Shown here: positions 1 through 64,000 of the stretch, in pieces
How positions within the stretch are numbered: position 1 is the first letter of the stretch
Layout: every line of letters starts with the position of its first letter
IMG/VR virus record: IMGVR_UViG_3300025121_000030
Span: 34,269 to 98,268 of that record
Length of the DNA: 64,000 nt
Reading direction: 5' to 3' (one strand)
DNA from: a virus
Notes under the pieces: generated by a model
Told to the model about the DNA's origin: nothing
Seen by the model: only the letters and a program-made list of their open reading frames with translations
Databases searched by the model: none
Program-made: the position numbers and the translations under genes

Positions 1-1
1 T

Positions 2-166
2 AGTTGGGACACGCAACAATTCATTCCTTTTAGTACGTCTTATACTCAAAGCGGAAGCAATCCTAGTAATTTAGGTGGTAGGGAGAAAAAACCTGATGAC
101 CAGCTAAATGACGGAGGAGCCACTACTAGGGACTACGACTCAAACGATGGAAAAGTTATAAGCTAA
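2..166 (+). CDS. Probable portal protein, C-terminal end (partial)
   Basis: The window opens inside a reading frame that runs from base 2 to a TAA at 164-166, giving about 54 residues. The tail is hydrophilic and rich in Gly, Asn and Asp, with runs such as NPSNLGGREKKPDDQ and ending SNDGKVIS. Such a flexible tail is common at the C-terminus of Firmicutes phage portal proteins, where GRP/E-K-D-D stretches precede the stop. Its position just upstream of the protease/scaffold, decoration and major capsid genes is where a portal gene is expected. The portal forms the dodecameric DNA gate at one capsid vertex. The call rests on context and tail character only, because the core of the protein lies outside the window. 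Confidence 0.5.
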   Translation, partial: SWDTQQFIPFSTSYTQSGSNPSNLGGREKKPDDQLNDGGATTRDYDSNDGKVIS

Positions 167-187
167 TTAAATTAAATATAAATATTA

Positions 188-216
188 TTGACAAAGTTAT
201 AAAATAATAGTATAAT
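188..216 (+). promoter_or_regulatory. Consensus sigma-A promoter
   Basis: TTGACA at 188-193 and TATAAT at 211-216 are separated by exactly 17 bases, a perfect match to the vegetative sigma-A consensus. Transcription would start near 222-224, so the RNA would begin with the GGGATAG of the structured leader directly downstream. It is placed to serve the endonuclease gene at 333 independently of the head operon. Confidence 0.85.
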
Positions 217-222
217 AATATT

Positions 223-281
223 GGGATAGATAAGGAAGTCATGAGCCTTATTGATAAGAGAATATCCGAGTTCTTTTCCCT
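223..281 (+). ncRNA. Three-helix RNA leader of an endonuclease gene (copy 1)
   Basis: The segment starts with GGGATAG (223-229). It continues with a hairpin ATAAGG/CCTTAT (230-235 with 246-251), a TGAT linker, and a second hairpin AAGAGAA/TTCTTTT (256-262 with 271-277) whose loop holds TATCC. It closes with a TCCC that can pair with the initial GGGA. GGATA of the 5' linker is complementary to TATCC in the second loop, so a pseudoknot is possible. Similar layouts precede five other endonuclease genes in this window (near 12941, 21937, 24079, 29491, 36722). It lies at the predicted 5' end of the RNA made by the promoter at 188. Function unknown; translational control of the nuclease is one possibility. 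Confidence 0.5.
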
Positions 282-332
282 TATTTAAAATTCTCGGAAA
301 ATAAAAATAATTGCTGTCGGAGGTAATAATTA

Positions 333-1991
333 ATGTTGCTAACAAAAGAAGTAGAAATTGGCTTAAGTGGAAGACATATTAAATGGTATAAAAATAAAGG
401 ATATATAATACCAAGGGAAAAAGATAATCAAGGAAGGTTGTCAGTTCCACAGAATACAAAAATATTAGTTAAAGTAGAGGATTTATTAGATAGTTATAAG
501 GTGCAAGTTGATATTGGATGTGATGAGTGTGGAGAATATTTAAAAACAATAGCATTGAATGATTATCGAAAATATATTAAAGACGATGAACAACATTATT
601 GTATAAATTGTTTTAATTCATTATATATTAATGGAATTAAAGCACAAGAAGTTAAGCAAATAATTAATAATAACTTAGGAGATACTTGGAAATTACTTAA
701 TGTTAAAATAATAAATACTCAAATTAATGTAGATTTAATTAATTCGGATGGATATATGTATAGTAAAATTAAAATTTCCAGCATAAAAAAAGGTTATATA
801 CCACAAGGGTTTTATAAATCTAATATATACATATATCAAAATATTAATAATTGGTGTAAAATAAATAATTATAATATTAGATTGAGTGATGAGTACATTG
901 GCTATGATGTAAAACTTAAATGGGAATGTTTAGACTGTAATCATATATTTGAAAGAAGTATGAATGCTATTACACGTGGGCAAGTGGGATGTTCTATTTG
1001 TGGAGATAATATTTCATACCCCAATAAGTTTGGACGTAATTTATTAAACCAATTAAATAATACATACAAATTAAAATATATAAAATTCGAATATTCACCG
1101 GATTGGATTAAACCTAAGAGATATGATAGTTATTTTGAATTTAATAATAAAAAATATATAATTGAAATGGATAGAGCATTGGGACATGGTAATAAAAAAA
1201 CATTAGATGGAACCACCCCTGAAGAATCTCAAGCTATAGATGATTATAAAGATAAAAAAGCAAAAGAACATAATATTAAGATGATTAGAATTGATTGTGT
1301 AAAATCAGATATGAAATATATTAGAGATAATATTTTAGTTAGTGGATTAGCACAGATATTTGATTTATCTAATATTGATTGGTTAAAATGTCATGAGTTT
1401 GCTTGTAACAATTTAGTAAAAGAAACATCTAAATTATGGAATGCTGGAATTAAAAATTCATCAGAAATTAGTGTTATTCTGAACTTAGGAAAGAGAACAG
1501 TTATAAGATATCTTAATGAATGTAGTAAATTGGGGTGGTGTGATTATGATGCCAATGAAATACAAAAAGCAAGTGGGGTAAGATTAGGAAAATCAGGGGC
1601 GAAACCAGTTGTTCAATTGTCGTTAAGTGGTGAATATGTTCAAGAATATAGTAGCATGGTTGAAGCTGAAAAACAAACAGGAATTATTATTATGAGTATT
1701 TCATCTTGTTGCAGAGGTAAATTAAAATCTGCTGGTGGATATCAATGGATGTTTCTTTCAGATTATAATAAAAGCGAAATAAAACAATATAAAAAATCTC
1801 CATATGTTAAAAAAGTTGTTCAACTATCACTAAATAAAGAATATATTTCGGAGTTTGATAGTATTATTGAAGCAGAAAGACAATTAAAAATAAATCATTC
1901 AAATATTTCTTCTTGTTGTCTTGGTAAATATAATCATGCAGGTGGTTTTAAATGGATGTACAAATCAGATTATGAAAAATTAGTTGGATAG
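333..1991 (+). CDS. Homing endonuclease, Vsr/EDxHD-like nuclease with two NUMOD1 repeats
   Basis: This 552-residue protein looks like a free-standing homing endonuclease. Residues 1-95 form a module shared with the proteins at 8989, 29595 and 36842: a GY-IP motif near residue 23, then KVEDLLD, then a zinc-binding pair C63-x2-C66 and C90-x2-C93. A second zinc ribbon lies near residues 195-225 (WECLDC ... CSICG). The nuclease core follows at about 245-330, with YDSYF, then YIIEMDRALGH, then a Lys-rich helix and MIRIDC, the layout of Vsr-like (EDxHD) enzymes. Two NUMOD1 DNA-binding repeats close the protein at about 430-480 and 495-548 (VVQLSL ... SSCC-GK ... GGYQWMF). It sits between the portal and protease genes with its own promoter and terminator. 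The core motif differs from the usual E-x-x-G-x-x-H, so activity is not certain. Confidence 0.75.
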   Translation: MLLTKEVEIGLSGRHIKWYKNKGYIIPREKDNQGRLSVPQNTKILVKVEDLLDSYKVQVDIGCDECGEYLKTIALNDYRKYIKDDEQHYCINCFNSLYINGIKAQEVKQIINNNLGDTWKLLNVKIINTQINVDLINSDGYMYSKIKISSIKKGYIPQGFYKSNIYIYQNINNWCKINNYNIRLSDEYIGYDVKLKWECLDCNHIFERSMNAITRGQVGCSICGDNISYPNKFGRNLLNQLNNTYKLKYIKFEYSPDWIKPKRYDSYFEFNNKKYIIEMDRALGHGNKKTLDGTTPEESQAIDDYKDKKAKEHNIKMIRIDCVKSDMKYIRDNILVSGLAQIFDLSNIDWLKCHEFACNNLVKETSKLWNAGIKNSSEISVILNLGKRTVIRYLNECSKLGWCDYDANEIQKASGVRLGKSGAKPVVQLSLSGEYVQEYSSMVEAEKQTGIIIMSISSCCRGKLKSAGGYQWMFLSDYNKSEIKQYKKSPYVKKVVQLSLNKEYISEFDSIIEAERQLKINHSNISSCCLGKYNHAGGFKWMYKSDYEKLVG

Positions 1992-2021
1992 AATAAAAAT
2001 ACAATAATATAAAAGTAAGTT

Positions 2022-2048
2022 AAAGACTATATGTTTATAGTCTTTTTT
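2022..2048 (+). terminator. Intrinsic terminator
   Basis: A 10-base stem AAAGACTATA with its complement TATAGTCTTT around a four-base loop is followed directly by a run of T. It ends the endonuclease transcript starting at 188. Confidence 0.75.
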
Positions 2049-2087
2049 ATTTGTAATAAATAACAACAAAAAGTGAGTTGATAATAT

Positions 2088-2282
2088 ATGTACATAAAAA
2101 ATGCAGAACAAATATTTTCTAAAGATGAACTTTATTATTGTTATGATATTAAAATTAAAAATTTCTTATGTAATGTAAAAAATATTCAATATATAAAAAA
2201 AAGTAAAGGAGAAGGTAAATTTTATTGGATATTTTTGATGAGTGATGAATTAGAAATTTATTTAAAGGAATGGAATAGTTAG
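2088..2282 (+). CDS. Small hypothetical protein, possibly DUF5659-like
   Basis: A 64-residue reading frame flanked on both sides by terminators, between an endonuclease gene and the protease gene. The ribosome binding site is weak (AAAAGTGAG upstream). The pattern IKNAEQIFSK ... FYWIFLMSDELEIYLKEWNS loosely resembles the small phage proteins of the DUF5659 type (a helix, two strands ending in an aromatic-F motif, then a Leu/Trp helix). The 52-residue gene at 8786 fits that family better. Both lie directly beside an endonuclease gene (at 333 and at 8989). Role unknown. Confidence 0.45.
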   Translation: MYIKNAEQIFSKDELYYCYDIKIKNFLCNVKNIQYIKKSKGEGKFYWIFLMSDELEIYLKEWNS

Positions 2283-2295
2283 AAAAAATAATTTT

Positions 2296-2329
2296 AAAGA
2301 AGTTAAAACTAAATTAACTTCTTTTTTTA
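2296..2329 (+). terminator. Intrinsic terminator
   Basis: The 11-base arms AAAGAAGTTAA and TTAACTTCTTT enclose a seven-base loop and are followed by a T-run. The stem insulates the endonuclease insertion from the protease gene. Confidence 0.75.
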
Positions 2330-2379
2330 TTGATAATTTTAATTTCGATTTAACCAATTTAAAGGAGGTGAGTTAATTT

Positions 2380-4341
2380 GTGAGTGAAATAGTAAAATTT
2401 AATTGTGATAAATTTACTATAATAAGAGATGATCCTAGATTTTTGGTTTGTAAATTTTTCTTTGGACTTATCGGTTCTAACTATAATGGTAGTGTAATCG
2501 AAAAGGAAGATTATGAAAATAATAAAAATTTTATAGGATACACGCCGATTTGTGGTAAATTTAAAAATGGAGATTTTAAAGAACATGAAATTGATGAATA
2601 TCCGTTAGGTAGTATATTAAGTTTAGAAGATTGTGAATATGGGTATGAAATATATGAAAATCTTGAGTATGCCACAGCATTAGGCGTGATCCAAAAAGAA
2701 TACCTCACAAAGGAATCCGAGAATATTCTCAAAAGTGGCACAAAAAAAATAAGTATAGAAATTGAAGTTCTTAAAAAAGAAAAACTATCTAGTGGTAAGT
2801 TTAGGTTTAAGGAGTGGATTTATCAGTGTATAACTATTCTAGGAGATAAACTAGAAATAGCAACTGGTATGAAAAACGCACATCTTGAAGTTTTAAATAA
2901 ACCAAGAGAAGCATATGCAAGTTTTTGTAAAAGTACAATAGAAACTTTTGCAAAACAAGACACAGACAATAAATTTCAGTTAGGTGATTCCGTAATACCA
3001 ACAGAATTACACATGCCAGAACACGAAGGTAAAACAGGAATAATTTCAGAAGTAAAAAATGGCTATTATTATGCAATTAAATTTATTGGCGATGAAGAAC
3101 AGCATGAGTGGTATGCAGAAGATGAATTAAAAATTTTTAAGAATGAAGAATTTTCAGTTGGAATTGAATTAGGTAAATCTAATTCAATTGAAATAAAAAA
3201 TGATAAAGATAATTCTGTTGTTGGTGATTGGGAAGATCCTGGAGCGAAGATGTTAAATAGTCTACTTAAAGCAAGCAATCATGCTTCGCTTATAAAAGAA
3301 GCATATTTAATTATTGATGAAAATGTAGATAATGATTTATCTGTTAATAATGTCCATTATCCACATCATATTATAAATGATGGTAATTTAGTGGTACATT
3401 ATAGGGGAATTCAATCTGCATTAAGCAGAGCAAGAGCACAAGGTATAACTGGTAGTCCTATATCACATTTAAAAAAACATTATAAACAATTGGGTCTTAA
3501 TATGGATAACTTTGAAAAATTTAATTTAACTAAAGAAGATTATAGTTATCTATTTGAAGATATAAATAATTTTAAAGAAAGTGAGGTAGATAAGGTGGTA
3601 TTTAATAAGGAAGAGTTTGCAAAAAATTTTAATGCAGTAGCAAATGAAATGTGGGGTAATATAGTCAATGCTAGTGAAATAAAAGCAGAAGATTTAAAGG
3701 CATTTGCAAAAGAAATTCTTACTGAAGAATTTAATAGTTTTGCTAAAATAAAAGTAGATGAAAAAAATGTGGAATTTATTCAAGAAAAAGAAACTTTACA
3801 ATCTACTTTTGAATCTGAAAAAGAAACTATTAAAGCAGAATTTATTACTAAATCAGAAGAATTTACTACACAATTAGCGGAATTCACCACTCAATTAGAA
3901 GAAAAACAAAATTCTATTGTTTCTTTAGGTCAAGAACTAGATGGTTTAAAAGAACAATATTCTGCCAAAGAAACAGAAATTGAAACTTTTAAATCTGAAG
4001 TTGAGACTTATAAAACAGAGAATGAGATTCTTAAAACTGATATTGTTAATTTTGCTAAAGAAAAGAAAGAAACTCAAGCAGAAATTATTCTTTCTAAATT
4101 CGCAAAGAAAATTAATGAAGATGAAAGAAAAGATTTATTTGGTAAACTTGAAAAATTTAATACTGTTGAAGAATTTGAGAAAGAAGTTAAAGCTTTTGTT
4201 TGTGATAAATATGAAGCTGAAACTAAAGGAAAGAAAGATTTTGCAAGTTATTCTCGTATGGGAATTGTTGTAACAAATGAAACTAAGCCTGAAGGTGAAC
4301 ATTGGACTGATTATGTAAAAGATTATCAAGAAAAAAATTAA
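2380..4341 (+). CDS. Prohead protease/scaffold fusion protein
   Basis: GTG start at 2380, ten bases after AAAGGAGGTG. The 653-residue product lies where the maturation protease and scaffold are expected, before decoration and major capsid genes. Residues 1-200 resemble phage head-maturation proteases (GYTPICGKFKNGDF; IGVIQKEYL-type strand; ISIEIEVLKKE). Residues about 205-265 form a small beta domain (LGDSVIPTELHMPEHEGK ... EWYAEDELK) that looks like a DUF1541/YdhK-type KOW-like fold. Residues about 295-390 form the ASNHxxLxKEAYLIIDE ... YPHHII domain found inside other phage proteases. Residues 430-600 are a long Glu/Lys coiled coil, as in a delta-domain scaffold. Cleavage of the scaffold part during capsid maturation would be expected. 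I could not assign the catalytic residues with confidence. Confidence 0.65.
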   Translation: MSEIVKFNCDKFTIIRDDPRFLVCKFFFGLIGSNYNGSVIEKEDYENNKNFIGYTPICGKFKNGDFKEHEIDEYPLGSILSLEDCEYGYEIYENLEYATALGVIQKEYLTKESENILKSGTKKISIEIEVLKKEKLSSGKFRFKEWIYQCITILGDKLEIATGMKNAHLEVLNKPREAYASFCKSTIETFAKQDTDNKFQLGDSVIPTELHMPEHEGKTGIISEVKNGYYYAIKFIGDEEQHEWYAEDELKIFKNEEFSVGIELGKSNSIEIKNDKDNSVVGDWEDPGAKMLNSLLKASNHASLIKEAYLIIDENVDNDLSVNNVHYPHHIINDGNLVVHYRGIQSALSRARAQGITGSPISHLKKHYKQLGLNMDNFEKFNLTKEDYSYLFEDINNFKESEVDKVVFNKEEFAKNFNAVANEMWGNIVNASEIKAEDLKAFAKEILTEEFNSFAKIKVDEKNVEFIQEKETLQSTFESEKETIKAEFITKSEEFTTQLAEFTTQLEEKQNSIVSLGQELDGLKEQYSAKETEIETFKSEVETYKTENEILKTDIVNFAKEKKETQAEIILSKFAKKINEDERKDLFGKLEKFNTVEEFEKEVKAFVCDKYEAETKGKKDFASYSRMGIVVTNETKPEGEHWTDYVKDYQEKN

Positions 4342-4367
4342 ATTAATATTTAAAGGAGGAATTTTTA

Positions 4368-4883
4368 GTGAGCAATATATGTGAATTTATGAATGAGGCA
4401 ATTTTTGATGCTGATGTATTAAGTGTACAACATGCTTCAACAGCACTCGATGATGGTTATGTAGGTGAATTAACTGGTTTAGTATCTGGAGAAAGAGATT
4501 TATATGCAATTGCTACTGCTACTGCTGTAACTACTAATGAAGTAGTAATGGTTGTTGGTGCAGAAGTCCATATTGATGCATTTGGGTTTAGAACTCCGGT
4601 ACATAATAAGGCAACTTTTACTTATATCGCAGGGATGCCAGTCCGTGCTTATAGAATGAGAGTTGGTATGAGATTTAAAATTAATACTTCTGCTATTAGT
4701 GGCACTCCTGTTGTTGGACAGTATGTAATTCCTGCTAATGGAACTTTTACACTTGCTTCTGCTGCTACTTTAGCTGGCGGAACAAGATTGGCATTTGTAG
4801 TTGAAGAAACTGGTTCTACTTGTAATATTTTTACTGGAAAGACTGCTATTCCAGCTACAATTATTCGCGTAATTAAAGACTAA
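4368..4883 (+). CDS. Probable capsid decoration or cement protein
   Basis: GTG start at 4368 after TAAAGGAGGA. The 171-residue protein is rich in Ala, Thr, Val and Gly with alternating hydrophobic strands (TATAVTTNEVVMVVGAEVHI; GTFTLASAATLAGGTRLAFV), suggesting an all-beta fold. It sits directly between the protease/scaffold gene and the major capsid gene, the standard site of head decoration proteins in siphoviruses. Its composition (more Ala/Val, fewer Lys/Asn) matches the adjacent capsid protein and differs from the endonucleases nearby. The function is inferred from position and fold only. Confidence 0.55.
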   Translation: MSNICEFMNEAIFDADVLSVQHASTALDDGYVGELTGLVSGERDLYAIATATAVTTNEVVMVVGAEVHIDAFGFRTPVHNKATFTYIAGMPVRAYRMRVGMRFKINTSAISGTPVVGQYVIPANGTFTLASAATLAGGTRLAFVVEETGSTCNIFTGKTAIPATIIRVIKD

Positions 4884-4918
4884 ATAAAAATATAAAAAGG
4901 AAAGGATGAAAAATAATA

Positions 4919-6028
4919 ATGAATATACTTACTAAGTTTTCTAAGAAACAAATTGCTACGGTTGATTTAGGTGTAGAATTATACAAACATTATCTTTATG
5001 AAAGAGAAAATAATTTAGGACAATATAGTAGATTTGCTACTTTTGCTAATACTACTGATAATAGTGGTCATGTAATTTCTTTTAAAGATAAAAATAATAT
5101 TTTTAGTAATATGCTTGCTGATGAGGCTTATGAGATTTCTGGTTTGGATAAAGAACGTTTTGGAATTAGAGATGCTTTTGCTTTTCAAACTTTTGAAAGA
5201 GCATATTTTTCTGTAGTAGAAGCAGTTATTAATAAAATTAACGCAAAAACAGAAATTGAATCAGCTTTAAATTTTGCAGAGGTAAAATCTATTGCGGATG
5301 GAGATAGTTTAACTTTCCACATTCCGTCAAACCATTTATTGTCTGTATCTACTGTTGCTAATGGTGTGAGAAGTGTACATTTCCAAAACCTCTGGGAAGA
5401 AGATATTACTTTAAATCCTAAAAGAAAGAAAATTGGCGTAAAGATTGATACATATCGTCTTGCAACAGGAATGTATGATTGGGGTTGGTTGTTGAATCAG
5501 GTAGTTAAATCTTTTAGAACTAAGTTGCAACAAGAAGTAATTAATATTATTTATGGTGCATATTCCACTCTTGCAACTAATTTTAAAGAAACTACTTATG
5601 CTCAAGATTCATATATTCGTTTAGCAGAAAGAGTTGCTGCTGCTAATGGTGGTATAACTGCAACTTCTGTAGGTACAAAAACTGCTCTAAATAAGATTTT
5701 ACCTACTAATGACTATATGAAAATGCCTATAGGCAGAGAATATGTAGACGTTGGTTATATTCAAGCTCCATTCGGAATTCCTACTTTGAAATTAGAGCAA
5801 TCCATTAACCCAAACAGTGCTTATGATTTTGCTTTAGATAATAATTATGTGATACTTATGTCTATTGCTACTGATAAATTGGTAAAAATTGGTACTGAGG
5901 GACGTTCTACTATAAGGGCATCAAAAGAATACGAAACTAGTGACGGCACGAATTCTTATACTATTACAGATAGTTGGGATCTCAAGATTATTTCGATGGC
6001 ATATTTTGGGATAGTAAAAGTGAGCTAG
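4919..6028 (+). CDS. Major capsid protein (HK97-like)
   Basis: A 369-residue protein following the decoration gene, at the usual place for the coat protein. It contains an N-terminal helix region (DLGVELYKHYLYE), a long central helix-rich segment (LNPKRKKIGVKIDTYRLATGMYDWGWLLNQVVKSF), and a C-terminal all-beta section (YVDVGYIQAPFGIPTLKLEQ; TITDSWDLKIISMAYFG). This suits the HK97 fold of phage coat proteins. No separate long delta domain is seen, which fits scaffolding by the upstream fusion protein. The ribosome binding site AAGGAAAGG lies before the ATG. Confidence comes from synteny and overall layout. Confidence 0.75.
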   Translation: MNILTKFSKKQIATVDLGVELYKHYLYERENNLGQYSRFATFANTTDNSGHVISFKDKNNIFSNMLADEAYEISGLDKERFGIRDAFAFQTFERAYFSVVEAVINKINAKTEIESALNFAEVKSIADGDSLTFHIPSNHLLSVSTVANGVRSVHFQNLWEEDITLNPKRKKIGVKIDTYRLATGMYDWGWLLNQVVKSFRTKLQQEVINIIYGAYSTLATNFKETTYAQDSYIRLAERVAAANGGITATSVGTKTALNKILPTNDYMKMPIGREYVDVGYIQAPFGIPTLKLEQSINPNSAYDFALDNNYVILMSIATDKLVKIGTEGRSTIRASKEYETSDGTNSYTITDSWDLKIISMAYFGIVKVS

Positions 6029-6097
6029 TAATTTATAATTTTATTTTAGAATAATAATATAATTCTTTATAGGTATTGAAAATTTAATAAATATAAT

Positions 6098-6127
6098 AAA
6101 AGAGATATATTTATATATCTCTTTTAT
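6098..6127 (+). terminator. Intrinsic terminator after the capsid gene
   Basis: A stem AAAAGAGATATA paired with TATATCTCTTTT around a short loop lies 70 bases after the capsid gene stop. The A-rich 5' arm and T-rich 3' arm make it potentially active in both directions. Confidence 0.7.
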
Positions 6128-6204
6128 TTATTATTTAAGAAAATAATATATATAATTAACTAATCATTAATAAATCAATATATCGGAGGCATTAAAAACA
6201 ATTT

Positions 6205-6954
6205 ATGGCAAAATCAAAAAGTGAAAATAAATTAGATTCTAATTTAGATAATATAATTAATGAAGAAACTAATCAAATTAATTCTAATTCAATTGATATT
6301 TCAGAAGAATTAAAGAAAGAATTAGAATTAACAAATCAAAAAAATAAAGATCTTGAAGATAAAATTAATAATATTACTATTATGATGGAAAAACTATTAG
6401 AATCACAAAATAAAATAAATGAAAATAAATCTGATATAGAAACAATAAAATCTGAAACAAATAAAGGATTTAAATCTTATGTGACGATAGATCCTACAAA
6501 GAGAGTATTGTTAATGCAAATGGAACATGCAGGAGGTAGTTTTTTTACTCATAACAATAAACTTATTAGATTTAATAACTATGGACATATAAATCCTGTG
6601 CGTTTTGAAGATGTTGAAAGTTTAGTATCTAGATATCGCGATCATTTTGAAAATCTTGAAATTAGAATATTAAACGATGATGATGTAATTGATACTTTAT
6701 ATCTTAGAGAAAATTATAAAAAATATGATATTTCAAAAGAAGAAATTGATAATATTATAGAATTAGATACAAATAAATTAATAGAAAAAATAAAGTCATT
6801 GTCAAAACCACTGCAAGAATCAGTGTTAGCATTAATCATTTCAAATGTAGCTAAAAACAATCCAAAATATTTAGATAAAAATAAATGGGAAGTTTTAAAT
6901 AATGTTTTTAATATTAATATTCAAGAATTTTCAAATAAATATGTGATTAATTAA
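6205..6954 (+). CDS. Hypothetical head-region protein with N-terminal coiled coil
   Basis: A 249-residue protein. Residues 1-90 are a low-complexity Asn/Glu/Lys segment with heptad-like spacing (EELKKELELTNQKNKDLEDK). From about 95 a compact domain follows (KGFKSYVTIDPTKRVLLMQM, then IRFNNYGHINPVRFEDVESL). A helical C-terminal part holds LSKPLQESVLALIISNVAKN. It sits between the major capsid gene and the connector. I do not recognise the family; a head-associated or neck accessory role is only suggested by position. Confidence 0.55.
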   Translation: MAKSKSENKLDSNLDNIINEETNQINSNSIDISEELKKELELTNQKNKDLEDKINNITIMMEKLLESQNKINENKSDIETIKSETNKGFKSYVTIDPTKRVLLMQMEHAGGSFFTHNNKLIRFNNYGHINPVRFEDVESLVSRYRDHFENLEIRILNDDDVIDTLYLRENYKKYDISKEEIDNIIELDTNKLIEKIKSLSKPLQESVLALIISNVAKNNPKYLDKNKWEVLNNVFNINIQEFSNKYVIN

Positions 6955-6970
6955 GAAAGGAGAAATATAT

Positions 6971-7450
6971 TTGGCTACCTCCTTTGAATTACCATTTGAA
7001 CAATTTCTGTTGATTATAGATGATCCTAAATTTATCAATAATTATACAGAAGATAATTTAGCAATTGAATTGTCTAAGTATATATATAGGTCAATAGGTA
7101 TATGTAGAAATTATTTAATTCCAAGAGTTGATATAAATAATTATACAAAAACAAGTTCTGATGGAATAACAATAGGTAATTTTACTGATGATTTAAATGA
7201 TCAAGAAATTACTTATATTGCAAGAGGAATGACTGTGCCATATCTTGAATTTCAGTTACAAAAGCAAAAACATTTAAATCAGTTAGTATATGGTAGGGAT
7301 TATCAAGTACATAGTCAAGCAAATCATATGAAAGAGGTTAGAGAAACTATAAAAAATGTTAGAGAAGAATTAATTCAAGATATGGTTATGAATTCATATC
7401 AACAAGATAGTGATGAATTAAAGGGTTCTAGTGGTGCAAATTCGTTGTGA
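6971..7450 (+). CDS. Probable head-tail connector (adaptor) protein
   Basis: TTG start at 6971 after AAAGGAGAAA. The 159-residue protein is helical, beginning FELPFEQFLLIIDDPKF and containing YLEFQLQKQKHLNQLVYGRDY, then a Gln/Lys helix. Position directly after the capsid genes and before the predicted closure protein fits the adaptor that binds the portal ring. It starts 14 bases after the stop of the previous gene, so the two are probably translated together. The assignment is by gene order and size. Confidence 0.5.
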   Translation: MATSFELPFEQFLLIIDDPKFINNYTEDNLAIELSKYIYRSIGICRNYLIPRVDINNYTKTSSDGITIGNFTDDLNDQEITYIARGMTVPYLEFQLQKQKHLNQLVYGRDYQVHSQANHMKEVRETIKNVREELIQDMVMNSYQQDSDELKGSSGANSL

Positions 7451-7540
7451 TAATGTTTATGATTTAATTAATTATAAACATGATTATTATGATTATTGTA
7501 GTTTTGACATTATATAATAGTTAAGAAGGAGTGGATAGTT

Positions 7541-8776
7541 TTGAGTTTTTCTGATATTGTAAATAGTTATAAGTCAAGATTATCTATTGATGGATTAACT
7601 ATTAGGGATGAATATATTAATTCTATTACAGATAGTTTTACTGATAGTTTTGATTACAATGTAAGTTATAAAGAAGTTTCTTATAAAAAAAGGAATGAAT
7701 TAAATTATACTACTGGTGTAAAGATACATGTATTTCAGGCTAAGAAAGATACTGAGAAAATTGCGCTTGATGATGTGAAACGAGTAGTTTTTAAGGATTT
7801 AGATTTTGTGTGTGAATCTGGTGATTTATTACAATTTGATAGTAATACGTGGTTAGTAACGTCAACAAATAATATAGATCATATAAAAAGTTGTGTAGTG
7901 CAACAATGTAATAATAATTTAAAGTTTGTTAAAAATCATATTTCATATACAATTCCATGTGTAATTTCAACAGTTGGAAACAGTATGGGGCTAGGTATTG
8001 ATGAAATGAAATATGTTTCCGATATTGATGATTTTATTATAGTAAGAGTTGTTAACAATGTGGATTCTCAATTAATTTCAATTAATGATATATTTAAACT
8101 TGGGAACAAATGGAATTGGAGAGTAGAAAATATATCTGATGTAATTGATAATGGTATATTAGTACTTAAACTCAAGTGGGTTGCTGAGAGTGCTGAAAGT
8201 GCTAACTATGTATTGACAATCACCAATGGAAATTCGCTACAAATTGGCAGAACGCAACCATTAACTATTAATGCAGAATTAAAAGATAATGATATAGTTG
8301 TGTCTAGTCCACAACTTACATATTCCAGTTCAAATACAAGTGTGGCTACAATCAACAGCACTACTGGAGTTGTAACAATTTTAACTGCTGATAGTGTTAT
8401 ATTTACTGTCGCTTTAACTTCTGATAATAGTATAAAGGATACTATAAATGTTGAAATAATAGAAAGTACACAAACAAATTATACTTATGAACTTGTGGCA
8501 AATATGCTTCCGAGCAATGAGGTTAAGTACAATCAGACTAAGGTATTTACAGCATCTCGTTACAAAAATGGAGTTTTAGAAACAAGAGTTAACTTTACAT
8601 TTGAGGTCATTCCAGATACGACACCAACAAATAAATATGAATTTCTAACACTCACAGGGAATACAACATCTTTGAAAGCACTTGGATATAGCTATTTCGT
8701 GGATTTAAAAGCTACTGATGTGGAATTTCCAACGAATAGTGTGCAGGTTAATGTTAAGTTGAGGTCAGTATTGTAA
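7541..8776 (+). CDS. Head closure protein with C-terminal Ig-like (Big2) domain
   Basis: TTG start at 7541, preceded by AAGGAGTGG. The first 220 residues of this 411-residue protein are mainly beta (LDDVKRVVFKDLDFVCESGDLL; WLVTSTNNIDHIKSCVVQQC), as in head closure (stopper) proteins. Residues about 225-310 show the bacterial Ig-like group 2 signature (LTYSSSNTSVATINSTTGVV). A further beta region follows to residue 411. Ig-like domains on virion proteins usually lie on the surface and bind carbohydrates or host surfaces. This one is displayed at the neck if the assignment is right. Confidence 0.6.
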   Translation: MSFSDIVNSYKSRLSIDGLTIRDEYINSITDSFTDSFDYNVSYKEVSYKKRNELNYTTGVKIHVFQAKKDTEKIALDDVKRVVFKDLDFVCESGDLLQFDSNTWLVTSTNNIDHIKSCVVQQCNNNLKFVKNHISYTIPCVISTVGNSMGLGIDEMKYVSDIDDFIIVRVVNNVDSQLISINDIFKLGNKWNWRVENISDVIDNGILVLKLKWVAESAESANYVLTITNGNSLQIGRTQPLTINAELKDNDIVVSSPQLTYSSSNTSVATINSTTGVVTILTADSVIFTVALTSDNSIKDTINVEIIESTQTNYTYELVANMLPSNEVKYNQTKVFTASRYKNGVLETRVNFTFEVIPDTTPTNKYEFLTLTGNTTSLKALGYSYFVDLKATDVEFPTNSVQVNVKLRSVL

Positions 8777-8785
8777 GGAGAATGT

Positions 8786-8944
8786 ATGAAAATATTTAAT
8801 ATTGAACAGGCAGACGTTTTTATTAAACATGGTGCAATTCCTATAAGTTGTGGTTTAGGAAATAAATGCAAAACTTATATTGAGTTTGAAGAAAATCAAA
8901 TATTTAAAGAATTATTAAAAAAGTGGTTAAATAGAGAAATTTAA
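8786..8944 (+). CDS. Small DUF5659-like protein
   Basis: A 52-residue frame from ATG 8786 to TAA 8942-8944, with AAGGAG ending six bases before the start. It reads NIEQADVFIKHGAIPISCGL, then YIEFEENQIFKELLKKW. The layout (Asn-x-x-QA helix, Gly-x-x-P-I strand, aromatic-EF strand, Leu-rich helix ending in Trp) is that of the DUF5659 small phage proteins. It lies directly between a structural gene and the endonuclease at 8989, similar to the setting of the small gene at 2088. Function unknown. Confidence 0.6.
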   Translation: MKIFNIEQADVFIKHGAIPISCGLGNKCKTYIEFEENQIFKELLKKWLNREI

Positions 8945-8988
8945 TTACTTATTTTTATATTTCAAAGATTAAAGGAGGATTAATATTT

Positions 8989-10311
8989 ATGGGATTGATA
9001 AATGAAACAGTGTTAGTTAAGATGAATGGGGTAAATACAAAACATTATGAAAATTTAGGATATATAATTCCGAAGAAAAAACATTCTCAACGAAAAAATA
9101 TTTTAGTATATGATACTACAAACCCCATATTGGTAAAAATTGAAGATTTATTAGATAATAGTCATGCTTTAGTAAATATTGAATGTGATGATTGTGGGAG
9201 AAAAATAGAAAATGTTATATGGCAAGCATATAAAAGATATGTTGGAGAAAATGGTGTATATTATTGTCAAAAATGTGCCAATAAATTATTTAGAAGACCA
9301 ACATATAAAAAAACTAAATTAAAAAACAGCAAATCTTTTGAGCAATGGTGTATTGAAAATAATAAACAGGATATTCTTTTACGTTGGGATTATGAATTAA
9401 ATGATTGCAAGCACAGTGAAATTACATATGGGGTGGATAAAAAATATTATTTTAAATGCCCAATGGGAATACATAAAAGCGAATTAAAACAAATTAATTG
9501 TTTAACAAGTGGACAAGAAGGAAGTATGGATTGTAAACTATGTAATTCCTTTGCTCAATGGGGAATTGATAATTTAGGCGTTGATTTCTTCGAGAAGTAT
9601 TGGGATTGTGAGAAAAATACAATTAATCCTTGGGATATAAGTAAATGTAATAATACAAGAAAAGTTTGGATAAGATGTCAAGAAAAAAAATATCATAATA
9701 ATTATGATATAAGTTGTTATCGATTTATTATGGGTGACAGATGTTCTTATTGTAGTAAACGTGGAGGCAAGGTACATTCATTAGATAGCTTAGGTACATT
9801 ATTTCCAAAATCTTTAGAATTATGGTCTGATAAAAATAAAAAATCGCCATATGAGTATGCACCTAAAAGTGATAAAGAAGTATATTGGAAATGTCCTAAT
9901 GGAAAACATGATGATTATATTAGAGATATTTGTAATTCTAATAAATGTGATTTTAGATGCCCAGAGTGTGCATATTCCAAAGGTGAAGAAAGAATTAGTA
10001 ATTATTTTATAAATAAAAATATAAACTATATTCCACAAAAAGAATTTGATGGTTTAGTTGGATTAAACAATGGTTTATTATCTTATGATTTTTATTTACC
10101 AGAATATGGTCTTATAGAATATCAAGGCGAACAACATGAGAGATATATAAAAGGTTTCCATAAGTCAAAAAAGGATTTTGAAAAACAATTAGAGCATGAT
10201 AGAAGAAAAAGACAATATTGTGTTGATAACAATATAAAATTATTAGAAATTTGGTATTATGACTTTGACAACATCGAATCTATTCTTCAAAGAGAATTAA
10301 ATTTACAATAA
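8989..10311 (+). CDS. Homing endonuclease with zinc ribbons and Vsr/EDxHD-like domain
   Basis: A 440-residue protein with AAAGGAGG before its ATG. Residues 1-100 are the same N-terminal module as in the genes at 333, 29595 and 36842 (GYIIPKK; LVKIEDLLD; CDDC ... CQKC). The middle has three further zinc-ribbon-like units that resemble DUF723/treble-clef repeats (FEQWCIENN ... LRWDYE ... FKCP; LFPKSLELWSD ... YWKCPNGKH). Residues 355-440 hold a Vsr-type nuclease: SYDFYLPEYGLIEYQGEQH followed by a Lys-rich helix and LLEIWYYD. The acidic D-x-E-x-x-G-x-x-H pattern looks intact. It is inserted between two neck genes and lacks the leader RNA seen before most other endonuclease genes here. Confidence 0.8.
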   Translation: MGLINETVLVKMNGVNTKHYENLGYIIPKKKHSQRKNILVYDTTNPILVKIEDLLDNSHALVNIECDDCGRKIENVIWQAYKRYVGENGVYYCQKCANKLFRRPTYKKTKLKNSKSFEQWCIENNKQDILLRWDYELNDCKHSEITYGVDKKYYFKCPMGIHKSELKQINCLTSGQEGSMDCKLCNSFAQWGIDNLGVDFFEKYWDCEKNTINPWDISKCNNTRKVWIRCQEKKYHNNYDISCYRFIMGDRCSYCSKRGGKVHSLDSLGTLFPKSLELWSDKNKKSPYEYAPKSDKEVYWKCPNGKHDDYIRDICNSNKCDFRCPECAYSKGEERISNYFINKNINYIPQKEFDGLVGLNNGLLSYDFYLPEYGLIEYQGEQHERYIKGFHKSKKDFEKQLEHDRRKRQYCVDNNIKLLEIWYYDFDNIESILQRELNLQ

Positions 10312-10326
10312 AAGGAGGCGATTAAT

Positions 10327-10815
10327 ATTGCCAATAGATTTGAAGACCTTAGCATCAACAAAATAAAATTAATGGAAGCAATTTATAACAATGATAATAT
10401 AACTAAAGCTTTATTATATCGAAAAGATACGTCTAGTTTTCTTGATAGAGTTATACCACCAGAATTTGATCGTACATCACTCCTTTATTCTCAGATATGG
10501 CCTTGGAAATATATTCCTCAGATAACCGATGAAGCAAATATACATATCACCAGTAATTTTGTTTTCAAACCTCATGATAATATGTATAAAGTTTCAAACT
10601 TTTATTTATATGTTATTTCTCACAAATCGCTAATGAGTTGTGATCAAGGACTTGTAAATGACTTCATCATATCGGAAATGGATAAGATTTTTAACCAAAC
10701 CCGTTTGGTGGGTATAGGACGAGTTCAGTTTGAGGGCATGTATGAATTTACTACAGATAATTCATCAACTTTTTTGGGGAGTTGCATTGAATTTAAAACT
10801 TACGAGTTCAATTAG
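10327..10815 (+). CDS. Neck or tail-completion protein, apparent ATT start
   Basis: The body (IPPEFDRTSLLYSQIWPWKY; HITSNFVFKPHDN) is a compact protein of about 162 residues at the position of a tail-completion or neck protein. The first ATG in frame is at 10372, but it has no ribosome binding site. The frame is open upstream to 10312, and AAAGGAGGCG at 10311-10320 is correctly spaced from an ATT at 10327. That start adds ANRFEDLSINKIKL, which continues the protein smoothly. There is no ATG, GTG or TTG in frame between the stop at 10309 and 10372. I therefore place the start at ATT 10327. The exact role is inferred from order only. Confidence 0.6.
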   Translation: MANRFEDLSINKIKLMEAIYNNDNITKALLYRKDTSSFLDRVIPPEFDRTSLLYSQIWPWKYIPQITDEANIHITSNFVFKPHDNMYKVSNFYLYVISHKSLMSCDQGLVNDFIISEMDKIFNQTRLVGIGRVQFEGMYEFTTDNSSTFLGSCIEFKTYEFN

Positions 10816-10873
10816 CCAATTAATTCAATTAATCTTAACAAAATTAAAATCAATTAATCGAGGTGAAAACAAA

Positions 10874-11674
10874 ATTGCAAACAATACTAACAACAAAATT
10901 AACGACAAAGACTTAAACTTACGTTTACTAGGAAATTTACCAATAGAAATTAAAGATGTTGGTAAAATATATTCTCCAAAGTTAATTGAAATTGCTGAAA
11001 TTGGTGAATTAGAATATAATAATTATCTTGGTCTAATAAGTTTAGATAAAGATTATTTTAAAAAAAATAACAATTTAAATAATGAGTTATCTTTTGAAGA
11101 AAGAGAAGAATTTGAAAAAGAAATAAATAAACTAAGTATTTTTCAGTTTATTTATATTAGTTTATATCAAAATATTCATTTGAGACAAAGTTATTTGGAT
11201 GCTTTGTCTTTTTTCTTTAAAGAGAAAGTTTATTTTTATGAGAATGGATTTTTACACATTGATACGATTGACAAAGATAAAATTATTTCTGATAATAATT
11301 TTGATTTAATAATTGAAACAATAAAAAAATCAAATTGCTTAAAAACAAACAATGAAGATGATGATTATAATCCAGCAAATGACAAGGCAAAAGAAATTGC
11401 TGATAAAATAAGAAAATCAAGAGAGAAAGTTAATAAATTAAAAGCAAAAAATAATGAATCACTTGATTTATTTGATATAATTTCTGCTTTTTCTACTTAT
11501 CAGAAAATAGATTTAGATAGGGTTTATGAAATGACAATATTTAGATTTTATGATCAGTTTAAGCGAATGCAAAAAATTAATGAATATGACATTAGTATTC
11601 AAAGTTTATTACATGGAGCAGATCCTAAAAAAGTTGAGATTAAGAATTTTGTTTGTAGGTTGGGGAATGATTGA
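10874..11674 (+). CDS. Hypothetical protein between neck and tail tube genes, apparent ATT start
   Basis: The frame is open from 10730, but its first part only overlaps the preceding gene in another frame. A GAGGTG motif at 10859-10864 points to ATT at 10874 as the start, giving about 266 residues. The protein begins with an Asn-rich stretch (ANNTNNKINDKDLNLRLLGN). It continues with an alpha/beta part (KDVGKIYSPKLIEIAEIGEL) and a helical C-terminus (YEMTIFRFYDQFKRMQ; LLHGADPKKVEIKNF). The C-terminal helix pattern and place before the tail tube hint at a tail assembly or Gp15-like protein. I do not recognise it firmly. Confidence 0.5.
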   Translation: MANNTNNKINDKDLNLRLLGNLPIEIKDVGKIYSPKLIEIAEIGELEYNNYLGLISLDKDYFKKNNNLNNELSFEEREEFEKEINKLSIFQFIYISLYQNIHLRQSYLDALSFFFKEKVYFYENGFLHIDTIDKDKIISDNNFDLIIETIKKSNCLKTNNEDDDYNPANDKAKEIADKIRKSREKVNKLKAKNNESLDLFDIISAFSTYQKIDLDRVYEMTIFRFYDQFKRMQKINEYDISIQSLLHGADPKKVEIKNFVCRLGND

Positions 11675-11722
11675 GATAATTTTGGTTGGTTTAAGTTAAT
11701 ATTTTCATTAATATTAATAGTA

Positions 11723-11748
11723 GCTATCTTTTTAGGTAGTGATTTTTT
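11723..11748 (+). terminator. Possible weak terminator before the tail tube gene
   Basis: GCTATC at 11723-11728 pairs with GGTAGT at 11735-11740 (two G-U pairs), followed by a run of six T at 11743-11748. The stem is short, so termination is likely partial. Confidence 0.4.
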
Positions 11749-11789
11749 AATTATATAAAACAAAGAAAAAATAAAAAGGAGTGATTATT

Positions 11790-12901
11790 TTGTCAAGATA
11801 CGGTATTCGGGAAATTGCAAATGTAGTATTTAGAGATATTACTACTTTAAAACCTGTGCTTTATTTGGAGACATTAAAAACTAGTTCGACAGAAGTAACA
11901 GCAGATGCGGTATATGCTCGTGGAGGAGCTGGAAATCCCAAACGCCTCATGTGGGAATCTAACAAAGAAGTAAAATTTAATATGTCCGATGCTCTTATTT
12001 CTGCTCAAAGTTTTGCAATTTTGTCAGGAACAGCAGTAGTTACAAAACAAGTAAAAGTACATAAAAAGGAAGTTTTGACTTTAAATTCTTCTTTACAAGT
12101 TACTTTGACTCAAACACCAGTTATTGATGCAACTAATCCAATGTTTGTATTTATAACTGAAAGTGGTGACACATCTGCTATTGGAACCACAGTACCTAGT
12201 AATGCTACAAATGGTTATCAATTAGCAACTCCTACAATTACATTTGCTGGAACTGTAGGCGGTCATCTTATGGCAGTAGGGGATGTAGTAATTGTAGATT
12301 ATTATTATAATTCTGCTACTACAGCAAAAGAATTTGTAATTGATAGCGGTAAATTTAGCGGTTACTTTAGAATTGAGGCCGATTGTCTCTGGAGAAGAGA
12401 ATCCGATGGTGTAGACTTACCAGCTAAATTTATCATGCCCAGATCGAAGATGGCTTCAAACTTTACTATTACGATGGCTAGTGAGGGTAAGAAGGATTGC
12501 CCCCTTGTAGCGTGAGTTACAAGTAAACATCGAGCAAAATCGGTGAAAGGTGAGATATGGACTTAATACATATGTTTTTAAGTTCTCCCAATACCGAGGT
12601 AAAGCACATTTTAAAATATGTGGCTTACCGTAACGCATAGGAGATGAAACTTTATTAAATATTTAATAAAGAATATAATTCTCGTGTCTAAGACACTACT
12701 TAATTTATTAAGTACCACGAGTGCTCGACAACTCTAAGAGTTGAAAATATATGCTGAACTTATAGGAATATGAACTATAAGAACTAGAGGATAAAAAGCT
12801 TCTAGGATAACAAATTTTTGGACCCTTCTGTTTTTGACTTCGTAGCAGAATGTTTCCCAGATGCTTCCAATCAAATGGTAATTATTGATGTGATTGAGTA
12901 A
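11790..12901 (+). CDS. Major tail tube protein, coding sequence split by a group I intron
   Basis: The first exon runs from TTG 11790 (AAAGGAGTG upstream; a GTG at 11781 is less well spaced) to 12488, ending ...TITMASEG. The frame then meets a stop after a further nine codons. Exact removal of 12489-12820 joins that Gly codon to GAC CCT TCT and restores 26 codons (DPSVFDFVAECFPD ... VIIDVIE) to TAA at 12899-12901, a natural ending for a tube protein. Exon lengths are multiples of three. The spliced product is about 259 residues, begins SRYGIREIANVVF, and has the beta-rich layout of a siphovirus tube subunit (DSGKFSGYFRIEADCLWRRE). It would stack in hexamers along the tape measure. The intron is described separately. 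Confidence 0.8.
12489..12820 (+). ncRNA. Group I intron (332 bases) in the tail tube gene
   Basis: The intron follows a T (last base of the GGT codon) and ends in G (12820), the two invariant group I boundary bases. GAGGGT of the 5' exon can pair with the CCCCC/GCCC guide at 12508-12514 to make P1. TCGGT near 12540 and ACCGA near 12594 can form P4, each in a recognisable P/Q context (AATCGGTGAAAG; AATACCGAGGTAAAGC). CTCTA near 12736 and TAGAG near 12785 form P7, in the contexts CGACAACTCTAAG and AAGAACTAGAGG. No reading frame lies inside it, so it is a mini-intron. It interrupts a codon-level conserved stretch of an essential gene, which is typical of phage introns. Confidence 0.85.
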
Positions 12902-12940
12902 GCAATAGTTAAATTAAATACAGTATAAAAACAATTAATA

Positions 12941-13012
12941 AATAAACAGGGATAGTTAAGAGTTGTGATTTTAATGATAAGAGTGTATCGCAACCTCTCT
13001 TCTCTGTTTATT
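12941..13012 (+). ncRNA. Three-helix RNA before an endonuclease gene (copy 2)
   Basis: An outer stem AATAAACAG/CTGTTTATT (12941-12949 with 13004-13012) encloses GGGATAG, a hairpin TTAAG/TTTAA, the linker TGAT, and a hairpin AAGAG/CTCTT. The two hairpin loops contain GTTGTGA and TCGCAAC, a seven-pair kissing interaction with one G-U. The GGGATAG ... TTAATGATAAGAG ... TATC skeleton matches copy 1 at 223. A T-rich tract follows, so it may also terminate transcription of the tube gene. Confidence 0.55.
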
Positions 13013-13066
13013 TGTTTTTTGTTGCGAAACACTAGTTGTGAGGTGATTATTAATGAGTAATTATTA

Positions 13067-14230
13067 ATGAGTAATTATGTAAAAAGAGATCAAAATGAAT
13101 ATGATAATAATTTTAAAAACATTATTGAAAAATATACTGATCCAAAATATTTAACAACAAAAGGGTTTAGTAGTATGTCTGAAATTTCATCCCATAGTTA
13201 TACTGTAGTTTTTAAGACTAATTGGTATGATTTATTAAAAAAATATGGTGAATTTGACAGGCTTTATCAATATGTTAAAAATGAATTTATTGAGTTTGCA
13301 AAATTAACAAAAATTACAAGTTTAGATAAATTTGTTCAACAGCATACTTGTTTGACTAAAGATTTTTTAAGGTATATAGATAATAAATTATTTAAAGATG
13401 AATGTAAAGTTTCTAAAAAATACACAAAAGAAATGTTGGAAGATAATTTTTCAGATGTAAGGAATAAATTAGGAAGAGTTCCAAATCATTCTGAGTTTAT
13501 TAAAATGAGTAAAATACATCCAAAAACATATAGGCAATTTTTTAATTTGTCTGGTCAAGTATGGGAAGATATTTTAAGGTATTTTGTTTCTGAAGAAGAA
13601 ATTAATGAGTTTAATACATATCAAGCAGAATACAGAAAACAAATTGCTATTGCAGCTTCACAAAAGGAATATATTTATTCTAATGAAGAATTAGAGAAAG
13701 AATTAAAAATAATTTTTGATTATTATTACAAAGAATTTAATGTATATCCTAGTAGAAGACTATTTAATAAGATATCTAAATTCCATGATTTACTATATCG
13801 TGAAAGATTTAATATGAAATGGTCAGAAGTATGTAAAATGTATGGATATGAAATAGATACAAATAACAGCAAGTCAGAGAAAATATTTTTACAATTGGTT
13901 GATGAATTATTAAAAAGTAAGAATAAAACACAGAAAACCTTTGATTGGTTAAGAAATGAAGCAGGAAACAAATTAAAAATAGATGGATTCTATCAAGATT
14001 ATAATCTTGCAATAGAGTTTGATGGTGTTCATCATAGGAAGCCAGTGGCAAATTATGGTGGTATGGAGAGATACTTAAAGCAAGTTGCTAATGACAAAAT
14101 AAAAGATGATTTAATTCCACAACATGGATTAAAATTAATTCGTATTGACAGTCGTGAATCTTGGCATGACAAAGATTATCTTAAACAAAGATTAATAGAT
14201 GCTGGAATAGAGATTCCACAAATAGCATAA
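13067..14230 (+). CDS. Homing endonuclease, Vsr/EDxHD-like, downstream of the intron
   Basis: A 387-residue protein. The C-terminal 85 residues are a Vsr-type nuclease: KIDGFYQDYNLAIEFDGVHH, then a Lys/Asp helix (VANDKIKDDLIPQHGL) and KLIRIDSRESWHD, with the D, E and HH positions intact. The N-terminal 300 residues are helical with repeated units of about 60 residues (GEFDRLYQYVK; LGRVPNHSEFIKMSKIHPKTY; YNVYPSRRLFNKIS-like), probably DNA-binding. It lies 166 bases downstream of the intron-split tube gene, so it may cut near the intron insertion site. The start ATG 13067 overlaps the stop of a four-codon frame made by a 14-base duplication; the ribosome binding site GAGGTG (13039-13044) is better spaced for the first ATG at 13053. 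Confidence 0.75.
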   Translation: MSNYVKRDQNEYDNNFKNIIEKYTDPKYLTTKGFSSMSEISSHSYTVVFKTNWYDLLKKYGEFDRLYQYVKNEFIEFAKLTKITSLDKFVQQHTCLTKDFLRYIDNKLFKDECKVSKKYTKEMLEDNFSDVRNKLGRVPNHSEFIKMSKIHPKTYRQFFNLSGQVWEDILRYFVSEEEINEFNTYQAEYRKQIAIAASQKEYIYSNEELEKELKIIFDYYYKEFNVYPSRRLFNKISKFHDLLYRERFNMKWSEVCKMYGYEIDTNNSKSEKIFLQLVDELLKSKNKTQKTFDWLRNEAGNKLKIDGFYQDYNLAIEFDGVHHRKPVANYGGMERYLKQVANDKIKDDLIPQHGLKLIRIDSRESWHDKDYLKQRLIDAGIEIPQIA

Positions 14231-14251
14231 TTAAAAAAAAGAGGTGACAAT

Positions 14252-14470
14252 GTGGCATTAACTGATGAAAAGGATATAAAAATTGACATAAAAAAAGAGG
14301 AAGCAAAGACATCAAAAAAAGGCAAATTTGACATTATAGAAGCATTTGAAAATAGTGCCTATGTACTTATTGATGGTCAAGTAAGAGTAGTTGACAAAAA
14401 AGTAAAAAAAGGTCAGAAGAAAATTGAGCTAGAATATGAAATAATTGATGGTGATTATAAGTTCAAATAA
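14252..14470 (+). CDS. Small hypothetical tail-region protein
   Basis: GTG start at 14252 after AGAGGTGAC. The 72-residue protein is rich in Lys and Glu; after a charged N-terminus it has FDIIEAFENSAYVLIDGQVR and a C-terminal strand pair. It follows the tube gene region and precedes two terminators, so it probably ended the original tail tube operon. I do not recognise a family. Confidence 0.5.
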   Translation: MALTDEKDIKIDIKKEEAKTSKKGKFDIIEAFENSAYVLIDGQVRVVDKKVKKGQKKIELEYEIIDGDYKFK

Positions 14471-14484
14471 TAATAATAAAACAA

Positions 14485-14552
14485 AAATAAGGAGAAAGGC
14501 AAAAGGGAAGCTAAATAAAGGCTTGTTCAAAAGCCTTTTCTCCTTATTTTTT
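14485..14552 (+). terminator. Strong terminator with an inner hairpin
   Basis: A near-perfect 17-base stem (AAATAAGGAGAAAGGC with GCCTTTTCTCCTTATTT) is followed by T residues. The loop contains a smaller hairpin AAGC/GCTT. The inner hairpin makes it more elaborate than a plain terminator. Confidence 0.8.
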
Positions 14553-14637
14553 GCTGTTTTAATATTAAAAAATTAACCAAATAATACTAAAAGCTAAAGT
14601 AAAAATAAAAATTATTAGTTAAATACTGAGATAATTT

Positions 14638-14662
14638 AGGAGAAAATAATTTTCTCCTTTTT
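14638..14662 (+). terminator. Intrinsic terminator
   Basis: AGGAGAAAA and TTTTCTCCT pair around a three-base loop and are followed by a T-run. It is the second terminator within 180 bases, separating the tube operon from the surface-protein block. Confidence 0.75.
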
Positions 14663-14695
14663 ATAATATTAAAAATTGAAAGGAATGATTATAAA

Positions 14696-15145
14696 ATGGC
14701 ACATTTAAATTTACACAAGGCCAGCGACAATTCAATAATTTCAACAACCGGAACTTTAACAAATGCTGTAGAATTTACATTAAGAGCAGATTTGAGTGAA
14801 ACAGGGGAAATTAGATTATATGCAATGACAGACTTTGGATATGAGACAACTAGTACAGTGATATCATTTGTAGACAGTGAATTTAGGAAAGATCCTGGTG
14901 AAGCTATTAGAGCTAAAGATGGTGGAGACGGAATTGCAACTACTAGTAGTTGGGCGTTAGCTCCAGATGTAGCAGGAGTAGCTGGAACTTACGGTGCTTA
15001 TGGTGCATCGTTGTCATTAGGTCTAGTAGGTAACGACACTGGGAAAGTTTTCTTCTGGAGTAAAGCTAAGGCTGAAACGACAGAAGAGGCAATTCAGGAT
15101 GTAAGTTGTGCAATCAAAGCAGAAGGAATTGAAAGAGCTACCTAA
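14696..15145 (+). CDS. Virion surface protein, domain A paralog
   Basis: A 149-residue protein consisting of the domain I call A, also present at 20794, 23282 and 25384. Shared features are an N-terminal strand (IYK/LHK), a Gly/Thr-rich beta core, a SWALAPD or WQLAxD motif, and a closing strand FFWSKAKAETTEE matching FWxRAKAxxTE in the others. The fold is probably an all-beta sandwich. It leads a long set of adhesion-like genes after two terminators. Its overlap with an inverted repeat at its stop codon could link its translation to that of the next gene. Binding target unknown. Confidence 0.55.
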   Translation: MAHLNLHKASDNSIISTTGTLTNAVEFTLRADLSETGEIRLYAMTDFGYETTSTVISFVDSEFRKDPGEAIRAKDGGDGIATTSSWALAPDVAGVAGTYGAYGASLSLGLVGNDTGKVFFWSKAKAETTEEAIQDVSCAIKAEGIERAT

Positions 15146-15170
15146 ACTAGCTTAGAAAGGTAGGTAGCTC
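15135..15170 (+). promoter_or_regulatory. Inverted repeat enclosing a ribosome binding site
   Basis: GAGCTACCTA (15135-15144) and TAGGTAGCTC (15161-15170) are perfectly complementary. The 5' arm includes the last codons and TAA of the upstream gene. The loop and 3' arm contain the GAAAGGTAGG ribosome binding site of the gene starting at 15173. Folding would hide the site unless ribosomes reach the upstream stop, so translational coupling is likely. No T-run follows, so it is not a normal terminator. Confidence 0.5.
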
Positions 15171-15172
15171 AT

Positions 15173-16600
15173 ATGGCAATAAATTACTATGTTTCAGTTC
15201 AAAGAGGGTCAGATTCTAATGATGGACTATCACAGACATCCCCATTTCTCACAATTAGTAAAGCAGTAACTATGGTAACAGCAGGGTCTATAGTATATAT
15301 AGGATCTGGTTGCTATAAAGAAAGAATAACACTTCAAACAGCAGGAAGTACGTTTTCTAAGATATATTGGATGCCAGATTTTGATTCTAAATATTTAACA
15401 GATGATAAATCTGGCATTATTAGAATAACTGGATGCGACGAAAATGAACAACCAACAAGTGGAATTGTTTGGAATTTTAATGGTAAAAATTATAACTATA
15501 TTGGTAATACAAAAACGTATGGTAGAGTTTATATAGATGGTTCTAGTGATAATTATGCTTTATATATGGGAGGTACTACCACAACATATGGGTATGGAGT
15601 TGTTGCTACTAGTTACAATGGAATATATAGTGGACACTGTGAAAATTGTATTTCGATGGTTGCTAATATAGGATTTAGTAGTAATATTAATTATGATTGC
15701 ATCTCAATAAGTGGAAATATTGGATTTAATTTAGGATTTAATATGAACTGCATTTCCATGAGTGGAAACTATGGGTTTTTTGGGAGTCCAAGAACAGATA
15801 TAAATTCTACTGCTATCGGATGTATGAATGGGTTTTATACTGATAATGCAGTATCAACTAGCACGAATTGTTTATCGTTAAATAGTCAATATGGTTTTAA
15901 TATGAATAGCTTGTCAACACTTAATTATTGTCGCGCAATAAATTGTATAACTGGGTTTTATGGAACATCAACTACAAATGTGTTAAATACCTCTACATGT
16001 AGTGCTATTTATTGTAGTGGTAAGCAAAGAACTACAGGATTTCCTACTCCAGTGGATTATTATGAAACAGTTGAAGTTTCAAATGCAAAACATTATTCCT
16101 ATTATCCAGTAGATTTAATTAAAGCACTTATGCCTATATTAGAATTTAATTATACTGGTGGAAGCAATTTAGGGGTAGGGTACAGTTTTTATGATATTAT
16201 GGGAAATGGAAGAGCGTTGATTGATGGTATATGTCATTATGGTGCTCATGAATTTTCTAGAGTTAGTATGGATTTTAATAATTATCATACTTATGTTCCA
16301 TCTATAAAAGTTGAAAGAGCAGGAATGCAAAAATTTACTTTTTTTACTAATGGAGGAGAAGAATTTAGAAAGTCTGTATGGGTTAAATGGATAAACGTTG
16401 CTGATGCAAACAAACCTAGAATAACAGTTAAAAGTACAGGTTATTTTGTTCCAATAACAGTTACAGCTACGTCTGATGGTACAAATTGGGAATATTTATT
16501 AATAACTGCTACTCCAACTGGTGATTGTGAGGTAGAATTATATTTATATGCGGTAGACACAGGAGAAAATGCAGTAGTATATTTTAGTGATTTAAATTAA
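15173..16600 (+). CDS. Parallel beta-helix surface protein (tailspike or adhesin-like)
   Basis: A 475-residue protein. Residues 1-50 show the DUF1565-type start of secreted beta-helix proteins (NYYVSVQRGSDSNDGLSQTSP ... TVTAGSIVYIGSG-like). Residues 100-290 contain regular beta-helix rungs with repeated C-I-S and N-x-GF patterns (CENCISMVANIGFSS; NYDCISISGNIGFNL; MNCISMSGNYGFFG). After residue 330 a separate beta domain follows (YHTYVPSIKVERAGMQKFTF; PRITVKSTGYFVPITVTATS). Such folds are used by phage tailspikes to bind or depolymerise polysaccharide. No catalytic residues can be named by eye. Confidence 0.65.
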   Translation: MAINYYVSVQRGSDSNDGLSQTSPFLTISKAVTMVTAGSIVYIGSGCYKERITLQTAGSTFSKIYWMPDFDSKYLTDDKSGIIRITGCDENEQPTSGIVWNFNGKNYNYIGNTKTYGRVYIDGSSDNYALYMGGTTTTYGYGVVATSYNGIYSGHCENCISMVANIGFSSNINYDCISISGNIGFNLGFNMNCISMSGNYGFFGSPRTDINSTAIGCMNGFYTDNAVSTSTNCLSLNSQYGFNMNSLSTLNYCRAINCITGFYGTSTTNVLNTSTCSAIYCSGKQRTTGFPTPVDYYETVEVSNAKHYSYYPVDLIKALMPILEFNYTGGSNLGVGYSFYDIMGNGRALIDGICHYGAHEFSRVSMDFNNYHTYVPSIKVERAGMQKFTFFTNGGEEFRKSVWVKWINVADANKPRITVKSTGYFVPITVTATSDGTNWEYLLITATPTGDCEVELYLYAVDTGENAVVYFSDLN

Positions 16601-16624
16601 TTTAGAGATATTAATTTTAAGGCG

Positions 16625-19600
16625 GTGATGGCAGATATGAAATTAGATAAAGGCAGACTATATTCACGTCTGCCAAACAATACTTATACTTCTTCATTAT
16701 TAAGGGGGACTATATATACTTTTATTTGGCATAAAATTGAAGTGACTTTTTTTACACAAACAAATAAAAAAGTTACAAAAACGATATCGGTATTAAGGCA
16801 AACATTTAGAAGGATTTTTGATATTTTTAAAGGAAAGACTATTAGAAGACTTACTCAAGAAATATCAAATACAAATCAAACCAATAGAATTAACGATATC
16901 TTGTCAGACACTTCAATACAAACTCATAAGAACAATGTTGGTTTTGTCACATTTTTTGGTAGTAATTATAGAAAAATAATACAATTAATTTTACATACAT
17001 ATCAAACTGTAAAGTCAAATAATAAATTGGTTGATTTTATAAGTCAAACATACCGTAAAATTCCATATATATTTAAAGGAAAAACGATAAGAAAATTAAC
17101 GCAACAGATATTTATTACTAGACAAACTAATAAAATTAATAATAAATTACTTACTATGTTTATGCAAACTAAAAGGAATAATAATATTTTATATAATATT
17201 GTAAAAAATACAAGTAGGAAAATTATTTCTTTATCATCTAAAATAAGTCAAAATATAAGAATAGTTACAAAAATATTACATAAATATTTTCAAACAAATC
17301 GTAGAGTAAACTATATTAATATTTTTATTGGTAATGGTTATAGAAAGTTAATTAATTTAGTTTTAAGGCATAATCAAACTATAAAAATTAACAATAAACT
17401 AATTGATATATTGCAACAAACATATCGTAAAATACCTGATATATTTTTTGGAGATACATTTAGAAAATTAACACAAATAGATTCATCTTTGTTTCAAACT
17501 AATAAAAATATAAATAAAACGTCTGTAGTTTTATCTCAATCTAAACGCAATATTATAGGGCTGATTAGTAATAAGATACAAAATAATAGAAGTATTGTTA
17601 AATTGAATTATATTGGTAGTCAAATAAAAAGGAATATTATAGAATTAAGTGAATCAACAAAGCAGACATATAGAAGAATTAACAACATATTTGTATTTAG
17701 CATACAAACAAATAGAAAAATTAATAGTTTGGTTATTTTTTATGTTCAATCAAACAAAAAAATAAATAAATTAATTAGTTCATTTCATCAATCTGTAAGA
17801 TATAATATGATCATAGTTTATTGTATTAATCAAATTAAAAGAGATATAAATAAATTATATTTTATTAATAAGCAGATAAAAAGGAATATTTTAGAGTTTA
17901 TTGTTAATATTGTTCATACTAAGAGAAATATTAATAAGATTATCATTATTATGAATCAGTTGAATAGGAATATTGAATTATTTAAAGTATTGTTAAAACA
18001 AACTTATAGAATGATAACATTATTATATTTAAATAAATATCAAACTATAAAAACCAATAATAAATTAATTAATATATTGAGGCAAACATACAGGAAGATT
18101 CCAGATGTGTTTTCAGGAGACACAATAAGAAGATTAACAAAACCAAGTTCAGTTTTATTGCAAACAAGTAAAAATATTGAAAAGATTTTTATAATTTCAT
18201 CTCAGACTAAGCGAAATATTGTAAAATTACTTAGTAATAAAACACAACACAATAGAGGAATTATTAACAAAATAAGTATTAGCAAACAAACTAAACGTAA
18301 TATTACTAAATTGATAAGTACGAGCATGGTTAGTGTATATGGGCAATTAATTCGTAAGGTTAATGAATTGGTTGATTACTTTAGTCATGGTAAGCGTAAT
18401 ATTTTGAATATCGTATGTGTTTATTGGCAGACAAAAAGAAATAATGGTGTATTGAGTTATTATACTATCCAAAGCAAGAGAAATATTTATAAATTAGCAA
18501 GTTATGTCAGTCAAGTTTGTAGAATTATTTCAAAAGATATTAATATCATCAATCAATTAAACAGGCATATTAATAAATTAGAAGATTTTATTGGTAATAA
18601 TTTAAGAAAAATCAATAAAGCATCTTATAATATTGGACAAATGAATAGACAAATTATTTCATTTATATCTAATAACATCCAATTAAATAGAAATATAAAT
18701 AAGATAATCAATATTAGTAAGCAAGTGTTTAGAAATATTGTTGAATTAATTGTAGTTATTAAGCAAACTAATATGAAAAACGTTATATTTATAGCATTAA
18801 ATAAACAAACAAGTAGAATATTGAATAAAATTTCTATTGTTAATAAACAAATTATTAGAAATATTTATGATTTAACATTAATCAGTAAACAAACTAATAG
18901 AAAAACTACTTTGTTTACTGATTTAAATAAGCAAATTAATAGGATAGTTAATAAATTAGTAAGTAGTAAGAATCAAACTAAACGAGATATAAATAAGATT
19001 TATGATTATATTGTTCAAGTGAATAGAAATATTACAAAATTCTTATCTGAAATTTATATACAACTTGAGAGATTTCTTTTAATTAAAGTTGAATCTATAA
19101 AGCAAACTAAGCGAAGTATTACTAGATTAATAAGTAATTATGAAATTACAAAGGTGCTTATTCAGATTGTTAGAAAAGTTGAACCATTAGTTTCATATAT
19201 TGGACAGAGTAAGCTAAATATTATTAAAATGATTAGTGATATTAGACAACAGAATAGATTAATAAATAAACTAGAAAGTTTTGTTTATCAAAGCAAAAGA
19301 GCAAGAATTTTGTTAACTGAAACAAAGAAGCAGAGTTTAAGAAATATTTTATTATTGGTATATTCTATTAATCAAAGTTGGAGAAACGTTTTAAAAATTA
19401 CAGTAAAGTTATATCAGAAGAAGCGCAATATTATTAAACTAGTTAAATACAACTTACAAAGTAATAGAGATATTATTAAACTAAAGTTTAAAGTATGGCA
19501 AACAAACAGAGATATTATTAAATTGTTTGGGCGTGTAAAACAAAGCATTAGAGATATTATAAAAATATCTTCTATTAAAGGACAACAAAAAAGAAATGTA

Positions 19601-20479
19601 ATTAGATTTGAGGAGTATTTAAAACAGATCGAAAGGAATGTAATAAAATTAACTGTTTTTATAAAACAGAATTATCGTAAAATATTCAAATTAGAATTTA
19701 TTACAAAAGGAAGCAAACGAGACATAATTAAGTTGGTTAAATATAATGGTCAGTCAAATAGAGATGTTAGGAAAATTGTGTCAGATTATTATACTCAAAT
19801 CAAACGTAATATTATTGAATTGATAAGTTTTAAAAATCAGACTAATAGAAAAATTAATAAGATTTCGAGTTACATTACACAAACCAAGAGAAATATAAAC
19901 GAATTTATTATTTCTACAATTCAAACAAATAGAGATATTATAAAAATTTTATTAATTTCTGTTCATTTTAAAAGAAATATTTTAAAAATTATTTATATTA
20001 GTAAGCAAATAAAGAGGAATATTATTGTATTAATTAGTGCTGATGCGATTGTTGAAGCATTTATTCAATTGATTAGGAAAATTAATAAGATAGTATTTAA
20101 TGTAGTACAAAGTAAACGAAATATTATTAAATTATATGATATTAATAAACAAACGAAAACTAATATAAATAAACTACAAAGTTTTATTAAACAACAAAGA
20201 AGAAATATTGTTTTATTGGTAATAAGAGAATATCAAACTAATAGAAATATTTTATTATTGGTAGAGATTTTAAAACAAAGCAAGAGAAATATATTAAAAC
20301 TAATTTCACCAATTCGTCAATTAATCAGAAAGCTTATAACTATATGGGATGTATTTGATTTTGATTTGTTTGATGTGGTAGAGTTGGAGTTAGATTTTTA
20401 TGTTGAAGAATTAAAGTTGGATTTATGTATGTATGAAATTCCTCTTGATATTGAAGTTGAGGAGGTTAAAAGGTTATGA
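16625..20479 (+). CDS. Giant basic repeat protein built from about 70 copies of a 16-residue unit
   Basis: Candidate starts are GTG 16625, ATG 16628 and ATG 16637; the last is best spaced from AAGGCGG. After about 40 residues almost the whole 1284-residue protein is a 16-17 residue repeat of the type xxxQTKRNIxKLISxx. Four longer blocks carry older-looking units: NNKLIDILxQTYRKIPDIF followed by GDTFRKLT. The GDTxRKL form is the same unit as in the acidic protein at 26630, so the two share an origin. The repeat region is dominated by Lys, Arg, Asn, Ile and Gln and should be extremely basic, while the last 45 residues are acidic (DFDLFDVVELELDFYVEELK). It lies in a block of virion surface genes and is coupled to the next gene by ATGA. 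Function unknown. Confidence 0.7.
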   Translation: MMADMKLDKGRLYSRLPNNTYTSSLLRGTIYTFIWHKIEVTFFTQTNKKVTKTISVLRQTFRRIFDIFKGKTIRRLTQEISNTNQTNRINDILSDTSIQTHKNNVGFVTFFGSNYRKIIQLILHTYQTVKSNNKLVDFISQTYRKIPYIFKGKTIRKLTQQIFITRQTNKINNKLLTMFMQTKRNNNILYNIVKNTSRKIISLSSKISQNIRIVTKILHKYFQTNRRVNYINIFIGNGYRKLINLVLRHNQTIKINNKLIDILQQTYRKIPDIFFGDTFRKLTQIDSSLFQTNKNINKTSVVLSQSKRNIIGLISNKIQNNRSIVKLNYIGSQIKRNIIELSESTKQTYRRINNIFVFSIQTNRKINSLVIFYVQSNKKINKLISSFHQSVRYNMIIVYCINQIKRDINKLYFINKQIKRNILEFIVNIVHTKRNINKIIIIMNQLNRNIELFKVLLKQTYRMITLLYLNKYQTIKTNNKLINILRQTYRKIPDVFSGDTIRRLTKPSSVLLQTSKNIEKIFIISSQTKRNIVKLLSNKTQHNRGIINKISISKQTKRNITKLISTSMVSVYGQLIRKVNELVDYFSHGKRNILNIVCVYWQTKRNNGVLSYYTIQSKRNIYKLASYVSQVCRIISKDINIINQLNRHINKLEDFIGNNLRKINKASYNIGQMNRQIISFISNNIQLNRNINKIINISKQVFRNIVELIVVIKQTNMKNVIFIALNKQTSRILNKISIVNKQIIRNIYDLTLISKQTNRKTTLFTDLNKQINRIVNKLVSSKNQTKRDINKIYDYIVQVNRNITKFLSEIYIQLERFLLIKVESIKQTKRSITRLISNYEITKVLIQIVRKVEPLVSYIGQSKLNIIKMISDIRQQNRLINKLESFVYQSKRARILLTETKKQSLRNILLLVYSINQSWRNVLKITVKLYQKKRNIIKLVKYNLQSNRDIIKLKFKVWQTNRDIIKLFGRVKQSIRDIIKISSIKGQQKRNVIRFEEYLKQIERNVIKLTVFIKQNYRKIFKLEFITKGSKRDIIKLVKYNGQSNRDVRKIVSDYYTQIKRNIIELISFKNQTNRKINKISSYITQTKRNINEFIISTIQTNRDIIKILLISVHFKRNILKIIYISKQIKRNIIVLISADAIVEAFIQLIRKINKIVFNVVQSKRNIIKLYDINKQTKTNINKLQSFIKQQRRNIVLLVIREYQTNRNILLLVEILKQSKRNILKLISPIRQLIRKLITIWDVFDFDLFDVVELELDFYVEELKLDLCMYEIPLDIEVEEVKRL

Positions 20480-20766
20480 TAGAGTTATATAAGGGAGAGA
20501 AGCGTTTATGTGGAATGTCTGTCAAAAGTAGAAGTGGTAAAAGTTTTTTAATAGAGAGTGTTTCATGCAAGGTGGTTGACAATGTAGGAACTACTATTCA
20601 AGAAGATGAAGAAGGAACAGTTGAAGATCATTCAGTTTTTTGCTTGGTTGATACTACATTGGATGGGTATGTTTATAGTAAAGGATATATATTGCAATTT
20701 AGTATCGTTCTGAAAGATGTGCCTAAAATAATTATGGGGAAGTTAAGTATTAAAATAAAGAAATAG
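20476..20766 (+). CDS. Small beta-rich virion protein
   Basis: The ATG at 20476 overlaps the TGA of the giant repeat gene, so the two are translationally coupled. The 96-residue protein alternates hydrophobic and polar residues (SFLIESVSCKVVDNVGTTIQ; YILQFSIVLKDVPKIIMGKL), as in a small Ig-like or phage BppU-type beta sandwich. It could be an accessory or chaperone for the repeat protein. No family is recognised. Confidence 0.5.
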   Translation: MIELYKGEKRLCGMSVKSRSGKSFLIESVSCKVVDNVGTTIQEDEEGTVEDHSVFCLVDTTLDGYVYSKGYILQFSIVLKDVPKIIMGKLSIKIKK

Positions 20767-20793
20767 TTTAATTATGAGAGGAGTGATATAAAT

Positions 20794-21906
20794 TTGGCTT
20801 CAATTAAAATATATAAAAATCCAACAGGAGATATTGATGGCGATTTAGTCAGTACGGAAGACTGGACATCGCCAGTAGATTCTGGATTTCTCCTTATCCC
20901 AGAAACAGGATCAGAAAGCGTAATTGGAGAATGGAAAAAATGTGCTTTAAGGTGTAATGAAGGTCTCCAGACGATAAATGACCTAAACAGAAATTGCAGA
21001 CTGACGTTAGAAGGATTAAAATCCACATGCTGGCAACTTGCGAGTGATATCAATGGTTTTCCAAATTCTACCCCTTCTGATTGGGGTCAACCATTAGATA
21101 TAGTGTCTGATAAAATTTATGATAAAAATTACATTTTTTGGGTAAGAGCCTGTACTGATGTGGGTGATATCGTAGAGAACGACAAAACTACTAAACTTGT
21201 GGCTCAAGCTCTTGTAGGATTACCGTGGACTTTAGACATAGATGATATGATTTCCGAACCTGATGTAAATGTAGTTTTTTCAAACATAGTAACAATTCCA
21301 GAAGACTGTATTATATATGCGTTAAATGTAGATGCTACCAATCCGGCTTATATTCTTAAATACATTATAAATGGTGAAGAGTTAACAATAGGTCATATGG
21401 GAGATCCTACTTTCGAATGGATTCATCAAGCATTAAGTGTTTCTAAAGATTCAACTTTTCAAATATATTTAGGTGGAGTTTTTGGGAATGAAATAGGTGG
21501 GGATTTAAAACTATTTTTAAATAATGAGAATGGAAAAGAACTATCTTATTTTCATTGGTATGTTTATGCTTGTTATCTTACTACAGCATGTGTTAAATAT
21601 AAAGGATTAGAGGATGATTGTTCTGAGTTGACTGCAATGAGGTTATTAAGAGAGCATTATATTAATGATCCTGAATATAGAGAATTAATTAGAGAATATT
21701 ATCAATTGGCTTCTCAAATTGTTAAAGCTATAGACCAAGAAGATGATCCTAGTTTGGTTTATGAACAAATTTATCAGAGTGTTAAGATTTGTGAAAATGC
21801 AGTTAATAGTGGAGATTGGCAAACTGCTAGAGATGAATATTTGAGTATGTATTATGAGTTGGCAGAGACTTATATAGAGGATTATATTAGGTTGATGGTT
21901 TTGTAG
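20794..21906 (+). CDS. Virion surface protein with domains A-B-C, C being CFI-box-like
   Basis: TTG start at 20794 after GAGAGGAGTG. Residues 1-145 are domain A (WQLASDINGFPNSTPSDWGQ; NYIFWVRACTDVG). Residues 147-255 are domain B (PWTLDIDDMIS ... IPEDCIIYALNVD ... GDLKLFLNNENGKEL). Residues 262-370 are domain C, opening CYLTTACVKYKGLEDDCSEL, then AMRLLREHYI, then helices ending SMYYELAETYI. Domain C resembles the CFI-box C-terminal domain of bacterial proteins, whose hallmark is a Cys-x-x-x-x-Ala-Cys start and an Arg/Phe-rich helix. The same A, B and C domains reappear in other combinations at 23282, 25384 and 25834. Probably displayed on the tail. Confidence 0.6.
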   Translation: MASIKIYKNPTGDIDGDLVSTEDWTSPVDSGFLLIPETGSESVIGEWKKCALRCNEGLQTINDLNRNCRLTLEGLKSTCWQLASDINGFPNSTPSDWGQPLDIVSDKIYDKNYIFWVRACTDVGDIVENDKTTKLVAQALVGLPWTLDIDDMISEPDVNVVFSNIVTIPEDCIIYALNVDATNPAYILKYIINGEELTIGHMGDPTFEWIHQALSVSKDSTFQIYLGGVFGNEIGGDLKLFLNNENGKELSYFHWYVYACYLTTACVKYKGLEDDCSELTAMRLLREHYINDPEYRELIREYYQLASQIVKAIDQEDDPSLVYEQIYQSVKICENAVNSGDWQTARDEYLSMYYELAETYIEDYIRLMVL

Positions 21907-21936
21907 TAAGTTTAATTAAATATAAAGTTTATTTTT

Positions 21937-22002
21937 AGAAGGGTAAGTTCGGGAGTTATAAACCTGAATGAATCGCAAAACTCCGATTGCGATACCCCTT
22001 CT
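21937..22002 (+). ncRNA. Three-helix RNA before a GIY-YIG gene (copy 3)
   Basis: An outer stem AGAAGGG/CCCTTCT encloses the linker TAAG, hairpin B (TTCGG with CCTGAA), the linker TGA, and hairpin C (ATCGCAA with TTGCGAT). The loop of B contains GGAGTT and the loop of C contains AACTCC, an exact six-base kissing pair. The outer stem is followed by a T-rich tract, so termination is also possible. The copy at 24079 has the same outer stem and the same AACTCC loop, but different and compensated bases in hairpin C. Confidence 0.6.
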
Positions 22003-22051
22003 ATTTTTATTTGTCTATTTATCGGAGAAAATTAAGACGGAGGTTGATTAA

Positions 22052-23242
22052 GTGAGTGATGAATTAAAGGGTAAAAGTGGTATTTATAAGATTGTAAATT
22101 TGGTTAATGGAAAGTTATATGTTGGGAGTACAGTTAATTTATATAATAGAAAATCTCAGCATTTTAGTAGTCTTATGACAAATTGTCATAAAAATCCGTA
22201 TTTACAAAATGCATTTAATAAATATGGAATTAATACTTTTAAATTTGAAGTATTAGAATATGTAGAAGATGTTGATAAGTTAATAGAACGAGAACAATAT
22301 TATTTAGATATTTATTTTGATAATAAAAATAAGTGTTATAATGTTTTACCAACGGCAGGTTCCCCATTGGGTGTAAAACATTCTGATGAAACGAAATTAA
22401 AGTTAGCAATTACTGGAGGAGCAAAACCTTTTTATGTTTTTAAAGACAGAGAGTTTATAGGAGAATGGATAAATTCATCAGAATGCAGTAGAAATTTAGA
22501 TATAAATTATTCTGGTTATATTCGTAAGTGTTTAAAAGGTAAACAAAATATGTTTAATGGTTATATTTTTATTTATAAGGATGAATATAACGAAGATAAA
22601 TTAAAAGAAATTTATGAAATGGTTGAGTCAAAACCGTTTTTAGTTTTTGAAAAATATACAGAAAATTTTATTGGAGAATATGACACAATAAATAAATGCA
22701 TGATAGATTTAAATATAAATATAAAAAGCGATGGTGATATTAGGAAATATTTAAAAGATAAAACTTATTCTGTGAATAATTATATTTTTATATATAAACA
22801 TGAATATGCAGAAGATAAAGTAAAAGAATTATGTAATATAAACTTAAATGCCAAGCCATTTTATGTTTATAAAAAAGATGATAAAAAATTTGTTGGTAAG
22901 TTTAGTTTGCAACAAGAATGCGCAAAAGAATTAAATATAGACGCATCTAATATTAGTGGTTGTTTAAGAAAAAAACATTATTTTGCAAAAGGATATGTTT
23001 TTATTTATGAAGAAGATTATTCTGAAGAAAAATTAAATGAATTATGTAATAAAACTCAAAGTTTAAAATTTTTGAAATATGAATTTGAGGTACATGAAAA
23101 AAATACAAACAAATTTATAGGTATTTATGATAGCCAAGTAGATTGCGCTAATGAATTAGGATTAAACCATAAAAGTATTAGTAATTGCCTTTGTGGAAAA
23201 CAAATATCAACTGGTGGTTATATTTTTGAAAAAGTTTCTTAA
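22052..23242 (+). CDS. GIY-YIG homing endonuclease with NUMOD repeats
   Basis: GTG start at 22052 with GACGGAGG upstream. Residues 8-95 are a GIY-YIG nuclease domain: SGIYKIVNLVNGKLYVGST, then NRKSQH with the catalytic Arg, and later IEREQYYLD with the catalytic Glu. A NUMOD3-like element follows (LGVKHSDETKLKLA). Four C-terminal units of about 65 residues resemble NUMOD1 (KPFYVF-KD ... EFIGEW ... CSRNLDIN ... CLKGKQ ... GYIFIYKDEY). The protein has 396 residues. The gene lies between two paralogous surface genes (20794 and 23282), so it may cut intergenic or paralog sequence and drive conversion among them. Confidence 0.85.
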   Translation: MSDELKGKSGIYKIVNLVNGKLYVGSTVNLYNRKSQHFSSLMTNCHKNPYLQNAFNKYGINTFKFEVLEYVEDVDKLIEREQYYLDIYFDNKNKCYNVLPTAGSPLGVKHSDETKLKLAITGGAKPFYVFKDREFIGEWINSSECSRNLDINYSGYIRKCLKGKQNMFNGYIFIYKDEYNEDKLKEIYEMVESKPFLVFEKYTENFIGEYDTINKCMIDLNINIKSDGDIRKYLKDKTYSVNNYIFIYKHEYAEDKVKELCNINLNAKPFYVYKKDDKKFVGKFSLQQECAKELNIDASNISGCLRKKHYFAKGYVFIYEEDYSEEKLNELCNKTQSLKFLKYEFEVHEKNTNKFIGIYDSQVDCANELGLNHKSISNCLCGKQISTGGYIFEKVS

Positions 23243-23281
23243 TTAAGATATAAAAATAAATTTGAGAGGAGTGAAATAAAT

Positions 23282-24043
23282 TTGGCTTATCATATAGCAA
23301 TTTATCGTGACAATCCTACCGTAAACTTAACTGATGGAACAATAGTTTCAGAGAATGATTTTTCTAACCCGGTTGATTCAAATCACATATCTATTCCAGC
23401 AACAGGGAGTACAAATGGTAACTGGGTGAAACTTGCTGTACGTTGCGATGAAGGAACAGAAACTATTTTTGACTTAAATCGTCACGCTAGGATCAGTTTA
23501 GATGGTTCTGGCAATACAAATTGGCAACTAGCTGAAGATAATAGTGGTTCTCCATCAAGTACACCACTAGATTGGGGATTACCTTTAGACATAACAGAAA
23601 TTATAACTGATACTAACTATATATTCTGGACTCGTGCAAAAGCAAATTCCACTGAAAGCGTTTCTAATGACACTTCAATTGAAATAATTGCACAGGCTTT
23701 AGTAGGTAATCAGCCTTGGACTTGGAACATATCTGACATGAGTGTAGTAGAAGGGATAGGAGAAGCAACTGAGTCTATTATAATACCAGAAGATTGTACT
23801 TTATATTATACTGTAACAGGGGATATGCCAACTTTTGCAGTTTATACTGTTGGTGGAGATGCATTAAATGGTTGGATAATATGGATTTCTAATTACGATG
23901 TTAGAACATTTAGTTTTATTAAAGATCAAGTGGTTGCTGTATCAATATTATATTCTAATTCTGGAACTACTGGTACTCATATAATAAGAGAAAACGATGA
24001 GAATGGAAGAATAATTGCACAGTTTAATGTAACATGTACATAA
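23282..24043 (+). CDS. Virion surface protein with domains A-B
   Basis: TTG start at 23282 after GAGAGGAGTG, the same start context as at 20794. The 253-residue product has domain A (WQLAEDNSGSPSSTPLDWGL; NYIFWTRAKANSTESV) and domain B (PWTWNISDMSVVEG ... IPEDCTLYYTVTGD). It stops where domain C would begin, so it is the A-B form of the A-B-C protein at 20794. Residues 150-155 (NQPWTW) mark the domain boundary, and the C-terminal strand IIRENDENGRIIAQF aligns with LFLNNENGKEL of 20794. Confidence 0.6.
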   Translation: MAYHIAIYRDNPTVNLTDGTIVSENDFSNPVDSNHISIPATGSTNGNWVKLAVRCDEGTETIFDLNRHARISLDGSGNTNWQLAEDNSGSPSSTPLDWGLPLDITEIITDTNYIFWTRAKANSTESVSNDTSIEIIAQALVGNQPWTWNISDMSVVEGIGEATESIIIPEDCTLYYTVTGDMPTFAVYTVGGDALNGWIIWISNYDVRTFSFIKDQVVAVSILYSNSGTTGTHIIRENDENGRIIAQFNVTCT

Positions 24044-24078
24044 AAAATATTGAAAACAGAATATAAAAGTTTATTTTT

Positions 24079-24141
24079 AGAAGGGTAAGTTTGAGATTAG
24101 CTGTCTTAGACGATGCACAAAACTCCAATTGTGTCCCTTCT
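24079..24141 (+). ncRNA. Three-helix RNA before a GIY-YIG gene (copy 4)
   Basis: The outer stem AGAAGGG/CCCTTCT is identical to copy 3. Hairpin B is GTTTGAGA with TCTTAGAC, the linker is CGA, and hairpin C is GCACAA with TTGTGT around an AACTCC loop. Compared with copy 3, the bases of both inner hairpins differ but pairing is kept, which is covariation evidence for a real RNA fold. The kissing loop seen in copy 3 is not obvious here. The preceding 20 bases are also nearly identical to those before copy 3. Confidence 0.6.
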
Positions 24142-24207
24142 ATTTTTATTTGTGTAAAAATATGTGAGTTTTGGAGAAATCAAATTTATGGAGGTTGATT
24201 GTATTAA

Positions 24208-25341
24208 ATGAGTGATGAAGTAATGTTTGGTAGTATTTATAAGATAACTAATAAAATAAATAATAAGGTTTATATTGGGCAAACTGTACAGCCATTAAAT
24301 TATAGATGGACAGGACATTGTTCTAATGCAAATATGGGAATAGATACTCATTTTTGTCGTGCAATACGCAAATATGGTAAAGATAATTTTATAATTGAAG
24401 AAATTGAAAAAGTTTCTATCGACCAATTAGATGATGTAGAAATAAAATGGATTGCTTATTATGATAGTTATAATAATGGTTATAACAGTACATTAGGTGG
24501 TGGAGGCAATAAGGGTTGTGACTTAGATGAATCTGAAGTTATTGATCATTATTTAAAATGTAAAAATGCGTATATAACAGCGGAGTTTTTTGGATGTAGC
24601 ATAAGTCCAATATATAGTATATTACGTAAAAATGGTATTAAAAATAAAGATTTAGACCATGATGAAGTGATTAAATATTATTTAGATTGTAGGTCAACTT
24701 TTAAAACAGCAGAGTTTTTTGGTGTTAATGATGAAACAATTCGTAAAATTCTTGTTAAAAATGATATAAAAAGAGATGGTCATACTAGATATGATTTAGA
24801 TGAAGAAGAGATAATAAATTATTATTTGGAATGTAAATCAATAGAAGATACTGTAAAACATTTTGGGCACTATCATGAAGCTATAAGTAAAATTCTTAAT
24901 AATAATAATATTGAAAGACTTAGAAAAACACGATCACGTTTCATATGGGATGAAAATGGAAATAAAAAATATCTAAATGAAGAAGAAGTGATTAATTATT
25001 ATCTTGATTGTAGATTAATATATAAAACTGCTGAATATTTTAAATGTTGTTTAAAAGCTGTAAGTGATATTCTCAACAATAATAATGTAGACAGATCAGA
25101 AGATTCTATATCAGTATATGCCATAGATAAAAATGGTAATAGATATGATTTTGATGATATTAAAGATGCTGTTGATTATTTAATTAAAAATGGTAATTCA
25201 AAGATTATTAGTAGACCAAAAGAGAATGCATATAAACAAGCAATTAATAAAACCGCAAGAGGAGAAAAGAAAACTGCATATGGTTTAAAGTGGTATTACA
25301 AAGAAAATAATGAAGATACTTTATTAGAAAATGTAATTTGA
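24208..25341 (+). CDS. GIY-YIG homing endonuclease with helix-turn-helix repeats
   Basis: ATG at 24208 with GGAGG upstream. Residues 7-95 form the nuclease: GSIYKITNKINNKVYIGQT, NYRWTGH, and IEIKWIAYYDS-like with the acidic residue before NGYNSTLGG. Residues 105-290 hold four helix-turn-helix-like repeats of about 45 residues (EEVINYYLDCRLIYKTAEYF ... ILNNNNV), each probably contacting DNA. The C-terminus has a short NUMOD-like unit (YAIDKNGNRYDFDDIKDAVD ... GLKWYYK). The total is 377 residues. The gene lies between surface paralogs 23282 and 25384, the counterpart of the gene at 22052, but its DNA-binding part is of a different kind. Confidence 0.85.
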   Translation: MSDEVMFGSIYKITNKINNKVYIGQTVQPLNYRWTGHCSNANMGIDTHFCRAIRKYGKDNFIIEEIEKVSIDQLDDVEIKWIAYYDSYNNGYNSTLGGGGNKGCDLDESEVIDHYLKCKNAYITAEFFGCSISPIYSILRKNGIKNKDLDHDEVIKYYLDCRSTFKTAEFFGVNDETIRKILVKNDIKRDGHTRYDLDEEEIINYYLECKSIEDTVKHFGHYHEAISKILNNNNIERLRKTRSRFIWDENGNKKYLNEEEVINYYLDCRLIYKTAEYFKCCLKAVSDILNNNNVDRSEDSISVYAIDKNGNRYDFDDIKDAVDYLIKNGNSKIISRPKENAYKQAINKTARGEKKTAYGLKWYYKENNEDTLLENVI

Positions 25342-25383
25342 TTACATATTAAAAAATATATTAAGAAAGGAATGATTTAAATT

Positions 25384-25821
25384 ATGGCTTTAATTAATAT
25401 TTATAAAGGCACAGATATTACTTCTGGAGGCACTGAGGGAACTCTTGTGTCTAGCGGGGATAATAGCAATTCAATAGAAACTGGATATATTAAGATTCCA
25501 GCATCTGGTTTTACTGAATCAGAATGGGTAAAAATTGGGATTCGTTGCACAACAGGACATAAGACAATTCTTGAAAACTCTAGACACGCTAGAGTATCTA
25601 TAACCGATTCAGGAGATGTAACTCGTTGGCAGTTAGCTTTAGATGATTCGGGAAGTCCTTCAGGTTCACCATCTGCATATGGAAGTCCTTTAGATTTTAC
25701 TAGTGAGATAGGGAGTACAAATGTAATTTTCTGGATAAGAGCTAAGGCTGAATCAAGTGAGGTTCCAGTTAACTCAACGCAAGTCAAGGTAACTTTATCA
25801 GCGACCATAGGTGCTGTGTAA
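25384..25821 (+). CDS. Virion surface protein, domain A only
   Basis: A 145-residue protein equal to domain A of 20794 and 23282 (WQLALDDSGSPSGSPSAYGS; NVIFWIRAKAESSEV). It ends with KVTLSATIGAV at the point where domain B starts in its paralogs. Domain B follows as a separate gene 12 bases later (25834), so an A-B-C gene seems to have been split into A and B-C. AAAGGAATG precedes the ATG. Confidence 0.6.
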   Translation: MALINIYKGTDITSGGTEGTLVSSGDNSNSIETGYIKIPASGFTESEWVKIGIRCTTGHKTILENSRHARVSITDSGDVTRWQLALDDSGSPSGSPSAYGSPLDFTSEIGSTNVIFWIRAKAESSEVPVNSTQVKVTLSATIGAV

Positions 25822-25833
25822 GGAGTTGATTAA

Positions 25834-26613
25834 ATGTCAATCATCACAACTTTAACTCCAACTAACATAGCAAAAACATCTATAACTTTTCATGGTAATG
25901 CAGTAATTTGGACATTGCCATTTGATGGAACTAATCAACCAGGTGTTGAAATAGACGAAGTAATTACTAACACATTAACAATTCCTGCAAATTGTGTATT
26001 ATATATGGAATGCACTGGTAATTCTGGCTTTATTAATTGGTCTAAAAACAATGAAGATACTTGGGCATGGGGACCGTATCAAGAAGATCCAGAAGATCCA
26101 GAGAGTCCTGTCATATGGATATGGTATAATCAAACACTTTCTTTTAATGAAAATGATACACTAGCTATAAAAATAAATAATTTCCTTGGCGGCCCGATGG
26201 ATGGCGATATCACCATTAAATTAAATACTGTATCTGGTCGCACATTATCTCAATTTCATTATGCCGCAGAAGGTTCTTGTTACCTTACAACATCTTGTGT
26301 TGGATATAAAGGATTACCTGATAATTGCTCTGAATTAACAGCAATGCGTTTATTGAGAGAACATTATATTAATGAACCAGAATATATCGCATTAATTTCA
26401 GAGTATAATCAATTATCAAGACAGATTATAAATATGGTAAATCAAGAAATAAATCCAGATATAATTTACGAACAAATATATCAAAGTGTGAAAATTTGTG
26501 AAACAGCAATAAATAATGAAGATTGGCAGACTGCTCGTAACGAATATTTGGGCATGTATTATCAATTAGCAGAAACTTATATTCCTAATTATCAAAGATT
26601 AATGCCTTTATGA
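25834..26613 (+). CDS. Virion surface protein with domains B-C (CFI-box-like)
   Basis: A 259-residue protein with domain B (VIWTLPFDGTNQPGVEIDEV ... IPANCVLYMECTGN ... DGDITIKLNTVSGRTL) and domain C (CYLTTSCVGYKGLPDNCSEL; AMRLLREHYI; SVKICETAINNEDWQTARNE). Domain C is about 60 percent identical by eye to that at the C-terminus of 20794, and the two conserved Cys (C-x4-C) are kept in both. It follows the A-only gene at 25384 and precedes the acidic repeat gene. The role of the CFI-box-like domain in virions is unknown to me. Confidence 0.6.
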   Translation: MSIITTLTPTNIAKTSITFHGNAVIWTLPFDGTNQPGVEIDEVITNTLTIPANCVLYMECTGNSGFINWSKNNEDTWAWGPYQEDPEDPESPVIWIWYNQTLSFNENDTLAIKINNFLGGPMDGDITIKLNTVSGRTLSQFHYAAEGSCYLTTSCVGYKGLPDNCSELTAMRLLREHYINEPEYIALISEYNQLSRQIINMVNQEINPDIIYEQIYQSVKICETAINNEDWQTARNEYLGMYYQLAETYIPNYQRLMPL

Positions 26614-26629
26614 AAGGCTGGTGAAATAA

Positions 26630-27646
26630 ATGGCAACACAAGTTTATTTTGAATATAAAATACAAGGTGGATCAACATGGACTGAAACTACTAAACAAAC
26701 AATAACTGTAACTCAAGATTATGAATTAGATATGTCTAATTTGGATATGGGAACTAACTATGAGTATCGTGCGATTGTAAATGATGATGGTTGCATTAAT
26801 AGTGGCGAAACAATGACTTTTTTTACATGGTCAGAAGAGATTAATAGTTTTGATTCACTGAGAAGATTATTGTTAGATGATATTTATAATGGTGACAGTT
26901 TAAGAAAACTATCTTTGGATGAAATTATTAATGGAGATACATTAAGAAAATTAATTTTATCAGAAACTACAAACTTTGATACTCTTAGAAAAATTGCTTA
27001 TGGTGGTTATTTTAGTGGAAAAACTTATCGTAGTATTGTTAAATATTATGAAGAATTATTTGATTCATTGAGAAAGTTAGCAATAGATGAGAATATTAAT
27101 TTTGATTCATTGAGAGCATTAATTTTATCAGAGGTTGTTGATTTTGATAGTTTGAGATTGTTGATTATGGAAGACAGTGCTAACTTTGATACGTTACGGA
27201 AATTAGTAGTTTTGGATGAAAGTGATTATGATACATTAAGAAAATTAATTGACGATAGTAAATTTTCTACTGGTCTACTTAGAATATTGAGATCCGCAAC
27301 GGCTGAAGAAGATGAAGAAGAAATGGAAACTTGCTTTGTGTTTTTTAATTCAGAAGAGTCAATAGTTGGAGAAGAATTGGATGTAACAGGGTATTCAGAT
27401 TGTCTTGTTGAAGTATATTCAAAATTTGGTTCAACATTTGAGACAATTTTTGAAGGCACAATAGATCAAAATTTTTATCCAATTATGGCTATAAAGTCAA
27501 GCGATTTAAGTTTAATTAATAATCCTACTAGTATAGGTACACATAATTTAGATGTTACGGGTTTAAAGAAAATCAGATGTTCTCTTAATTCTGTTTTATT
27601 TGATAAAATAAGAATGGTAGGAAACTTATTTAAAGAGAAAGATTAA
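26630..27646 (+). CDS. Acidic 16-residue repeat protein with fibronectin-like and beta domains
   Basis: A 338-residue protein in three parts. Residues 1-65 look like a fibronectin type III domain (VYFEYKIQGGSTWTETT ... GTNYEYRAIVNDDG). Residues 70-225 consist of about ten 16-residue repeats of the form FDSLRKLxLDExxN (GDTLRKLILSETTN; NFDSLRALILSEVVD). Residues 235-338 are a beta domain like the proteins at 27722 and 40844 (LDVTGYSDCLVEVYSKF ... TGLKKIRCSLNSV). The repeat unit is the same as the GDTxRKL units inside the giant protein at 16625, but here acidic residues dominate. It is the likely less-diverged relative of that array. Function unknown. Confidence 0.65.
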   Translation: MATQVYFEYKIQGGSTWTETTKQTITVTQDYELDMSNLDMGTNYEYRAIVNDDGCINSGETMTFFTWSEEINSFDSLRRLLLDDIYNGDSLRKLSLDEIINGDTLRKLILSETTNFDTLRKIAYGGYFSGKTYRSIVKYYEELFDSLRKLAIDENINFDSLRALILSEVVDFDSLRLLIMEDSANFDTLRKLVVLDESDYDTLRKLIDDSKFSTGLLRILRSATAEEDEEEMETCFVFFNSEESIVGEELDVTGYSDCLVEVYSKFGSTFETIFEGTIDQNFYPIMAIKSSDLSLINNPTSIGTHNLDVTGLKKIRCSLNSVLFDKIRMVGNLFKEKD

Positions 27647-27676
27647 AACAATAAAATAATATTTTAAATAATTATG

Positions 27677-27699
27677 CTCTACTTTATTAGAGTGTTTTT
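27677..27699 (+). terminator. Short intrinsic terminator
   Basis: CTCTA (27677-27681) pairs with TAGAG (27688-27692), followed by GTG and a T-run. The stem is only five bases, so it is probably weak. Confidence 0.5.
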
Positions 27700-27721
27700 A
27701 TTTTAAGGGGTGAATAATTAA

Positions 27722-28054
27722 ATGGGTAATTTCCCTGTAAAAATACATTATTTCCATAGTAAAGAAGATTCAGCGGTGAACGGAGAAGAATTGGTTGTAG
27801 AAAGTGGAATGGAAGTAATTGATGTAGAAATTATTAATGATGGAGCCACATTTTTGGTACAGTTTGAAGGATCACTTGATGGTATTAATTGGTATTTATT
27901 AAATTGTATTAATTTATCAACATTAGGGACTTTAACACAAATTATTGTCTCTGGTCTTTTCCAGGTGGATCTATCTGGTTTACATCGTCTTCGTTGCAAA
28001 ATTAATTCTATCTCGGTTGGCGATATAACTGTAGTTGGCAGAGCTGTCAATTAG
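27722..28054 (+). CDS. Small beta-sandwich virion protein
   Basis: A 110-residue protein with the strand pattern EELVVESGMEVIDVEII, TFLVQFEGSLDGINWYLL and LSGLHRLRCKINSISVGDI. The same pattern appears as the C-terminal domain of 26630 and as the protein at 40844 (SFTVEFYGSIDGVNYDLI), so these form a small paralogous family. The SxDGxxW/Y motif is typical of beta-sandwich modules on phage baseplates and fibres. AAGGGGTG lies before the ATG. Confidence 0.55.
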   Translation: MGNFPVKIHYFHSKEDSAVNGEELVVESGMEVIDVEIINDGATFLVQFEGSLDGINWYLLNCINLSTLGTLTQIIVSGLFQVDLSGLHRLRCKINSISVGDITVVGRAVN

Positions 28055-28083
28055 TTAATTTTTTAATGAGAGGAATGACTTAA

Positions 28084-28128
28084 ATGATATATATATTAAA
28101 TAAATCTTCAGGTGGTGATACCTATTGA
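28084..28128 (+). CDS. Fourteen-codon minicistron coupled to the next gene
   Basis: A short frame MIYILNKSSGGDTY starts at 28084 behind GAGAGGAATGACT, the ribosome binding context used by many real genes here. Its TGA stop (28126-28128) overlaps the TTG start of the next gene (28125). GGTGG inside the frame serves as ribosome binding site for that gene. It may be a leader that couples translation, or the shortened remnant of a gene. Confidence 0.4.
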   Translation: MIYILNKSSGGDTY

Positions 28129-29450
28129 AAACTGGAAATTATATAATGGCGTTATTAAAAAAAGCTCAAGAAGGTGGTGGTACTCCATCAAATCTTCCTA
28201 ATTATTTACCAAGTCAAGAAGATTTTGATAATTCTGGAATATTACTTAAGACATATGATGTTACACCTTTAAATGGAGATCGGCGTTTGCGTGAAAACGT
28301 AGATAAAATTATTTGGGAAAAATTCTATGATCCATTGGGTGCTACAGCATATGCATGGCATCAAGTTTCAGATATAGAAATACCAGATGTCACAACATCT
28401 AATGATGTTCATTTTATATATTTACGAGGTGATGCAGATACAGAAGATAGTGTTAGATTTATGCTTGATAATGGTACTACAAAAATACAAAAATTAGTTG
28501 ATTCTATTTGGGTTGACGCTTCATTTACTTCTGGTAGTGCTACTATTAATTTTAGCAATGATGTATCAGTTGGTTCTGTTGGACACCATTTAAATATTTC
28601 TTCTAAGTCAACGGGCGAAAAATATTTTGCTATACAAATACCATTTAATGATGATGGAACAAAAGATGTAGGCACTCCAAAATTAGGAACAAAAATATTT
28701 CGTTCAATTATACAACCAGATGAATCAGGTGAATGGATTGGAACTACGTTACGATATGATAGACCAATTACTTCTCAGTTTATATATGATAAATTATATT
28801 TTAAAGTAGGTTCTGTAATAGCAACAAAACATATCCGAATACGATTGTATCGTAATATTGAAGATCGTGATCATTTATTTTATGATGAAACATTTAATTA
28901 TTCTACATTTAGTCCTGCGAATGCTGAAATAAGTATTAATGTAAAACAAGATGTCTCATATATAAAAGGAATTAATATTATTGCAGTATATGAAAGTGAA
29001 GAACCATTTAGTTTTAAAACAAATGTAGATGGTACAATCCCTTGGATTGCAATGGATCAATGGCTTGAACATCATGAGTACATTCCTAGTTGGGACACAT
29101 GGGAAGAAAAAACATGGAATACTAATGAAGCCATAGTAAAAAATGGGATACTTTATATTTGTCAAGAAAGTGGTTCTCAAACTGGAACTTTTGATAGTAA
29201 TATATCTGCTGGTAAATGGAAATCTTTAGAAGATGTATTGAGTGGAATTGGTGAGAGTAGTAGTGATGATAGTAAAGATTTAGTTGTTAATTACGGAGTT
29301 AGTGGCGGTGCTATTACTGATGTGTATAGTAGTGATTCTTCATCTTTAAATGGTGGTTTATTGAGTGAAGATAATAGTGAGTTTTATATTATAAATGGTG
29401 GTACACTAGACAATGATTTTAATTTCCAGTTAGACGGGGGTACGTTCTAA
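28125..29450 (+). CDS. Probable tail fibre or baseplate protein
   Basis: The start is uncertain: TTG 28125 after GGTGGTGAT, or ATG 28146 (ALLKKAQEGG). The 441-residue protein is mainly beta. Notable parts are the opening SNLPNYLPSQEDFDNSGILL, a carbohydrate-binding-like middle (WVDASFTSGSATINFSNDVS), and a late unit around residue 355 resembling a chitin-binding or carbohydrate-binding repeat (IPSWDTWEEKTWNTNEAIVK ... NGILYICQESGSQTG). The last 65 residues are Ser/Asp/Gly rich (SVSGGAITDVYSS-like), as in flexible fibre ends. It belongs to the adhesion block; the target is unknown. Confidence 0.5.
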   Translation: MKTGNYIMALLKKAQEGGGTPSNLPNYLPSQEDFDNSGILLKTYDVTPLNGDRRLRENVDKIIWEKFYDPLGATAYAWHQVSDIEIPDVTTSNDVHFIYLRGDADTEDSVRFMLDNGTTKIQKLVDSIWVDASFTSGSATINFSNDVSVGSVGHHLNISSKSTGEKYFAIQIPFNDDGTKDVGTPKLGTKIFRSIIQPDESGEWIGTTLRYDRPITSQFIYDKLYFKVGSVIATKHIRIRLYRNIEDRDHLFYDETFNYSTFSPANAEISINVKQDVSYIKGINIIAVYESEEPFSFKTNVDGTIPWIAMDQWLEHHEYIPSWDTWEEKTWNTNEAIVKNGILYICQESGSQTGTFDSNISAGKWKSLEDVLSGIGESSSDDSKDLVVNYGVSGGAITDVYSSDSSSLNGGLLSEDNSEFYIINGGTLDNDFNFQLDGGTF

Positions 29451-29490
29451 AGTTAATGTAAAGGAATGAAGTAAAATTAAATATGGTTTC

Positions 29491-29553
29491 TGTATGAGGT
29501 TCTAAACTTATATAGAGTAAAACGAAGACACTGTACTGCTTTACAGTGTCTTT
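29491..29553 (+). ncRNA. Hairpin pair before a damaged endonuclease gene (copy 5, weak)
   Basis: Hairpin B is TTCTA/TAGAG, the linker contains CGA, and hairpin C is a strong AGACACTGTA/TTACAGTGTCT with a five-base loop. The order (GAGG linker, hairpin, YGA, hairpin, then an endonuclease start 42 bases on) follows the other copies, but no closing outer stem is clear. A ribosome binding site and a five-codon frame (ATG at 29493) just upstream look like the remnant of a gene start. Confidence 0.35.
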
Positions 29554-29594
29554 ATCCATTTGTAAATCTTTTTATGCAGAAAAGGAGAATGAAT

Positions 29595-30689
29595 ATGGGA
29601 TTGATAACTAAAACTGTAATGGTAAAATGAAATGTTAGGAATAAGCAATGGTATGAGTCTAAAGAATATATTTTTACTAAATGGAAAGATGAATTTGAAG
29701 TAAAAGTTGAAGATTTAACTAGTGGAAGCACTTCATACGTAGATGTTAAGTGTGATTGTGAATACTGTAAAAGTCCTTATTTAAAACCTATGATGTATAA
29801 AGATTATATAAGAAGTGTTTTTGAAGATGGTAGATATTGTTGTAGAAAATGTTTAGATGACATTAAGGCTATAAAATTAGGTAAGAAAATAAAAGTTGGA
29901 AATGAAATTGTTTTAGTAAACAAACCGAAAATAACAAACAAAACTGGCAAGAATAAAATACCTCATAAAAAGCGTTTTCTTGAAATCCTTGGTGTAGATG
30001 ATTATGACTCAATTAGAAACTATCTTTTTAATGAATATGTAATAAACATTAAAAGTGCTAAAAAAATATCAGATGAAATAAAGATACCAGAAAAAACAAT
30101 TGTTAGATTAATACATCGTTATAATATACCAATTAATAAACCTAGCGATTATGACCTTGGTATGAAAGGTAAAAATCATTCAGAAGAAACAAGACAAAAA
30201 ATGAGAGATAATTCACCAAAATATAGACCATGGATGATAGGAAAAATTTGGACGGATGAACGAAGAGAAAAAACGTTAAGAACAAGAAAAGAAACTGAAT
30301 TTTTAATTGGTAATAAAAATGGAAACTGGAAGGGTGGAGTAAGTTATATTCACAACATTATAAGATGTAGAGATGAATATAAACAATGGCGTTTTAATGT
30401 GATGGAACGTGATAATTTTACTTGTCAATTTATAGGTGGAAAACGCAATTTACAAGTTCATCATTTATGGGAATTAGCAGATATAGTTCAAGAAGCTAGA
30501 GATAAGCTTGGAGATATTAATGATAATAGGGAAGAAATAATTCAATATGTATTATCCAAACATACATTGGATATTGGTATCACAGTAAATAAAGATTATC
30601 ATTCAAATGTAATACATGATAATAAAGATAGAAGTAAAAGACAAAAAACATATCGTTATAAAAATAAAAATAAAAAAGAAGTGGTTTAA
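29595..30689 (+). pseudogene. HNH homing endonuclease with a nonsense codon at position 12
   Basis: From ATG 29595 (AAAGGAGAATG upstream) the frame reads MGLITKTVMVK and then TGA at 29628-29630. It continues open to 30689, 365 codons in all. The residues after the stop match the N-terminal module of the genes at 333, 8989 and 36842 (WYESKEY; VKVEDLTSG; CDCEYC ... CRKC), so the TGA is a real lesion in a full gene. The rest has a NUMOD3-like part (NHSEETRQKMRDNS) and an HNH nuclease (YKQWRFNVMERDNFTCQF ... NLQVHHL). The cysteine pairs of some HNH zinc ribbons are absent. Translation could restart at ATG 29790 and give 299 residues that keep the nuclease. It may be inactive or only weakly expressed. 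Confidence 0.75.
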
Positions 30690-30704
30690 TAACTGCTTCT
30701 TTTT
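30676..30704 (+). terminator. Terminator overlapping the endonuclease stop
   Basis: AAGAAGTGGTT and AACTGCTTCTT form an 11-pair stem around a short loop and are followed by TTTT. The 5' arm contains the last codons of the endonuclease frame. Confidence 0.7.
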
Positions 30705-30736
30705 AAATCATAATAAGGAAGGAATGATTATAAATT

Positions 30737-31966
30737 ATGTGCGCACAAAAAATAAATTTCCGTAAAGGCTCGGATGCAGAAAGACTTACAATAACCCCTT
30801 CTGACGGTGAACCAATATGGGCTGATAAAAAATTCTATATTGGAGATGGAACTACGGTTGGAGGAAATTTGATTTCAGGAGGTAGTAGTTCGTCATCAGG
30901 CTATAAAAAGGAAACAATACATGTTGGAGGAACTGATTTAGCTATACTAAGTTCTCATAATGACGCGGAGATTCACCTTGAGGGCATAGGTAATTTAACA
31001 ATAAATGCCAATGACATTATAGATGACACTTTTGGATTTCACATTGTAAATACTGACGCAGGAGAAGACAGAAATCTTTTTATGTCAAATTTTGCTGGCT
31101 CATTTATGCGTGACGGTACTATGACTTCAATATCAGAATTAACTATAGCTCATGATGAGAGTTACATTGTTACTGTCACAAATAGCGGAGGCTCGAAATA
31201 TTTAAATGTCTTTCCGATGTTCAGTCAAACTTTAGTTGAAAAACAATTAAGAGGTAAACAAAGTACGGTTCATATTGGAGCAAGCAATTTGGCTATTGCC
31301 CAATCTCACAATGATTCCGAAATTCATTTTGAAAGTACAGGAAATGCAACTATAAATGCGACACATATTTTAACTGACACTTTTTTGGTAAGACTAACAA
31401 ATACTGATTCTGGTGTTAATAAAACGCTTACACCTACTGGATTCGCTGGTGCATTTGTAAGAGATGGGACATCAAATACTATAACTACCTCATTAACTAT
31501 AAAACCAAATGAGAGTTATATCATTTCAATAACTGATAATGGAGGTAAATTTTTAAATGCTTACCCAACACATAAAGTTTTAAATAAAATAGAAACAGGC
31601 TCTTGGGTTCCAACCATTACATTCACATCTGTAGACCCTGATATTTCAGGTGCAACAACAGAACTTTATAAAGCAATTTATACTAGAATTGATGATAAAG
31701 TTAATTTTAATTTATCATTCGGACTTAGTAATTTCACGGCAGGTAGATATTTGATGGGTTCTTATACATTGCCTAAAACTAAAGTTGGAACTGATAGTAT
31801 TATTTCTGTAGCAAATAGTACATTTGCATCACAATATGTACCAATATATGCATTGGTGTTTTTTGGGACTCCTAGTGTCTTTATTGGAACTCCAGATATT
31901 CGATTACCTGCACCATCATTAATTACTATTAATATAATTGGTTCATATGTAACCAATGAATCGTAG
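30737..31966 (+). CDS. Tail fibre protein with Mtd-like N-terminal domain (first copy)
   Basis: A 409-residue protein. Residues 5-45 (INFRKGSDAERLTITPSDGE ... KKFYIGDGTTVGG) match the N-terminal domain found in major tropism determinant and other tail fibres, whose signature is FRRGT-x-x-E followed by GDGxT. Residues 55-270 hold two copies of a roughly 100-residue unit (IHVGGTDLAILSSHNDAEIH and VHIGASNLAIAQSHNDSEIH). The C-terminal 110 residues form a separate beta domain (GSWVPTITFTSVDPDISG). The duplicated unit probably extends the fibre. It is followed 13 bases later by a second fibre gene with the same N-terminus. Confidence 0.65.
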   Translation: MCAQKINFRKGSDAERLTITPSDGEPIWADKKFYIGDGTTVGGNLISGGSSSSSGYKKETIHVGGTDLAILSSHNDAEIHLEGIGNLTINANDIIDDTFGFHIVNTDAGEDRNLFMSNFAGSFMRDGTMTSISELTIAHDESYIVTVTNSGGSKYLNVFPMFSQTLVEKQLRGKQSTVHIGASNLAIAQSHNDSEIHFESTGNATINATHILTDTFLVRLTNTDSGVNKTLTPTGFAGAFVRDGTSNTITTSLTIKPNESYIISITDNGGKFLNAYPTHKVLNKIETGSWVPTITFTSVDPDISGATTELYKAIYTRIDDKVNFNLSFGLSNFTAGRYLMGSYTLPKTKVGTDSIISVANSTFASQYVPIYALVFFGTPSVFIGTPDIRLPAPSLITINIIGSYVTNES

Positions 31967-31979
31967 GTGATTGTAAATT

Positions 31980-33953
31980 ATGGCTGATATCATTTTTAAA
32001 AGAGGGCAAGAATCAAATCGTACATCTATTATACCAAAGTTTGGAGAACCTATTGTTTCAAATGACAATGGCAAACCAAGATTATGGATAGGTGATTCTC
32101 AGACTCCTGGTGGCATAGAGATAGGTGCTAGTGAATCAACCGAAACTATATCTTCAATACCATCAACTATTTTATCATTTAAAGGATATAAAATAAAAAA
32201 ATTTAGAATTCGTATTTCTGCGAATGATATTAATAATGAAGCTATGCTTGGTCATTTTTCTGTAAAACCATTAGGAGGAAGTTGGACTGATGATCCAACA
32301 GATTTTGTAATTACAAAAGGGGCTAATTCAAGTTATAATCTTAATCCTACAATTACTCATTTTGGTTTCGAGTACGGGGAACATGTTCCATGGACTGTAT
32401 GTAACATACCTACAAGTAGCACTTATGATGGAACATTTGTAGAATTTACATTAAGTTTTGCCGATGGTTTAGCTAAAGAAATAGATAGACTTATATTTGC
32501 TGGCACAAATACACATACTGGTAAATATCATGCAATGTCTTTAGCTGTACAAATAGAATCTGAAGCAGGATCAAATGCTAATGGGGCAGATGGAATATGG
32601 CGGGACATGGTTTCATCTGGTTCTATGCAATATAATTTTACAGCATCTTTAGATACTTCTTATAAATGGATTATTATTGATAATGAGTCTTATACCCCTG
32701 AGTTTATAATGGATTTAGGTTGGAAAAAAATTAAAAAAGCAAGACTTCGTATTTCTGGTAATTCGCTTGATTCTGAAAATGTTGATATGCAAAGGTTTTT
32801 ATTTTATGATGAGAATAACAATTATGCTAATAACACAATGCTAACATGGGCAACTGGTAAATATAGTAGCAGTAATTTAACAATGGCTAATGATGGAAGT
32901 ATGTTTTATGAAAGTAGTTCATCGGCAGATGTAGGTAGACCAAGAAATCATAGAGCAGAGGTATTCCTTGAATTAGTAGTGACTTTTAATGATGTTCGTA
33001 AGTTAACAAAAGTTGATGTTATGTTAGATGGTAATACAGACCAAAATTATGAAATGTTTTGTGTTGATGTACAATTTGAAGGTGATGTCGGAGTGAATGC
33101 TGATGGTTCTGATGGCACATGGTACAGAATTATACTACCTAGAAGTATTTCTGGAACTGAAGAAAATATAGGACATTATATACAATATATAGCAAACAAT
33201 TTAGTAGAATCAAAAGAAAATATATTGGGTAATCCATCTGAAGATGGAATGGTATTATCATCAACTATTTCTGGTGATAGATCGTGGATCAATACTCCAC
33301 AGCAAGTGTTGCTTTATTGGAATGGTAATTCTAATCCAACTATTTCTATGTATCCAATGTTAGGTACTTATGGCAATATGGATATTTATACTAATACTGC
33401 TGCTTATAGTACAATAAATAAAATAGTAAGACTAACTGATACTTCTACAAATGTTCAAGGTAATCTTCAATGGAATATTAACTTGCCAAATTATGTAAGT
33501 ATGAAAACAAAAATACGTTCTAGTGGAGGGAATGGAGGACTTAACACTTGGATATATATTGGTACAAACGGAGCACCAATAAGTGAAGCTGGATTTATAA
33601 ATACGATGGATGCGATGTCAACAGGAGTGATGGTTGTATTTTCTGAATCATTAGATAAAATTAAGCTACATAACCCTTTATACTTTGATGAAATTGGACT
33701 TCTTGCAGAAATATCACAAACTGGAATTGATGACGATGCATGGCATGATGTAAGCATTATTGTTGACAATACAGGAACTGTTGGTAAGGTAAAAATATCT
33801 TGGGACGGGACAATTAAAATTGATTATACACATACAGCTTTAATTGATATAACTGGTGGATATACAGGAATTGGAGCAAGAAATAATGCATCTAATACAA
33901 ATAGTCATTGGGTAGATGGATGGTTGATGAGTGGCAAAGGATTTTCAATTTAA
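31980..33953 (+). CDS. Tail fibre protein with Mtd-like N-terminal domain (second copy)
   Basis: A 657-residue protein with the same N-terminal signature (IIFKRGQESNRTSIIPKFGE ... RLWIGDSQTPGG). The middle has two related beta units of about 190 residues (IKKFRIRISANDINNEAMLG and IKKARLRISGNSLDSENVDM), each ending near a Glu/Asp-Ala-Asp-Gly motif (NANGADGIWRDM; VNADGSDGTWYR). The last 170 residues look like a concanavalin-type lectin domain (WINTPQQVLLYWNG ... GTVGKVKISWDGTIKIDY ... WVDGWLMSG). It is probably a receptor-binding protein that recognises host surface sugars. Confidence 0.65.
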   Translation: MADIIFKRGQESNRTSIIPKFGEPIVSNDNGKPRLWIGDSQTPGGIEIGASESTETISSIPSTILSFKGYKIKKFRIRISANDINNEAMLGHFSVKPLGGSWTDDPTDFVITKGANSSYNLNPTITHFGFEYGEHVPWTVCNIPTSSTYDGTFVEFTLSFADGLAKEIDRLIFAGTNTHTGKYHAMSLAVQIESEAGSNANGADGIWRDMVSSGSMQYNFTASLDTSYKWIIIDNESYTPEFIMDLGWKKIKKARLRISGNSLDSENVDMQRFLFYDENNNYANNTMLTWATGKYSSSNLTMANDGSMFYESSSSADVGRPRNHRAEVFLELVVTFNDVRKLTKVDVMLDGNTDQNYEMFCVDVQFEGDVGVNADGSDGTWYRIILPRSISGTEENIGHYIQYIANNLVESKENILGNPSEDGMVLSSTISGDRSWINTPQQVLLYWNGNSNPTISMYPMLGTYGNMDIYTNTAAYSTINKIVRLTDTSTNVQGNLQWNINLPNYVSMKTKIRSSGGNGGLNTWIYIGTNGAPISEAGFINTMDAMSTGVMVVFSESLDKIKLHNPLYFDEIGLLAEISQTGIDDDAWHDVSIIVDNTGTVGKVKISWDGTIKIDYTHTALIDITGGYTGIGARNNASNTNSHWVDGWLMSGKGFSI

Positions 33954-34005
33954 TCGAATAATAAATCATTACAAAATGCTCATTTCATTATGATTTTATT
34001 GTTGG

Positions 34006-34046
34006 TAAACGGTCATATACGAGGTTAAACGGTCATATATGAAGGT
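34006..34046 (+). repeat. Two tandem 20-base repeats
   Basis: TAAACGGTCATATACGAGGT (34006-34025) is directly followed by a near-identical copy differing at a few bases (34026-34046). The repeats lie at the junction between the fibre block and the membrane-protein cluster. Only two copies exist, with no spacer, so it is not a CRISPR. It may be a protein-binding site or a local duplication. Confidence 0.55.
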
Positions 34047-34093
34047 GAATTGTATTGTAAAATTAATTGAGAAGGGACTGAAATAAAACGGGC

Positions 34094-34294
34094 ATGGTTT
34101 ATCTTTGCCCTATAAATTATGGGATGATAAATATATTATTAGTTATGTTAGTAGTATTGTTAATTTTTAATCAATGGATTATATATTTTTTGTTAAAAAG
34201 ACATACACAAAAATATTTTGATTGGTTAATTGAAGAAGAAAGAACAACTCAACAAATGTTATTATTACAAAACAAAAATAAAAAGAAAGGGTGA
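34094..34294 (+). CDS. Small single-pass membrane protein
   Basis: A 66-residue protein with one hydrophobic segment (residues about 11-34: INILLVMLVVLLIFNQWIIY) followed by a basic and then Glu/Gln-rich helix (RHTQKYFDWLIEEERTTQQM). The start is uncertain: ATG 34094 lies inside a hairpin (GGGCA/TGCCC), and ATG 34124 is an alternative. It resembles the gene at 34766 in layout (hydrophobic segment, then Gln/Leu helix), and each is followed by a soluble protein of 110-125 residues. Function unknown; a holin-like role cannot be excluded. Confidence 0.5.
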   Translation: MVYLCPINYGMINILLVMLVVLLIFNQWIIYFLLKRHTQKYFDWLIEEERTTQQMLLLQNKNKKKG

Positions 34295-34307
34295 ACTGAG
34301 ATTATGG

Positions 34308-34682
34308 ATGGATAAAGTTTTTCATAATTTATTAAAGGATAATTTAGATTCAGTTTTAGAGATGAATGAACAATACTTTGGTAATATGCGATTGAATGTA
34401 TTGTATTCATATGAAAGGAATGAATTAACTGGATTATATGAAGATGTTCCAAATGAATTGGAAATCTGCCATAATGCTAACCGATATATTGTTTTTCATA
34501 AAGAAAAAGATGATCTGCTCTATCTCAAGCATTTTAATTTTAGCCAAAATCCTAAGGGCAAGGAAAAGTTTCATATAGAATCCAGAAATTTCCATAATTA
34601 CTTTCAGGTTTTAAAATGGGTGTCTTCAAATCATAAATTTGAACCTAGTAAAAAGAAAAGTATTTTTGATTTGTTAAAATAA
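34308..34682 (+). CDS. Hypothetical soluble protein (first of a duplicated pair)
   Basis: The frame is open upstream, but the earlier part overlaps the previous gene, so I place the start at ATG 34308 (124 residues). It reads DKVFHNLLKDNLDSVLEMNE, then a beta part (LEICHNANRYIVFHKEKDDL), and a helix FHNYFQVLKWVSSNH. The same order of features, ending in an aromatic-Trp helix, appears at 35118 (YKVEIDRCCLLSLS; CWADLILWIVRNK). I do not recognise it. The ribosome binding site (AAAGGGTG) is rather far from the start. Confidence 0.45.
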   Translation: MDKVFHNLLKDNLDSVLEMNEQYFGNMRLNVLYSYERNELTGLYEDVPNELEICHNANRYIVFHKEKDDLLYLKHFNFSQNPKGKEKFHIESRNFHNYFQVLKWVSSNHKFEPSKKKSIFDLLK

Positions 34683-34707
34683 TTATTAAAATATTAATAT
34701 AAATATA

Positions 34708-34736
34708 TTGACATCCCTCCTTTCTTACTATATAAT
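34708..34736 (+). promoter_or_regulatory. Consensus sigma-A promoter with an inverted repeat
   Basis: TTGACA (34708-34713) and TATAAT (34731-34736) are exactly 17 bases apart. The spacer contains CCTCCTTTCTT, the perfect complement of AAGAAAGGAGG at 34744-34754, the ribosome binding site just downstream. One arm is in the promoter spacer and the other in the leader, so the pair could be an operator rather than an RNA hairpin. The promoter starts the membrane/agr-like cluster. Confidence 0.85.
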
Positions 34737-34765
34737 AAAAGAAAAGAAAGGAGGATTCATGTATT

Positions 34766-35110
34766 TTGAAAGATTGTAAAAAGATAGTTAATGTTTTTAA
34801 TTTAACTATAATTATTAGTTTGATTGTTGTAATTTGTCTTATATATTTTGGAAGAGACTATTATTATCAAGCTAGACTTATTTTTGAAAGTGATCAATTT
34901 CTTTTCTTCTGTTTATTTTTTTGTTTGGTTTTATGGATGTTTATATTTTTAGCATATCAAGGGACTCAACTTAAAAAAGATAATGTAATTATAAAAGAAT
35001 TACTACAAATGATATTACAAGAAAATTATTTAACCCAGGACAATTTAGAAAAACTTCATAGAAACACCAGACAATTAATTATGTCTGAGATTTCTAAAAG
35101 AAAGGGTTAA
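34766..35110 (+). CDS. Two-pass membrane protein
   Basis: TTG start at 34766 after GAAAGGAGG; a seven-codon ATG frame at 34759 overlaps it. The 114-residue protein has two hydrophobic segments (residues about 10-28, LTIIISLIVVICLIYFG; and 45-66, FLFFCLFFCLVLWMFIFLAY). A Gln/Lys cytoplasmic helix follows (LLQMILQENYLTQDNLEKLH). It is the first gene after a consensus promoter and is probably cotranscribed with the genes up to 35874. Function unknown; sensor, holin or exclusion roles are all possible. Confidence 0.55.
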   Translation: MKDCKKIVNVFNLTIIISLIVVICLIYFGRDYYYQARLIFESDQFLFFCLFFCLVLWMFIFLAYQGTQLKKDNVIIKELLQMILQENYLTQDNLEKLHRNTRQLIMSEISKRKG

Positions 35111-35117
35111 ATATATT

Positions 35118-35459
35118 GTGAAAAATTCACTGTGGTATTCTAGGAATTGTTTAAATGAGAAAAATTTAGACTATATTGAAAATACTTTATGTGAGCCAAA
35201 TAATATTAATATAAGAATAATGGCTGATAAAAGCGGTGAAGATATTTTACTATTGACATATAAATTAGATACATATAAAGTTGAAATTGATAGATGTTGT
35301 TTATTATCATTGAGTAAACGTAATAAAGCATTAAATCCTAAGTATAAAGAATATTATCATTTGTTAGATAAATTTGAAGGTTTAGATTGTTGGGCAGATT
35401 TGATATTATGGATTGTGAGGAATAAAAATGGAAAAATTAATGATGACATGGATATTTAG
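35118..35459 (+). CDS. Hypothetical soluble protein (second of a duplicated pair)
   Basis: GTG start at 35118 after AAAGGG. The 113-residue protein is predicted soluble, with LNEKNLDYIENTLCEPNNIN, a strand pair (DILLLTYKLDTYKVEIDRCC) and a final helix (LDCWADLILWIVRNK). Together with the preceding membrane protein it mirrors the gene pair 34094/34308, suggesting an old duplication of a two-gene unit. Its last 32 bases overlap the start of the next gene. Confidence 0.5.
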   Translation: MKNSLWYSRNCLNEKNLDYIENTLCEPNNINIRIMADKSGEDILLLTYKLDTYKVEIDRCCLLSLSKRNKALNPKYKEYYHLLDKFEGLDCWADLILWIVRNKNGKINDDMDI

Positions 35460-35874
35460 TAGTTTACTAACGGCATATATGTCAGTATTATTTATGGTAT
35501 CAATTGTAAATATAAAAATATCTAAAAAACAATGGATAATTTTAATTTTATCATTGTCTTTATGTCATACAATATTTAGAAATATAATACCACAATTATT
35601 TTTCCCATTTTTATTTATAATAATGTATTCTTCATTAATTTATACAATTGTATTAAATGTAAAATTAATAAAGACATTAAAATTTTCTATTTTATTTTTT
35701 GTTTTTCTTTTAATTACTGAAGTAATAATTGTTGTTTTATTAAATATATTTTTAGATGTAGATTTGTCTAAAGTTTCTTTTGGAATAAAAGAATATATTT
35801 TAGCACTTCCCGTATATTTTGTTCAAATATATTTAGTAATATTAATGAAAAAATATATAAAAAAAAAGGAATGA
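35428..35874 (+). CDS. AgrC-like transmembrane receptor domain without a kinase
   Basis: A 148-residue protein that is almost entirely membrane-embedded. It has five to six hydrophobic segments: LTAYMSVLFMVSIVNI, WIILILSLSLCHTIF, PFLFIIMYSSLIYTIVL, FSILFFVFLLITEVIIVVLL, and YILALPVYFVQIYLVIL. The FRNIIPQLFFPFLF loop and the later TEVII segment match the layout of the N-terminal sensor domain of Firmicutes AgrC-type GHKL receptors (an Arg-x-x-x-Pro loop after the second helix, a Glu in the later one). The histidine kinase part is missing: the protein ends KKYIKKKE just after the last helix. It lies two small frames upstream of AgrB. It could bind a host or phage peptide as a decoy or partner; this is inference. 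Confidence 0.55.
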   Translation: MEKLMMTWIFSSLLTAYMSVLFMVSIVNIKISKKQWIILILSLSLCHTIFRNIIPQLFFPFLFIIMYSSLIYTIVLNVKLIKTLKFSILFFVFLLITEVIIVVLLNIFLDVDLSKVSFGIKEYILALPVYFVQIYLVILMKKYIKKKE

Positions 35875-35879
35875 TATAA

Positions 35880-35912
35880 ATGTGTGTAAGTATTAATACA
35901 CACTATTTGTAA
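35880..35912 (+). CDS. Ten-codon frame with good ribosome binding site
   Basis: ATG 35880 to TAA 35910-35912 encodes MCVSINTHYL behind AAAAAAAGGAATGATATAA, the start context of several true genes here. The codons also form a hairpin (GTGTGT/ACACAC). It may be a leader, a gene remnant, or a very short peptide; the single Cys is notable beside an AgrB gene. No protein family can be claimed. Confidence 0.25.
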   Translation: MCVSINTHYL

Positions 35913-35928
35913 AAAGGAGGTGGTTCTT

Positions 35929-36012
35929 ATGGGTGGTTTCTATTTTGGTAAACCTGCGAAAGTAAACACTCAAAAGCAAACTGAAACTAAAAAAGAAGAA
36001 GTAAAAAAGTAA
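35929..36012 (+). CDS. 27-residue peptide gene next to AgrB
   Basis: ATG 35929 follows a strong AAAAAGGAGGTGG site. The product begins MGGFYFGKPAKVNTQ and ends in a Lys/Glu tail (TKKEEVKK). The strong binding site suggests a real, highly translated peptide. AgrB proteases normally process AgrD, a 40-50 residue peptide with a Cys or Ser thiolactone core and an acidic recognition tail; this peptide has neither a Cys nor a Ser, so it is not a standard AgrD. It is still the only well-translated small peptide directly upstream of agrB. Its role is open. Confidence 0.45.
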   Translation: MGGFYFGKPAKVNTQKQTETKKEEVKK

Positions 36013-36074
36013 TCTACAACTAAATAACTAAAAACTGAATAATGAGTAATGAGTAATAAGTAATATAATCATAG

Positions 36075-36102
36075 GGGCTATCCATATCGGGTAGTCCTTT
36101 TT
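36075..36102 (+). terminator. Intrinsic terminator between the peptide gene and agrB
   Basis: GGGCTATCC pairs with GGGTAGTCC (with G-U pairs) around a short loop and is followed by TTTTT. It would reduce agrB expression relative to the upstream genes. Confidence 0.7.
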
Positions 36103-36142
36103 GGTTATGTTAGTATCTGTGTTTGTGTATTGGAGTGATTGA

Positions 36143-36706
36143 ATGTTTTTTGACACAATTAGCAACTATATATTATGCAAGTTAATTAAAAGTGGAAAAT
36201 TAACATATGATCAATATGACGAAATAGATTATAAGATAAAAAGTTATTTAAGTTTATTCCTAATTATATTATTTACAGTATTATTAGGAATTATACTTAA
36301 TTGTTTATTACAATCAATAGTAGTGTTGATTATTATCGGAGTATTAAGAATTTTTAGTGGGGGAGTTCATGCAAAAAGTTTGGAGAGTTGTACTTTTTTA
36401 TCCACGATTTACATGAGTTTTTTAGCATATTTAACATTGTATTTATACCAACAAACTATGTTGGTATTTTTTATTAGCATTTTCACATCTGTATTTATAA
36501 TTAAGTTTATACCGACAATAGATGAAGATGAAAAGAAATATAAAAATAAATATTATCGGAATAATTATATAAATTATTTTTTATTGTTTTATAGTATAGG
36601 TGCTGTTTGTGTGTTTATTGATACATATGTAAGCAATTTAGTATGTTGTTCAATATCGTTAGCTATGATTGGTACGGCTTTGACTGTGAGAGAAAATAAA
36701 AATTAA
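36143..36706 (+). CDS. agrB: AgrB-like peptide-processing membrane protease
   Basis: A 187-residue multi-pass membrane protein. The hallmark RIFSGGVHAKSLESC lies at residues 69-83, giving catalytic His76 and Cys83, nearly the same positions as the staphylococcal enzyme. Several hydrophobic helices flank it (LFLIILFTVLLGIILN; IVVLIIIGVL; LVFFISIFTSVFIIKF). AgrB cleaves a pro-peptide at the membrane and forms a cyclic autoinducer. ATG 36143 has GGAGTG upstream. A standard AgrD is not found within 1 kb on either side, and there is no agrA nearby. Phages carrying agr genes are known from clostridia; the target here is unclear. Confidence 0.8.
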   Translation: MFFDTISNYILCKLIKSGKLTYDQYDEIDYKIKSYLSLFLIILFTVLLGIILNCLLQSIVVLIIIGVLRIFSGGVHAKSLESCTFLSTIYMSFLAYLTLYLYQQTMLVFFISIFTSVFIIKFIPTIDEDEKKYKNKYYRNNYINYFLLFYSIGAVCVFIDTYVSNLVCCSISLAMIGTALTVRENKN

Positions 36707-36721
36707 AAGCAAGAAAATTTT

Positions 36722-36793
36722 ATAAGAGATAGGTTAAGACTGATCATCTTAATCGAAAAGAGTGGATATCCTTGTAACTCCACTCTTCTTTTA
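36722..36793 (+). ncRNA. Three-helix RNA before an endonuclease gene (copy 6)
   Basis: An outer stem ATAAGA/TTTTAT encloses GAGATAGG, a hairpin TTAAGA/TCTTAA, the linker TCGA, and a hairpin AAGAGTGG/CCACTCTT. The loop of the second hairpin contains TATCC, and GATA of the linker can pair with TATC, as in copy 1. A T-rich tract follows. A weak promoter (TTGACT at 36680) may lie upstream. Confidence 0.55.
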
Positions 36794-36841
36794 TTTTAAA
36801 AAAAACAAGGAAAACAATAAAACATCAAGGAGTGGATATAA

Positions 36842-38305
36842 TTGGGATTGGTAAGTACAGAAGTTTGGGTTGGTTTAAATGGAAGTAGTATTAAACATTT
36901 TGAAGAAAAGGGATATGAAATACCTAGATATAAAAATAAAAATAGCAAATTATGTGTTAAAGAACATACAAAAATATTAGTAAAAATTAAAGATTTATCA
37001 GAACATAGTAATGTCAAAGTTGATGTAGAATGTGACGGATGTGGTAAAAAATTAAAAAACGTAGTATGGCAGGATTATTTAAAACGTATTGTTAAAAATG
37101 ATGGTAAATATTATTGTTTACAATGTGCAACTAAGGATAATGGAATTCAAACTAGACTTAAAGAAAATGAAATCAGAAATATAGTAGATGAAAAACTAGG
37201 AAAAGATTGGATAATAGAAAAAATTGAAATAATAAAAAATAATACGTTTATAACTTTAATTGACCCTGATGGATATTGGTATAGCAATGTAAAAACACGA
37301 GTTATAAAAAGAGACATATTCCCTAGAAAATTTCATTTACAAAATATATATGCAAAACAAAATGTGAATAATTGGTTTAAATTAAATAATTTGAATATGA
37401 AATTAATTGAAGAATACAAAGGAACAACCAAAAAAGTTAAAATTAAATGCTTAGAATGCAATAATTCTTTTAAACGCTCATTCGATAGTATTAAAAGTGG
37501 AATAACATCGTGTCCAAATTGTAGTGATGGTATTAGTTACCCGGAAAAATTAGGGAATTCATTTTTTAATCAAATAGGTATTAATTATATTTATAATTCT
37601 AAATTAAAATGGTCTGAAAATAAAAAATATGATTTTACATGTGAAGGCTTTAAAATTGTGGTTGAAATGCATGGTTTACAACATTATGAAGAAACCAATT
37701 GGGGGAATACGGGTGCAAGAACTTTAAAAGAAGAACAAGAAAGCGATAGATTAAAAAAAGAATTAGCAGAGAAAAATGGATATAAATATATAGAAATTGA
37801 TTGTAGAAAATCAGATTTAGATTGGATAAAGAATAGTATTATGAATAGTGAATTAGCTAATATATTTGATTTATCTAAAATAAATTGGTTACAATGTCAT
37901 GAATATGCTTGTAGTAGTTTGGTTAAAGTAGCATGTGATTTGTGGAATAATTGTGTAGAAAACACAATGAAAATTGGGGAAATAATGCAATTACATAATT
38001 CCACCATTTCAAAATATTTAAAACAAGGTGTAAAATTAGGTTGGTGTGATTACAATGTAAAAAAAATAAAAAATAATAATGGTAAAAAAATTAGTAATTT
38101 TGCAAAAATAAAATTTAGTAAGTCAGTAGTTCAATTAGATTTAAATGATAATTTTATTAAAGAATTTGAAAGTGGTACAGAAGCAGGAAGACAAACAGGA
38201 ATAAAGCAAGCTACCATTTCTTTATGTTGTAGAAAAGCTCCTCATGCAAAAACGGCAGGTGGATATAAATGGATGTTTAAGAATGATTATAATTTAATTA
38301 GTTAA
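36842..38305 (+). CDS. Homing endonuclease, Vsr/EDxHD-like with one NUMOD1 repeat
   Basis: TTG start at 36842 after AAGGAGTGG. The 487-residue protein is close to the gene at 333 along its whole length but has one NUMOD1 repeat instead of two. The N-terminal module (GYEIPRY; LVKIKDLSE; CDGCGKKL ... CLQC) is followed by a zinc ribbon near 205-230 (IKCLECNNSFKRS ... CPNCSDG). The nuclease core is KKYDFTCEGFKIVVEMHGLQ followed by HYEETNWG and YIEIDCRKSD. Here the E-M-H-G-x-Q-H motif is complete, unlike in the protein at 333. NUMOD1 lies at 425-480 (VVQLDLNDNFIKEFES). It is inserted between agrB and the XhlA-like gene. Confidence 0.8.
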   Translation: MGLVSTEVWVGLNGSSIKHFEEKGYEIPRYKNKNSKLCVKEHTKILVKIKDLSEHSNVKVDVECDGCGKKLKNVVWQDYLKRIVKNDGKYYCLQCATKDNGIQTRLKENEIRNIVDEKLGKDWIIEKIEIIKNNTFITLIDPDGYWYSNVKTRVIKRDIFPRKFHLQNIYAKQNVNNWFKLNNLNMKLIEEYKGTTKKVKIKCLECNNSFKRSFDSIKSGITSCPNCSDGISYPEKLGNSFFNQIGINYIYNSKLKWSENKKYDFTCEGFKIVVEMHGLQHYEETNWGNTGARTLKEEQESDRLKKELAEKNGYKYIEIDCRKSDLDWIKNSIMNSELANIFDLSKINWLQCHEYACSSLVKVACDLWNNCVENTMKIGEIMQLHNSTISKYLKQGVKLGWCDYNVKKIKNNNGKKISNFAKIKFSKSVVQLDLNDNFIKEFESGTEAGRQTGIKQATISLCCRKAPHAKTAGGYKWMFKNDYNLIS

Positions 38306-38359
38306 AAATTATAATTTAAAAATATAAATCTTAACAAGAAAGGAGTGATATAAAACTCC

Positions 38360-38794
38360 ATGAAAACTAATGAAAGTAATGGAGAAATATATGACGAAAG
38401 TGCGGTGAATAATATAATGGAAGAAATTTACAAAGAAGTTAACTCTCATTCAGAAAAAATTATTCAAATACAAACAAAAATTGAAAATATTCAAGAGAAA
38501 GTGGAAGATTTATCTAGTATTAAAGAAACACTTATAGAACTTAAAGTGTTACAAAAAGAACAAGCAAAATTTAATGTGTCTGTTTCTGAGACTCTCGGAA
38601 AAATAAACGATAATTTAAATATATTAAACAATGAAACTAAAGACACAAGTGATCGTGTTGCAAGTCTTGAAAATAAAGTAGATAAAATTGATGGTCGAAG
38701 TAAGTTTGATTTTTTAATATATGTTAAAGAATCCGTAATTCCAATTTTAATTTCTGGTGGAATCATATATTATATATCACAATATATAAAATAA
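38360..38794 (+). CDS. XhlA-like coiled-coil membrane protein
   Basis: A 144-residue protein with a long coiled coil (residues about 25-112: SHSEKIIQIQTKIENIQEKV; LENKVDKIDGRS). One hydrophobic C-terminal helix follows (ESVIPILISGGIIYYISQYI). This is the layout of hemolysin XhlA and related phage membrane-associated proteins, usually found near holin and lysin genes. A lysis role is plausible, but no endolysin gene is nearby. AAAGGAGTG precedes the ATG, and a terminator follows directly. Confidence 0.6.
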   Translation: MKTNESNGEIYDESAVNNIMEEIYKEVNSHSEKIIQIQTKIENIQEKVEDLSSIKETLIELKVLQKEQAKFNVSVSETLGKINDNLNILNNETKDTSDRVASLENKVDKIDGRSKFDFLIYVKESVIPILISGGIIYYISQYIK

Positions 38795-38802
38795 TTAAAT
38801 TT

Positions 38803-38834
38803 GGGGAGAGATTATAACTATTCTCTTCCCTTTT
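38803..38834 (+). terminator. Intrinsic terminator
   Basis: GGGGAGAGA and TCTCTTCCC (one G-U pair) form a nine-pair stem followed by TTTT. It closes the membrane/agr-like cluster. Confidence 0.75.
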
Positions 38835-38934
38835 CTCACCCTACCCTCTCAAAAATAATTAAAGAAAGGAATGAACTAAAAATACGTTATAAAAATAAAA
38901 ACGTATTTAATTTTAATTGAGAGGTGGTTTATAA

Positions 38935-39270
38935 ATGAGTAATTTTTATGCAGGAACACATTATTGTGGTGCTATATTAAGGTCTAATGATAATTTTAGT
39001 TTTAATGAGTTAATAAATCAAATTACTACAGGCATAGACAATCAGGTATTTTATTTAGAAGACCCAAGAACTGGTGATACAACTGTAGCAAGGGTATTTA
39101 TTTTCACTCCAATCGGAAGCGATATAAATTTTGATCTAAACAACAATTCAAATAGCAGATTAAAATGCCAAGATAGTATAAGTAATGGGCTTGAAAATGA
39201 AATGCTTTTAAGTTCATTCAAAGTTGGTAGTTTGGCAAACAGTATATTTGAATTTATTTGTGTGGTTTAA
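38935..39270 (+). CDS. Hypothetical virion-region protein
   Basis: A 111-residue protein (FYAGTHYCGAILRSNDNFSF; VFYLEDPRTGDTTVARVFIF) with mixed alpha/beta features and two Cys. It starts a new block of adhesion genes after the terminator and lies 17 bases before the collar-domain fibre gene, whose partner it may be. The upstream hairpin AAATACGTT/AACGTATTT (38879-38911) may affect its expression. No family recognised. Confidence 0.45.
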   Translation: MSNFYAGTHYCGAILRSNDNFSFNELINQITTGIDNQVFYLEDPRTGDTTVARVFIFTPIGSDINFDLNNNSNSRLKCQDSISNGLENEMLLSSFKVGSLANSIFEFICVV

Positions 39271-39287
39271 AAGGAGGAGTGAAATAA

Positions 39288-40751
39288 ATGCCTTATATTG
39301 GAAGTAATAATAGAGGAACTAGTGTAGGAAGTAGTGGTTCAAATTTATATATATCTTCTGGGACAGTGGTAAAACCAACAATAATTTACAATACTGGTTT
39401 GGGTACTATAGCCGTAGGACAAGGAAAATTTAGATTTTATCATGATTCTGATTATACAGGAGTTATTACAGAACATACAATTTTAGAAATAACTTTACCT
39501 ATAATTGATAATATAACAAATTATCTTGTTGCTAAATATAATAATGGGAATCCTCAATATGAAATAATTTTAGATTTATCACTTATTGATTGGTCTAGTA
39601 TTATGCCTGTATATACAATTGCCAGAATAGGTGATAATATATCTGTAATTGATTGGGACGAACCTGGGCTTGGAGCGACTAATAAAAATCTTAGACGAAT
39701 TACTGAGACAAGAAGATTTGAAAGAATAAATGGGTTTGATTTAGCGGAAATAGAAACTAGAAATGTTAAAATAACTACTGGTAAAGCATGGCAAGGATTT
39801 TATAGAGGTGAATTACCAGAAGTAATTTCTAGCATAGATACAACATATTTATGGATTAATAATGGCAATGGAACATTTTCGCATAGTGTCATAACTCAAT
39901 ATCCAAATGATAAATATGATCCGGGTACTGGTACACTTGCAACTTTAACAGATGGGAAATATGCTGTAATATGGGTTTATCGTTGCATGTGTCGTTCTGA
40001 TATACTATCTGCTAGAATACATTTGTTTCTTTGTGATGAAGATGCTAGTTTAGATCAAGCAAAATATTGTTCTACTCCTGATATTCCTCAAGTAATTGCT
40101 ACAAATGCAATGCTTGTTGGTAGAATTATTGTTTTAAAAGGAACTAACACTGCAATACAAATTGATAATGCATTTGCAACTTTATTTGCTCCTTCTGCTG
40201 TAGCTAATAGTGGAGTTGTGATAGGTTCGGTTCAAATGTTTGCTGGTTTAATTGCTCCTTCTGGTTATCATCTTTGCGATGGATCAACAATATCAAGAAC
40301 AACATATGCTAGTTTATTTAATATAATTGGCACAACATATGGTGTAGGTAATGGTTCTACTACCTTTAATTTGCCAAATTTTAAAGGGAGAGTGCCAGTT
40401 GGTTATGATGCAACACAGATTGAATTTGATTCTATAGGTGAAACTGGGGGAGCAAAGACACATCAAATTACAACGAGTGAAATGCCCTCACACACTCATA
40501 CTTTTACAGGTAATGCGTTGCCTAGTCATGCCCATAATTATACAAGAGATGGGTATAATGATCAAGAAGTAGCCTCGAATACTGTACTAGGTGACGATGA
40601 ATATGTAGCAGATAACGAAACTGATACAACAAACAATACAAGTAGTGTTTCAGCAGGTACACCATCAGGAACAAATAGTTCAGAAGGTGGAAATACTGCG
40701 TTTAATATTATGAATCCATATATTACGTTATTGTATATAATAAAATATTAA
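39288..40751 (+). CDS. Tail fibre with phage tail collar domain
   Basis: A 487-residue protein. Residues 300-425 match the phage tail collar (microcystin-dependent protein) domain: GSVQMFAGLIAPSGYHLCDG, TFNLPNFKGRVPVGYD, then a His-rich end EMPSHTHTFTGN and LPSHAHNY. Such collar domains trimerise and bind metal through the HxH motifs. The N-terminal 290 residues are a beta-rich shaft (GQGKFRFYHDSDYTGVITEH). The Gly/Thr-rich spacer near 450 separates the final GNTAFNIMNPYITLLYIIKY, a typical ending. It forms part of the receptor-binding apparatus. Confidence 0.75.
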   Translation: MPYIGSNNRGTSVGSSGSNLYISSGTVVKPTIIYNTGLGTIAVGQGKFRFYHDSDYTGVITEHTILEITLPIIDNITNYLVAKYNNGNPQYEIILDLSLIDWSSIMPVYTIARIGDNISVIDWDEPGLGATNKNLRRITETRRFERINGFDLAEIETRNVKITTGKAWQGFYRGELPEVISSIDTTYLWINNGNGTFSHSVITQYPNDKYDPGTGTLATLTDGKYAVIWVYRCMCRSDILSARIHLFLCDEDASLDQAKYCSTPDIPQVIATNAMLVGRIIVLKGTNTAIQIDNAFATLFAPSAVANSGVVIGSVQMFAGLIAPSGYHLCDGSTISRTTYASLFNIIGTTYGVGNGSTTFNLPNFKGRVPVGYDATQIEFDSIGETGGAKTHQITTSEMPSHTHTFTGNALPSHAHNYTRDGYNDQEVASNTVLGDDEYVADNETDTTNNTSSVSAGTPSGTNSSEGGNTAFNIMNPYITLLYIIKY

Positions 40752-40780
40752 ACCTAATCAATCATTCGATTTATTCAATT

Positions 40781-40804
40781 AAGTAGAGTAATATTACTTT
40801 ACTT
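40781..40804 (+). other. Inverted repeat (possible terminator)
   Basis: AAGTAGAGTAAT and ATTACTTTACTT are complementary except for one mismatch and form a tight hairpin after the fibre gene. Only a weak T-rich stretch follows, so termination is uncertain. Confidence 0.4.
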
Positions 40805-40843
40805 AATATTTACAAATTTTTATAAAGGAAGTGAAATAATAAT

Positions 40844-41170
40844 ATGGCAAGTTTAATATATAGTGTTCTACATGACGCTACGACAACTATATCAGACGGG
40901 AAAATTATAAACATTAAAGAAGCAAAAGAATTAGGTTTATCAATAAGCGGAACATCAACTTCATTTACAGTAGAATTTTATGGGAGTATTGATGGTGTTA
41001 ATTATGATTTAATTGAAGGATCAAAAATGTCAAATAGTTTACCATTTATAACATCAACAATATCTGTTGGATTATTTTCAATTGATATTGCAGCTTTAGT
41101 TTATTTTAAAGCTAAAATTAGTGCTATTGCTAATGGGAATGTGTCTGTTACAGCACATGCAATAATTTAG
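40844..41170 (+). CDS. Small beta-sandwich virion protein (paralog of 27722)
   Basis: A 108-residue protein with the motif SFTVEFYGSIDGVNYDLI and FSIDIAALVYFKAKISAI, matching the family at 27722 and the C-terminal domain of 26630. It follows the collar-domain fibre and precedes fibre-like genes with higher G+C. AAAGGAAGTG lies upstream of the ATG. Confidence 0.55.
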   Translation: MASLIYSVLHDATTTISDGKIINIKEAKELGLSISGTSTSFTVEFYGSIDGVNYDLIEGSKMSNSLPFITSTISVGLFSIDIAALVYFKAKISAIANGNVSVTAHAII

Positions 41171-41191
41171 TGAATAAGGATGTGATAATAT

Positions 41192-41983
41192 ATGACTTTA
41201 AAAATAGTAGGTAATGTCAATGCTCAACTAACTGGTAGTAGAGGTTCGGTTATTGCGCATAGAACAGCGATAACTACAGCGGATAAAGTGCCTGTAATTA
41301 CTATAACCGCCGCAGATTCAGTAACAGCAGGAACGTTAACTGCTGTCAGTCATGGTATCGGTGTTGCTCCAGGAAATTCCTACGGTTCCGCTGGCGTATC
41401 TGCTTTGGTGACTGTTACGCCTACAGTAAATAAAAGTATAGATATAACTATTCCGCAATCCGCAGGTGCAGAACACTATGATATTTTTCTTTCTACGGCA
41501 ACTACCGCCCCGTTATGGGTAGTAAGAGTAACTGAGACGCAGAGGGAAACGGGTTGTGCTATTACGGCTGTTGGTACAGTTGGTGCAGGTGGTTCAGCAG
41601 GAATTGTAAACGTGCAGGTTGTTGGCACTGGCCTAGCAAGTACGGCAGTATTTTTTATAGCGAATAATGCTTATGTTTTTGGTAGTATAGGGGCGATTTC
41701 CTGTGTAGGAAAAACAAAGGCTTACATTTACGTGAAACCAATTCTAACGGATTTACGCTCTGCGCCTTCTGTTAGTATAATACCGTTTTTCCGTAAAAAC
41801 GACACTTCGGATGATTGGTACGCTGTGGAGGCACAATCAATAACTCTTTTAGGTGGTATAAGCGGTCAACCACTTAATCAAGTAGTAGTGATAGATGTTA
41901 ATTCAGTACGCAATTTAATTGTTTTGGTCGATTTAATATCTGGTGAAGGAACCACAGTAAATATTGATGTGGAACTATATTAG
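41192..41983 (+). CDS. Beta-rich fibre or adhesin protein
   Basis: A 263-residue protein dominated by Ala, Val, Thr and Gly (SVTAGTLTAVSHGIGVAPGN; TVGAGGSAGIVNVQVVGTGL). It has an Ig/Fn-like unit (HYDIFLSTATTAPLWVVRVT) and a C-terminal beta sandwich (NLIVLVDLISGEGTTVNIDV) like the 27722 family. Its codon use is clearly richer in G and C than the flanking genes, which suggests recent exchange of a receptor-binding cassette covering 41192-42944. Confidence 0.5.
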   Translation: MTLKIVGNVNAQLTGSRGSVIAHRTAITTADKVPVITITAADSVTAGTLTAVSHGIGVAPGNSYGSAGVSALVTVTPTVNKSIDITIPQSAGAEHYDIFLSTATTAPLWVVRVTETQRETGCAITAVGTVGAGGSAGIVNVQVVGTGLASTAVFFIANNAYVFGSIGAISCVGKTKAYIYVKPILTDLRSAPSVSIIPFFRKNDTSDDWYAVEAQSITLLGGISGQPLNQVVVIDVNSVRNLIVLVDLISGEGTTVNIDVELY

Positions 41984-41994
41984 GTGGTGCTAAT

Positions 41995-42714
41995 ATGAAA
42001 ATTCTAACCACCCCACCAATGATAAGAGGCCTAGAGGGTATAAACAGAGATGACCTACTTGCGGAGTACCGTTGTGATGAATTAGGCGATACCCTAATTG
42101 ATTATTCGGGAAACGGCAATCACGGAACTTTTGGTATTGGTGGAAATAAACCAACAAGAACGCCTTTTGGAATAGATTTTTATGATGATTACATAACCTT
42201 GCCCGACACAATCAAAAACGCTTTGTCAGTCCAAAATGATTTTACAATTATTACTGCCGGGATTGCTAGTGGTGGGAGTATTTTGGGTTCAGCAGTTAGT
42301 GCTACGGACAGACTACTTCTTAATGCCTCTCCTGGCATATCAACAAACTTAAGTCCATACTTGAAATATATGAGAGGGTGCTTAAATATTGGGCCGACAA
42401 CAGTAACGCAATTAGCAAAAGCGGCAGGTTCGTTTGATTTATATAAACTACATGTTTTTGCCTATGGGTATAGTAAGTTTTTCGATAAGGGAAAAATGAT
42501 TATTGATAAGGAATTATACGGGCACATATCGGCTGCTAACCCCTCTACTGTCGTAGGGTGCCGTGTTGGTGCACAGACAAACGGTGCTCCGTTTTGGGTT
42601 GGTACGTTGTATTATATGCTTATATATTCAAAGTTTCTTAGTAATAGCATGGTGCAAAAACAGCACAGAGTTATTAAAAAAATTTTAAAACAAAGAGGTG
42701 TTATTTTACCATGA
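41995..42714 (+). CDS. LamG/concanavalin-like lectin protein
   Basis: A 239-residue protein. YRCDELGDTLIDYSGNGNHG is the hallmark opening of LamG-like jelly-roll domains (a sheet followed by DxSGNGNHG). Residues 75-230 continue the fold (DFTIITAGIASGGSILGS; GAPFWVGTLYYMLIYSKFLS). Such domains bind sugars, so it probably contributes to host recognition. It belongs to the higher-G+C cassette and overlaps the next gene by four bases (ATGA). Confidence 0.65.
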   Translation: MKILTTPPMIRGLEGINRDDLLAEYRCDELGDTLIDYSGNGNHGTFGIGGNKPTRTPFGIDFYDDYITLPDTIKNALSVQNDFTIITAGIASGGSILGSAVSATDRLLLNASPGISTNLSPYLKYMRGCLNIGPTTVTQLAKAAGSFDLYKLHVFAYGYSKFFDKGKMIIDKELYGHISAANPSTVVGCRVGAQTNGAPFWVGTLYYMLIYSKFLSNSMVQKQHRVIKKILKQRGVILP

Positions 42715-42944
42715 TATTTTATTATATCATTTGGCCAAGCTTGGAAAGTTTTGAGAGCACAGAAGTACCATTGCCTAGTGGTCAAATACTTGGCGATCCT
42801 AAAGTGGATATATACGGTCGCAGACTATCCCGGTATGACGAAACACAACTCACTCAGGCAGATTTAGACTATTTCAACAGCATGGACGGCGTAATTGTTC
42901 AGACGTATCCACCGGAACCTTGGATTGAACCTGAATACGAATAA
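42711..42944 (+). CDS. Small protein at the end of the adhesion block
   Basis: A 77-residue frame whose ATG overlaps the previous TGA, so the two are coupled. It reads SGQILGDPKVDIYGRRLSRY and ends in a Pro/Glu/Trp-rich tail (PPEPWIEPEYE). It may be a fibre assembly factor or a tail tip peptide. No family recognised. Confidence 0.45.
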   Translation: MIFYYIIWPSLESFESTEVPLPSGQILGDPKVDIYGRRLSRYDETQLTQADLDYFNSMDGVIVQTYPPEPWIEPEYE

Positions 42945-43058
42945 GACAATTAATGAAGGTGCGAGAGTTCGGTTATTCATATAGTAGATAATTAGATATT
43001 TAATACATAGTAATTGTATATTTTTTTTATATTTATAATCAATTTATAATAGTAATAT

Positions 43059-43113
43059 AAAAATAACTAGGTAAGATTAGAGTTTAATATATCTCCTACC
43101 TAGTTATTTTTAT
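43059..43113 (+). terminator. Strong bidirectional terminator
   Basis: AAAAATAACTAGGTA and TACCTAGTTATTTTT form a perfect 15-pair stem around a 23-base loop. With A-rich and T-rich ends it can work in both directions. It is the first of three terminators in the 374-base gap (42945-43318) that separates the adhesion block from the next operon. Confidence 0.85.
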
Positions 43114-43179
43114 ATATTTTTACATTTTTCATGACAAAAGCGTTATTTCGTGATGATTTATGATTATTTTGGAGTGAAG

Positions 43180-43210
43180 AAACCCTTGAAATATAAGGGT
43201 TTTATTTTTT
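43180..43210 (+). terminator. Intrinsic terminator
   Basis: AAACCCTT and AAGGGTTT form an eight-pair stem followed by a T-run. Second in the series of three. Confidence 0.8.
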
Positions 43211-43238
43211 GTGATTTTAGAGAAATTTAAATTAGAGA

Positions 43239-43272
43239 TAACTACCTTAGTTTTTTAGGGTGGTTATTTTTG
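43239..43272 (+). terminator. Intrinsic terminator
   Basis: ATAACTACC pairs with GGTGGTTAT (one G-U pair), followed by TTTTTG. Third in the series. I see no convincing promoter between it and the gene at 43319. Confidence 0.7.
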
Positions 43273-43318
43273 TTTTAAAGATAAATTTATTATTAATTAA
43301 AGATTAAGGAGTGTTTAT

Positions 43319-43813
43319 ATGGCAAGATCGAAATTTAATGTAAATACCTCATCAAAATCAAAAGAAAAAAGAACATTAAATGGATACACTTTTTCAAGTG
43401 ATTTGGAATATAAATTCTATGTTTATCTCCTATCAAAACAAGAAAAAGGAATAGTTAAAAATATAACAATTCAACCTAGATATTTACTTCAAAAAAAATT
43501 TGTTAAACATGGTAAGATATATCAGCCAATTTACTATATTCCAGATTTTGAAGTAGAGTATATAAATGGAGATATAATAAATTTCGACACAAAAGGATTT
43601 TCTACACCAGATTTTTTACTTAAGGCCAAGATTTGGAATTACGTCTACCCTGATAAAGTTTTAAGAGTTATAAATTATAGTAAAATTGATGGCAATGATG
43701 AAAATGAAGGATGGTGCGATGTAAAAGTTATTGAGAAAGGAAGAAAAGAGAGAAAGAAAGCAAAGGAATTAAAAAATAAATTAAAAAAATATAAAAATAA
43801 AACGGAGGATTGA
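43319..43813 (+). CDS. DUF1064 family protein, PD-(D/E)XK nuclease-like
   Basis: A 164-residue protein with the DUF1064 layout: an N-terminal Ser/Lys-rich region, then SDLEYKFYVYLLSKQEKGI, YYIPDFEVEYINGDIINFDT, KGFSTPDFLLKAKIWNYVYP. The PDF, E and DxK spacing fits a PD-(D/E)XK nuclease core. Phage members are thought to act in DNA metabolism, possibly as resolvase-like enzymes. The C-terminus is a Lys-rich helix. It is the first gene after three terminators and lies seven bases before the next gene. Confidence 0.7.
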   Translation: MARSKFNVNTSSKSKEKRTLNGYTFSSDLEYKFYVYLLSKQEKGIVKNITIQPRYLLQKKFVKHGKIYQPIYYIPDFEVEYINGDIINFDTKGFSTPDFLLKAKIWNYVYPDKVLRVINYSKIDGNDENEGWCDVKVIEKGRKERKKAKELKNKLKKYKNKTED

Positions 43814-43820
43814 TTCAAAC

Positions 43821-44438
43821 ATGTCAAAAAATAAACCATTAACCCTTAGTACATTAAAAAAATTGGATGCACAATTAAATGAAACATTGCAAGTAACTTT
43901 ATCAAATTCTAGTACTATTCTATTTGATTTACATTTTCGTCAAACTATTATTGAAGAAGTTTTCAACAAATTAATTTCAATAAATAAACTTATACAAGAA
44001 GATGAAACTTTAAAAAATTTCCCAATGGATAGGTACACACAATTATTAATTATTACTCATTTTACATCTTTGAAGAATATTGAAACTAAAACATTGTCAG
44101 ATGAATTAGAATTAATGAATCAATTGATAGATTTGGATTTATTTAAAGAGATATTAGAGAAAATGGAGATTGAAATACCTGATGAAATTAAGAAATTTAA
44201 TGAGAAAATATTTGAGATAATGCAGGAAAAATTGGATAGTCTGAAGCAACAAGAGGAATTTATGAGGTTAATGAATGAAGAAATGGAAAAACAGAAAATG
44301 ATTGGTGATGTTGAATTAGTGGACAATAGTTTGGTTGATAAAAGTGATAATATTATAGATATTGTTTCTGATAAGACAGATGAAATTGTGACGGATGAAG
44401 TGGATGAAGTAGTTAGTAAGATTGAAATTACAGAATAA
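43821..44438 (+). CDS. Hypothetical helical protein
   Basis: A 205-residue, strongly helical and acidic protein (LHFRQTIIEEVFNKLISINK; MEIEIPDEIKKFNEKIFEIM). A coiled-coil part (QEEFMRLMNEEMEKQKMIGD) and an Asp/Val-rich tail follow. Such acidic helical proteins of 150-250 residues are seen as tail assembly chaperones upstream of the tape measure. The tape measure lies 7 kb downstream, with unrelated genes between, so this is only a possibility. Confidence 0.45.
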   Translation: MSKNKPLTLSTLKKLDAQLNETLQVTLSNSSTILFDLHFRQTIIEEVFNKLISINKLIQEDETLKNFPMDRYTQLLIITHFTSLKNIETKTLSDELELMNQLIDLDLFKEILEKMEIEIPDEIKKFNEKIFEIMQEKLDSLKQQEEFMRLMNEEMEKQKMIGDVELVDNSLVDKSDNIIDIVSDKTDEIVTDEVDEVVSKIEITE

Positions 44439-44489
44439 TAAAATAAATAATAAGTACAATAATTATAATAACAATATTTCAATAGATTA

Positions 44490-44520
44490 AAGGACATTTC
44501 TTAATTGATGTGTCCTTATT
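44490..44520 (+). terminator. Intrinsic terminator
   Basis: AAGGACA and TGTCCTT form a seven-pair stem around a 14-base loop and are followed by ATTTG. It separates the DUF1064 pair from the primase gene. Confidence 0.6.
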
Positions 44521-44540
44521 TGTGTTGAAATACACAATGA

Positions 44541-44586
44541 GCAAACTAGGGTCGCTCCCGAAAAGTGAATCCTTACACCTGTTTGC
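44541..44586 (+). ncRNA. Possible seventh copy of the three-helix RNA
   Basis: GCAAAC and GTTTGC form an outer stem. Inside are TAGGG, a small hairpin (GGG/TCC region), CGA, and a second hairpin GTGAA/TTACAC. The order matches the leader RNAs before the endonuclease genes, though the stems are short. It lies 58 bases before the primase-like gene instead of an endonuclease. Confidence 0.3.
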
Positions 44587-44644
44587 TTATTAATATTTTA
44601 TATAAGGAAATCAAAAATAAAAACAATAAAAGGAGTTGTTGTAA

Positions 44645-46471
44645 ATGTTAGTAAAATGTATGGTAGACAAAAAGACGTTTAGTAAAAAACCTAATGGGGA
44701 TGAATCTAAAGGAATTCAATTCAGATTAACTCAAACAGAAATTGAAATTGAAGAATTAGCTAATTTATTAAGCAATGGAGCAACTTTTAAACCAGCATTA
44801 CTTAAAGGTAGAAAAAGTATAGATTGGATTAGTCAACAAATATTTGCTTTAGATTTTGATAAAGATACTACTATTGAAAAAGAATTAAATAATTGTAGAG
44901 ATTTAAATATATTGCCTGTATTTGGTTATAAAACATTTTCATATACTCAATATAAAGAAAAATTTAGATTAGTATTTTGTAGTAATATAGTAATAACCAA
45001 TGTAGATATTAGAAATAAATTTCAAAAATTATTAATAGAATTATTTCCTAATAGTGATTCTGTAACATTTGATCCTACTAGATTATTCTTTGGTGGAAAA
45101 GAATTAATAAATTGTGATTATAATAATAGAATAAATATTAATAATATTATGGTAAAATATAAAGATAAATTAGATAATATAATAAATAAATCTGATTCAT
45201 CGTCTGTGAGCTTAATCAATACTAATACAATAAATTCTTTTTCTATTAGTATGCGGAAACCTCAGACCCCTTCCCCTTCAAGGGTTTTAGAGGATTTTTC
45301 TCACATTAATGCTATAAAAAATTTAGATTATATATTGATGAAAAACCTTCTTCAGATTAATGGTGATAAAATAATATGTACAAATAAACAAGAAGTTTAT
45401 GATTATATTAATGGAATAGATTTATGTGAATTTACAAATATACATAGCATGGTAAATTGCATATTACCAAATCATCAAGATGATACTCCTTCTGCACATA
45501 TCTATACAACTGATAGTGGGACACAAATATATAAATGTTTTGGATGTGATGCAAAATATACAATAATATCTTTAGTAGAAAAATTAGCAAAATGTAAAAG
45601 AATTAAAGCAATTGAATTTATTAAGAAAATATATAATATTGAATTGCAACAAACAGAATGGCAAAAACAACAACTAGAAATACTTGATACTAATATTGAA
45701 TTATTATTATCAGAAGAATTTAAAGAAATATATCCTCAACTTCATTCTTTAATAAGGACAAGAAAAAATAATATTATAGCATTAAATAACTTTGCCAAAA
45801 TGAATATTAAAGATGAAGATTTTTGCGTAGAAGAAAATCCATTATTTTTTGCCTCTTTAACTAAAATAATGGATGTATTTGGTTCAAAAGATAGAACAAA
45901 AACTTCTCAAAGTATTACGTTATTTGCTTTGTTAAGTTTGTTAAATAAAATACCTCATGATAATTTACCTGAAGAAATACATAATAAGGCAAAACATATT
46001 GCAGCAAAATATAACCTTACTAAATTAGTTAACTTTTATAGTATAGAGCAATATGGAGTAAATTCATTAGAAGAAAGTAATAAAATTGCAAAAATATTAA
46101 AAGATAATAACATATCCTTGAGAGGAATATCTAGGGAATATTTATTAAGAACATTTGGTATAGAATTAACTAATAAAATATATCCTCAATATGTTTATGA
46201 AAATAAATTAGGGACTTCTGAACAATCTAATGAAGAAACTAATAAAATAGCAAATTATATTTTAGAAACTATTGAAAAAAATGGTTATATTTTAGAGAAA
46301 GAATTAAAAGTTAATAATATAACTGAATTACAATGGAAACGTAGTATTCAAGAAATATTAGATGGTTATGGTTTAATTAAAATAACTGCTAATAAAGAAA
46401 TAAAATTAAAATATAATATTAATGTTGCTGAAAGAAGTTATCCTAAAATTATTGTTAAGGGAGGTGAATAA
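44645..46471 (+). CDS. Primase-like replication protein with CHC2 zinc finger
   Basis: A 608-residue protein. The N-terminal part (IFALDFDKDTTIEKELN ... VFGYKTFSYT ... EKFRLVFCSN ... DPTRLFFGG) matches the primase or replication-initiator domain in which an acidic DFD motif is followed by YxTFS, KFRLVF and RxFFGG. Residues about 272-325 are a CHC2 zinc finger (VNCILPNHQDDTPSAHIY ... IYKCFGCDAKYTI), the DNA-binding element of DnaG-type primases. The C-terminal 250 residues are helical with a winged-helix-like part (EKNGYILEKELKVNNITELQ). No helicase domain is fused. It lies unusually within the structural region. AAAGGAGTTG precedes the ATG. Confidence 0.65.
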   Translation: MLVKCMVDKKTFSKKPNGDESKGIQFRLTQTEIEIEELANLLSNGATFKPALLKGRKSIDWISQQIFALDFDKDTTIEKELNNCRDLNILPVFGYKTFSYTQYKEKFRLVFCSNIVITNVDIRNKFQKLLIELFPNSDSVTFDPTRLFFGGKELINCDYNNRININNIMVKYKDKLDNIINKSDSSSVSLINTNTINSFSISMRKPQTPSPSRVLEDFSHINAIKNLDYILMKNLLQINGDKIICTNKQEVYDYINGIDLCEFTNIHSMVNCILPNHQDDTPSAHIYTTDSGTQIYKCFGCDAKYTIISLVEKLAKCKRIKAIEFIKKIYNIELQQTEWQKQQLEILDTNIELLLSEEFKEIYPQLHSLIRTRKNNIIALNNFAKMNIKDEDFCVEENPLFFASLTKIMDVFGSKDRTKTSQSITLFALLSLLNKIPHDNLPEEIHNKAKHIAAKYNLTKLVNFYSIEQYGVNSLEESNKIAKILKDNNISLRGISREYLLRTFGIELTNKIYPQYVYENKLGTSEQSNEETNKIANYILETIEKNGYILEKELKVNNITELQWKRSIQEILDGYGLIKITANKEIKLKYNINVAERSYPKIIVKGGE

Positions 46472-46472
46472 A

Positions 46473-46910
46473 ATTCCCTCCTTACAACAACAATTATTAG
46501 AGATTGAGAAAAAGATTCAATCTAAAATAAAATCTGCAATGCAGAATGAATTATCTCAACAGTCAAAAACGACTATCCAGATGCATGTTGTTACAGATGT
46601 TTATAATGTATATGAACCTACTTCATATTCTCGTTCTTACGACCAAGGAGGTCTATTAGACCGTGACAATATAGAAACTAAGATGATTGATAATAATACT
46701 TTAAGGATAGAAAATATTCGTAGAGATGAGTTAGATGGAAGAATGGTGGATAAAATTATAGAATATGGTAAAGGTTACTGGACTCAAACTCTTGATGATA
46801 TAATTGGAGCAAGACCTTTTATTCATAATAGTTTTATAGATTTAAAGAATGGTAAAGCTAGAGATGCCTTAAAACGGGGACTCATCAGGGAAGGATTGAA
46901 TATTAAATAG
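46473..46910 (+). CDS. HK97 gp10-like morphogenesis protein, apparent ATT start
   Basis: The frame is open from 46422, but the early part overlaps the primase gene. GGGAGGTG at 46459-46466 is ideally spaced for ATT at 46473, giving PSLQQQLLEIEKKIQSK; GTG at 46464 is part of that binding site and less likely. The 146-residue product has a Tyr/Ser-rich middle (VYNVYEPTSYSRSYDQGGLL) and a C-terminal GARPFIHNSFIDLKNGK, like the RPFI motif of gp10-type minor tail or neck proteins. The ATT start is the third such case in the window. Confidence 0.5.
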   Translation: MPSLQQQLLEIEKKIQSKIKSAMQNELSQQSKTTIQMHVVTDVYNVYEPTSYSRSYDQGGLLDRDNIETKMIDNNTLRIENIRRDELDGRMVDKIIEYGKGYWTQTLDDIIGARPFIHNSFIDLKNGKARDALKRGLIREGLNIK

Positions 46911-46989
46911 TATCTTCTCCGCTCACATAAAGAATAAAATTAAAATATAAATTCCCTAAAATATATCTAAAAATATTTCAAAATACCTG

Positions 46990-47018
46990 TTGACAGAATC
47001 ATAATATAATTATATAAT
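46990..47018 (+). promoter_or_regulatory. Consensus sigma-A promoter
   Basis: TTGACA (46990-46995) and TATAAT (47013-47018) are separated by 17 bases. The leader contains a hairpin CCTC/GAGG (about 47028-47050). It serves the HU-like gene at 47089. Confidence 0.85.
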
Positions 47019-47088
47019 GTGAACAACCTCGGAAAACAAATATCTGAGGAATAAAAATAAAATAATATAAAAGGAGAAATGATTTATT

Positions 47089-47454
47089 ATGACTAAGAAA
47101 GAACTCATGAACCGCTACCAGGAAGTATTAAACGAAAAGAAAGAAGCATTTGAGGCAGACAAGGTTGAGAAATCAAAGAAAATTTCTAAAAAAGAAGCAG
47201 AATTTTACGGAGAATGTTTTCTGGATTTAATTATGGATACTGTTGCAAATGAGGATTTGAAAATAGTGGGTTTTGGAAATTTTGAGAAGAAATTTAAAGA
47301 AGGTAAAACTGGTACTATTAATGTTGGACCGAAAAAAGGTGAAGAATATAATAGTGTAGACCATTTTGTGATTAGTTTTAAGGCAGGTAAGGGTTTTAAG
47401 AATAAAGTTAATGGCATTGTTAGTGAAAGTGGTGATGAAGTTAGTGGTGAATAG
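47089..47454 (+). CDS. HU/IHF-like DNA-binding protein
   Basis: A 121-residue protein with the bacterial HU layout: an N-terminal helix pair (ISKKEAEFYGECFLDLIMDT), then VANEDLKIVGFGNFEKKFKE, which corresponds to the HU motif of the form v-x-l-x-GFGxF. The arm region follows (GTINVGPKKGEEYNSVDHFV), and a core strand FKAGKGFKNKVNG replaces the usual F-x-x-G-x-x-L-K. It probably bends or packages DNA or regulates replication. It has its own consensus promoter, suggesting early or constitutive expression. Confidence 0.75.
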   Translation: MTKKELMNRYQEVLNEKKEAFEADKVEKSKKISKKEAEFYGECFLDLIMDTVANEDLKIVGFGNFEKKFKEGKTGTINVGPKKGEEYNSVDHFVISFKAGKGFKNKVNGIVSESGDEVSGE

Positions 47455-47516
47455 AGATATTAGTAGGGATAAGAGAAATGAAGATGAATGGGGTTAATAC
47501 ATAGTAGTTAATTAAA

Positions 47517-47556
47517 TAGAGTAAAGATATTAAAATTTATCTTTACTCTATAAAAA
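47517..47556 (+). terminator. Long hairpin, possible terminator
   Basis: TAGAGTAAAGATA and TATCTTTACTCTA form a perfect 13-pair stem after the HU gene. The following bases are A-rich rather than T-rich, so it may be more effective for stabilising the RNA or for reverse-strand termination. Confidence 0.5.
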
Positions 47557-47627
47557 TAACTTAACACATAGAAACATCAAAGATATAACTCAAAACTTAA
47601 AATTTAAAATTAAAAGGAGAAATTAAC

Positions 47628-47777
47628 ATGACTACAGAAAAAATGACTATCCATAAAGCATTAGCGGAATTAAAAATTATCGGAGATAGAATCAACAATT
47701 CCATCACCACAACTCCATCACCACAGCAACCTTTATTAAAGCAAATAAACATTCCAATGAGAAAATTAATAATATAA
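47628..47777 (+). pseudogene. Truncated phage gene broken by a 14-base duplication
   Basis: The frame from ATG 47628 reads TEKMTIHKALAELKIIGDRI and then diverges (TTPSPQQPLLKQ) to a TAA at 47775. In the -1 frame the sequence reads ATFIKANKHSNEKINN, the expected continuation of a small phage protein family that starts TIHKALAELK and has ANKHSNEKI. The shift is explained by a tandem 14-base duplication at 47700-47727. The gene also stops soon after NEKINNII, where the interrupted endonuclease gene begins. So the gene suffered both a frameshift and a truncation. Confidence 0.65.
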
Positions 47778-47798
47778 TTTAAATGGAGATGATTAATT

Positions 47799-47825
47799 AT
47801 AGGTCGAAAATTTACATATGAAGAG
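47799..47825 (+). pseudogene. 5' remnant of an endonuclease gene split by the transposon
   Basis: GGAGATG is followed by ATA and codons for GRKFTYEEV, the typical opening of a class of free-standing phage endonucleases (usually M-x-R-K-F-T-Y-E-E-V). The start codon is ATA rather than ATG. The transposon sequence begins directly after this. The matching 3' remnant is at 49881-50228. Confidence 0.5.
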
Positions 47826-48060
47826 GTCAACAGCCCACGAGCCTAAAGGCATCGGGGCTTGTAGGAGATAATATCAATTACAAGTCAGTTGAATAGCCTA
47901 AGTATTTGATTACTACGTTATATAAGAATATATAGTTACCTACGGATACTTCTCTAGTCTGTAGCTCTAAGCTTTAATATTAAACATTTCTAAGGGTAGG
48001 AGAAGTGTATTAAAGATTTAAAACCTTATATAACATTGGCGAAGAGAACTTACTCTGAAA
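47826..48060 (+). ncRNA. Omega-RNA (HEARO) of IscB
   Basis: The 250 bases before iscB contain GTCAACAGCCCACGAGCC, the nested stem AGCCC/GGGGCT with GCCTAAAGGC inside, and later ATAGCCTAAG and GTAGGAGAAG-type segments. This is the HEARO pattern of a structured RNA directly upstream of an IscB-type gene with HNH. In known systems the guide lies at its 5' end and derives from sequence flanking the transposon, here the endonuclease remnant (about 47800-47825). Confidence 0.75.
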
Positions 48061-48072
48061 GGAGGACATAAC

Positions 48073-49419
48073 TTGAGAGTATATGTCAAAAATTTAAGAA
48101 ACGAACCATTAATGCCTTGCTCTGAACAAAAAGCAAGAAAATTATTAAAAGAAAAGAAGGCAAAAGTTATTGAAATTAAACCTTTTACAATTAAATTATT
48201 ATTTCCAACAGGAGAAGCAAAACAAGAAATTATACTTGGAATTGATAGTGGTTATATGAATATTGGTTTTAGTGCAATAACTGAAAAGAGAGAATTAATT
48301 TCTGGTGAAGTTAAACTTCTTCAAGGTATGAAAGAAAGATTACTAGAAAGATCAAGATACAGAGGAATTAGACGGTCAAGATTAAGATACAGAAAAGCAC
48401 GATGGAGTAATAGAACTAAATCAAAACCAAAAGGTTGGCTTGCTCCTAGCTTGCAACATAAATTAGATTCTCATATTAAATTTATAGATAGTTTATATAA
48501 GATATTACCAATAACCAAATGCATTATTGAAGTAGCAAATTTTGATATTCAAAAGATGAAGAACGATACTATTAGTGGTAAAGAATATCAACAAGGTGAT
48601 ATGATAGGATTTTGGAATACTAGAGAATATGTTCTTCATAGGGACAATCATAAATGTCAAAATCCTAATTGTACTAACAAAGATAAAAAACAAATATTAG
48701 AAGTACATCATATTAAATTTAAACATTTAGGTGGTACTGATGCTCCAAGTAATTTAATAACTTTATGCAATAAATGTCATACATCACCTAATCATAAAAA
48801 GGGTAAGTTTCTATATGATTGGTGCATTGAAGGTAAGAAAGTTAGAGGATTTAAGGATGCTACTTTTATGAGTATGGTTAGATGGTATTTAGTTAATCAG
48901 TTAAAAGAATTACATGAAAATATCAATGTAACATATGGTTATATAACTAAGAATCATAGGATAGAAAACAAGATTGAAAAAACTCATTACAATGATGCAT
49001 TTGCAATTACTAAAGGTATTAATCAAGTTAGAAGCACTAAAATACATGAAGTTAAGCAGTCAAGAAGAAATAATAGAAGCTTAGAAATGTTTTATGATGC
49101 GAAGTACACTGATACAAGAAATGGTGAAAAAGTAAGTGGTGGAGATTTGAATAATGGAAGAAGAACAAGGAATAAGAATTTAAACTCTGAAAATCTTCAT
49201 CAATATAGAGGTGAAAAACTATCAAAAGGACAAAGAAGAATAAGAAAGGTTAGATATTTTTATCAACCAAATGATTTGGTTAAATATGATGGAAAAGTAT
49301 ATACAGTAAGAGGAACTCAAAATGGTGGAGCATATATAAGATTAAATGAAATTAAAAAAGTACCTAGAGTTAATTTATTAATTCCTTATAAATTCAATAA
49401 AGGGATAGTGTGGTGTTAA
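48073..49419 (+). CDS. iscB: IscB RNA-guided nuclease
   Basis: A 448-residue protein with all IscB parts in order. They are the PLMP motif near residue 12 (PLMPCSEQKARKLLKEKKAK), RuvC-I Asp58 in GIDSG, an Arg-rich bridge helix (about 86-115, RYRGIRRSRLRYRKARW), RuvC-II Glu153 (CIIEVANFD), HNH (LEVHHIKFKHLGGTDAPSNL with His212/213 and CNKCH), and RuvC-III His305 and Asp308 (THYNDAFAI). All expected catalytic residues are present, so it looks active. IscB uses the omega-RNA to cut DNA matching the guide and is the ancestor of Cas9. The start is the TTG at 48073 after GAAAGGAGG. It overlaps tnpA by TAATG. Confidence 0.9.
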   Translation: MRVYVKNLRNEPLMPCSEQKARKLLKEKKAKVIEIKPFTIKLLFPTGEAKQEIILGIDSGYMNIGFSAITEKRELISGEVKLLQGMKERLLERSRYRGIRRSRLRYRKARWSNRTKSKPKGWLAPSLQHKLDSHIKFIDSLYKILPITKCIIEVANFDIQKMKNDTISGKEYQQGDMIGFWNTREYVLHRDNHKCQNPNCTNKDKKQILEVHHIKFKHLGGTDAPSNLITLCNKCHTSPNHKKGKFLYDWCIEGKKVRGFKDATFMSMVRWYLVNQLKELHENINVTYGYITKNHRIENKIEKTHYNDAFAITKGINQVRSTKIHEVKQSRRNNRSLEMFYDAKYTDTRNGEKVSGGDLNNGRRTRNKNLNSENLHQYRGEKLSKGQRRIRKVRYFYQPNDLVKYDGKVYTVRGTQNGGAYIRLNEIKKVPRVNLLIPYKFNKGIVWC

Positions 49420-49826
49420 TGACAATGGATTATATTAGTCAAAATCATTCAAAACATTTGTTGATGGTGCATTTAATATTTTCATGTAAGTATCGTAAGA
49501 AGTTATTAAATAGATTTGGGAAACAGATTAAACAGATATTGTATGACATTGCAGAAGAAAAAGATTTAAATATAATTGAAATGGAAGTAGACAAAGATCA
49601 TATTCATTTATTAGTAAGTTATAATCCAACTCAATCTGTATTAGATGTTGTAAGGTTATTAAAACAAATATCCACATATAGAATATGGAGACAGAACAAT
49701 AATCATATTTACTTAAAGAAACAGTTTTGGGTTGAGAAAACATTTTGGGGAGATGGATATTTTGCTTGTAGTATAGGACAGGTTTCAAAAGAAACAATTG
49801 AAAAGTATATTCAGAACCAAGGCTAA
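49419..49826 (+). CDS. tnpA: IS200/IS605 TnpA Y1 transposase
   Basis: ATG at 49419 overlaps the IscB stop (TAATG), although earlier starts are open. The 135-residue product has the HUH motif (DKDHIHLLVSYNPTQS), the helix LDVVRLLKQISTYRIW, and the catalytic Tyr in TIEKYIQNQG near the C-terminus. The length (about 135) is normal for TnpA of this family. It mobilises the element as single-stranded DNA and recognises hairpins at the ends. All motifs look intact. Confidence 0.9.
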   Translation: MTMDYISQNHSKHLLMVHLIFSCKYRKKLLNRFGKQIKQILYDIAEEKDLNIIEMEVDKDHIHLLVSYNPTQSVLDVVRLLKQISTYRIWRQNNNHIYLKKQFWVEKTFWGDGYFACSIGQVSKETIEKYIQNQG

Positions 49827-49849
49827 AATAAGACGGTATTCATCCCCTA

Positions 49850-49870
49850 CCCTAAAGGGATATGGGCTTT
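49850..49870 (+). repeat. Transposon right-end hairpin
   Basis: CCCTAAAGGG (49850-49859) followed by ATATGGGCTTT resembles GCCTAAAGGC (47841-47850) followed by ATCGGGGCTT at the left end. The shared motif marks the two subterminal sites recognised by TnpA. Confidence 0.6.
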
Positions 49871-49880
49871 CTACCTAATT

Positions 49881-50228
49881 CGTTGTAAATATTTAGATAA
49901 ACATAATATATTATACACACCACAATATAAATTTGATGATTTAAAAGGTAATACAAATAAAAAACATTTGAAATTTGATTTTGCTATACATAATATAAAT
50001 AGTGAAATAATTTATTTAATAGAATATGATGGAGAATTTCATTTTAAACCAGCAAGATTTAGTAAAGATAAGAAAAAGATGCTTGACAAGTTAAAGAAAA
50101 TACAAATATATGATATAAAGAAAAATTTATATTGTGCTAAAAACGATATTCAATTAATCCGTATTCCCTATTGGGAATTCAATAATATTGAAAAATATTT
50201 AGATTATTATTTCAAATTTCAAAGATAA
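49881..50228 (+). pseudogene. 3' remnant of the endonuclease gene (Vsr-like nuclease domain)
   Basis: From 49881 the frame reads RCKYLDKHNILYTPQYKFDD, then HLKFDFAIHN, then LIEYDGEFHFKPARFSKDKK, KIQIYDIKKNLYCAKNDIQL and RIPYWEF to the stop at 50228. This is a complete Vsr/EDxHD-type nuclease domain with the D-x-A, EYDGExH and D-x-K-K positions present. It lacks a start and its N-terminal DNA-binding part. It matches the 5' remnant at 47799 in type and frame. A TTG at 49968 is open but has no ribosome binding site. Confidence 0.75.
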
Positions 50229-50287
50229 AAGTTTATTCTTGATTAAAGTTTAAACAGTAAAGACTAGAGCGGAAAGTTTGATTAAAT

Positions 50288-50339
50288 CCCTGGTATACGG
50301 TTTAGTATAATTGTATTTGACTATAGGTTAACCGCAGGG
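50288..50339 (+). ncRNA. Structured RNA element before the recombinase gene
   Basis: CCCTG (50288) pairs with CAGGG (50335), CGGTT with AACCG, and TAGT with ACTA inside, forming a long bulged hairpin. A purine-rich CGGAAAG segment precedes it. The fold is clear, but I do not recognise a known riboswitch class. It differs from the leader RNAs described elsewhere. It lies between the endonuclease remnant and a terminator. Confidence 0.45.
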
Positions 50340-50386
50340 CTGGAGAGTGGTAAATAACTAAAATTTGATATAAGTGATTAGGTTTA

Positions 50387-50418
50387 AAGAGTGGAGATTA
50401 TATGTCTCTGCTCTTTTT
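50387..50418 (+). terminator. Intrinsic terminator
   Basis: AAGAG/CTCTT and GAGA/TCTC make a two-part stem with a TG/TG internal loop, followed by TTTTT. It ends transcription from the mobile-element region before the recombinase. Confidence 0.7.
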
Positions 50419-50434
50419 ATTTATTGTAGATTAA

Positions 50435-50460
50435 TATACATTACTATAATGCAATGTATA
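50435..50460 (+). promoter_or_regulatory. Inverted repeat over a -10-like site
   Basis: TATACATT (50435-50442) and AATGTATA (50453-50460) are perfect inverted repeats. Between them lies TATAAT (50445-50450), a consensus -10 box. A -35 box is poor (TTGTAG at 50424, spacing 15). The layout suggests a regulated promoter for the recombinase. Confidence 0.4.
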
Positions 50461-50505
50461 TTTTTGTATTATAAATATATAAATTTAAATTAAAGGAGTG
50501 ATTTA

Positions 50506-51507
50506 ATGTCTGATAATATAGATAAACATATGTTACGTCCCATAGCAGATAAATTATATGAAATAACTGATGAAATGTGGAATAAAATAAATTCTGATAA
50601 TAGAGAATTAGTTGAAGAATTTCTTAAAGTAAATAAACAATTATCACCAAGAACTATCGAAGTTTATACCTCGGCATTGAGACAATTTTTTTGGTTTATT
50701 TATGATAATTTAAAAGATAAACCATATTACAAAATTAGTAAAAGAGATTTTATGAAATATATGAGTTATCTTCAAGAAAGAGGATTATCATCTAGTGCTA
50801 TTGGATTAAGAAAATCTAGTGTATCTAGTTTTTGTAATTATATTGAAAATATTGTAGCAGATGACATTGAAGAAGCAAATAATTTTAGGAATTTTACAAG
50901 AGGTATGCCCTCAGTAGTTAAAAATAAAGTTTATGACAAAACACCTATTACTCATGAAGAATATGAATTATTAATAAAAACATTAGAAGAAAGAAAAGAT
51001 TATCTTGGTTTAGCATGGGTTGCTACTGCATTTAATGTTGGTAGTAGACGAGCAGAAATTATACAATTAAAAACAGAAATATTAGATTATCCTATTCAGG
51101 AAGGTAAAAATTATATTGTGAGTCATGTCGTGATGGGAAAAGGCTCCTCTGGTGGCAAGCCTTTGAAATACATGGTTAACAAAGAAGCACTTCATTATAT
51201 GAGATTATGGGTAGAAAATAGAAAATATGATTCTGAATATATTTTTGTTGTTAAATATGGTGGTAAAATAAATCCTATCTCAAGAAATTGGGCAAATAGA
51301 TTTTGTAAAGAAGCATTATCACCTATTCTCAAAAAACGGATTCATCCGCATATGTTCAAAGCCTCTTGCATAACTTACCTTTTAAGTATTGGTAAGAATT
51401 TACAGTCTATTTCCAAATTTGTAGCGATGCATAATGATACTTCAACTACCTCAAATTTTTATGATTTAAGAGATTTTGAAGATGAAAAAAATGATATATT
51501 TGATTAA
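50506..51507 (+). CDS. Tyrosine recombinase (phage integrase family)
   Basis: A 333-residue protein. Residues 30-130 form a SAM-like N-terminal domain (LSPRTIEVYTSALRQFFWF). The catalytic domain has the first Arg in VGSRRAEIIQL, the beta-hairpin Lys region (VMGKGSSGGKPLKY), the box II HPHMFKASCITYLL, the MHNDTST region and the nucleophile Tyr in TSNFYD. In box II the Arg of the usual H-x-x-R is replaced by Lys. It may be an integrase, a resolvase of phage dimers or an invertase. It sits just before the tape measure gene, an unusual place for an integrase. AAAGGAGTG precedes the ATG. Confidence 0.75.
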   Translation: MSDNIDKHMLRPIADKLYEITDEMWNKINSDNRELVEEFLKVNKQLSPRTIEVYTSALRQFFWFIYDNLKDKPYYKISKRDFMKYMSYLQERGLSSSAIGLRKSSVSSFCNYIENIVADDIEEANNFRNFTRGMPSVVKNKVYDKTPITHEEYELLIKTLEERKDYLGLAWVATAFNVGSRRAEIIQLKTEILDYPIQEGKNYIVSHVVMGKGSSGGKPLKYMVNKEALHYMRLWVENRKYDSEYIFVVKYGGKINPISRNWANRFCKEALSPILKKRIHPHMFKASCITYLLSIGKNLQSISKFVAMHNDTSTTSNFYDLRDFEDEKNDIFD

Positions 51508-51616
51508 ATATCATAACCAAAACCGCTTTGATCATGATATATGATCCCACAAACCCAATAAAATCAACACTTTTTAAATTACAAAACATTACATAAAATT
51601 AAATAATTAGAAATAA

Positions 51617-51665
51617 GTGGTTGAAATATTACAATTCTATTTAACAATATCAGTATTTCAACTAC
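51617..51665 (+). other. Eleven-base inverted repeat upstream of the tape measure gene
   Basis: TGGTTGAAATA (51618-51628) and TATTTCAACTA (51654-51664) are inverted repeats with one G-U pair, separated by 25 bases. There is no T-run. Together with the short palindrome GATCAT/ATGATC near 51530 it could be a recombinase or regulator site. Apart from these I see nothing in the 242-base gap. Confidence 0.35.
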
Positions 51666-51749
51666 TGCTTGTAGTTATTTAAAAAATTATTATAATTATT
51701 AAATCTAATTAATGATAAGATTATAAAATTATAAAGGAGGTAATTTTAA

Positions 51750-54700
51750 ATGTCTCAAGATATCTCAATTCTCATTAAGACTAAGATCGATACTTCACAG
51801 CAACAGATAACTTCATTAGAAGAGCAAATTGCATCCCTATCATCTAAAATTAAAACTGCCATATCAGTAAAATTAAATATAGATTCTAAAGATATACAAT
51901 TAATTACAGAAAAAATAAAAGAGGCACAAGAAAAAGCATCTTCAGGTGGTAAAAAACAAATACAAGTTGGAGATTTTAGCGAAGCAGCTAGTAAAATGCA
52001 AAAAATGATGACTGATATAAAAAGAATTGAATCAGAATTTGCTCATTTAGGTGATAATCTTTCAGTTAAACAAGTATTTGCTAGTGCTACTAGTGATTTA
52101 AAAAGATTTGAAGTAAGTGTTGAACAACTTAACGGAAAAATAAAAGAGGTTTTTAAATTTCCTGTTACTATGGGTACAATTAAAGGTGCTGATGGGATAC
52201 AAGAACAAATATTAAAAATGGGCGACGTTTCAATGGCATCTAAAGCGTCTGCTGATAAAATTATTAAAGATACAAATGCTAAAAAACAAGTAATTAGTGA
52301 AGAAATTGTTAAAATGAATGAATTAATTCTCCTATATAAATCAGGTGTTAAAGTAGGAGGAGAATTTATTACTGCTGCAAATAAAATGTTCTCTAGTCAA
52401 AATACTTCAAAATTTTCAAATGAAGAATTACAAACAAGAGCATCTTTATTAAAACTATTAACACAAGAACAAAATAAATATAATAATGCTCAAAAAGGTT
52501 CTACTAATGCAAATACGGGAACAGTTAATAAAGAAATTAGTGCACTTGATAAATTAATTCTTCAATATAAAGCATTAAGTATAAGTGCCGAAAAGTTTAA
52601 AGAATTAGGTACAAATATGCTTAATTCTATGCCTAGTGGTTCTATAGTAGATTTACAGGAAAGAAAAAAGTTAATTGATGCATTAAAGATTGCACAAAAA
52701 GAACTTGATGCTTCTATTTCTAAACCAAAAACTGATACATCTGTAACTAAGGAAATTAGTGAAGTTGATAATTTAATTTTAAAATATAAAGCGGCAACAA
52801 TTTCTGCGAAAGAGTTTATGGATGCAGGAAATAAATTGTATGATAGTGGTAAATTATCAGGAAAAACTACAGCAGATTTACAAGAAAGAGCAAGATTAAT
52901 TCAAGCATTAAAAGGAGCAGAAAAAGAATATTACTCAAGTATAGGTCAAGAAAGTAAAAATAATTTAAGTATTGTTAATTCTGCTTATACTCAACAAGAA
53001 CAAGCATTGAAGAATATATTTGCTTTGTCAAAACAAAGGATAGATGCTGAAAAAAATGGATATGTTGAATTAACTACTCAATTAAAAGAACAAATAAGAT
53101 TAGAAGGGCAAAAACTTGTATTAGCAAGAAGTGATATTAAATCTAATTCATTAACTAATTCTGTAAAAGAAATAGAATTGTTAAATTTAAAAAATAATTT
53201 ACAAACAGATTATAATAATAAAAAATCTAAAGAAGCAGATATAACTAGACAAAATTTAAATAATGATCAACAATTATTAAAAAGAACGCTAACAACTATG
53301 ACAGCAGATATTCAGAAATTTCAGAGACAATATGCCGGTTTATATGATTCATCTAAATTAAATCAGATTACAACTGACTTGAAAAATCTAAAAATATCTC
53401 CTAATTTAAGTAATGATATTGCTAATTTAAAAGCAAATTTTTCAGCATTGCAGAAAGAAGCATATGCAACGTCCTCTGGATTACAACAAGCTAATAAACA
53501 AGTTATGAGTATTGGAGATGCACTTCAAACGGCAGGAAGTAAATTTGGAATATGGATAATTATGTCATCCCTGGTAATGGGTGTCATTCACAGAATTACT
53601 GAATCATTTGATTATATGTTAGAACAGACAAAATTATTTACTAATTTACAGATGGAGATGACAAATCAAAATCTTAAATTTAATGAGGTTACTCAAAGTG
53701 CTTTAGATTATGCAAAAGCAATGGGTACTACAAGTTCTGAGGTTATGAAAGCGATAAGTGTGTTCGGAACCTATACATCTTCAATGGATCAAGTTTTAGA
53801 ACGTAGTGAAGCAGCAATTGTTCTTAGTAATATATCAGGACGTAGTATTTTGGAAGTTTCCGATGATTTAATGGCAGCACAAACCCAGTTTAAATTAGGT
53901 TCAAATCAATTAATGTCAATTGTGGATACATATGCTTCTGTAGCAAGAAATTTACAAGTTGATTTTCCAAAAGCGTTGGGGGAAATATCTTCAGGATTAA
54001 AATATGTTGGATCAGTGGCAGCAGAAGCAAAAATGCCTATCCAAGATTTAATTGCGATCCAAGGAACGCTGGTGGAAGTTACCAGGCGTTCAGGTTCACA
54101 AATTTCCAACGGACTCAAGACAATTTTTTCCAGAATTGCTAACGTAGGTGAAGAAGCAAATCCTGAAGAATTTAAAAAAGTTGAAAAAGTTTTTTATGAT
54201 ATGGGTATTAGTATCAAAGAAAATGCTGATACTATAAAGCCAATGAATCAGATATTGAAGGAAACTGCTGAACGCTGGAAGACACTTAATGACATTCAAC
54301 GTCAAGAATTAGCTACAGGTGCTGCAAATATGTATCAACGTAACATATTTGTTGCTTTAATGAATAATTTCGACAATGTTCTACAAAATACAGAATCTGC
54401 TTATAACAGCGAATCAGTTGCAATGCAGAAGCAAGATATTTATATGAAATCTTTATATGCATCTCTACAAAAATTACAAAATGCCTTTGAACAACTATAT
54501 AAAAATACTATTAGCACATCATTATGGAAACAATTATTAGATGGAATAACATCTATAATGGATGGATTTAATAGTCTTTCTGCTATAGTTGGTGGATTTC
54601 CTGCTTTAATGGCAACTGCGATATCTTCTGTAGCCCTGTTTTCTACTAAATCAAGAGAAAAATTTTCGACTTTACTTGGTTCCGTAACATATAGAGGATT

Positions 54701-57700
54701 ATCTGCTGGCCAACAAGGAGCAGCATTACCACCAGGAATGAGTAATTATTCTGCACAAATACCTATACTTAATAAAATTATTTCTTCTATAAAACAAATC
54801 AATACTTTAGGTAATACTAGAATTAATTTTTTAGATTCATTATCTAGTTTTACAAGAAATATATCAGGAAAAGCAATTAGTTCTTTTAATTCATTAAAAA
54901 CATCAATAATTAATACAGTAAATGCAACAAAAAGTTTAGGTGTTATAGGCACTACAAGTAAAATGTTTACATTATTAGGCAATGGTATTAAAGGTGCTAC
55001 TTTAGCATTAGGTAGTTATATAACAGCTGCAAATATGGCTAAAATAGCAACAATAGGTTTGCAAACTGTAATGTCAATGGGAATGATGGTTGTTTTTTCA
55101 TTGGTAATAGGTCAAGTTTTTAAATTAGCAGATTCTTTCCTTCACGCTAAAGAAAAACAACAAGAATTATTTGAATCATTAAAAAATGATGTGTCTACAT
55201 TAACTTCAGAAATTTCTGATTCAGAGAAATTAATTAAAACTTACAATGATTTATCACAAGCAACGTCCCTTACATCAGATCAAAAACAAAAATTAGCAGA
55301 TGTTACGGAAAAATTATCTGCACTCTATCCCTCTGCAATCTCACAATTTGATGCAGAAGGAAATGCCATCTCCTTAAATTCAGGTAAACTACAAGAATAC
55401 TTAGACTTAAAAGAGCAAGAATTAAATTTAAAACGTCAAGAAATGTCAGAACAATTTTATAAAACTGGCAATAAGGATGTTAATAACCTACTAACTAATG
55501 AAAAAAATATAAAATCCAAAATGGATCAATTAGCAGAGTATGAAAAAAATCAAAAAAGATTTTTAGATTCTGGAGATGCAAAAACTGATAAAACAGGATA
55601 TAAAAAAGTATTAGAAGATATAAATAGAACAAAAAAAGAATTGTTAGAATTAAAATCAGAATCAATAAAAATTACTGATGAATTAAAAACTAAACTTACA
55701 GCAACATTACAAAATAATGATGAATTTAAAGATTTTAAACCACAAGAATTAGATAATTTTATTAGTAGTTTATTAAAATCACAAGATGTATTAGAGCAAA
55801 TAAAAAAATCTGGTGGTATAGAAATATTTTCTGCTAATTTAATAGATAATGGTTTTGCTAGTGCATTTAGTAATATTAATAAGGAATTTAATTATTTAAG
55901 TAAAAATACTAATAAGACACAAAAAGATATAGATGAATTTAATAATAATGCGGTTAGTAAATTAACAGAGAAATTAAGTTATCTAGGCAATCCTGTTGCA
56001 GAGAACGTAGCAAAAGTAATAACAGATAAATTTGGTTTATCAATAAGTGAAGTAAAAGAAAAAATATTTGATTTTAATGGTGCTATAGAATCAATCCAAA
56101 AAACAACAACTGATACATCAGATAAAATAGAATTATACAATCAACTATTAGAAAAATCTAAAGAATCCAATAATGATGCAGCTCAAGAAGTAATGAAACA
56201 CGTTGATAAACATAAAGATTTATATGATGTTGTTGATGTTGAAAATGGAATGTTGGTATTAAATACTTCTAAACTTGAAGATTTAAGAAGTAAAACAATT
56301 GAAACAGCAATGGTAACTACTAAAGCAGAAATAGCAAAAGCTGAAGTAGTATCTATTCAAACACAGGCAAGATTAGCACAATATGATTTAGAAATTGAAA
56401 AATTAAATACATTAATAAGTTTACAAAATTCATATGAAAATATTAGTAAAATTATAGACAGTCAAGTTGTATCAGGTGATCTTTCAAGAGTAGAGGCTGT
56501 AGAAAGATTGGCACAGGCAAGCAGAGATATAGGAGATGTATATGTTGCTAATAAATTAAAAGAAGTAAAAACTCTTGAAGATGCAAAAAAAGTATATGGT
56601 GAATGGAGAAATTCACAAGGTTATGATGAATATGAAGATTCAAAAGAATCAGATGCAATGTGGGAAAAGATTAAAGGATATGTTAAATTAAAAGATGCTG
56701 TAGAAAAGGCTAATGCAGTTATTAATTCTCCTAATCTTGGTATTAAAGACTCAAAAGACACTGCATCAGCAAAATCAGCAGAAGCATTAGCATGGGAAAA
56801 AGTAACAAATGAAATAAAAACTTACGATAATGCTCTTAAATCACTAGAAGATACTACTTCTAATATGATTAAAGGGAGTAAAGAACGAAGAGATGCTTTA
56901 CACAATGAGAATCTAAAAATAAAGGAACAAATTGACTATTTAAAACAACAAAGAGATGGGTTAAATGCTCCATTAATTACCAATATACCTTCTACAACTA
57001 CTTCTACTACAGGAAATGCTACTTCTGCTTTAAGTAAATATAAAATATCACCTGATATTTCTAATGCAGTTAATACTATTTCTCAAAAATATAATGTTGA
57101 TCCTGCTTTAATTTATGCTATTGGTCAACATGAAACTGGTTGGGGAAAACTTGGCGATGGTAGAAAAGGGATGTATACTGGTTATGGTTCATATGATAGT
57201 GGTTCTGATTATGGATATTCTGGTTTAGAAAAACAAATAACTGGTACAGTAAAAAAAATGCTTGCTTGGGGAATGACACTAGGCAATGTTAGTTTAGAAA
57301 AATTAAATCAAGGGAATAGTGGTAATTTACCTACAGGTATATATGCCACAGATAAAAATTGGCAAAATAATATATGGAAATATTATAAAGAATTTAATAA
57401 TGGTATGGTAACAGATACTTCCTCTTCTAAATCTGAATTAACAACTGAAAAACTACTAGAAGATCGTATCAAACACCAAGAAGAAATAAACTCTAAAATA
57501 TTAGAATTAGAGAAGAAATTTGCTCAAAATTCTAAAGAATGGTATACAGATCTATGGCAAGAAACTGATAATATAATTGCTGAATTTGAACAAAAAAGCA
57601 ATTTTTCAAAATCTAAATCAGAAAGTATGTCTAAATCTTCTCCTGAATACAGAGATGAATTAGAAATTCAGAAATTTAATACTACAGGTATTCAAAAACA

Positions 57701-59579
57701 ATTAGCAGAACAAGCTAAACAAATGGATCAAGCCATTGAAAATATGAAGAAAGGAATCACAGAAGGTACTTTTAAAGATAAGCAATTCTTAGAAGAAACA
57801 ATAGAAAAAAGAAAAGCATTATCTGCTAATTGGTGGAATAAACAAAAAGAAATAGTTGATAAACAAGCAGAAATAACTGCTAGTGAAGTTGAAGCAATAA
57901 CAAATAAAATAGATGAATATAATATGTCATTATCTATTGCTCAATCTCAACAAGAGATGAATATAAAAGGAACAGAAAAATATAATAATGCTTTAAAAAA
58001 TGAAATTTTTCAATATTCTAATATAGAATCTGCTTTAAAATCAAAACAAGCAATATATCAAAAAGAATTATCTGATACTGCTTTAGGAACATTAAGATAT
58101 GAGGAATTACAGAGAGCAATAAGTGATACAACTAAAGAAATATTAGATAATCAAAAAGCATTGTATGATGCACAGGTTAAATTAGCAGATGATATTATTG
58201 AATTATATAAAGATGCATATGAGAAACAAAAAGATGTTGCAATTAAAGCAAAAGAAAAAGAAATGGAAGCAGAAGAAAAAAGACATAAAGAAGTTATAGA
58301 TAATCTTGATGATGAATTAGATCAATATGAAGATTACATCAATGATAAAATAAAATTGTTAGATAAACAATCTAAAAATGAAGATTATAATGAAAATTTA
58401 AGTGATGCGCAAAAAGAAAAATTAGATTTAGAAAAACAAATAAATGCTTTATCTTTAGATAATTCTATTGAAGCAAAATATAAAAGAGAAGAATTAGAAA
58501 AACAGTTAGCAGAAAAAATAAAAGAAATACAAAATATGCAAAAAGATCATACTAGAGATTTAAGGAAAGAAAGTTTAGAAGAAGAATTGGATAATTATAA
58601 AGATAGTATTGAGGAACAAAAGAAAGCAGAAGATGAAAAATATGAGAATACAAAGAATAGATTAGATAAAGAAAAAGAAAAATTGGAAGAATATTGGAAT
58701 AATATAATAAACAATGAAAGAAAATATGCCAAAATAAGAGAAGATATATTAAAGAGTAATTTTACTAATATTATAACCGAATTAACTAAATTTTATTCTA
58801 CTGCAACTGAAAAATTTAAATCTTTAGGTATTAGTATTCAAAATAATTTTATTGATAAAGTAAAAGAAGCATTATCTGCAATGCAAAATTTTAATAGCGA
58901 AAATAGCGGAAATAATGATGTAGGGAATTCAAATGGCAATTCTGATAATAATGATAATAATTCTTCTGCGAATCCTTTAAGTAGTAATTCACCTATTGCA
59001 ACTTTTGATCGTGATATGTATGAAAATCTTAATGGAGTAGCAATAACAAAATCTCGTTCTCTGGCATCTGCTTTAGGAGTGGATGTAAAATGGGATCAAG
59101 ATAAAGAACAAGTGATAATTGGTGGGAAATATTTTACTCCTGTAAGAAATGATAATGGAACAACATATGTAGGAATAAGAAAAGTAGCAGAAGAATTAGG
59201 TCATAGAGTTGATTACAATAATGGCATAATTGATATATTTCATGAAGGTGGAGTTGCTGGAGGAATTGGCAATTCAAGAATTGCAGATTTAATAAATAAT
59301 GTATTTAATAAAGGGCTAAAAAAAGATGAATTAGTATCTATTTTGCAAAAAGGAGAGCCGATATTATCAAAATTAGGAGTACAAAATTTTATTCCTACAT
59401 TACAGAGTATTCTTCCTAGTATTTCTATTCCTAATCTAACTCCTATCGCAACAGGAGGAAATAGTAATACTTATAATTTAAATTTAAGAATTGATAATAT
59501 AACAGGAGATAAAAAGGGTGCTGAATATGTTTATAATAAATTAGTAGATGGAATTAAAAAATTAGGTGGAAATATATAA
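51750..59579 (+). CDS. Tail tape measure protein with glucosaminidase-like domain
   Basis: A 2609-residue protein with AAAGGAGGTAA before the ATG. Residues 1-580 are coiled-coil and repetitive (ISALDKLILQYKALSISAEK; IEVDNLILKYKAATISAKE). Residues 590-830 match the TP901-type tape measure core (SKFGIWIIMSSLVMGVIHRI; MGTTSSEVMKAISVFGTYTS; RRSGSQISNGLKTIFSRI). Hydrophobic segments lie at about 1090-1130 (LQTVMSMGMMVVFSLVIGQV). Residues 1763-1890 form a glucosaminidase/lysozyme-like domain (NTISQKYNVDPALIYAIGQH then ETGWGKLG). Residues 2425-2505 resemble a copper amine oxidase N-terminal-like domain (LASALGVDVKWDQDKEQVII). It sets tail length and ejects to help DNA cross the wall and membrane. 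At roughly 0.15 nm per residue it predicts a tail near 390 nm. Confidence 0.85.
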   Translation: MSQDISILIKTKIDTSQQQITSLEEQIASLSSKIKTAISVKLNIDSKDIQLITEKIKEAQEKASSGGKKQIQVGDFSEAASKMQKMMTDIKRIESEFAHLGDNLSVKQVFASATSDLKRFEVSVEQLNGKIKEVFKFPVTMGTIKGADGIQEQILKMGDVSMASKASADKIIKDTNAKKQVISEEIVKMNELILLYKSGVKVGGEFITAANKMFSSQNTSKFSNEELQTRASLLKLLTQEQNKYNNAQKGSTNANTGTVNKEISALDKLILQYKALSISAEKFKELGTNMLNSMPSGSIVDLQERKKLIDALKIAQKELDASISKPKTDTSVTKEISEVDNLILKYKAATISAKEFMDAGNKLYDSGKLSGKTTADLQERARLIQALKGAEKEYYSSIGQESKNNLSIVNSAYTQQEQALKNIFALSKQRIDAEKNGYVELTTQLKEQIRLEGQKLVLARSDIKSNSLTNSVKEIELLNLKNNLQTDYNNKKSKEADITRQNLNNDQQLLKRTLTTMTADIQKFQRQYAGLYDSSKLNQITTDLKNLKISPNLSNDIANLKANFSALQKEAYATSSGLQQANKQVMSIGDALQTAGSKFGIWIIMSSLVMGVIHRITESFDYMLEQTKLFTNLQMEMTNQNLKFNEVTQSALDYAKAMGTTSSEVMKAISVFGTYTSSMDQVLERSEAAIVLSNISGRSILEVSDDLMAAQTQFKLGSNQLMSIVDTYASVARNLQVDFPKALGEISSGLKYVGSVAAEAKMPIQDLIAIQGTLVEVTRRSGSQISNGLKTIFSRIANVGEEANPEEFKKVEKVFYDMGISIKENADTIKPMNQILKETAERWKTLNDIQRQELATGAANMYQRNIFVALMNNFDNVLQNTESAYNSESVAMQKQDIYMKSLYASLQKLQNAFEQLYKNTISTSLWKQLLDGITSIMDGFNSLSAIVGGFPALMATAISSVALFSTKSREKFSTLLGSVTYRGLSAGQQGAALPPGMSNYSAQIPILNKIISSIKQINTLGNTRINFLDSLSSFTRNISGKAISSFNSLKTSIINTVNATKSLGVIGTTSKMFTLLGNGIKGATLALGSYITAANMAKIATIGLQTVMSMGMMVVFSLVIGQVFKLADSFLHAKEKQQELFESLKNDVSTLTSEISDSEKLIKTYNDLSQATSLTSDQKQKLADVTEKLSALYPSAISQFDAEGNAISLNSGKLQEYLDLKEQELNLKRQEMSEQFYKTGNKDVNNLLTNEKNIKSKMDQLAEYEKNQKRFLDSGDAKTDKTGYKKVLEDINRTKKELLELKSESIKITDELKTKLTATLQNNDEFKDFKPQELDNFISSLLKSQDVLEQIKKSGGIEIFSANLIDNGFASAFSNINKEFNYLSKNTNKTQKDIDEFNNNAVSKLTEKLSYLGNPVAENVAKVITDKFGLSISEVKEKIFDFNGAIESIQKTTTDTSDKIELYNQLLEKSKESNNDAAQEVMKHVDKHKDLYDVVDVENGMLVLNTSKLEDLRSKTIETAMVTTKAEIAKAEVVSIQTQARLAQYDLEIEKLNTLISLQNSYENISKIIDSQVVSGDLSRVEAVERLAQASRDIGDVYVANKLKEVKTLEDAKKVYGEWRNSQGYDEYEDSKESDAMWEKIKGYVKLKDAVEKANAVINSPNLGIKDSKDTASAKSAEALAWEKVTNEIKTYDNALKSLEDTTSNMIKGSKERRDALHNENLKIKEQIDYLKQQRDGLNAPLITNIPSTTTSTTGNATSALSKYKISPDISNAVNTISQKYNVDPALIYAIGQHETGWGKLGDGRKGMYTGYGSYDSGSDYGYSGLEKQITGTVKKMLAWGMTLGNVSLEKLNQGNSGNLPTGIYATDKNWQNNIWKYYKEFNNGMVTDTSSSKSELTTEKLLEDRIKHQEEINSKILELEKKFAQNSKEWYTDLWQETDNIIAEFEQKSNFSKSKSESMSKSSPEYRDELEIQKFNTTGIQKQLAEQAKQMDQAIENMKKGITEGTFKDKQFLEETIEKRKALSANWWNKQKEIVDKQAEITASEVEAITNKIDEYNMSLSIAQSQQEMNIKGTEKYNNALKNEIFQYSNIESALKSKQAIYQKELSDTALGTLRYEELQRAISDTTKEILDNQKALYDAQVKLADDIIELYKDAYEKQKDVAIKAKEKEMEAEEKRHKEVIDNLDDELDQYEDYINDKIKLLDKQSKNEDYNENLSDAQKEKLDLEKQINALSLDNSIEAKYKREELEKQLAEKIKEIQNMQKDHTRDLRKESLEEELDNYKDSIEEQKKAEDEKYENTKNRLDKEKEKLEEYWNNIINNERKYAKIREDILKSNFTNIITELTKFYSTATEKFKSLGISIQNNFIDKVKEALSAMQNFNSENSGNNDVGNSNGNSDNNDNNSSANPLSSNSPIATFDRDMYENLNGVAITKSRSLASALGVDVKWDQDKEQVIIGGKYFTPVRNDNGTTYVGIRKVAEELGHRVDYNNGIIDIFHEGGVAGGIGNSRIADLINNVFNKGLKKDELVSILQKGEPILSKLGVQNFIPTLQSILPSISIPNLTPIATGGNSNTYNLNLRIDNITGDKKGAEYVYNKLVDGIKKLGGNI

Positions 59580-59586
59580 TTAGTTA

Positions 59587-59617
59587 ATGGAGTAGATTGA
59601 TTTCTACTCCATTTTTA
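59587..59617 (+). terminator. Intrinsic terminator after the tape measure gene
   Basis: ATGGAGTAGA and TCTACTCCAT form a 10-pair stem around a six-base loop and are followed by TTTT. Confidence 0.8.
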
Positions 59618-59641
59618 CTTTTATAAAAGGTGGTGAAAATT

Positions 59642-61330
59642 TTGACAGTAAAATCATGTTTGTATTTTGAATTTGATGGCATTAAATCTACGGATTATGG
59701 AATAATTAATGTTAATGTATCAACAGGAATGTTGGAAGAATCTTTTTTATCATCAAGAGAAATAAAAGAAATAGAAACTAGAAATAATGAAAAACCATAT
59801 TTTCAAATGTTAAAAAGAAATCCTTTAATATTAAATTTATCATTTGCTTTTGAGGATACTTGGGATACTAATAAAATAAGACAAGTAGCAAGATGGTTAA
59901 ATACAGACTATTATAAAGAGTTATATTTTCCTGAAACAGAGCAAATATTTTATTGTATTTTAATTGATGAACCATCTATTATACATAATGGACTTAAACA
60001 AGGGTATTTAAATTTAAATTTTAGATGTGATTCTCCTTATTCATATAGTCCTATATATTTATCAGAAGTATATGATACAGGAATTAGACAAATTGCAGAA
60101 ACAGGCACTACAACAACAAATATAAAATTAACAAGTCATGGACTATCAACAGGTGATTATATTGTTAATTTTACTAGAAGTGATGCAAAACGTCAAATAA
60201 CTGTAGTTGATATAAATAATATAACTGTAACTTCTATAACTGGACAAACATCAAATGATATTATTTATAAATATCCTTCAATTAACACATTCAATTTTCA
60301 ATTTGTTAATAAAGGAGATATATTATGTTATCCTGAATTAACCATAGATAAAATAGGCAATAGTAAATTGTCTATAATAAATTTGTCAGATGGAGGCAAA
60401 GAATTTACATTTAATTCAGGAGAAAAAGCATCTGGTGTTTTAAATTTCTTAGGAACAGTTAAAGATGGTGAAAAAGTTACAATAGGTGATGATGTATATG
60501 AATTTGATACTGATAATGTTTTAAGCAATAGTATTAATATAAAAACAGATATATCAACATTTTGTGTAGCATCAAAAGGAACTTTGATATTAAGTGTTAT
60601 TCCTTCAAATAATGATACTATTACAATAGATAGTATTACTTATACTTTTCAAACTACACTAACTAATTATGCTTATAATGTATTAATTGGTGCAAATACC
60701 TCTGAAACAATAGATAATTTAATATTAGCAATTACAGCAAGTACAGGTGTAGGAGTAAAATATGGTACAGGAACCATTGCTCACACTAAAGTAACTACTA
60801 CAAAAGTAAATGATACTAATTTATATATTATTGCAAAAACTCCAGGTACTATAGGTAATTTAATTTCTACTACAAGTATGCTTACTGATACTAATAGTAA
60901 ATTTAATAGTACAACATTAGGAACAACTACACTAGGTACTGATTGTTTATATGCTAATGCAATAGATCAATTATATACTGCTATAAATACAAGTAAAACA
61001 GAGAATATTACAATAACAAAAAATACTAATAAATTATTAGTAGAATATAATATAATTGGTGCTATAGGTAATATTATTACTCTAAATACTATTAATAATG
61101 CCTATTGGAGTACAAATACATTAACAGGTGGAATTGATGAATTACAAAATGATGAAAGCATATATATTAATTGTGAAAGACAAGAAATTATATCAGATTT
61201 AGATAATATTAATAGATATAATATTTTCAATGACAATTATTTAGAATTACCATATGGAGTTAATAATTTACGTATTGAAGGTAATTGTAAATTGCAATTA
61301 CGATATCAATTCAGAACATTACAAGGATAA
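59642..61330 (+). CDS. Distal tail protein (Dit) with inserted beta domains
   Basis: TTG at 59642 is well spaced from AAAGGTGG; GTG 59630 and 59633 are part of that site. The 562-residue protein begins SCLYFEFDGIKSTDYGIINV and has REIKEIETRNNEKPYFQ and LNLNFRCDSPYSYSP, the signature of the siphovirus Dit/tail-tip family N-terminal domain. Residues about 150-230 and 280-470 are extra beta domains (TGTTTTNIKLTSHGLSTGDY; GTLILSVIPSNNDTITIDSI) inserted before the closing strands (YNIFNDNYLELPYGVNNLRI). The inserted parts may be carbohydrate-binding. It forms the hexameric hub at the tail end. Confidence 0.75.
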   Translation: MTVKSCLYFEFDGIKSTDYGIINVNVSTGMLEESFLSSREIKEIETRNNEKPYFQMLKRNPLILNLSFAFEDTWDTNKIRQVARWLNTDYYKELYFPETEQIFYCILIDEPSIIHNGLKQGYLNLNFRCDSPYSYSPIYLSEVYDTGIRQIAETGTTTTNIKLTSHGLSTGDYIVNFTRSDAKRQITVVDINNITVTSITGQTSNDIIYKYPSINTFNFQFVNKGDILCYPELTIDKIGNSKLSIINLSDGGKEFTFNSGEKASGVLNFLGTVKDGEKVTIGDDVYEFDTDNVLSNSINIKTDISTFCVASKGTLILSVIPSNNDTITIDSITYTFQTTLTNYAYNVLIGANTSETIDNLILAITASTGVGVKYGTGTIAHTKVTTTKVNDTNLYIIAKTPGTIGNLISTTSMLTDTNSKFNSTTLGTTTLGTDCLYANAIDQLYTAINTSKTENITITKNTNKLLVEYNIIGAIGNIITLNTINNAYWSTNTLTGGIDELQNDESIYINCERQEIISDLDNINRYNIFNDNYLELPYGVNNLRIEGNCKLQLRYQFRTLQG

Positions 61331-61345
61331 GGTAGGTGTTAATAC

Positions 61346-63967
61346 TTGTTTTATGATATTGATTTAACAAAAAAACCACAGAAACCACAAATATTCTTAT
61401 GTAAACCAGATATAAGTAGAACTATTTTATCTAAATTAAATGAAAGTTATAATACTGAACATTCTGTAAAATTAGGGCAAATAAATGAATTAACTTTAAA
61501 TATTCCTTTATATTTAGATAAAGATCATAAATTAGAAATTAATAAGAATATTAATATAATTAAAAATAGATATTTATTGAAAATAGTTTTAGGAACTAAT
61601 GTAGAATATTATATTATTAATAAAATAACTGATACTGTTGATGATAATATTGACTATAAAACTATTAATGCGTTCTCTTTGGCATATGAATTAAAAGATA
61701 AGTTATTACGACAATATAAAGTAACTTCTTATAATGTTACTCAAGTGTTAAGAGATATATTATCTAATACCATCTGGGGAATTGGGAATATTGATGTAGA
61801 ATTTAATACTCAGTATAGATCCTTCGACGTAAATTCTCAGACTGTATTAGATTTTATAATTCAAGTAGCAGAAACATTTAATGCTATTATAGAATGGGAT
61901 ACAGAAAACAGATTAATAAATTTCGTTAAATCAGATAATATTGGTAAAGATTTAGGTTTAAAAATTTCATATAGTAAATATTTGAAAACTATGTCAAAAG
62001 AATTAAATTCAGACGAAATGGTAACAAGATTTAAAGTTTTCGGTGCAAATGATATGTCGATTCAGACTATTAATCCCACAGGGGCAAATTATTTGGAAGA
62101 TTTTAGTTATTTTTTAAATCCATTTTCTAGAAATGAAGATGGTAGTGTATTAACTCATAGTGATTATATGAGCGATTCATTATGTAATTCGATATTGGAT
62201 TACAATCTTTTGTTAATTACTAAAAGAGGTATATATTTTAATTTATTAAATCAATTGAATACTTTTAAAGAAAATTTAACTATTAAAGAAAAAGAATTAA
62301 CTAATTTAAATGATCAATTGGCAATTATATTAGATAAAATAGACAGTGCAAATGCAAATAATCAATCTACTACACAATTAATAATTGATAAAACAAATAA
62401 AAATATTGAAATAGGTACAAAACAAAATGAAGTAAATGCAATAAATAGCACTATAACCAGTATACAGAATCAAATAAGTGAATTACAAGATAGTTTATCT
62501 ATTGAAAATAATTTTACACCACAACAAATATATGAAAGAAACCAATTTATTATTGAAAAAGAATGGACAGATACTAATTATACTAATGCTCAAGATTTAT
62601 ATAATACAGCAGTAAAAAGATTTGAGGACTTGAAGAATCCACAAACTGTAATTAGTATAGATATAGTTAATTTTCTTGAAATAATTGAAGAGCAACATAA
62701 TTGGGATAAATTAAATCTAGGAGATACTATTTACATAAAGTATGATAATTTCAATATAGATGTTACTGCAAAAATTATAGAAATACAATATAATTATGAG
62801 GATGGTAATATAAATTTAACTATTGCAAATATAAAAGATTATTTAAATAATGAAAAGAAATTATTGAAGATGCTATATAATTCTGTTTCTACAAGTTCTG
62901 AGATCGACATAAATCGGTATAAATGGGGTGGTATTGATGATACTAATAACTCATTGAATAAAGTTATTGATATATTGCAAGGAAATATTAAAAATGAAAT
63001 TAATTTAAATGTAAATGAAACAGTAGATATATCAAAACGTGGAATAAGAGTACATGATATTAATGACCCAAATAAATATATAGTATTGCAACATGGAGTA
63101 ATTGCCTTAACTCAAGATGGTGGCAATTCATGGAAAACTGCAATGACTCCTGATAAAATTGTAGCGGATGTAATAATGGGCAAACTTTTATGTGGAATAA
63201 ATTTACAAATTGATGCCTCAGATGAGGAAGGAAATAAATTTTTTACAGTAGATCAAAATGGTGTGAATATTACAAATCTAATTTTATCTTTACTTCGTAC
63301 AGATAATAAAACAAAAATATTAATGGATGCAAATAGTGGCATGAAAATACAAAAAAATACAGGAACCGAACTTACACCTGTATGGGAAGATGTATTATAT
63401 ATTAATAATAATGGTGATTTAGTAACTAAAGGTAATATTATAATAGGTGAAGGTAATAGCGTATTTCATGTGGATGAATTAGGACTATATTTAGGAAGTG
63501 ACACCTTTGAGGATGCACCCTTCCGTATTGATTTAAATGGTAATATGGTATCAAATAATGCAGATTTTACAGGTGAATTAAAAGTAGACGGTGTAAATAT
63601 TTTAGACGAAATAGAAGGTATCAAAACAATTAATGGACAATATTTGACTGATAATAGTATAAATAATGCAAAAATTATTGACTTAATTGCAGATAAAATA
63701 TCTGCTGGTACTATTACAGGAAGTACAATTAAAACTGGTGAAACTGGTAGTACAAGAGTTGAATTAAGATCTACATATGCAGATATAGATATGTATCGTG
63801 GTTCAAATAATATACTTAGGATAGAAGATGATGTAGATGCATCTAGTATTTATAGTCCTGCAAATCTTCCTATAACTATTGGTAGAGAAAATGGTAATAT
63901 ATATGCAGCAGGAGATTGGAATTTTGTAGATGCGAATGTTACAGGTATAGTTGCTAGGTTTGGATAA
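61346..63967 (+). CDS. Tail-associated protein (Tal, prophage endopeptidase tail type)
   Basis: TTG start at 61346. The 873-residue protein has an N-terminal gp27-like hub domain (FLCKPDISRTILSKLNESYN; VLRDILSNTIWGIGNIDVEF; FNAIIEWDTENRLINFVKSD). A coiled coil at about 305-395 follows (LTIKEKELTNLNDQLAIILD). The C-terminal part is a fibre-like region (GNMVSNNADFTGELKVDGVN; DKISAGTITGSTIKTGETGS) typical of Firmicutes tail-tip proteins with the DxISAGTI motif. It closes the tail and contacts the host surface. It is the next gene after Dit, as in siphoviruses generally. Confidence 0.75.
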   Translation: MFYDIDLTKKPQKPQIFLCKPDISRTILSKLNESYNTEHSVKLGQINELTLNIPLYLDKDHKLEINKNINIIKNRYLLKIVLGTNVEYYIINKITDTVDDNIDYKTINAFSLAYELKDKLLRQYKVTSYNVTQVLRDILSNTIWGIGNIDVEFNTQYRSFDVNSQTVLDFIIQVAETFNAIIEWDTENRLINFVKSDNIGKDLGLKISYSKYLKTMSKELNSDEMVTRFKVFGANDMSIQTINPTGANYLEDFSYFLNPFSRNEDGSVLTHSDYMSDSLCNSILDYNLLLITKRGIYFNLLNQLNTFKENLTIKEKELTNLNDQLAIILDKIDSANANNQSTTQLIIDKTNKNIEIGTKQNEVNAINSTITSIQNQISELQDSLSIENNFTPQQIYERNQFIIEKEWTDTNYTNAQDLYNTAVKRFEDLKNPQTVISIDIVNFLEIIEEQHNWDKLNLGDTIYIKYDNFNIDVTAKIIEIQYNYEDGNINLTIANIKDYLNNEKKLLKMLYNSVSTSSEIDINRYKWGGIDDTNNSLNKVIDILQGNIKNEINLNVNETVDISKRGIRVHDINDPNKYIVLQHGVIALTQDGGNSWKTAMTPDKIVADVIMGKLLCGINLQIDASDEEGNKFFTVDQNGVNITNLILSLLRTDNKTKILMDANSGMKIQKNTGTELTPVWEDVLYINNNGDLVTKGNIIIGEGNSVFHVDELGLYLGSDTFEDAPFRIDLNGNMVSNNADFTGELKVDGVNILDEIEGIKTINGQYLTDNSINNAKIIDLIADKISAGTITGSTIKTGETGSTRVELRSTYADIDMYRGSNNILRIEDDVDASSIYSPANLPITIGRENGNIYAAGDWNFVDANVTGIVARFG

Positions 63968-63985
63968 GGAGGAAAATTAAATACA

Positions 63986-64000
63986 ATGAAAATTAATATC
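63986..64000 (+). CDS. Start of the next gene (partial)
   Basis: ATG at 63986 is preceded by AAGGAGGAAAATT. Only five codons (MKINI) lie in the window. By position it is probably another tail-tip or baseplate gene. Confidence 0.4.

What the first reader, a model, noticed from the sequence alone, without database searches (positions are those of the whole stretch)
21937..24141. Two near-identical three-helix RNAs with covarying stems precede two different GIY-YIG endonuclease genes
The segments at 21937-22002 and 24079-24141 share the outer stem AGAAGGG/CCCTTCT, the linker TAAG and the loop AACTCC. The inner stems differ in sequence but keep pairing (ATCGCAA/TTGCGAT against GCACAA/TTGTGT; TTCGG/CCTGAA against GTTTGAGA/TCTTAGAC). 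Compensated changes are strong direct evidence of a conserved RNA fold. In the first copy the loops GGAGTT and AACTCC can kiss. The downstream endonucleases have unrelated DNA-binding parts, so the RNA is not just copied along with one gene. The RNA could act as a terminator, a translational switch for the nuclease, or a separate RNA parasite.
Basis: partly seen in the sequence, partly recalled or inferred. Interest (0 to 1): 0.75.

Follow-up and report, generated by a model that had tools for sequence, protein, structure and literature searches.

The report
Dimer-prone RNA leader on phage nucleases
A small folded RNA at the front of mobile DNA-cutting genes in phages keeps its shape, a self-pairing loop and a built-in block for the ribosome landing site even when its letters change, which points to a shared and so far undescribed switch that controls these selfish genes.

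Summary
The two RNAs are real, and they are two of at least 41 copies of an RNA family with no Rfam match. The window holds five copies (219-323, 12940-13043, 21936-22043, 24078-24194, 36722-36831). Each lies just upstream of a homing endonuclease gene. The genes belong to unrelated classes: GIY-YIG, HNH and Vsr-like.

All copies share a three-way junction P1-P2-P3. In a 33-sequence alignment every one of the 20 stem pairs has compensated changes. (1) The P3 loop pairs with a purine-rich strand downstream, forming a pseudoknot. (2) The same loop also matches the gene's own Shine-Dalgarno (SD) site, which often repeats that strand. Both matches are specific to each copy (0 of 20,000 permutations). 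(3) The P2 loop holds a self-complementary six-base word (27 of 29 distinct hairpins exactly palindromic), as in the HIV-1 dimerisation loop.

A related phage lacks leader and nuclease at both sites, so they move together. It is not a terminator, and the kissing loops proposed for copy 1 are not conserved. Best reading: a mobile translational-control leader whose anti-SD loop chooses between a decoy and the true SD, probably as a homodimer. Fold and pairings are shown by covariation; switching and dimerisation are inferred.

The parts
21936..22003 (+). Leader e1, three-way junction: P1 21936-21943/21996-22003, J1/2 UAA 21944-21946, P2 21947-21953/21963-21969, J2/3 GAA 21970-21972, P3 21973-21978/21987-21992
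   Evidence: fold z -3.5; covariation; coordinates checked
21956..21961 (+). e1 P2-loop palindrome UUAUAA (loop AG-UUAUAA-A), predicted homodimer kissing site
   Evidence: 27 of 29 distinct P2 hairpins carry an exact six-base palindrome at this place
21979..21986 (+). e1 P3 loop AACUCCGA, anti-SD-like, pairs with PK' or SD
   Evidence: own-partner permutation test
22022..22027 (+). e1 pseudoknot strand PK' UCGGAG (decoy SD)
   Evidence: complementary to the P3 loop, compensated in e2
22037..22043 (+). e1 Shine-Dalgarno ACGGAGG, alternative partner of the P3 loop (CUCCG/CGGAG)
22052..23242 (+). GIY-YIG homing endonuclease with NUMOD1/I-HmuI-like repeats
   Evidence: Pfam
24078..24142 (+). Leader e2, three-way junction; P2 loop 24096-24104 AU-UAGCUG-U (self-complementary with GU), P3 loop 24121-24128 AACUCCAA
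24171..24176 (+). e2 pseudoknot strand UUGGAG
24189..24194 (+). e2 SD UGGAGG, alternative partner (CUCCA/UGGAG)
24208..25341 (+). GIY-YIG homing endonuclease with HTH_28-type repeats
   Evidence: Pfam
12940..13013 (+). Leader e4: P1 12 bp; P2-loop word UUGUGA 12963-12968 (self-pairs with GU); P3 loop 12984-12996
   Evidence: structure-only scan, R2/R3
13021..13043 (+). e4 pseudoknot strand GUUGCGA 13021-13027 and SD with near-repeat GUUGUGAGG 13035-13043
13067..14230 (+). Vsr-like (PD-(D/E)XK-type motif) homing endonuclease with HNH_repeat
   Evidence: Pfam (below its cut-off), PHROG homing endonuclease, motif
36722..36794 (+). Leader e5: P2-loop palindrome UGAUCA 36741-36746; P3 loop 36766-36779
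   Evidence: top hit of structure-only scan, R2/R3
36805..36831 (+). e5 pseudoknot strand ACAAGGA 36805-36811 and SD repeat CAAGGA 36826-36831
36842..38305 (+). Vsr-like homing endonuclease with DUF4379 zinc finger and NUMOD1
   Evidence: Pfam
188..216 (+). sigma-70 consensus promoter TTGACA-17-TATAAT of leader e6; predicted start at P1 (223)
   Evidence: sequence
219..280 (+). Leader e6: short P1 GGG/CCC, P2-loop palindrome UCAUGA 239-244, P3 loop UAUCCGAG 263-270
   Evidence: R2/R3
293..323 (+). e6 pseudoknot strand CUCGGA 293-298 and SD UCGGAGG 317-323
333..1991 (+). Vsr-like homing endonuclease with DUF4379 zinc finger and NUMOD1
   Evidence: Pfam

Best explanation
The element is the 5' leader of mobile homing-endonuclease cassettes and controls translation of the nuclease. 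It folds as a three-way junction (P1, P2, P3). The P3 loop is a private anti-Shine-Dalgarno sequence with two mutually exclusive partners on the same mRNA: a decoy strand (PK') shortly after P1, which forms a pseudoknot and leaves the SD free, and the true SD, whose capture would block initiation. PK' is transcribed first, is usually the longer match, and would be the default. The P2 loop carries a six-base palindrome in a retroviral-DIS-like format (usually two bases, palindrome, one base), so two copies of the same leader can kiss. The likely use is to bias the PK'/SD choice and cap nuclease output as its mRNA accumulates. Shown: the three helices, the L3-PK' and L3-SD complementarities, the palindrome, the link to nuclease genes, and joint presence or absence of leader and nuclease at two sites. 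Inferred: that the two L3 pairings switch, that dimers form in cells, and which state is ON.
For: Helices: all 20 pairs with two-sided changes over 33 distinct copies, 0 of 500 shuffles. L3 matches its own PK' region: observed 395 against permuted 251 +/- 13, 0 of 20,000. L3 matches its own SD region: 360 against 261 +/- 13, 0 of 20,000 (23 unique loops). SD often repeats PK': L262 AGGTTGAT twice, L265 GGATTGAT twice, L266 GTAGGAA twice, e4 GTTGCGA/GTTGTGA. Computed duplex energies of the two pairings are of similar size. P2-loop palindrome in 27 of 29 distinct hairpins, the other two self-complementary with GU, binomial p 5e-34. Six later hits, found by a model that does not encode palindromes, show TCATGA, TCGCGA, TAATTA, TCATGA, TAATTA and one four-base GGCC (read by eye). 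Same leader before GIY-YIG, HNH and Vsr-like nucleases. Relative L053 lacks leader and nuclease at both e1 and e2 sites and has a third leader plus nuclease elsewhere.
Against: No experiment. Several SD matches are only 4-5 bp and could reflect that SD and PK' are both purine-rich, although the permutation test removes the general effect. In L270 the match to PK' is only 4 bp (read by eye). Many palindromes are A/U-only and would be weak in trans at low mRNA concentration. One leader precedes a primase-like gene (L266) and one has no ORF of length behind it (L306). Loops, hexamers and some stem limits were set by hand, start codons by a simple rule. Copies within related phages are not independent.
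Confidence: 0.62

Rival explanations
1. A block against 5'-3' mRNA decay: the three-way junction plus loop/downstream pseudoknot forms a barrier, like flavivirus xrRNAs, that stops RNase J and protects the nuclease mRNA after processing or from its own start site.
For: Same topology as xrRNAs (three-way junction, P3 loop pairing with a downstream strand); a flaviviral xrRNA stops bacterial RNase J1 in vitro, and some flaviviral xrRNAs may pair an apical loop with sequence about 30-40 nt downstream (PMC5760640). In e6, e7 and L171 a consensus or near-consensus promoter places the start at or near P1.
Against: Does not explain why the P3 loop covaries with the SD or why the P2 loop is palindromic. 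Copies e1, e2 and e5 are preceded by U-rich sequence rather than a clear promoter. The conserved xrRNA core nucleotides were not tested for.
Confidence: 0.15
2. A simple pseudoknot without switching: PK' and SD resemble each other only because both are purine tracts or because PK' is a ribosome standby site; L3 binds PK' as a structural element and dimerisation is incidental.
For: PK' is the better match in most copies; L270, L236, L258 and L171 have short SD matches; purine tracts are common upstream of genes.
Against: Own-SD matching exceeds all 20,000 permutations, and unusual SDs (GGTTGAT, GGATTGAT, GTAGGAA, GGCGG) follow the loop.
Confidence: 0.15
3. An unrecognised ribozyme or ligand-binding riboswitch whose core is the UAA/AUA and GAA/GAU junction strands.
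For: Junction strands are conserved in sequence; three-way junctions with pseudoknots occur in both kinds of RNA.
Against: Few conserved unpaired bases compared with the known small ribozymes (own knowledge); no Rfam match even at relaxed thresholds; the linked gene is a nuclease rather than a metabolic gene.
Confidence: 0.05
4. An intrinsic terminator, or a folded DNA feature recognised by the nuclease during homing.
For: P1 is followed by U-rich sequence in many copies; P2 is an inverted repeat.
Against: No terminator-like site found (though that scan allows only loops of 3-8 bases); the Lietuvens copy has no U-run; L053 has a separate terminator-like hairpin before the leader; arms and palindrome are off-centre, so not one DNA palindrome; SD covariation points to mRNA.
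Confidence: 0.03

Closest known systems
RBS-sequestering RNA structures of T-even phage homing endonucleases (I-TevI, I-TevII, I-TevIII, segB, mobE; PMC2988022)
   Same: Leader structure of a phage homing endonuclease gene that can hide its ribosome binding site.
   Different: Those are described as RNA structures that sequester the RBS, tied to early, middle or late promoters. Here a conserved three-way junction shared by unrelated nucleases uses a loop with a decoy partner and a self-pairing loop.
HIV-1 dimerisation initiation site (DIS; PMC7357161)
   Same: Six-base palindrome in an apical loop with unpaired flanking bases; a 5' leader.
   Different: Retroviral genome dimerisation, GC-rich palindrome, strictly conserved purine flanks; here a phage mRNA leader, mostly A/U-rich palindromes, flanks not all purines.
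Flaviviral exonuclease-resistant RNA (xrRNA; PMC5760640)
   Same: Three-way junction whose P3 loop pairs with a downstream strand.
   Different: No evidence of exonuclease function here; linked to an SD and to nuclease genes; conserved xrRNA nucleotides not tested for.
HEARO / IsrB omega RNA (RF02033)
   Same: Structured RNA directly upstream of a nuclease ORF in the same phage (window 47826-48053).
   Different: RF02033 is a model of 211 positions tied to one nuclease family; the leader does not match RF02033.
GOLLD, ROOL, OLE ornate RNAs (PMC12286853, abstract only)
   Same: Natural bacterial RNAs that form homo-oligomers.
   Different: Large RNAs; here about 65 nt plus 20-60 nt, in an mRNA leader.

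Membership tests
Any Rfam 15 family | Score at or above a family's gathering threshold | tested here: not met
   Only HEARO at 47826-48053 in the window; relaxed scans of e1/e2, e4 and e7 give only chance-level matches
T-even phage homing-endonuclease RBS structures | Leader structure that can sequester the nuclease SD | tested here: met
   L3-own SD complementarity, 0 of 20,000 permutations; pairing itself not shown in vivo
T-even phage homing-endonuclease RBS structures | Late promoter placed so that late transcripts lack the sequestering structure | tested here: inconclusive
   e6, e7 and L171 have promoters at the start of P1, so the whole leader is in the transcript; other copies show no clear promoter
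HIV-1-type DIS kissing loop | Six-base palindrome in an apical loop | tested here: met
   27 of 29 distinct hairpins, 2 more with GU; 5 of 6 later hits
HIV-1-type DIS kissing loop | Conserved purines flanking the palindrome | tested here: not met
   Flanks are AG, AAG, AC, AT, GC, TC before and A, G, T or C after
HIV-1-type DIS kissing loop | Dimer formation | not testable with these tools
   Needs native gels or ultracentrifugation
Flaviviral xrRNA | Three-way junction with P3 loop/downstream pseudoknot | tested here: met
Flaviviral xrRNA | Conserved junction C and pairing of the 5' end with the junction that forms the ring | not tested
   Not examined; junction strands here are UAA/AUA and GAA/GAU
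Flaviviral xrRNA | Stops a 5'-3' exonuclease | not testable with these tools
   Needs RNase J1 assay
Intrinsic terminator | GC-rich hairpin directly followed by a U-run in all copies | tested here: not met
   Lietuvens copy has no U-run; no terminator-like site at e1/e2

The most novel reading that the evidence does not exclude
A phage mRNA leader that works as a dose sensor by homotypic mRNA dimerisation: each leader recognises only its own kind through a private palindromic kissing loop, and the dimer shifts a private anti-SD loop from a decoy to the true SD, so a selfish nuclease limits its own translation as its mRNA, or that of a co-infecting phage with the same element, accumulates. Distinct leaders in one genome rarely share a palindrome (2 coincidences against 6.6 expected, p about 0.02, relatedness not fully removed).
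Probability: 0.35. Interest if true: 0.93.

Novelty: new variant of a known kind. Interest (0 to 1): 0.82.

Why it matters
It is a previously undescribed RNA family, as far as Rfam and the papers searched show, carried by homing endonucleases of unrelated classes: a regulatory module that travels with selfish genes rather than with one protein family. The review consulted says functional RNA oligomers have rarely been observed in nature (PMC7357161); a leader with a strongly conserved palindromic loop in about 40 copies makes the question directly testable in a small RNA of about 100 nt. It also offers a bistable ribosome-site switch in which loop, decoy and SD all vary together. An isolated phage (Sporosarcina phage Lietuvens) carries it, and the leader can be tested in reporters in Bacillus subtilis.

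Tried and rejected
Exact DNA patterns of the first copies in IMG/VR gave only near-identical contigs, the L053 copy and chance hits. Homologues of HEG1 and HEG2 by single sequence gave only near-identical contigs. The 80 GIY-YIG loci from the wider search carry no leader above noise apart from the known ones, so the leader is not a general GIY-YIG feature. blastn of leaders against GenBank phages gave only weak short hits, one of which (H117, Lietuvens) proved real with R3. A scan of 391 genomes of the class of Clostridium sardiniense with R3 found nothing, but only 13 candidates per genome were scored, so it shows nothing. Staphylococcus, Bacillus, Enterococcus and Enterocloster phages with related endonucleases had no match. 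Terminator reading rejected. Kissing of P2 and P3 loops in copy 1 rejected as not conserved. Model hits L250-L254, L263, L264, L307, L308 and the weak minus-strand hit at window 59349 were judged noise.

Full report
1. Observation. The two segments are present as described and each folds into a three-helix junction better than nearly all shuffles. Pairs in P2 and P3 that differ between the copies are compensated. The flanks are shared as well (AAAGTTTATTTTT before, ATTTTTATTTG after, GGAGGTTGATT, and the first codons after the start), so the copied unit is the whole 5' leader. Rfam has no match at gathering or relaxed thresholds.

2. A third copy and empty sites. A relative phage (L053, IMGVR_UViG_3300024999_000049) has an 86%-identical tail gene. 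Where the window has e1+HEG1 and e2+HEG2 it has short empty junctions (L053 7107-7125 and 7889-7931), and it carries a homologue of HEG1 (61% identical) with its own leader at another place, L053 4656-4718, where the window has only 28 bp. Leader and nuclease therefore come and go as one cassette. The third leader keeps the flanks and junction but has different, still paired, P2 and P3. It sits just behind a separate terminator-like hairpin.

3. More copies. A covariance model of three copies (R1) gave weak hits in the window that proved to be the same architecture before other homing endonucleases. A structure-only scan with no sequence terms ranked four intergenic leaders at the top of the 98 kb record, all before homing endonucleases, and R1 found another in the relative phage. 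Model R2 from seven copies separates those members (40-61 bits) from noise (18 bits) in 644 kb. It then found leaders before Vsr-like nucleases in loci fetched by protein similarity and, in whole virus records, at many places not chosen by the query protein. A blind DNA pattern scan of IMG/VR added three independent ones, each before a nuclease: L270 GIY-YIG, L273 HNH, L275 HNH-repeat-like by my reading. Model R3 added six more, including one in an isolated phage, Sporosarcina phage Lietuvens (MT104122.1, 3187-3252), directly before its HNH endonuclease gene and after the terminase gene.

4. Statistics of the fold. On 33 distinct copies (A11) 93.9% of cells are paired and all 20 pairs have two-sided changes; no shuffle of 500 reaches any of the five measures, and sliding partners destroys the signal. 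The alignment was fitted to the model, and the seed alignments were trimmed or padded by hand in loops and one linker, but RNAalifold on the final alignment predicts the same helices.

5. Pseudoknot and SD. In copy 1 the P3 loop CUCCGA is complementary to UCGGAG at 22022-22027; in copy 2 CUCCAA to UUGGAG at 24171-24176. The other copies have quite different words that still match: UCGCAAC/GUUGCGA (e4), UCCUUGU/ACAAGGA (e5), AUCAACCUA/UAGGUUGAU (L262). The SD of the following gene often repeats the same word. For 23 unique loops the match to the own downstream strand totals 395 against 251 +/- 13 in permutations, and to the own SD region 360 against 261 +/- 13; none of 20,000 permutations reaches either. 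Computed duplex energies of the two pairings are similar in size, PK' usually the stronger. The simplest mechanism is a loop that can hold either a decoy or the true SD. That it switches is inference.

6. The self-pairing P2 loop. The P2 loop is usually two or three bases, a six-base palindrome and one base. Palindromes seen are UAAUUA, UCAUGA, UAGCUA, UUAUAA, UGAUCA, UUGCAA and UCGCGA, all of the form U....A. 27 of 29 distinct hairpins are exact and two self-pair with GU. Of the six later hits, five have a palindrome and one a four-base GGCC. None of the models encodes this. A hexamer in a 9-base loop cannot pair with itself within one molecule beyond its outer base pair, so the covariation implies pairing between two copies, as in the HIV-1 dimerisation loop (PMC7357161). 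Unlike that loop the flanking bases are not always purines. Distinct leaders in one genome share a palindrome less often than expected (2 against 6.6, p about 0.02); earlier, with fewer copies, the count was 0 against 4.3. This is suggestive only, since relatedness is not fully removed.

7. What follows the leader. GIY-YIG (e1, e2, e3, L246, L270), Vsr-like nucleases with DUF4379 zinc fingers and/or NUMOD1 (e5, e6, e7, L171, L208, L207, L241, L249 and others), HNH_repeat types (e4, L269), HNH (L248, L259, L273, Lietuvens), and a family matching phrog_4538, mostly with homing-endonuclease PHROGs (L261, L262, L267, L166; L265 matches phrog_4538 only). The Vsr-like assignment, and HNH for L248 and L273, rest partly on my reading of sequence motifs. 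Exceptions: L266 precedes a protein I read as primase-like, and L306 has no long ORF behind it. L183, L168 and L256 gave no intact ORF at the expected start.

8. Transcription context. e6, e7 and L171 have consensus or near-consensus sigma-70 promoters whose start falls at or near P1. For e1 and e2 no clear promoter or terminator was found. Some leaders may therefore be 5'-terminal and others inside operons.

9. Comparison with what is known. T-even phages keep some homing endonucleases off early by RNA structures that hide the RBS (PMC2988022), so translational control of such genes is a known kind; this architecture was not found in the passages read there. The topology is that of flaviviral xrRNAs, one of which stops RNase J1 in vitro (PMC5760640), which keeps a decay role open as the first rival. 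I found no paper describing this RNA, within a library that lacks most subscription journals.

10. Judgement. The RNA family, its helices, the pseudoknot, the SD match, the palindrome and the cassette-level link to nucleases are well supported by sequence. The switch and the dimer in cells are inferred. No experiment was possible.

Noticed in passing
window 47826-49419: HEARO RNA (RF02033, E 8e-31) directly upstream of an RRXRR/HNH ORF (IsrB-like), so the same phage carries a second kind of RNA-nuclease pair.
   Followed up: no
L266 1501-1566 (G083, IMGVR_UViG_3300028864_000016): A leader with palindrome, pseudoknot and repeated SD word before a primase-like gene instead of a nuclease; possibly co-opted or left after loss of a nuclease.
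   Followed up: partly
L306 1501-1559 (G023): Leader with all features but only a ten-codon ORF behind it: an orphan leader, perhaps after deletion of the nuclease.
   Followed up: partly
window 13045-13070: A 14-nt tandem duplication (ATTATTAATGAGTA) around the start codon of ORF 13067 puts a four-codon ORF between the SD and the real start.
   Followed up: no
G000 9198-10070 (outside the window): A further GIY-YIG ORF in the same phage has a promoter-like sequence but no leader of this family.
   Followed up: partly
L053 8418-10165: A serine-recombinase and TnpB-like gene pair (IS607-like, by my reading) inserted next to the same tail genes in the relative phage.
   Followed up: no
window 16625-20479: ORF of 1284 aa made of many short degenerate repeats (roughly I.LI..QT.RNI), with a shorter homologue in L053.
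   Followed up: no
L241, L166, L269 (G009, IMGVR_UViG_3300025030_001185): Three leaders with three different palindromes in one 24 kb contig, with terminator-like hairpins just upstream of some.
   Followed up: partly
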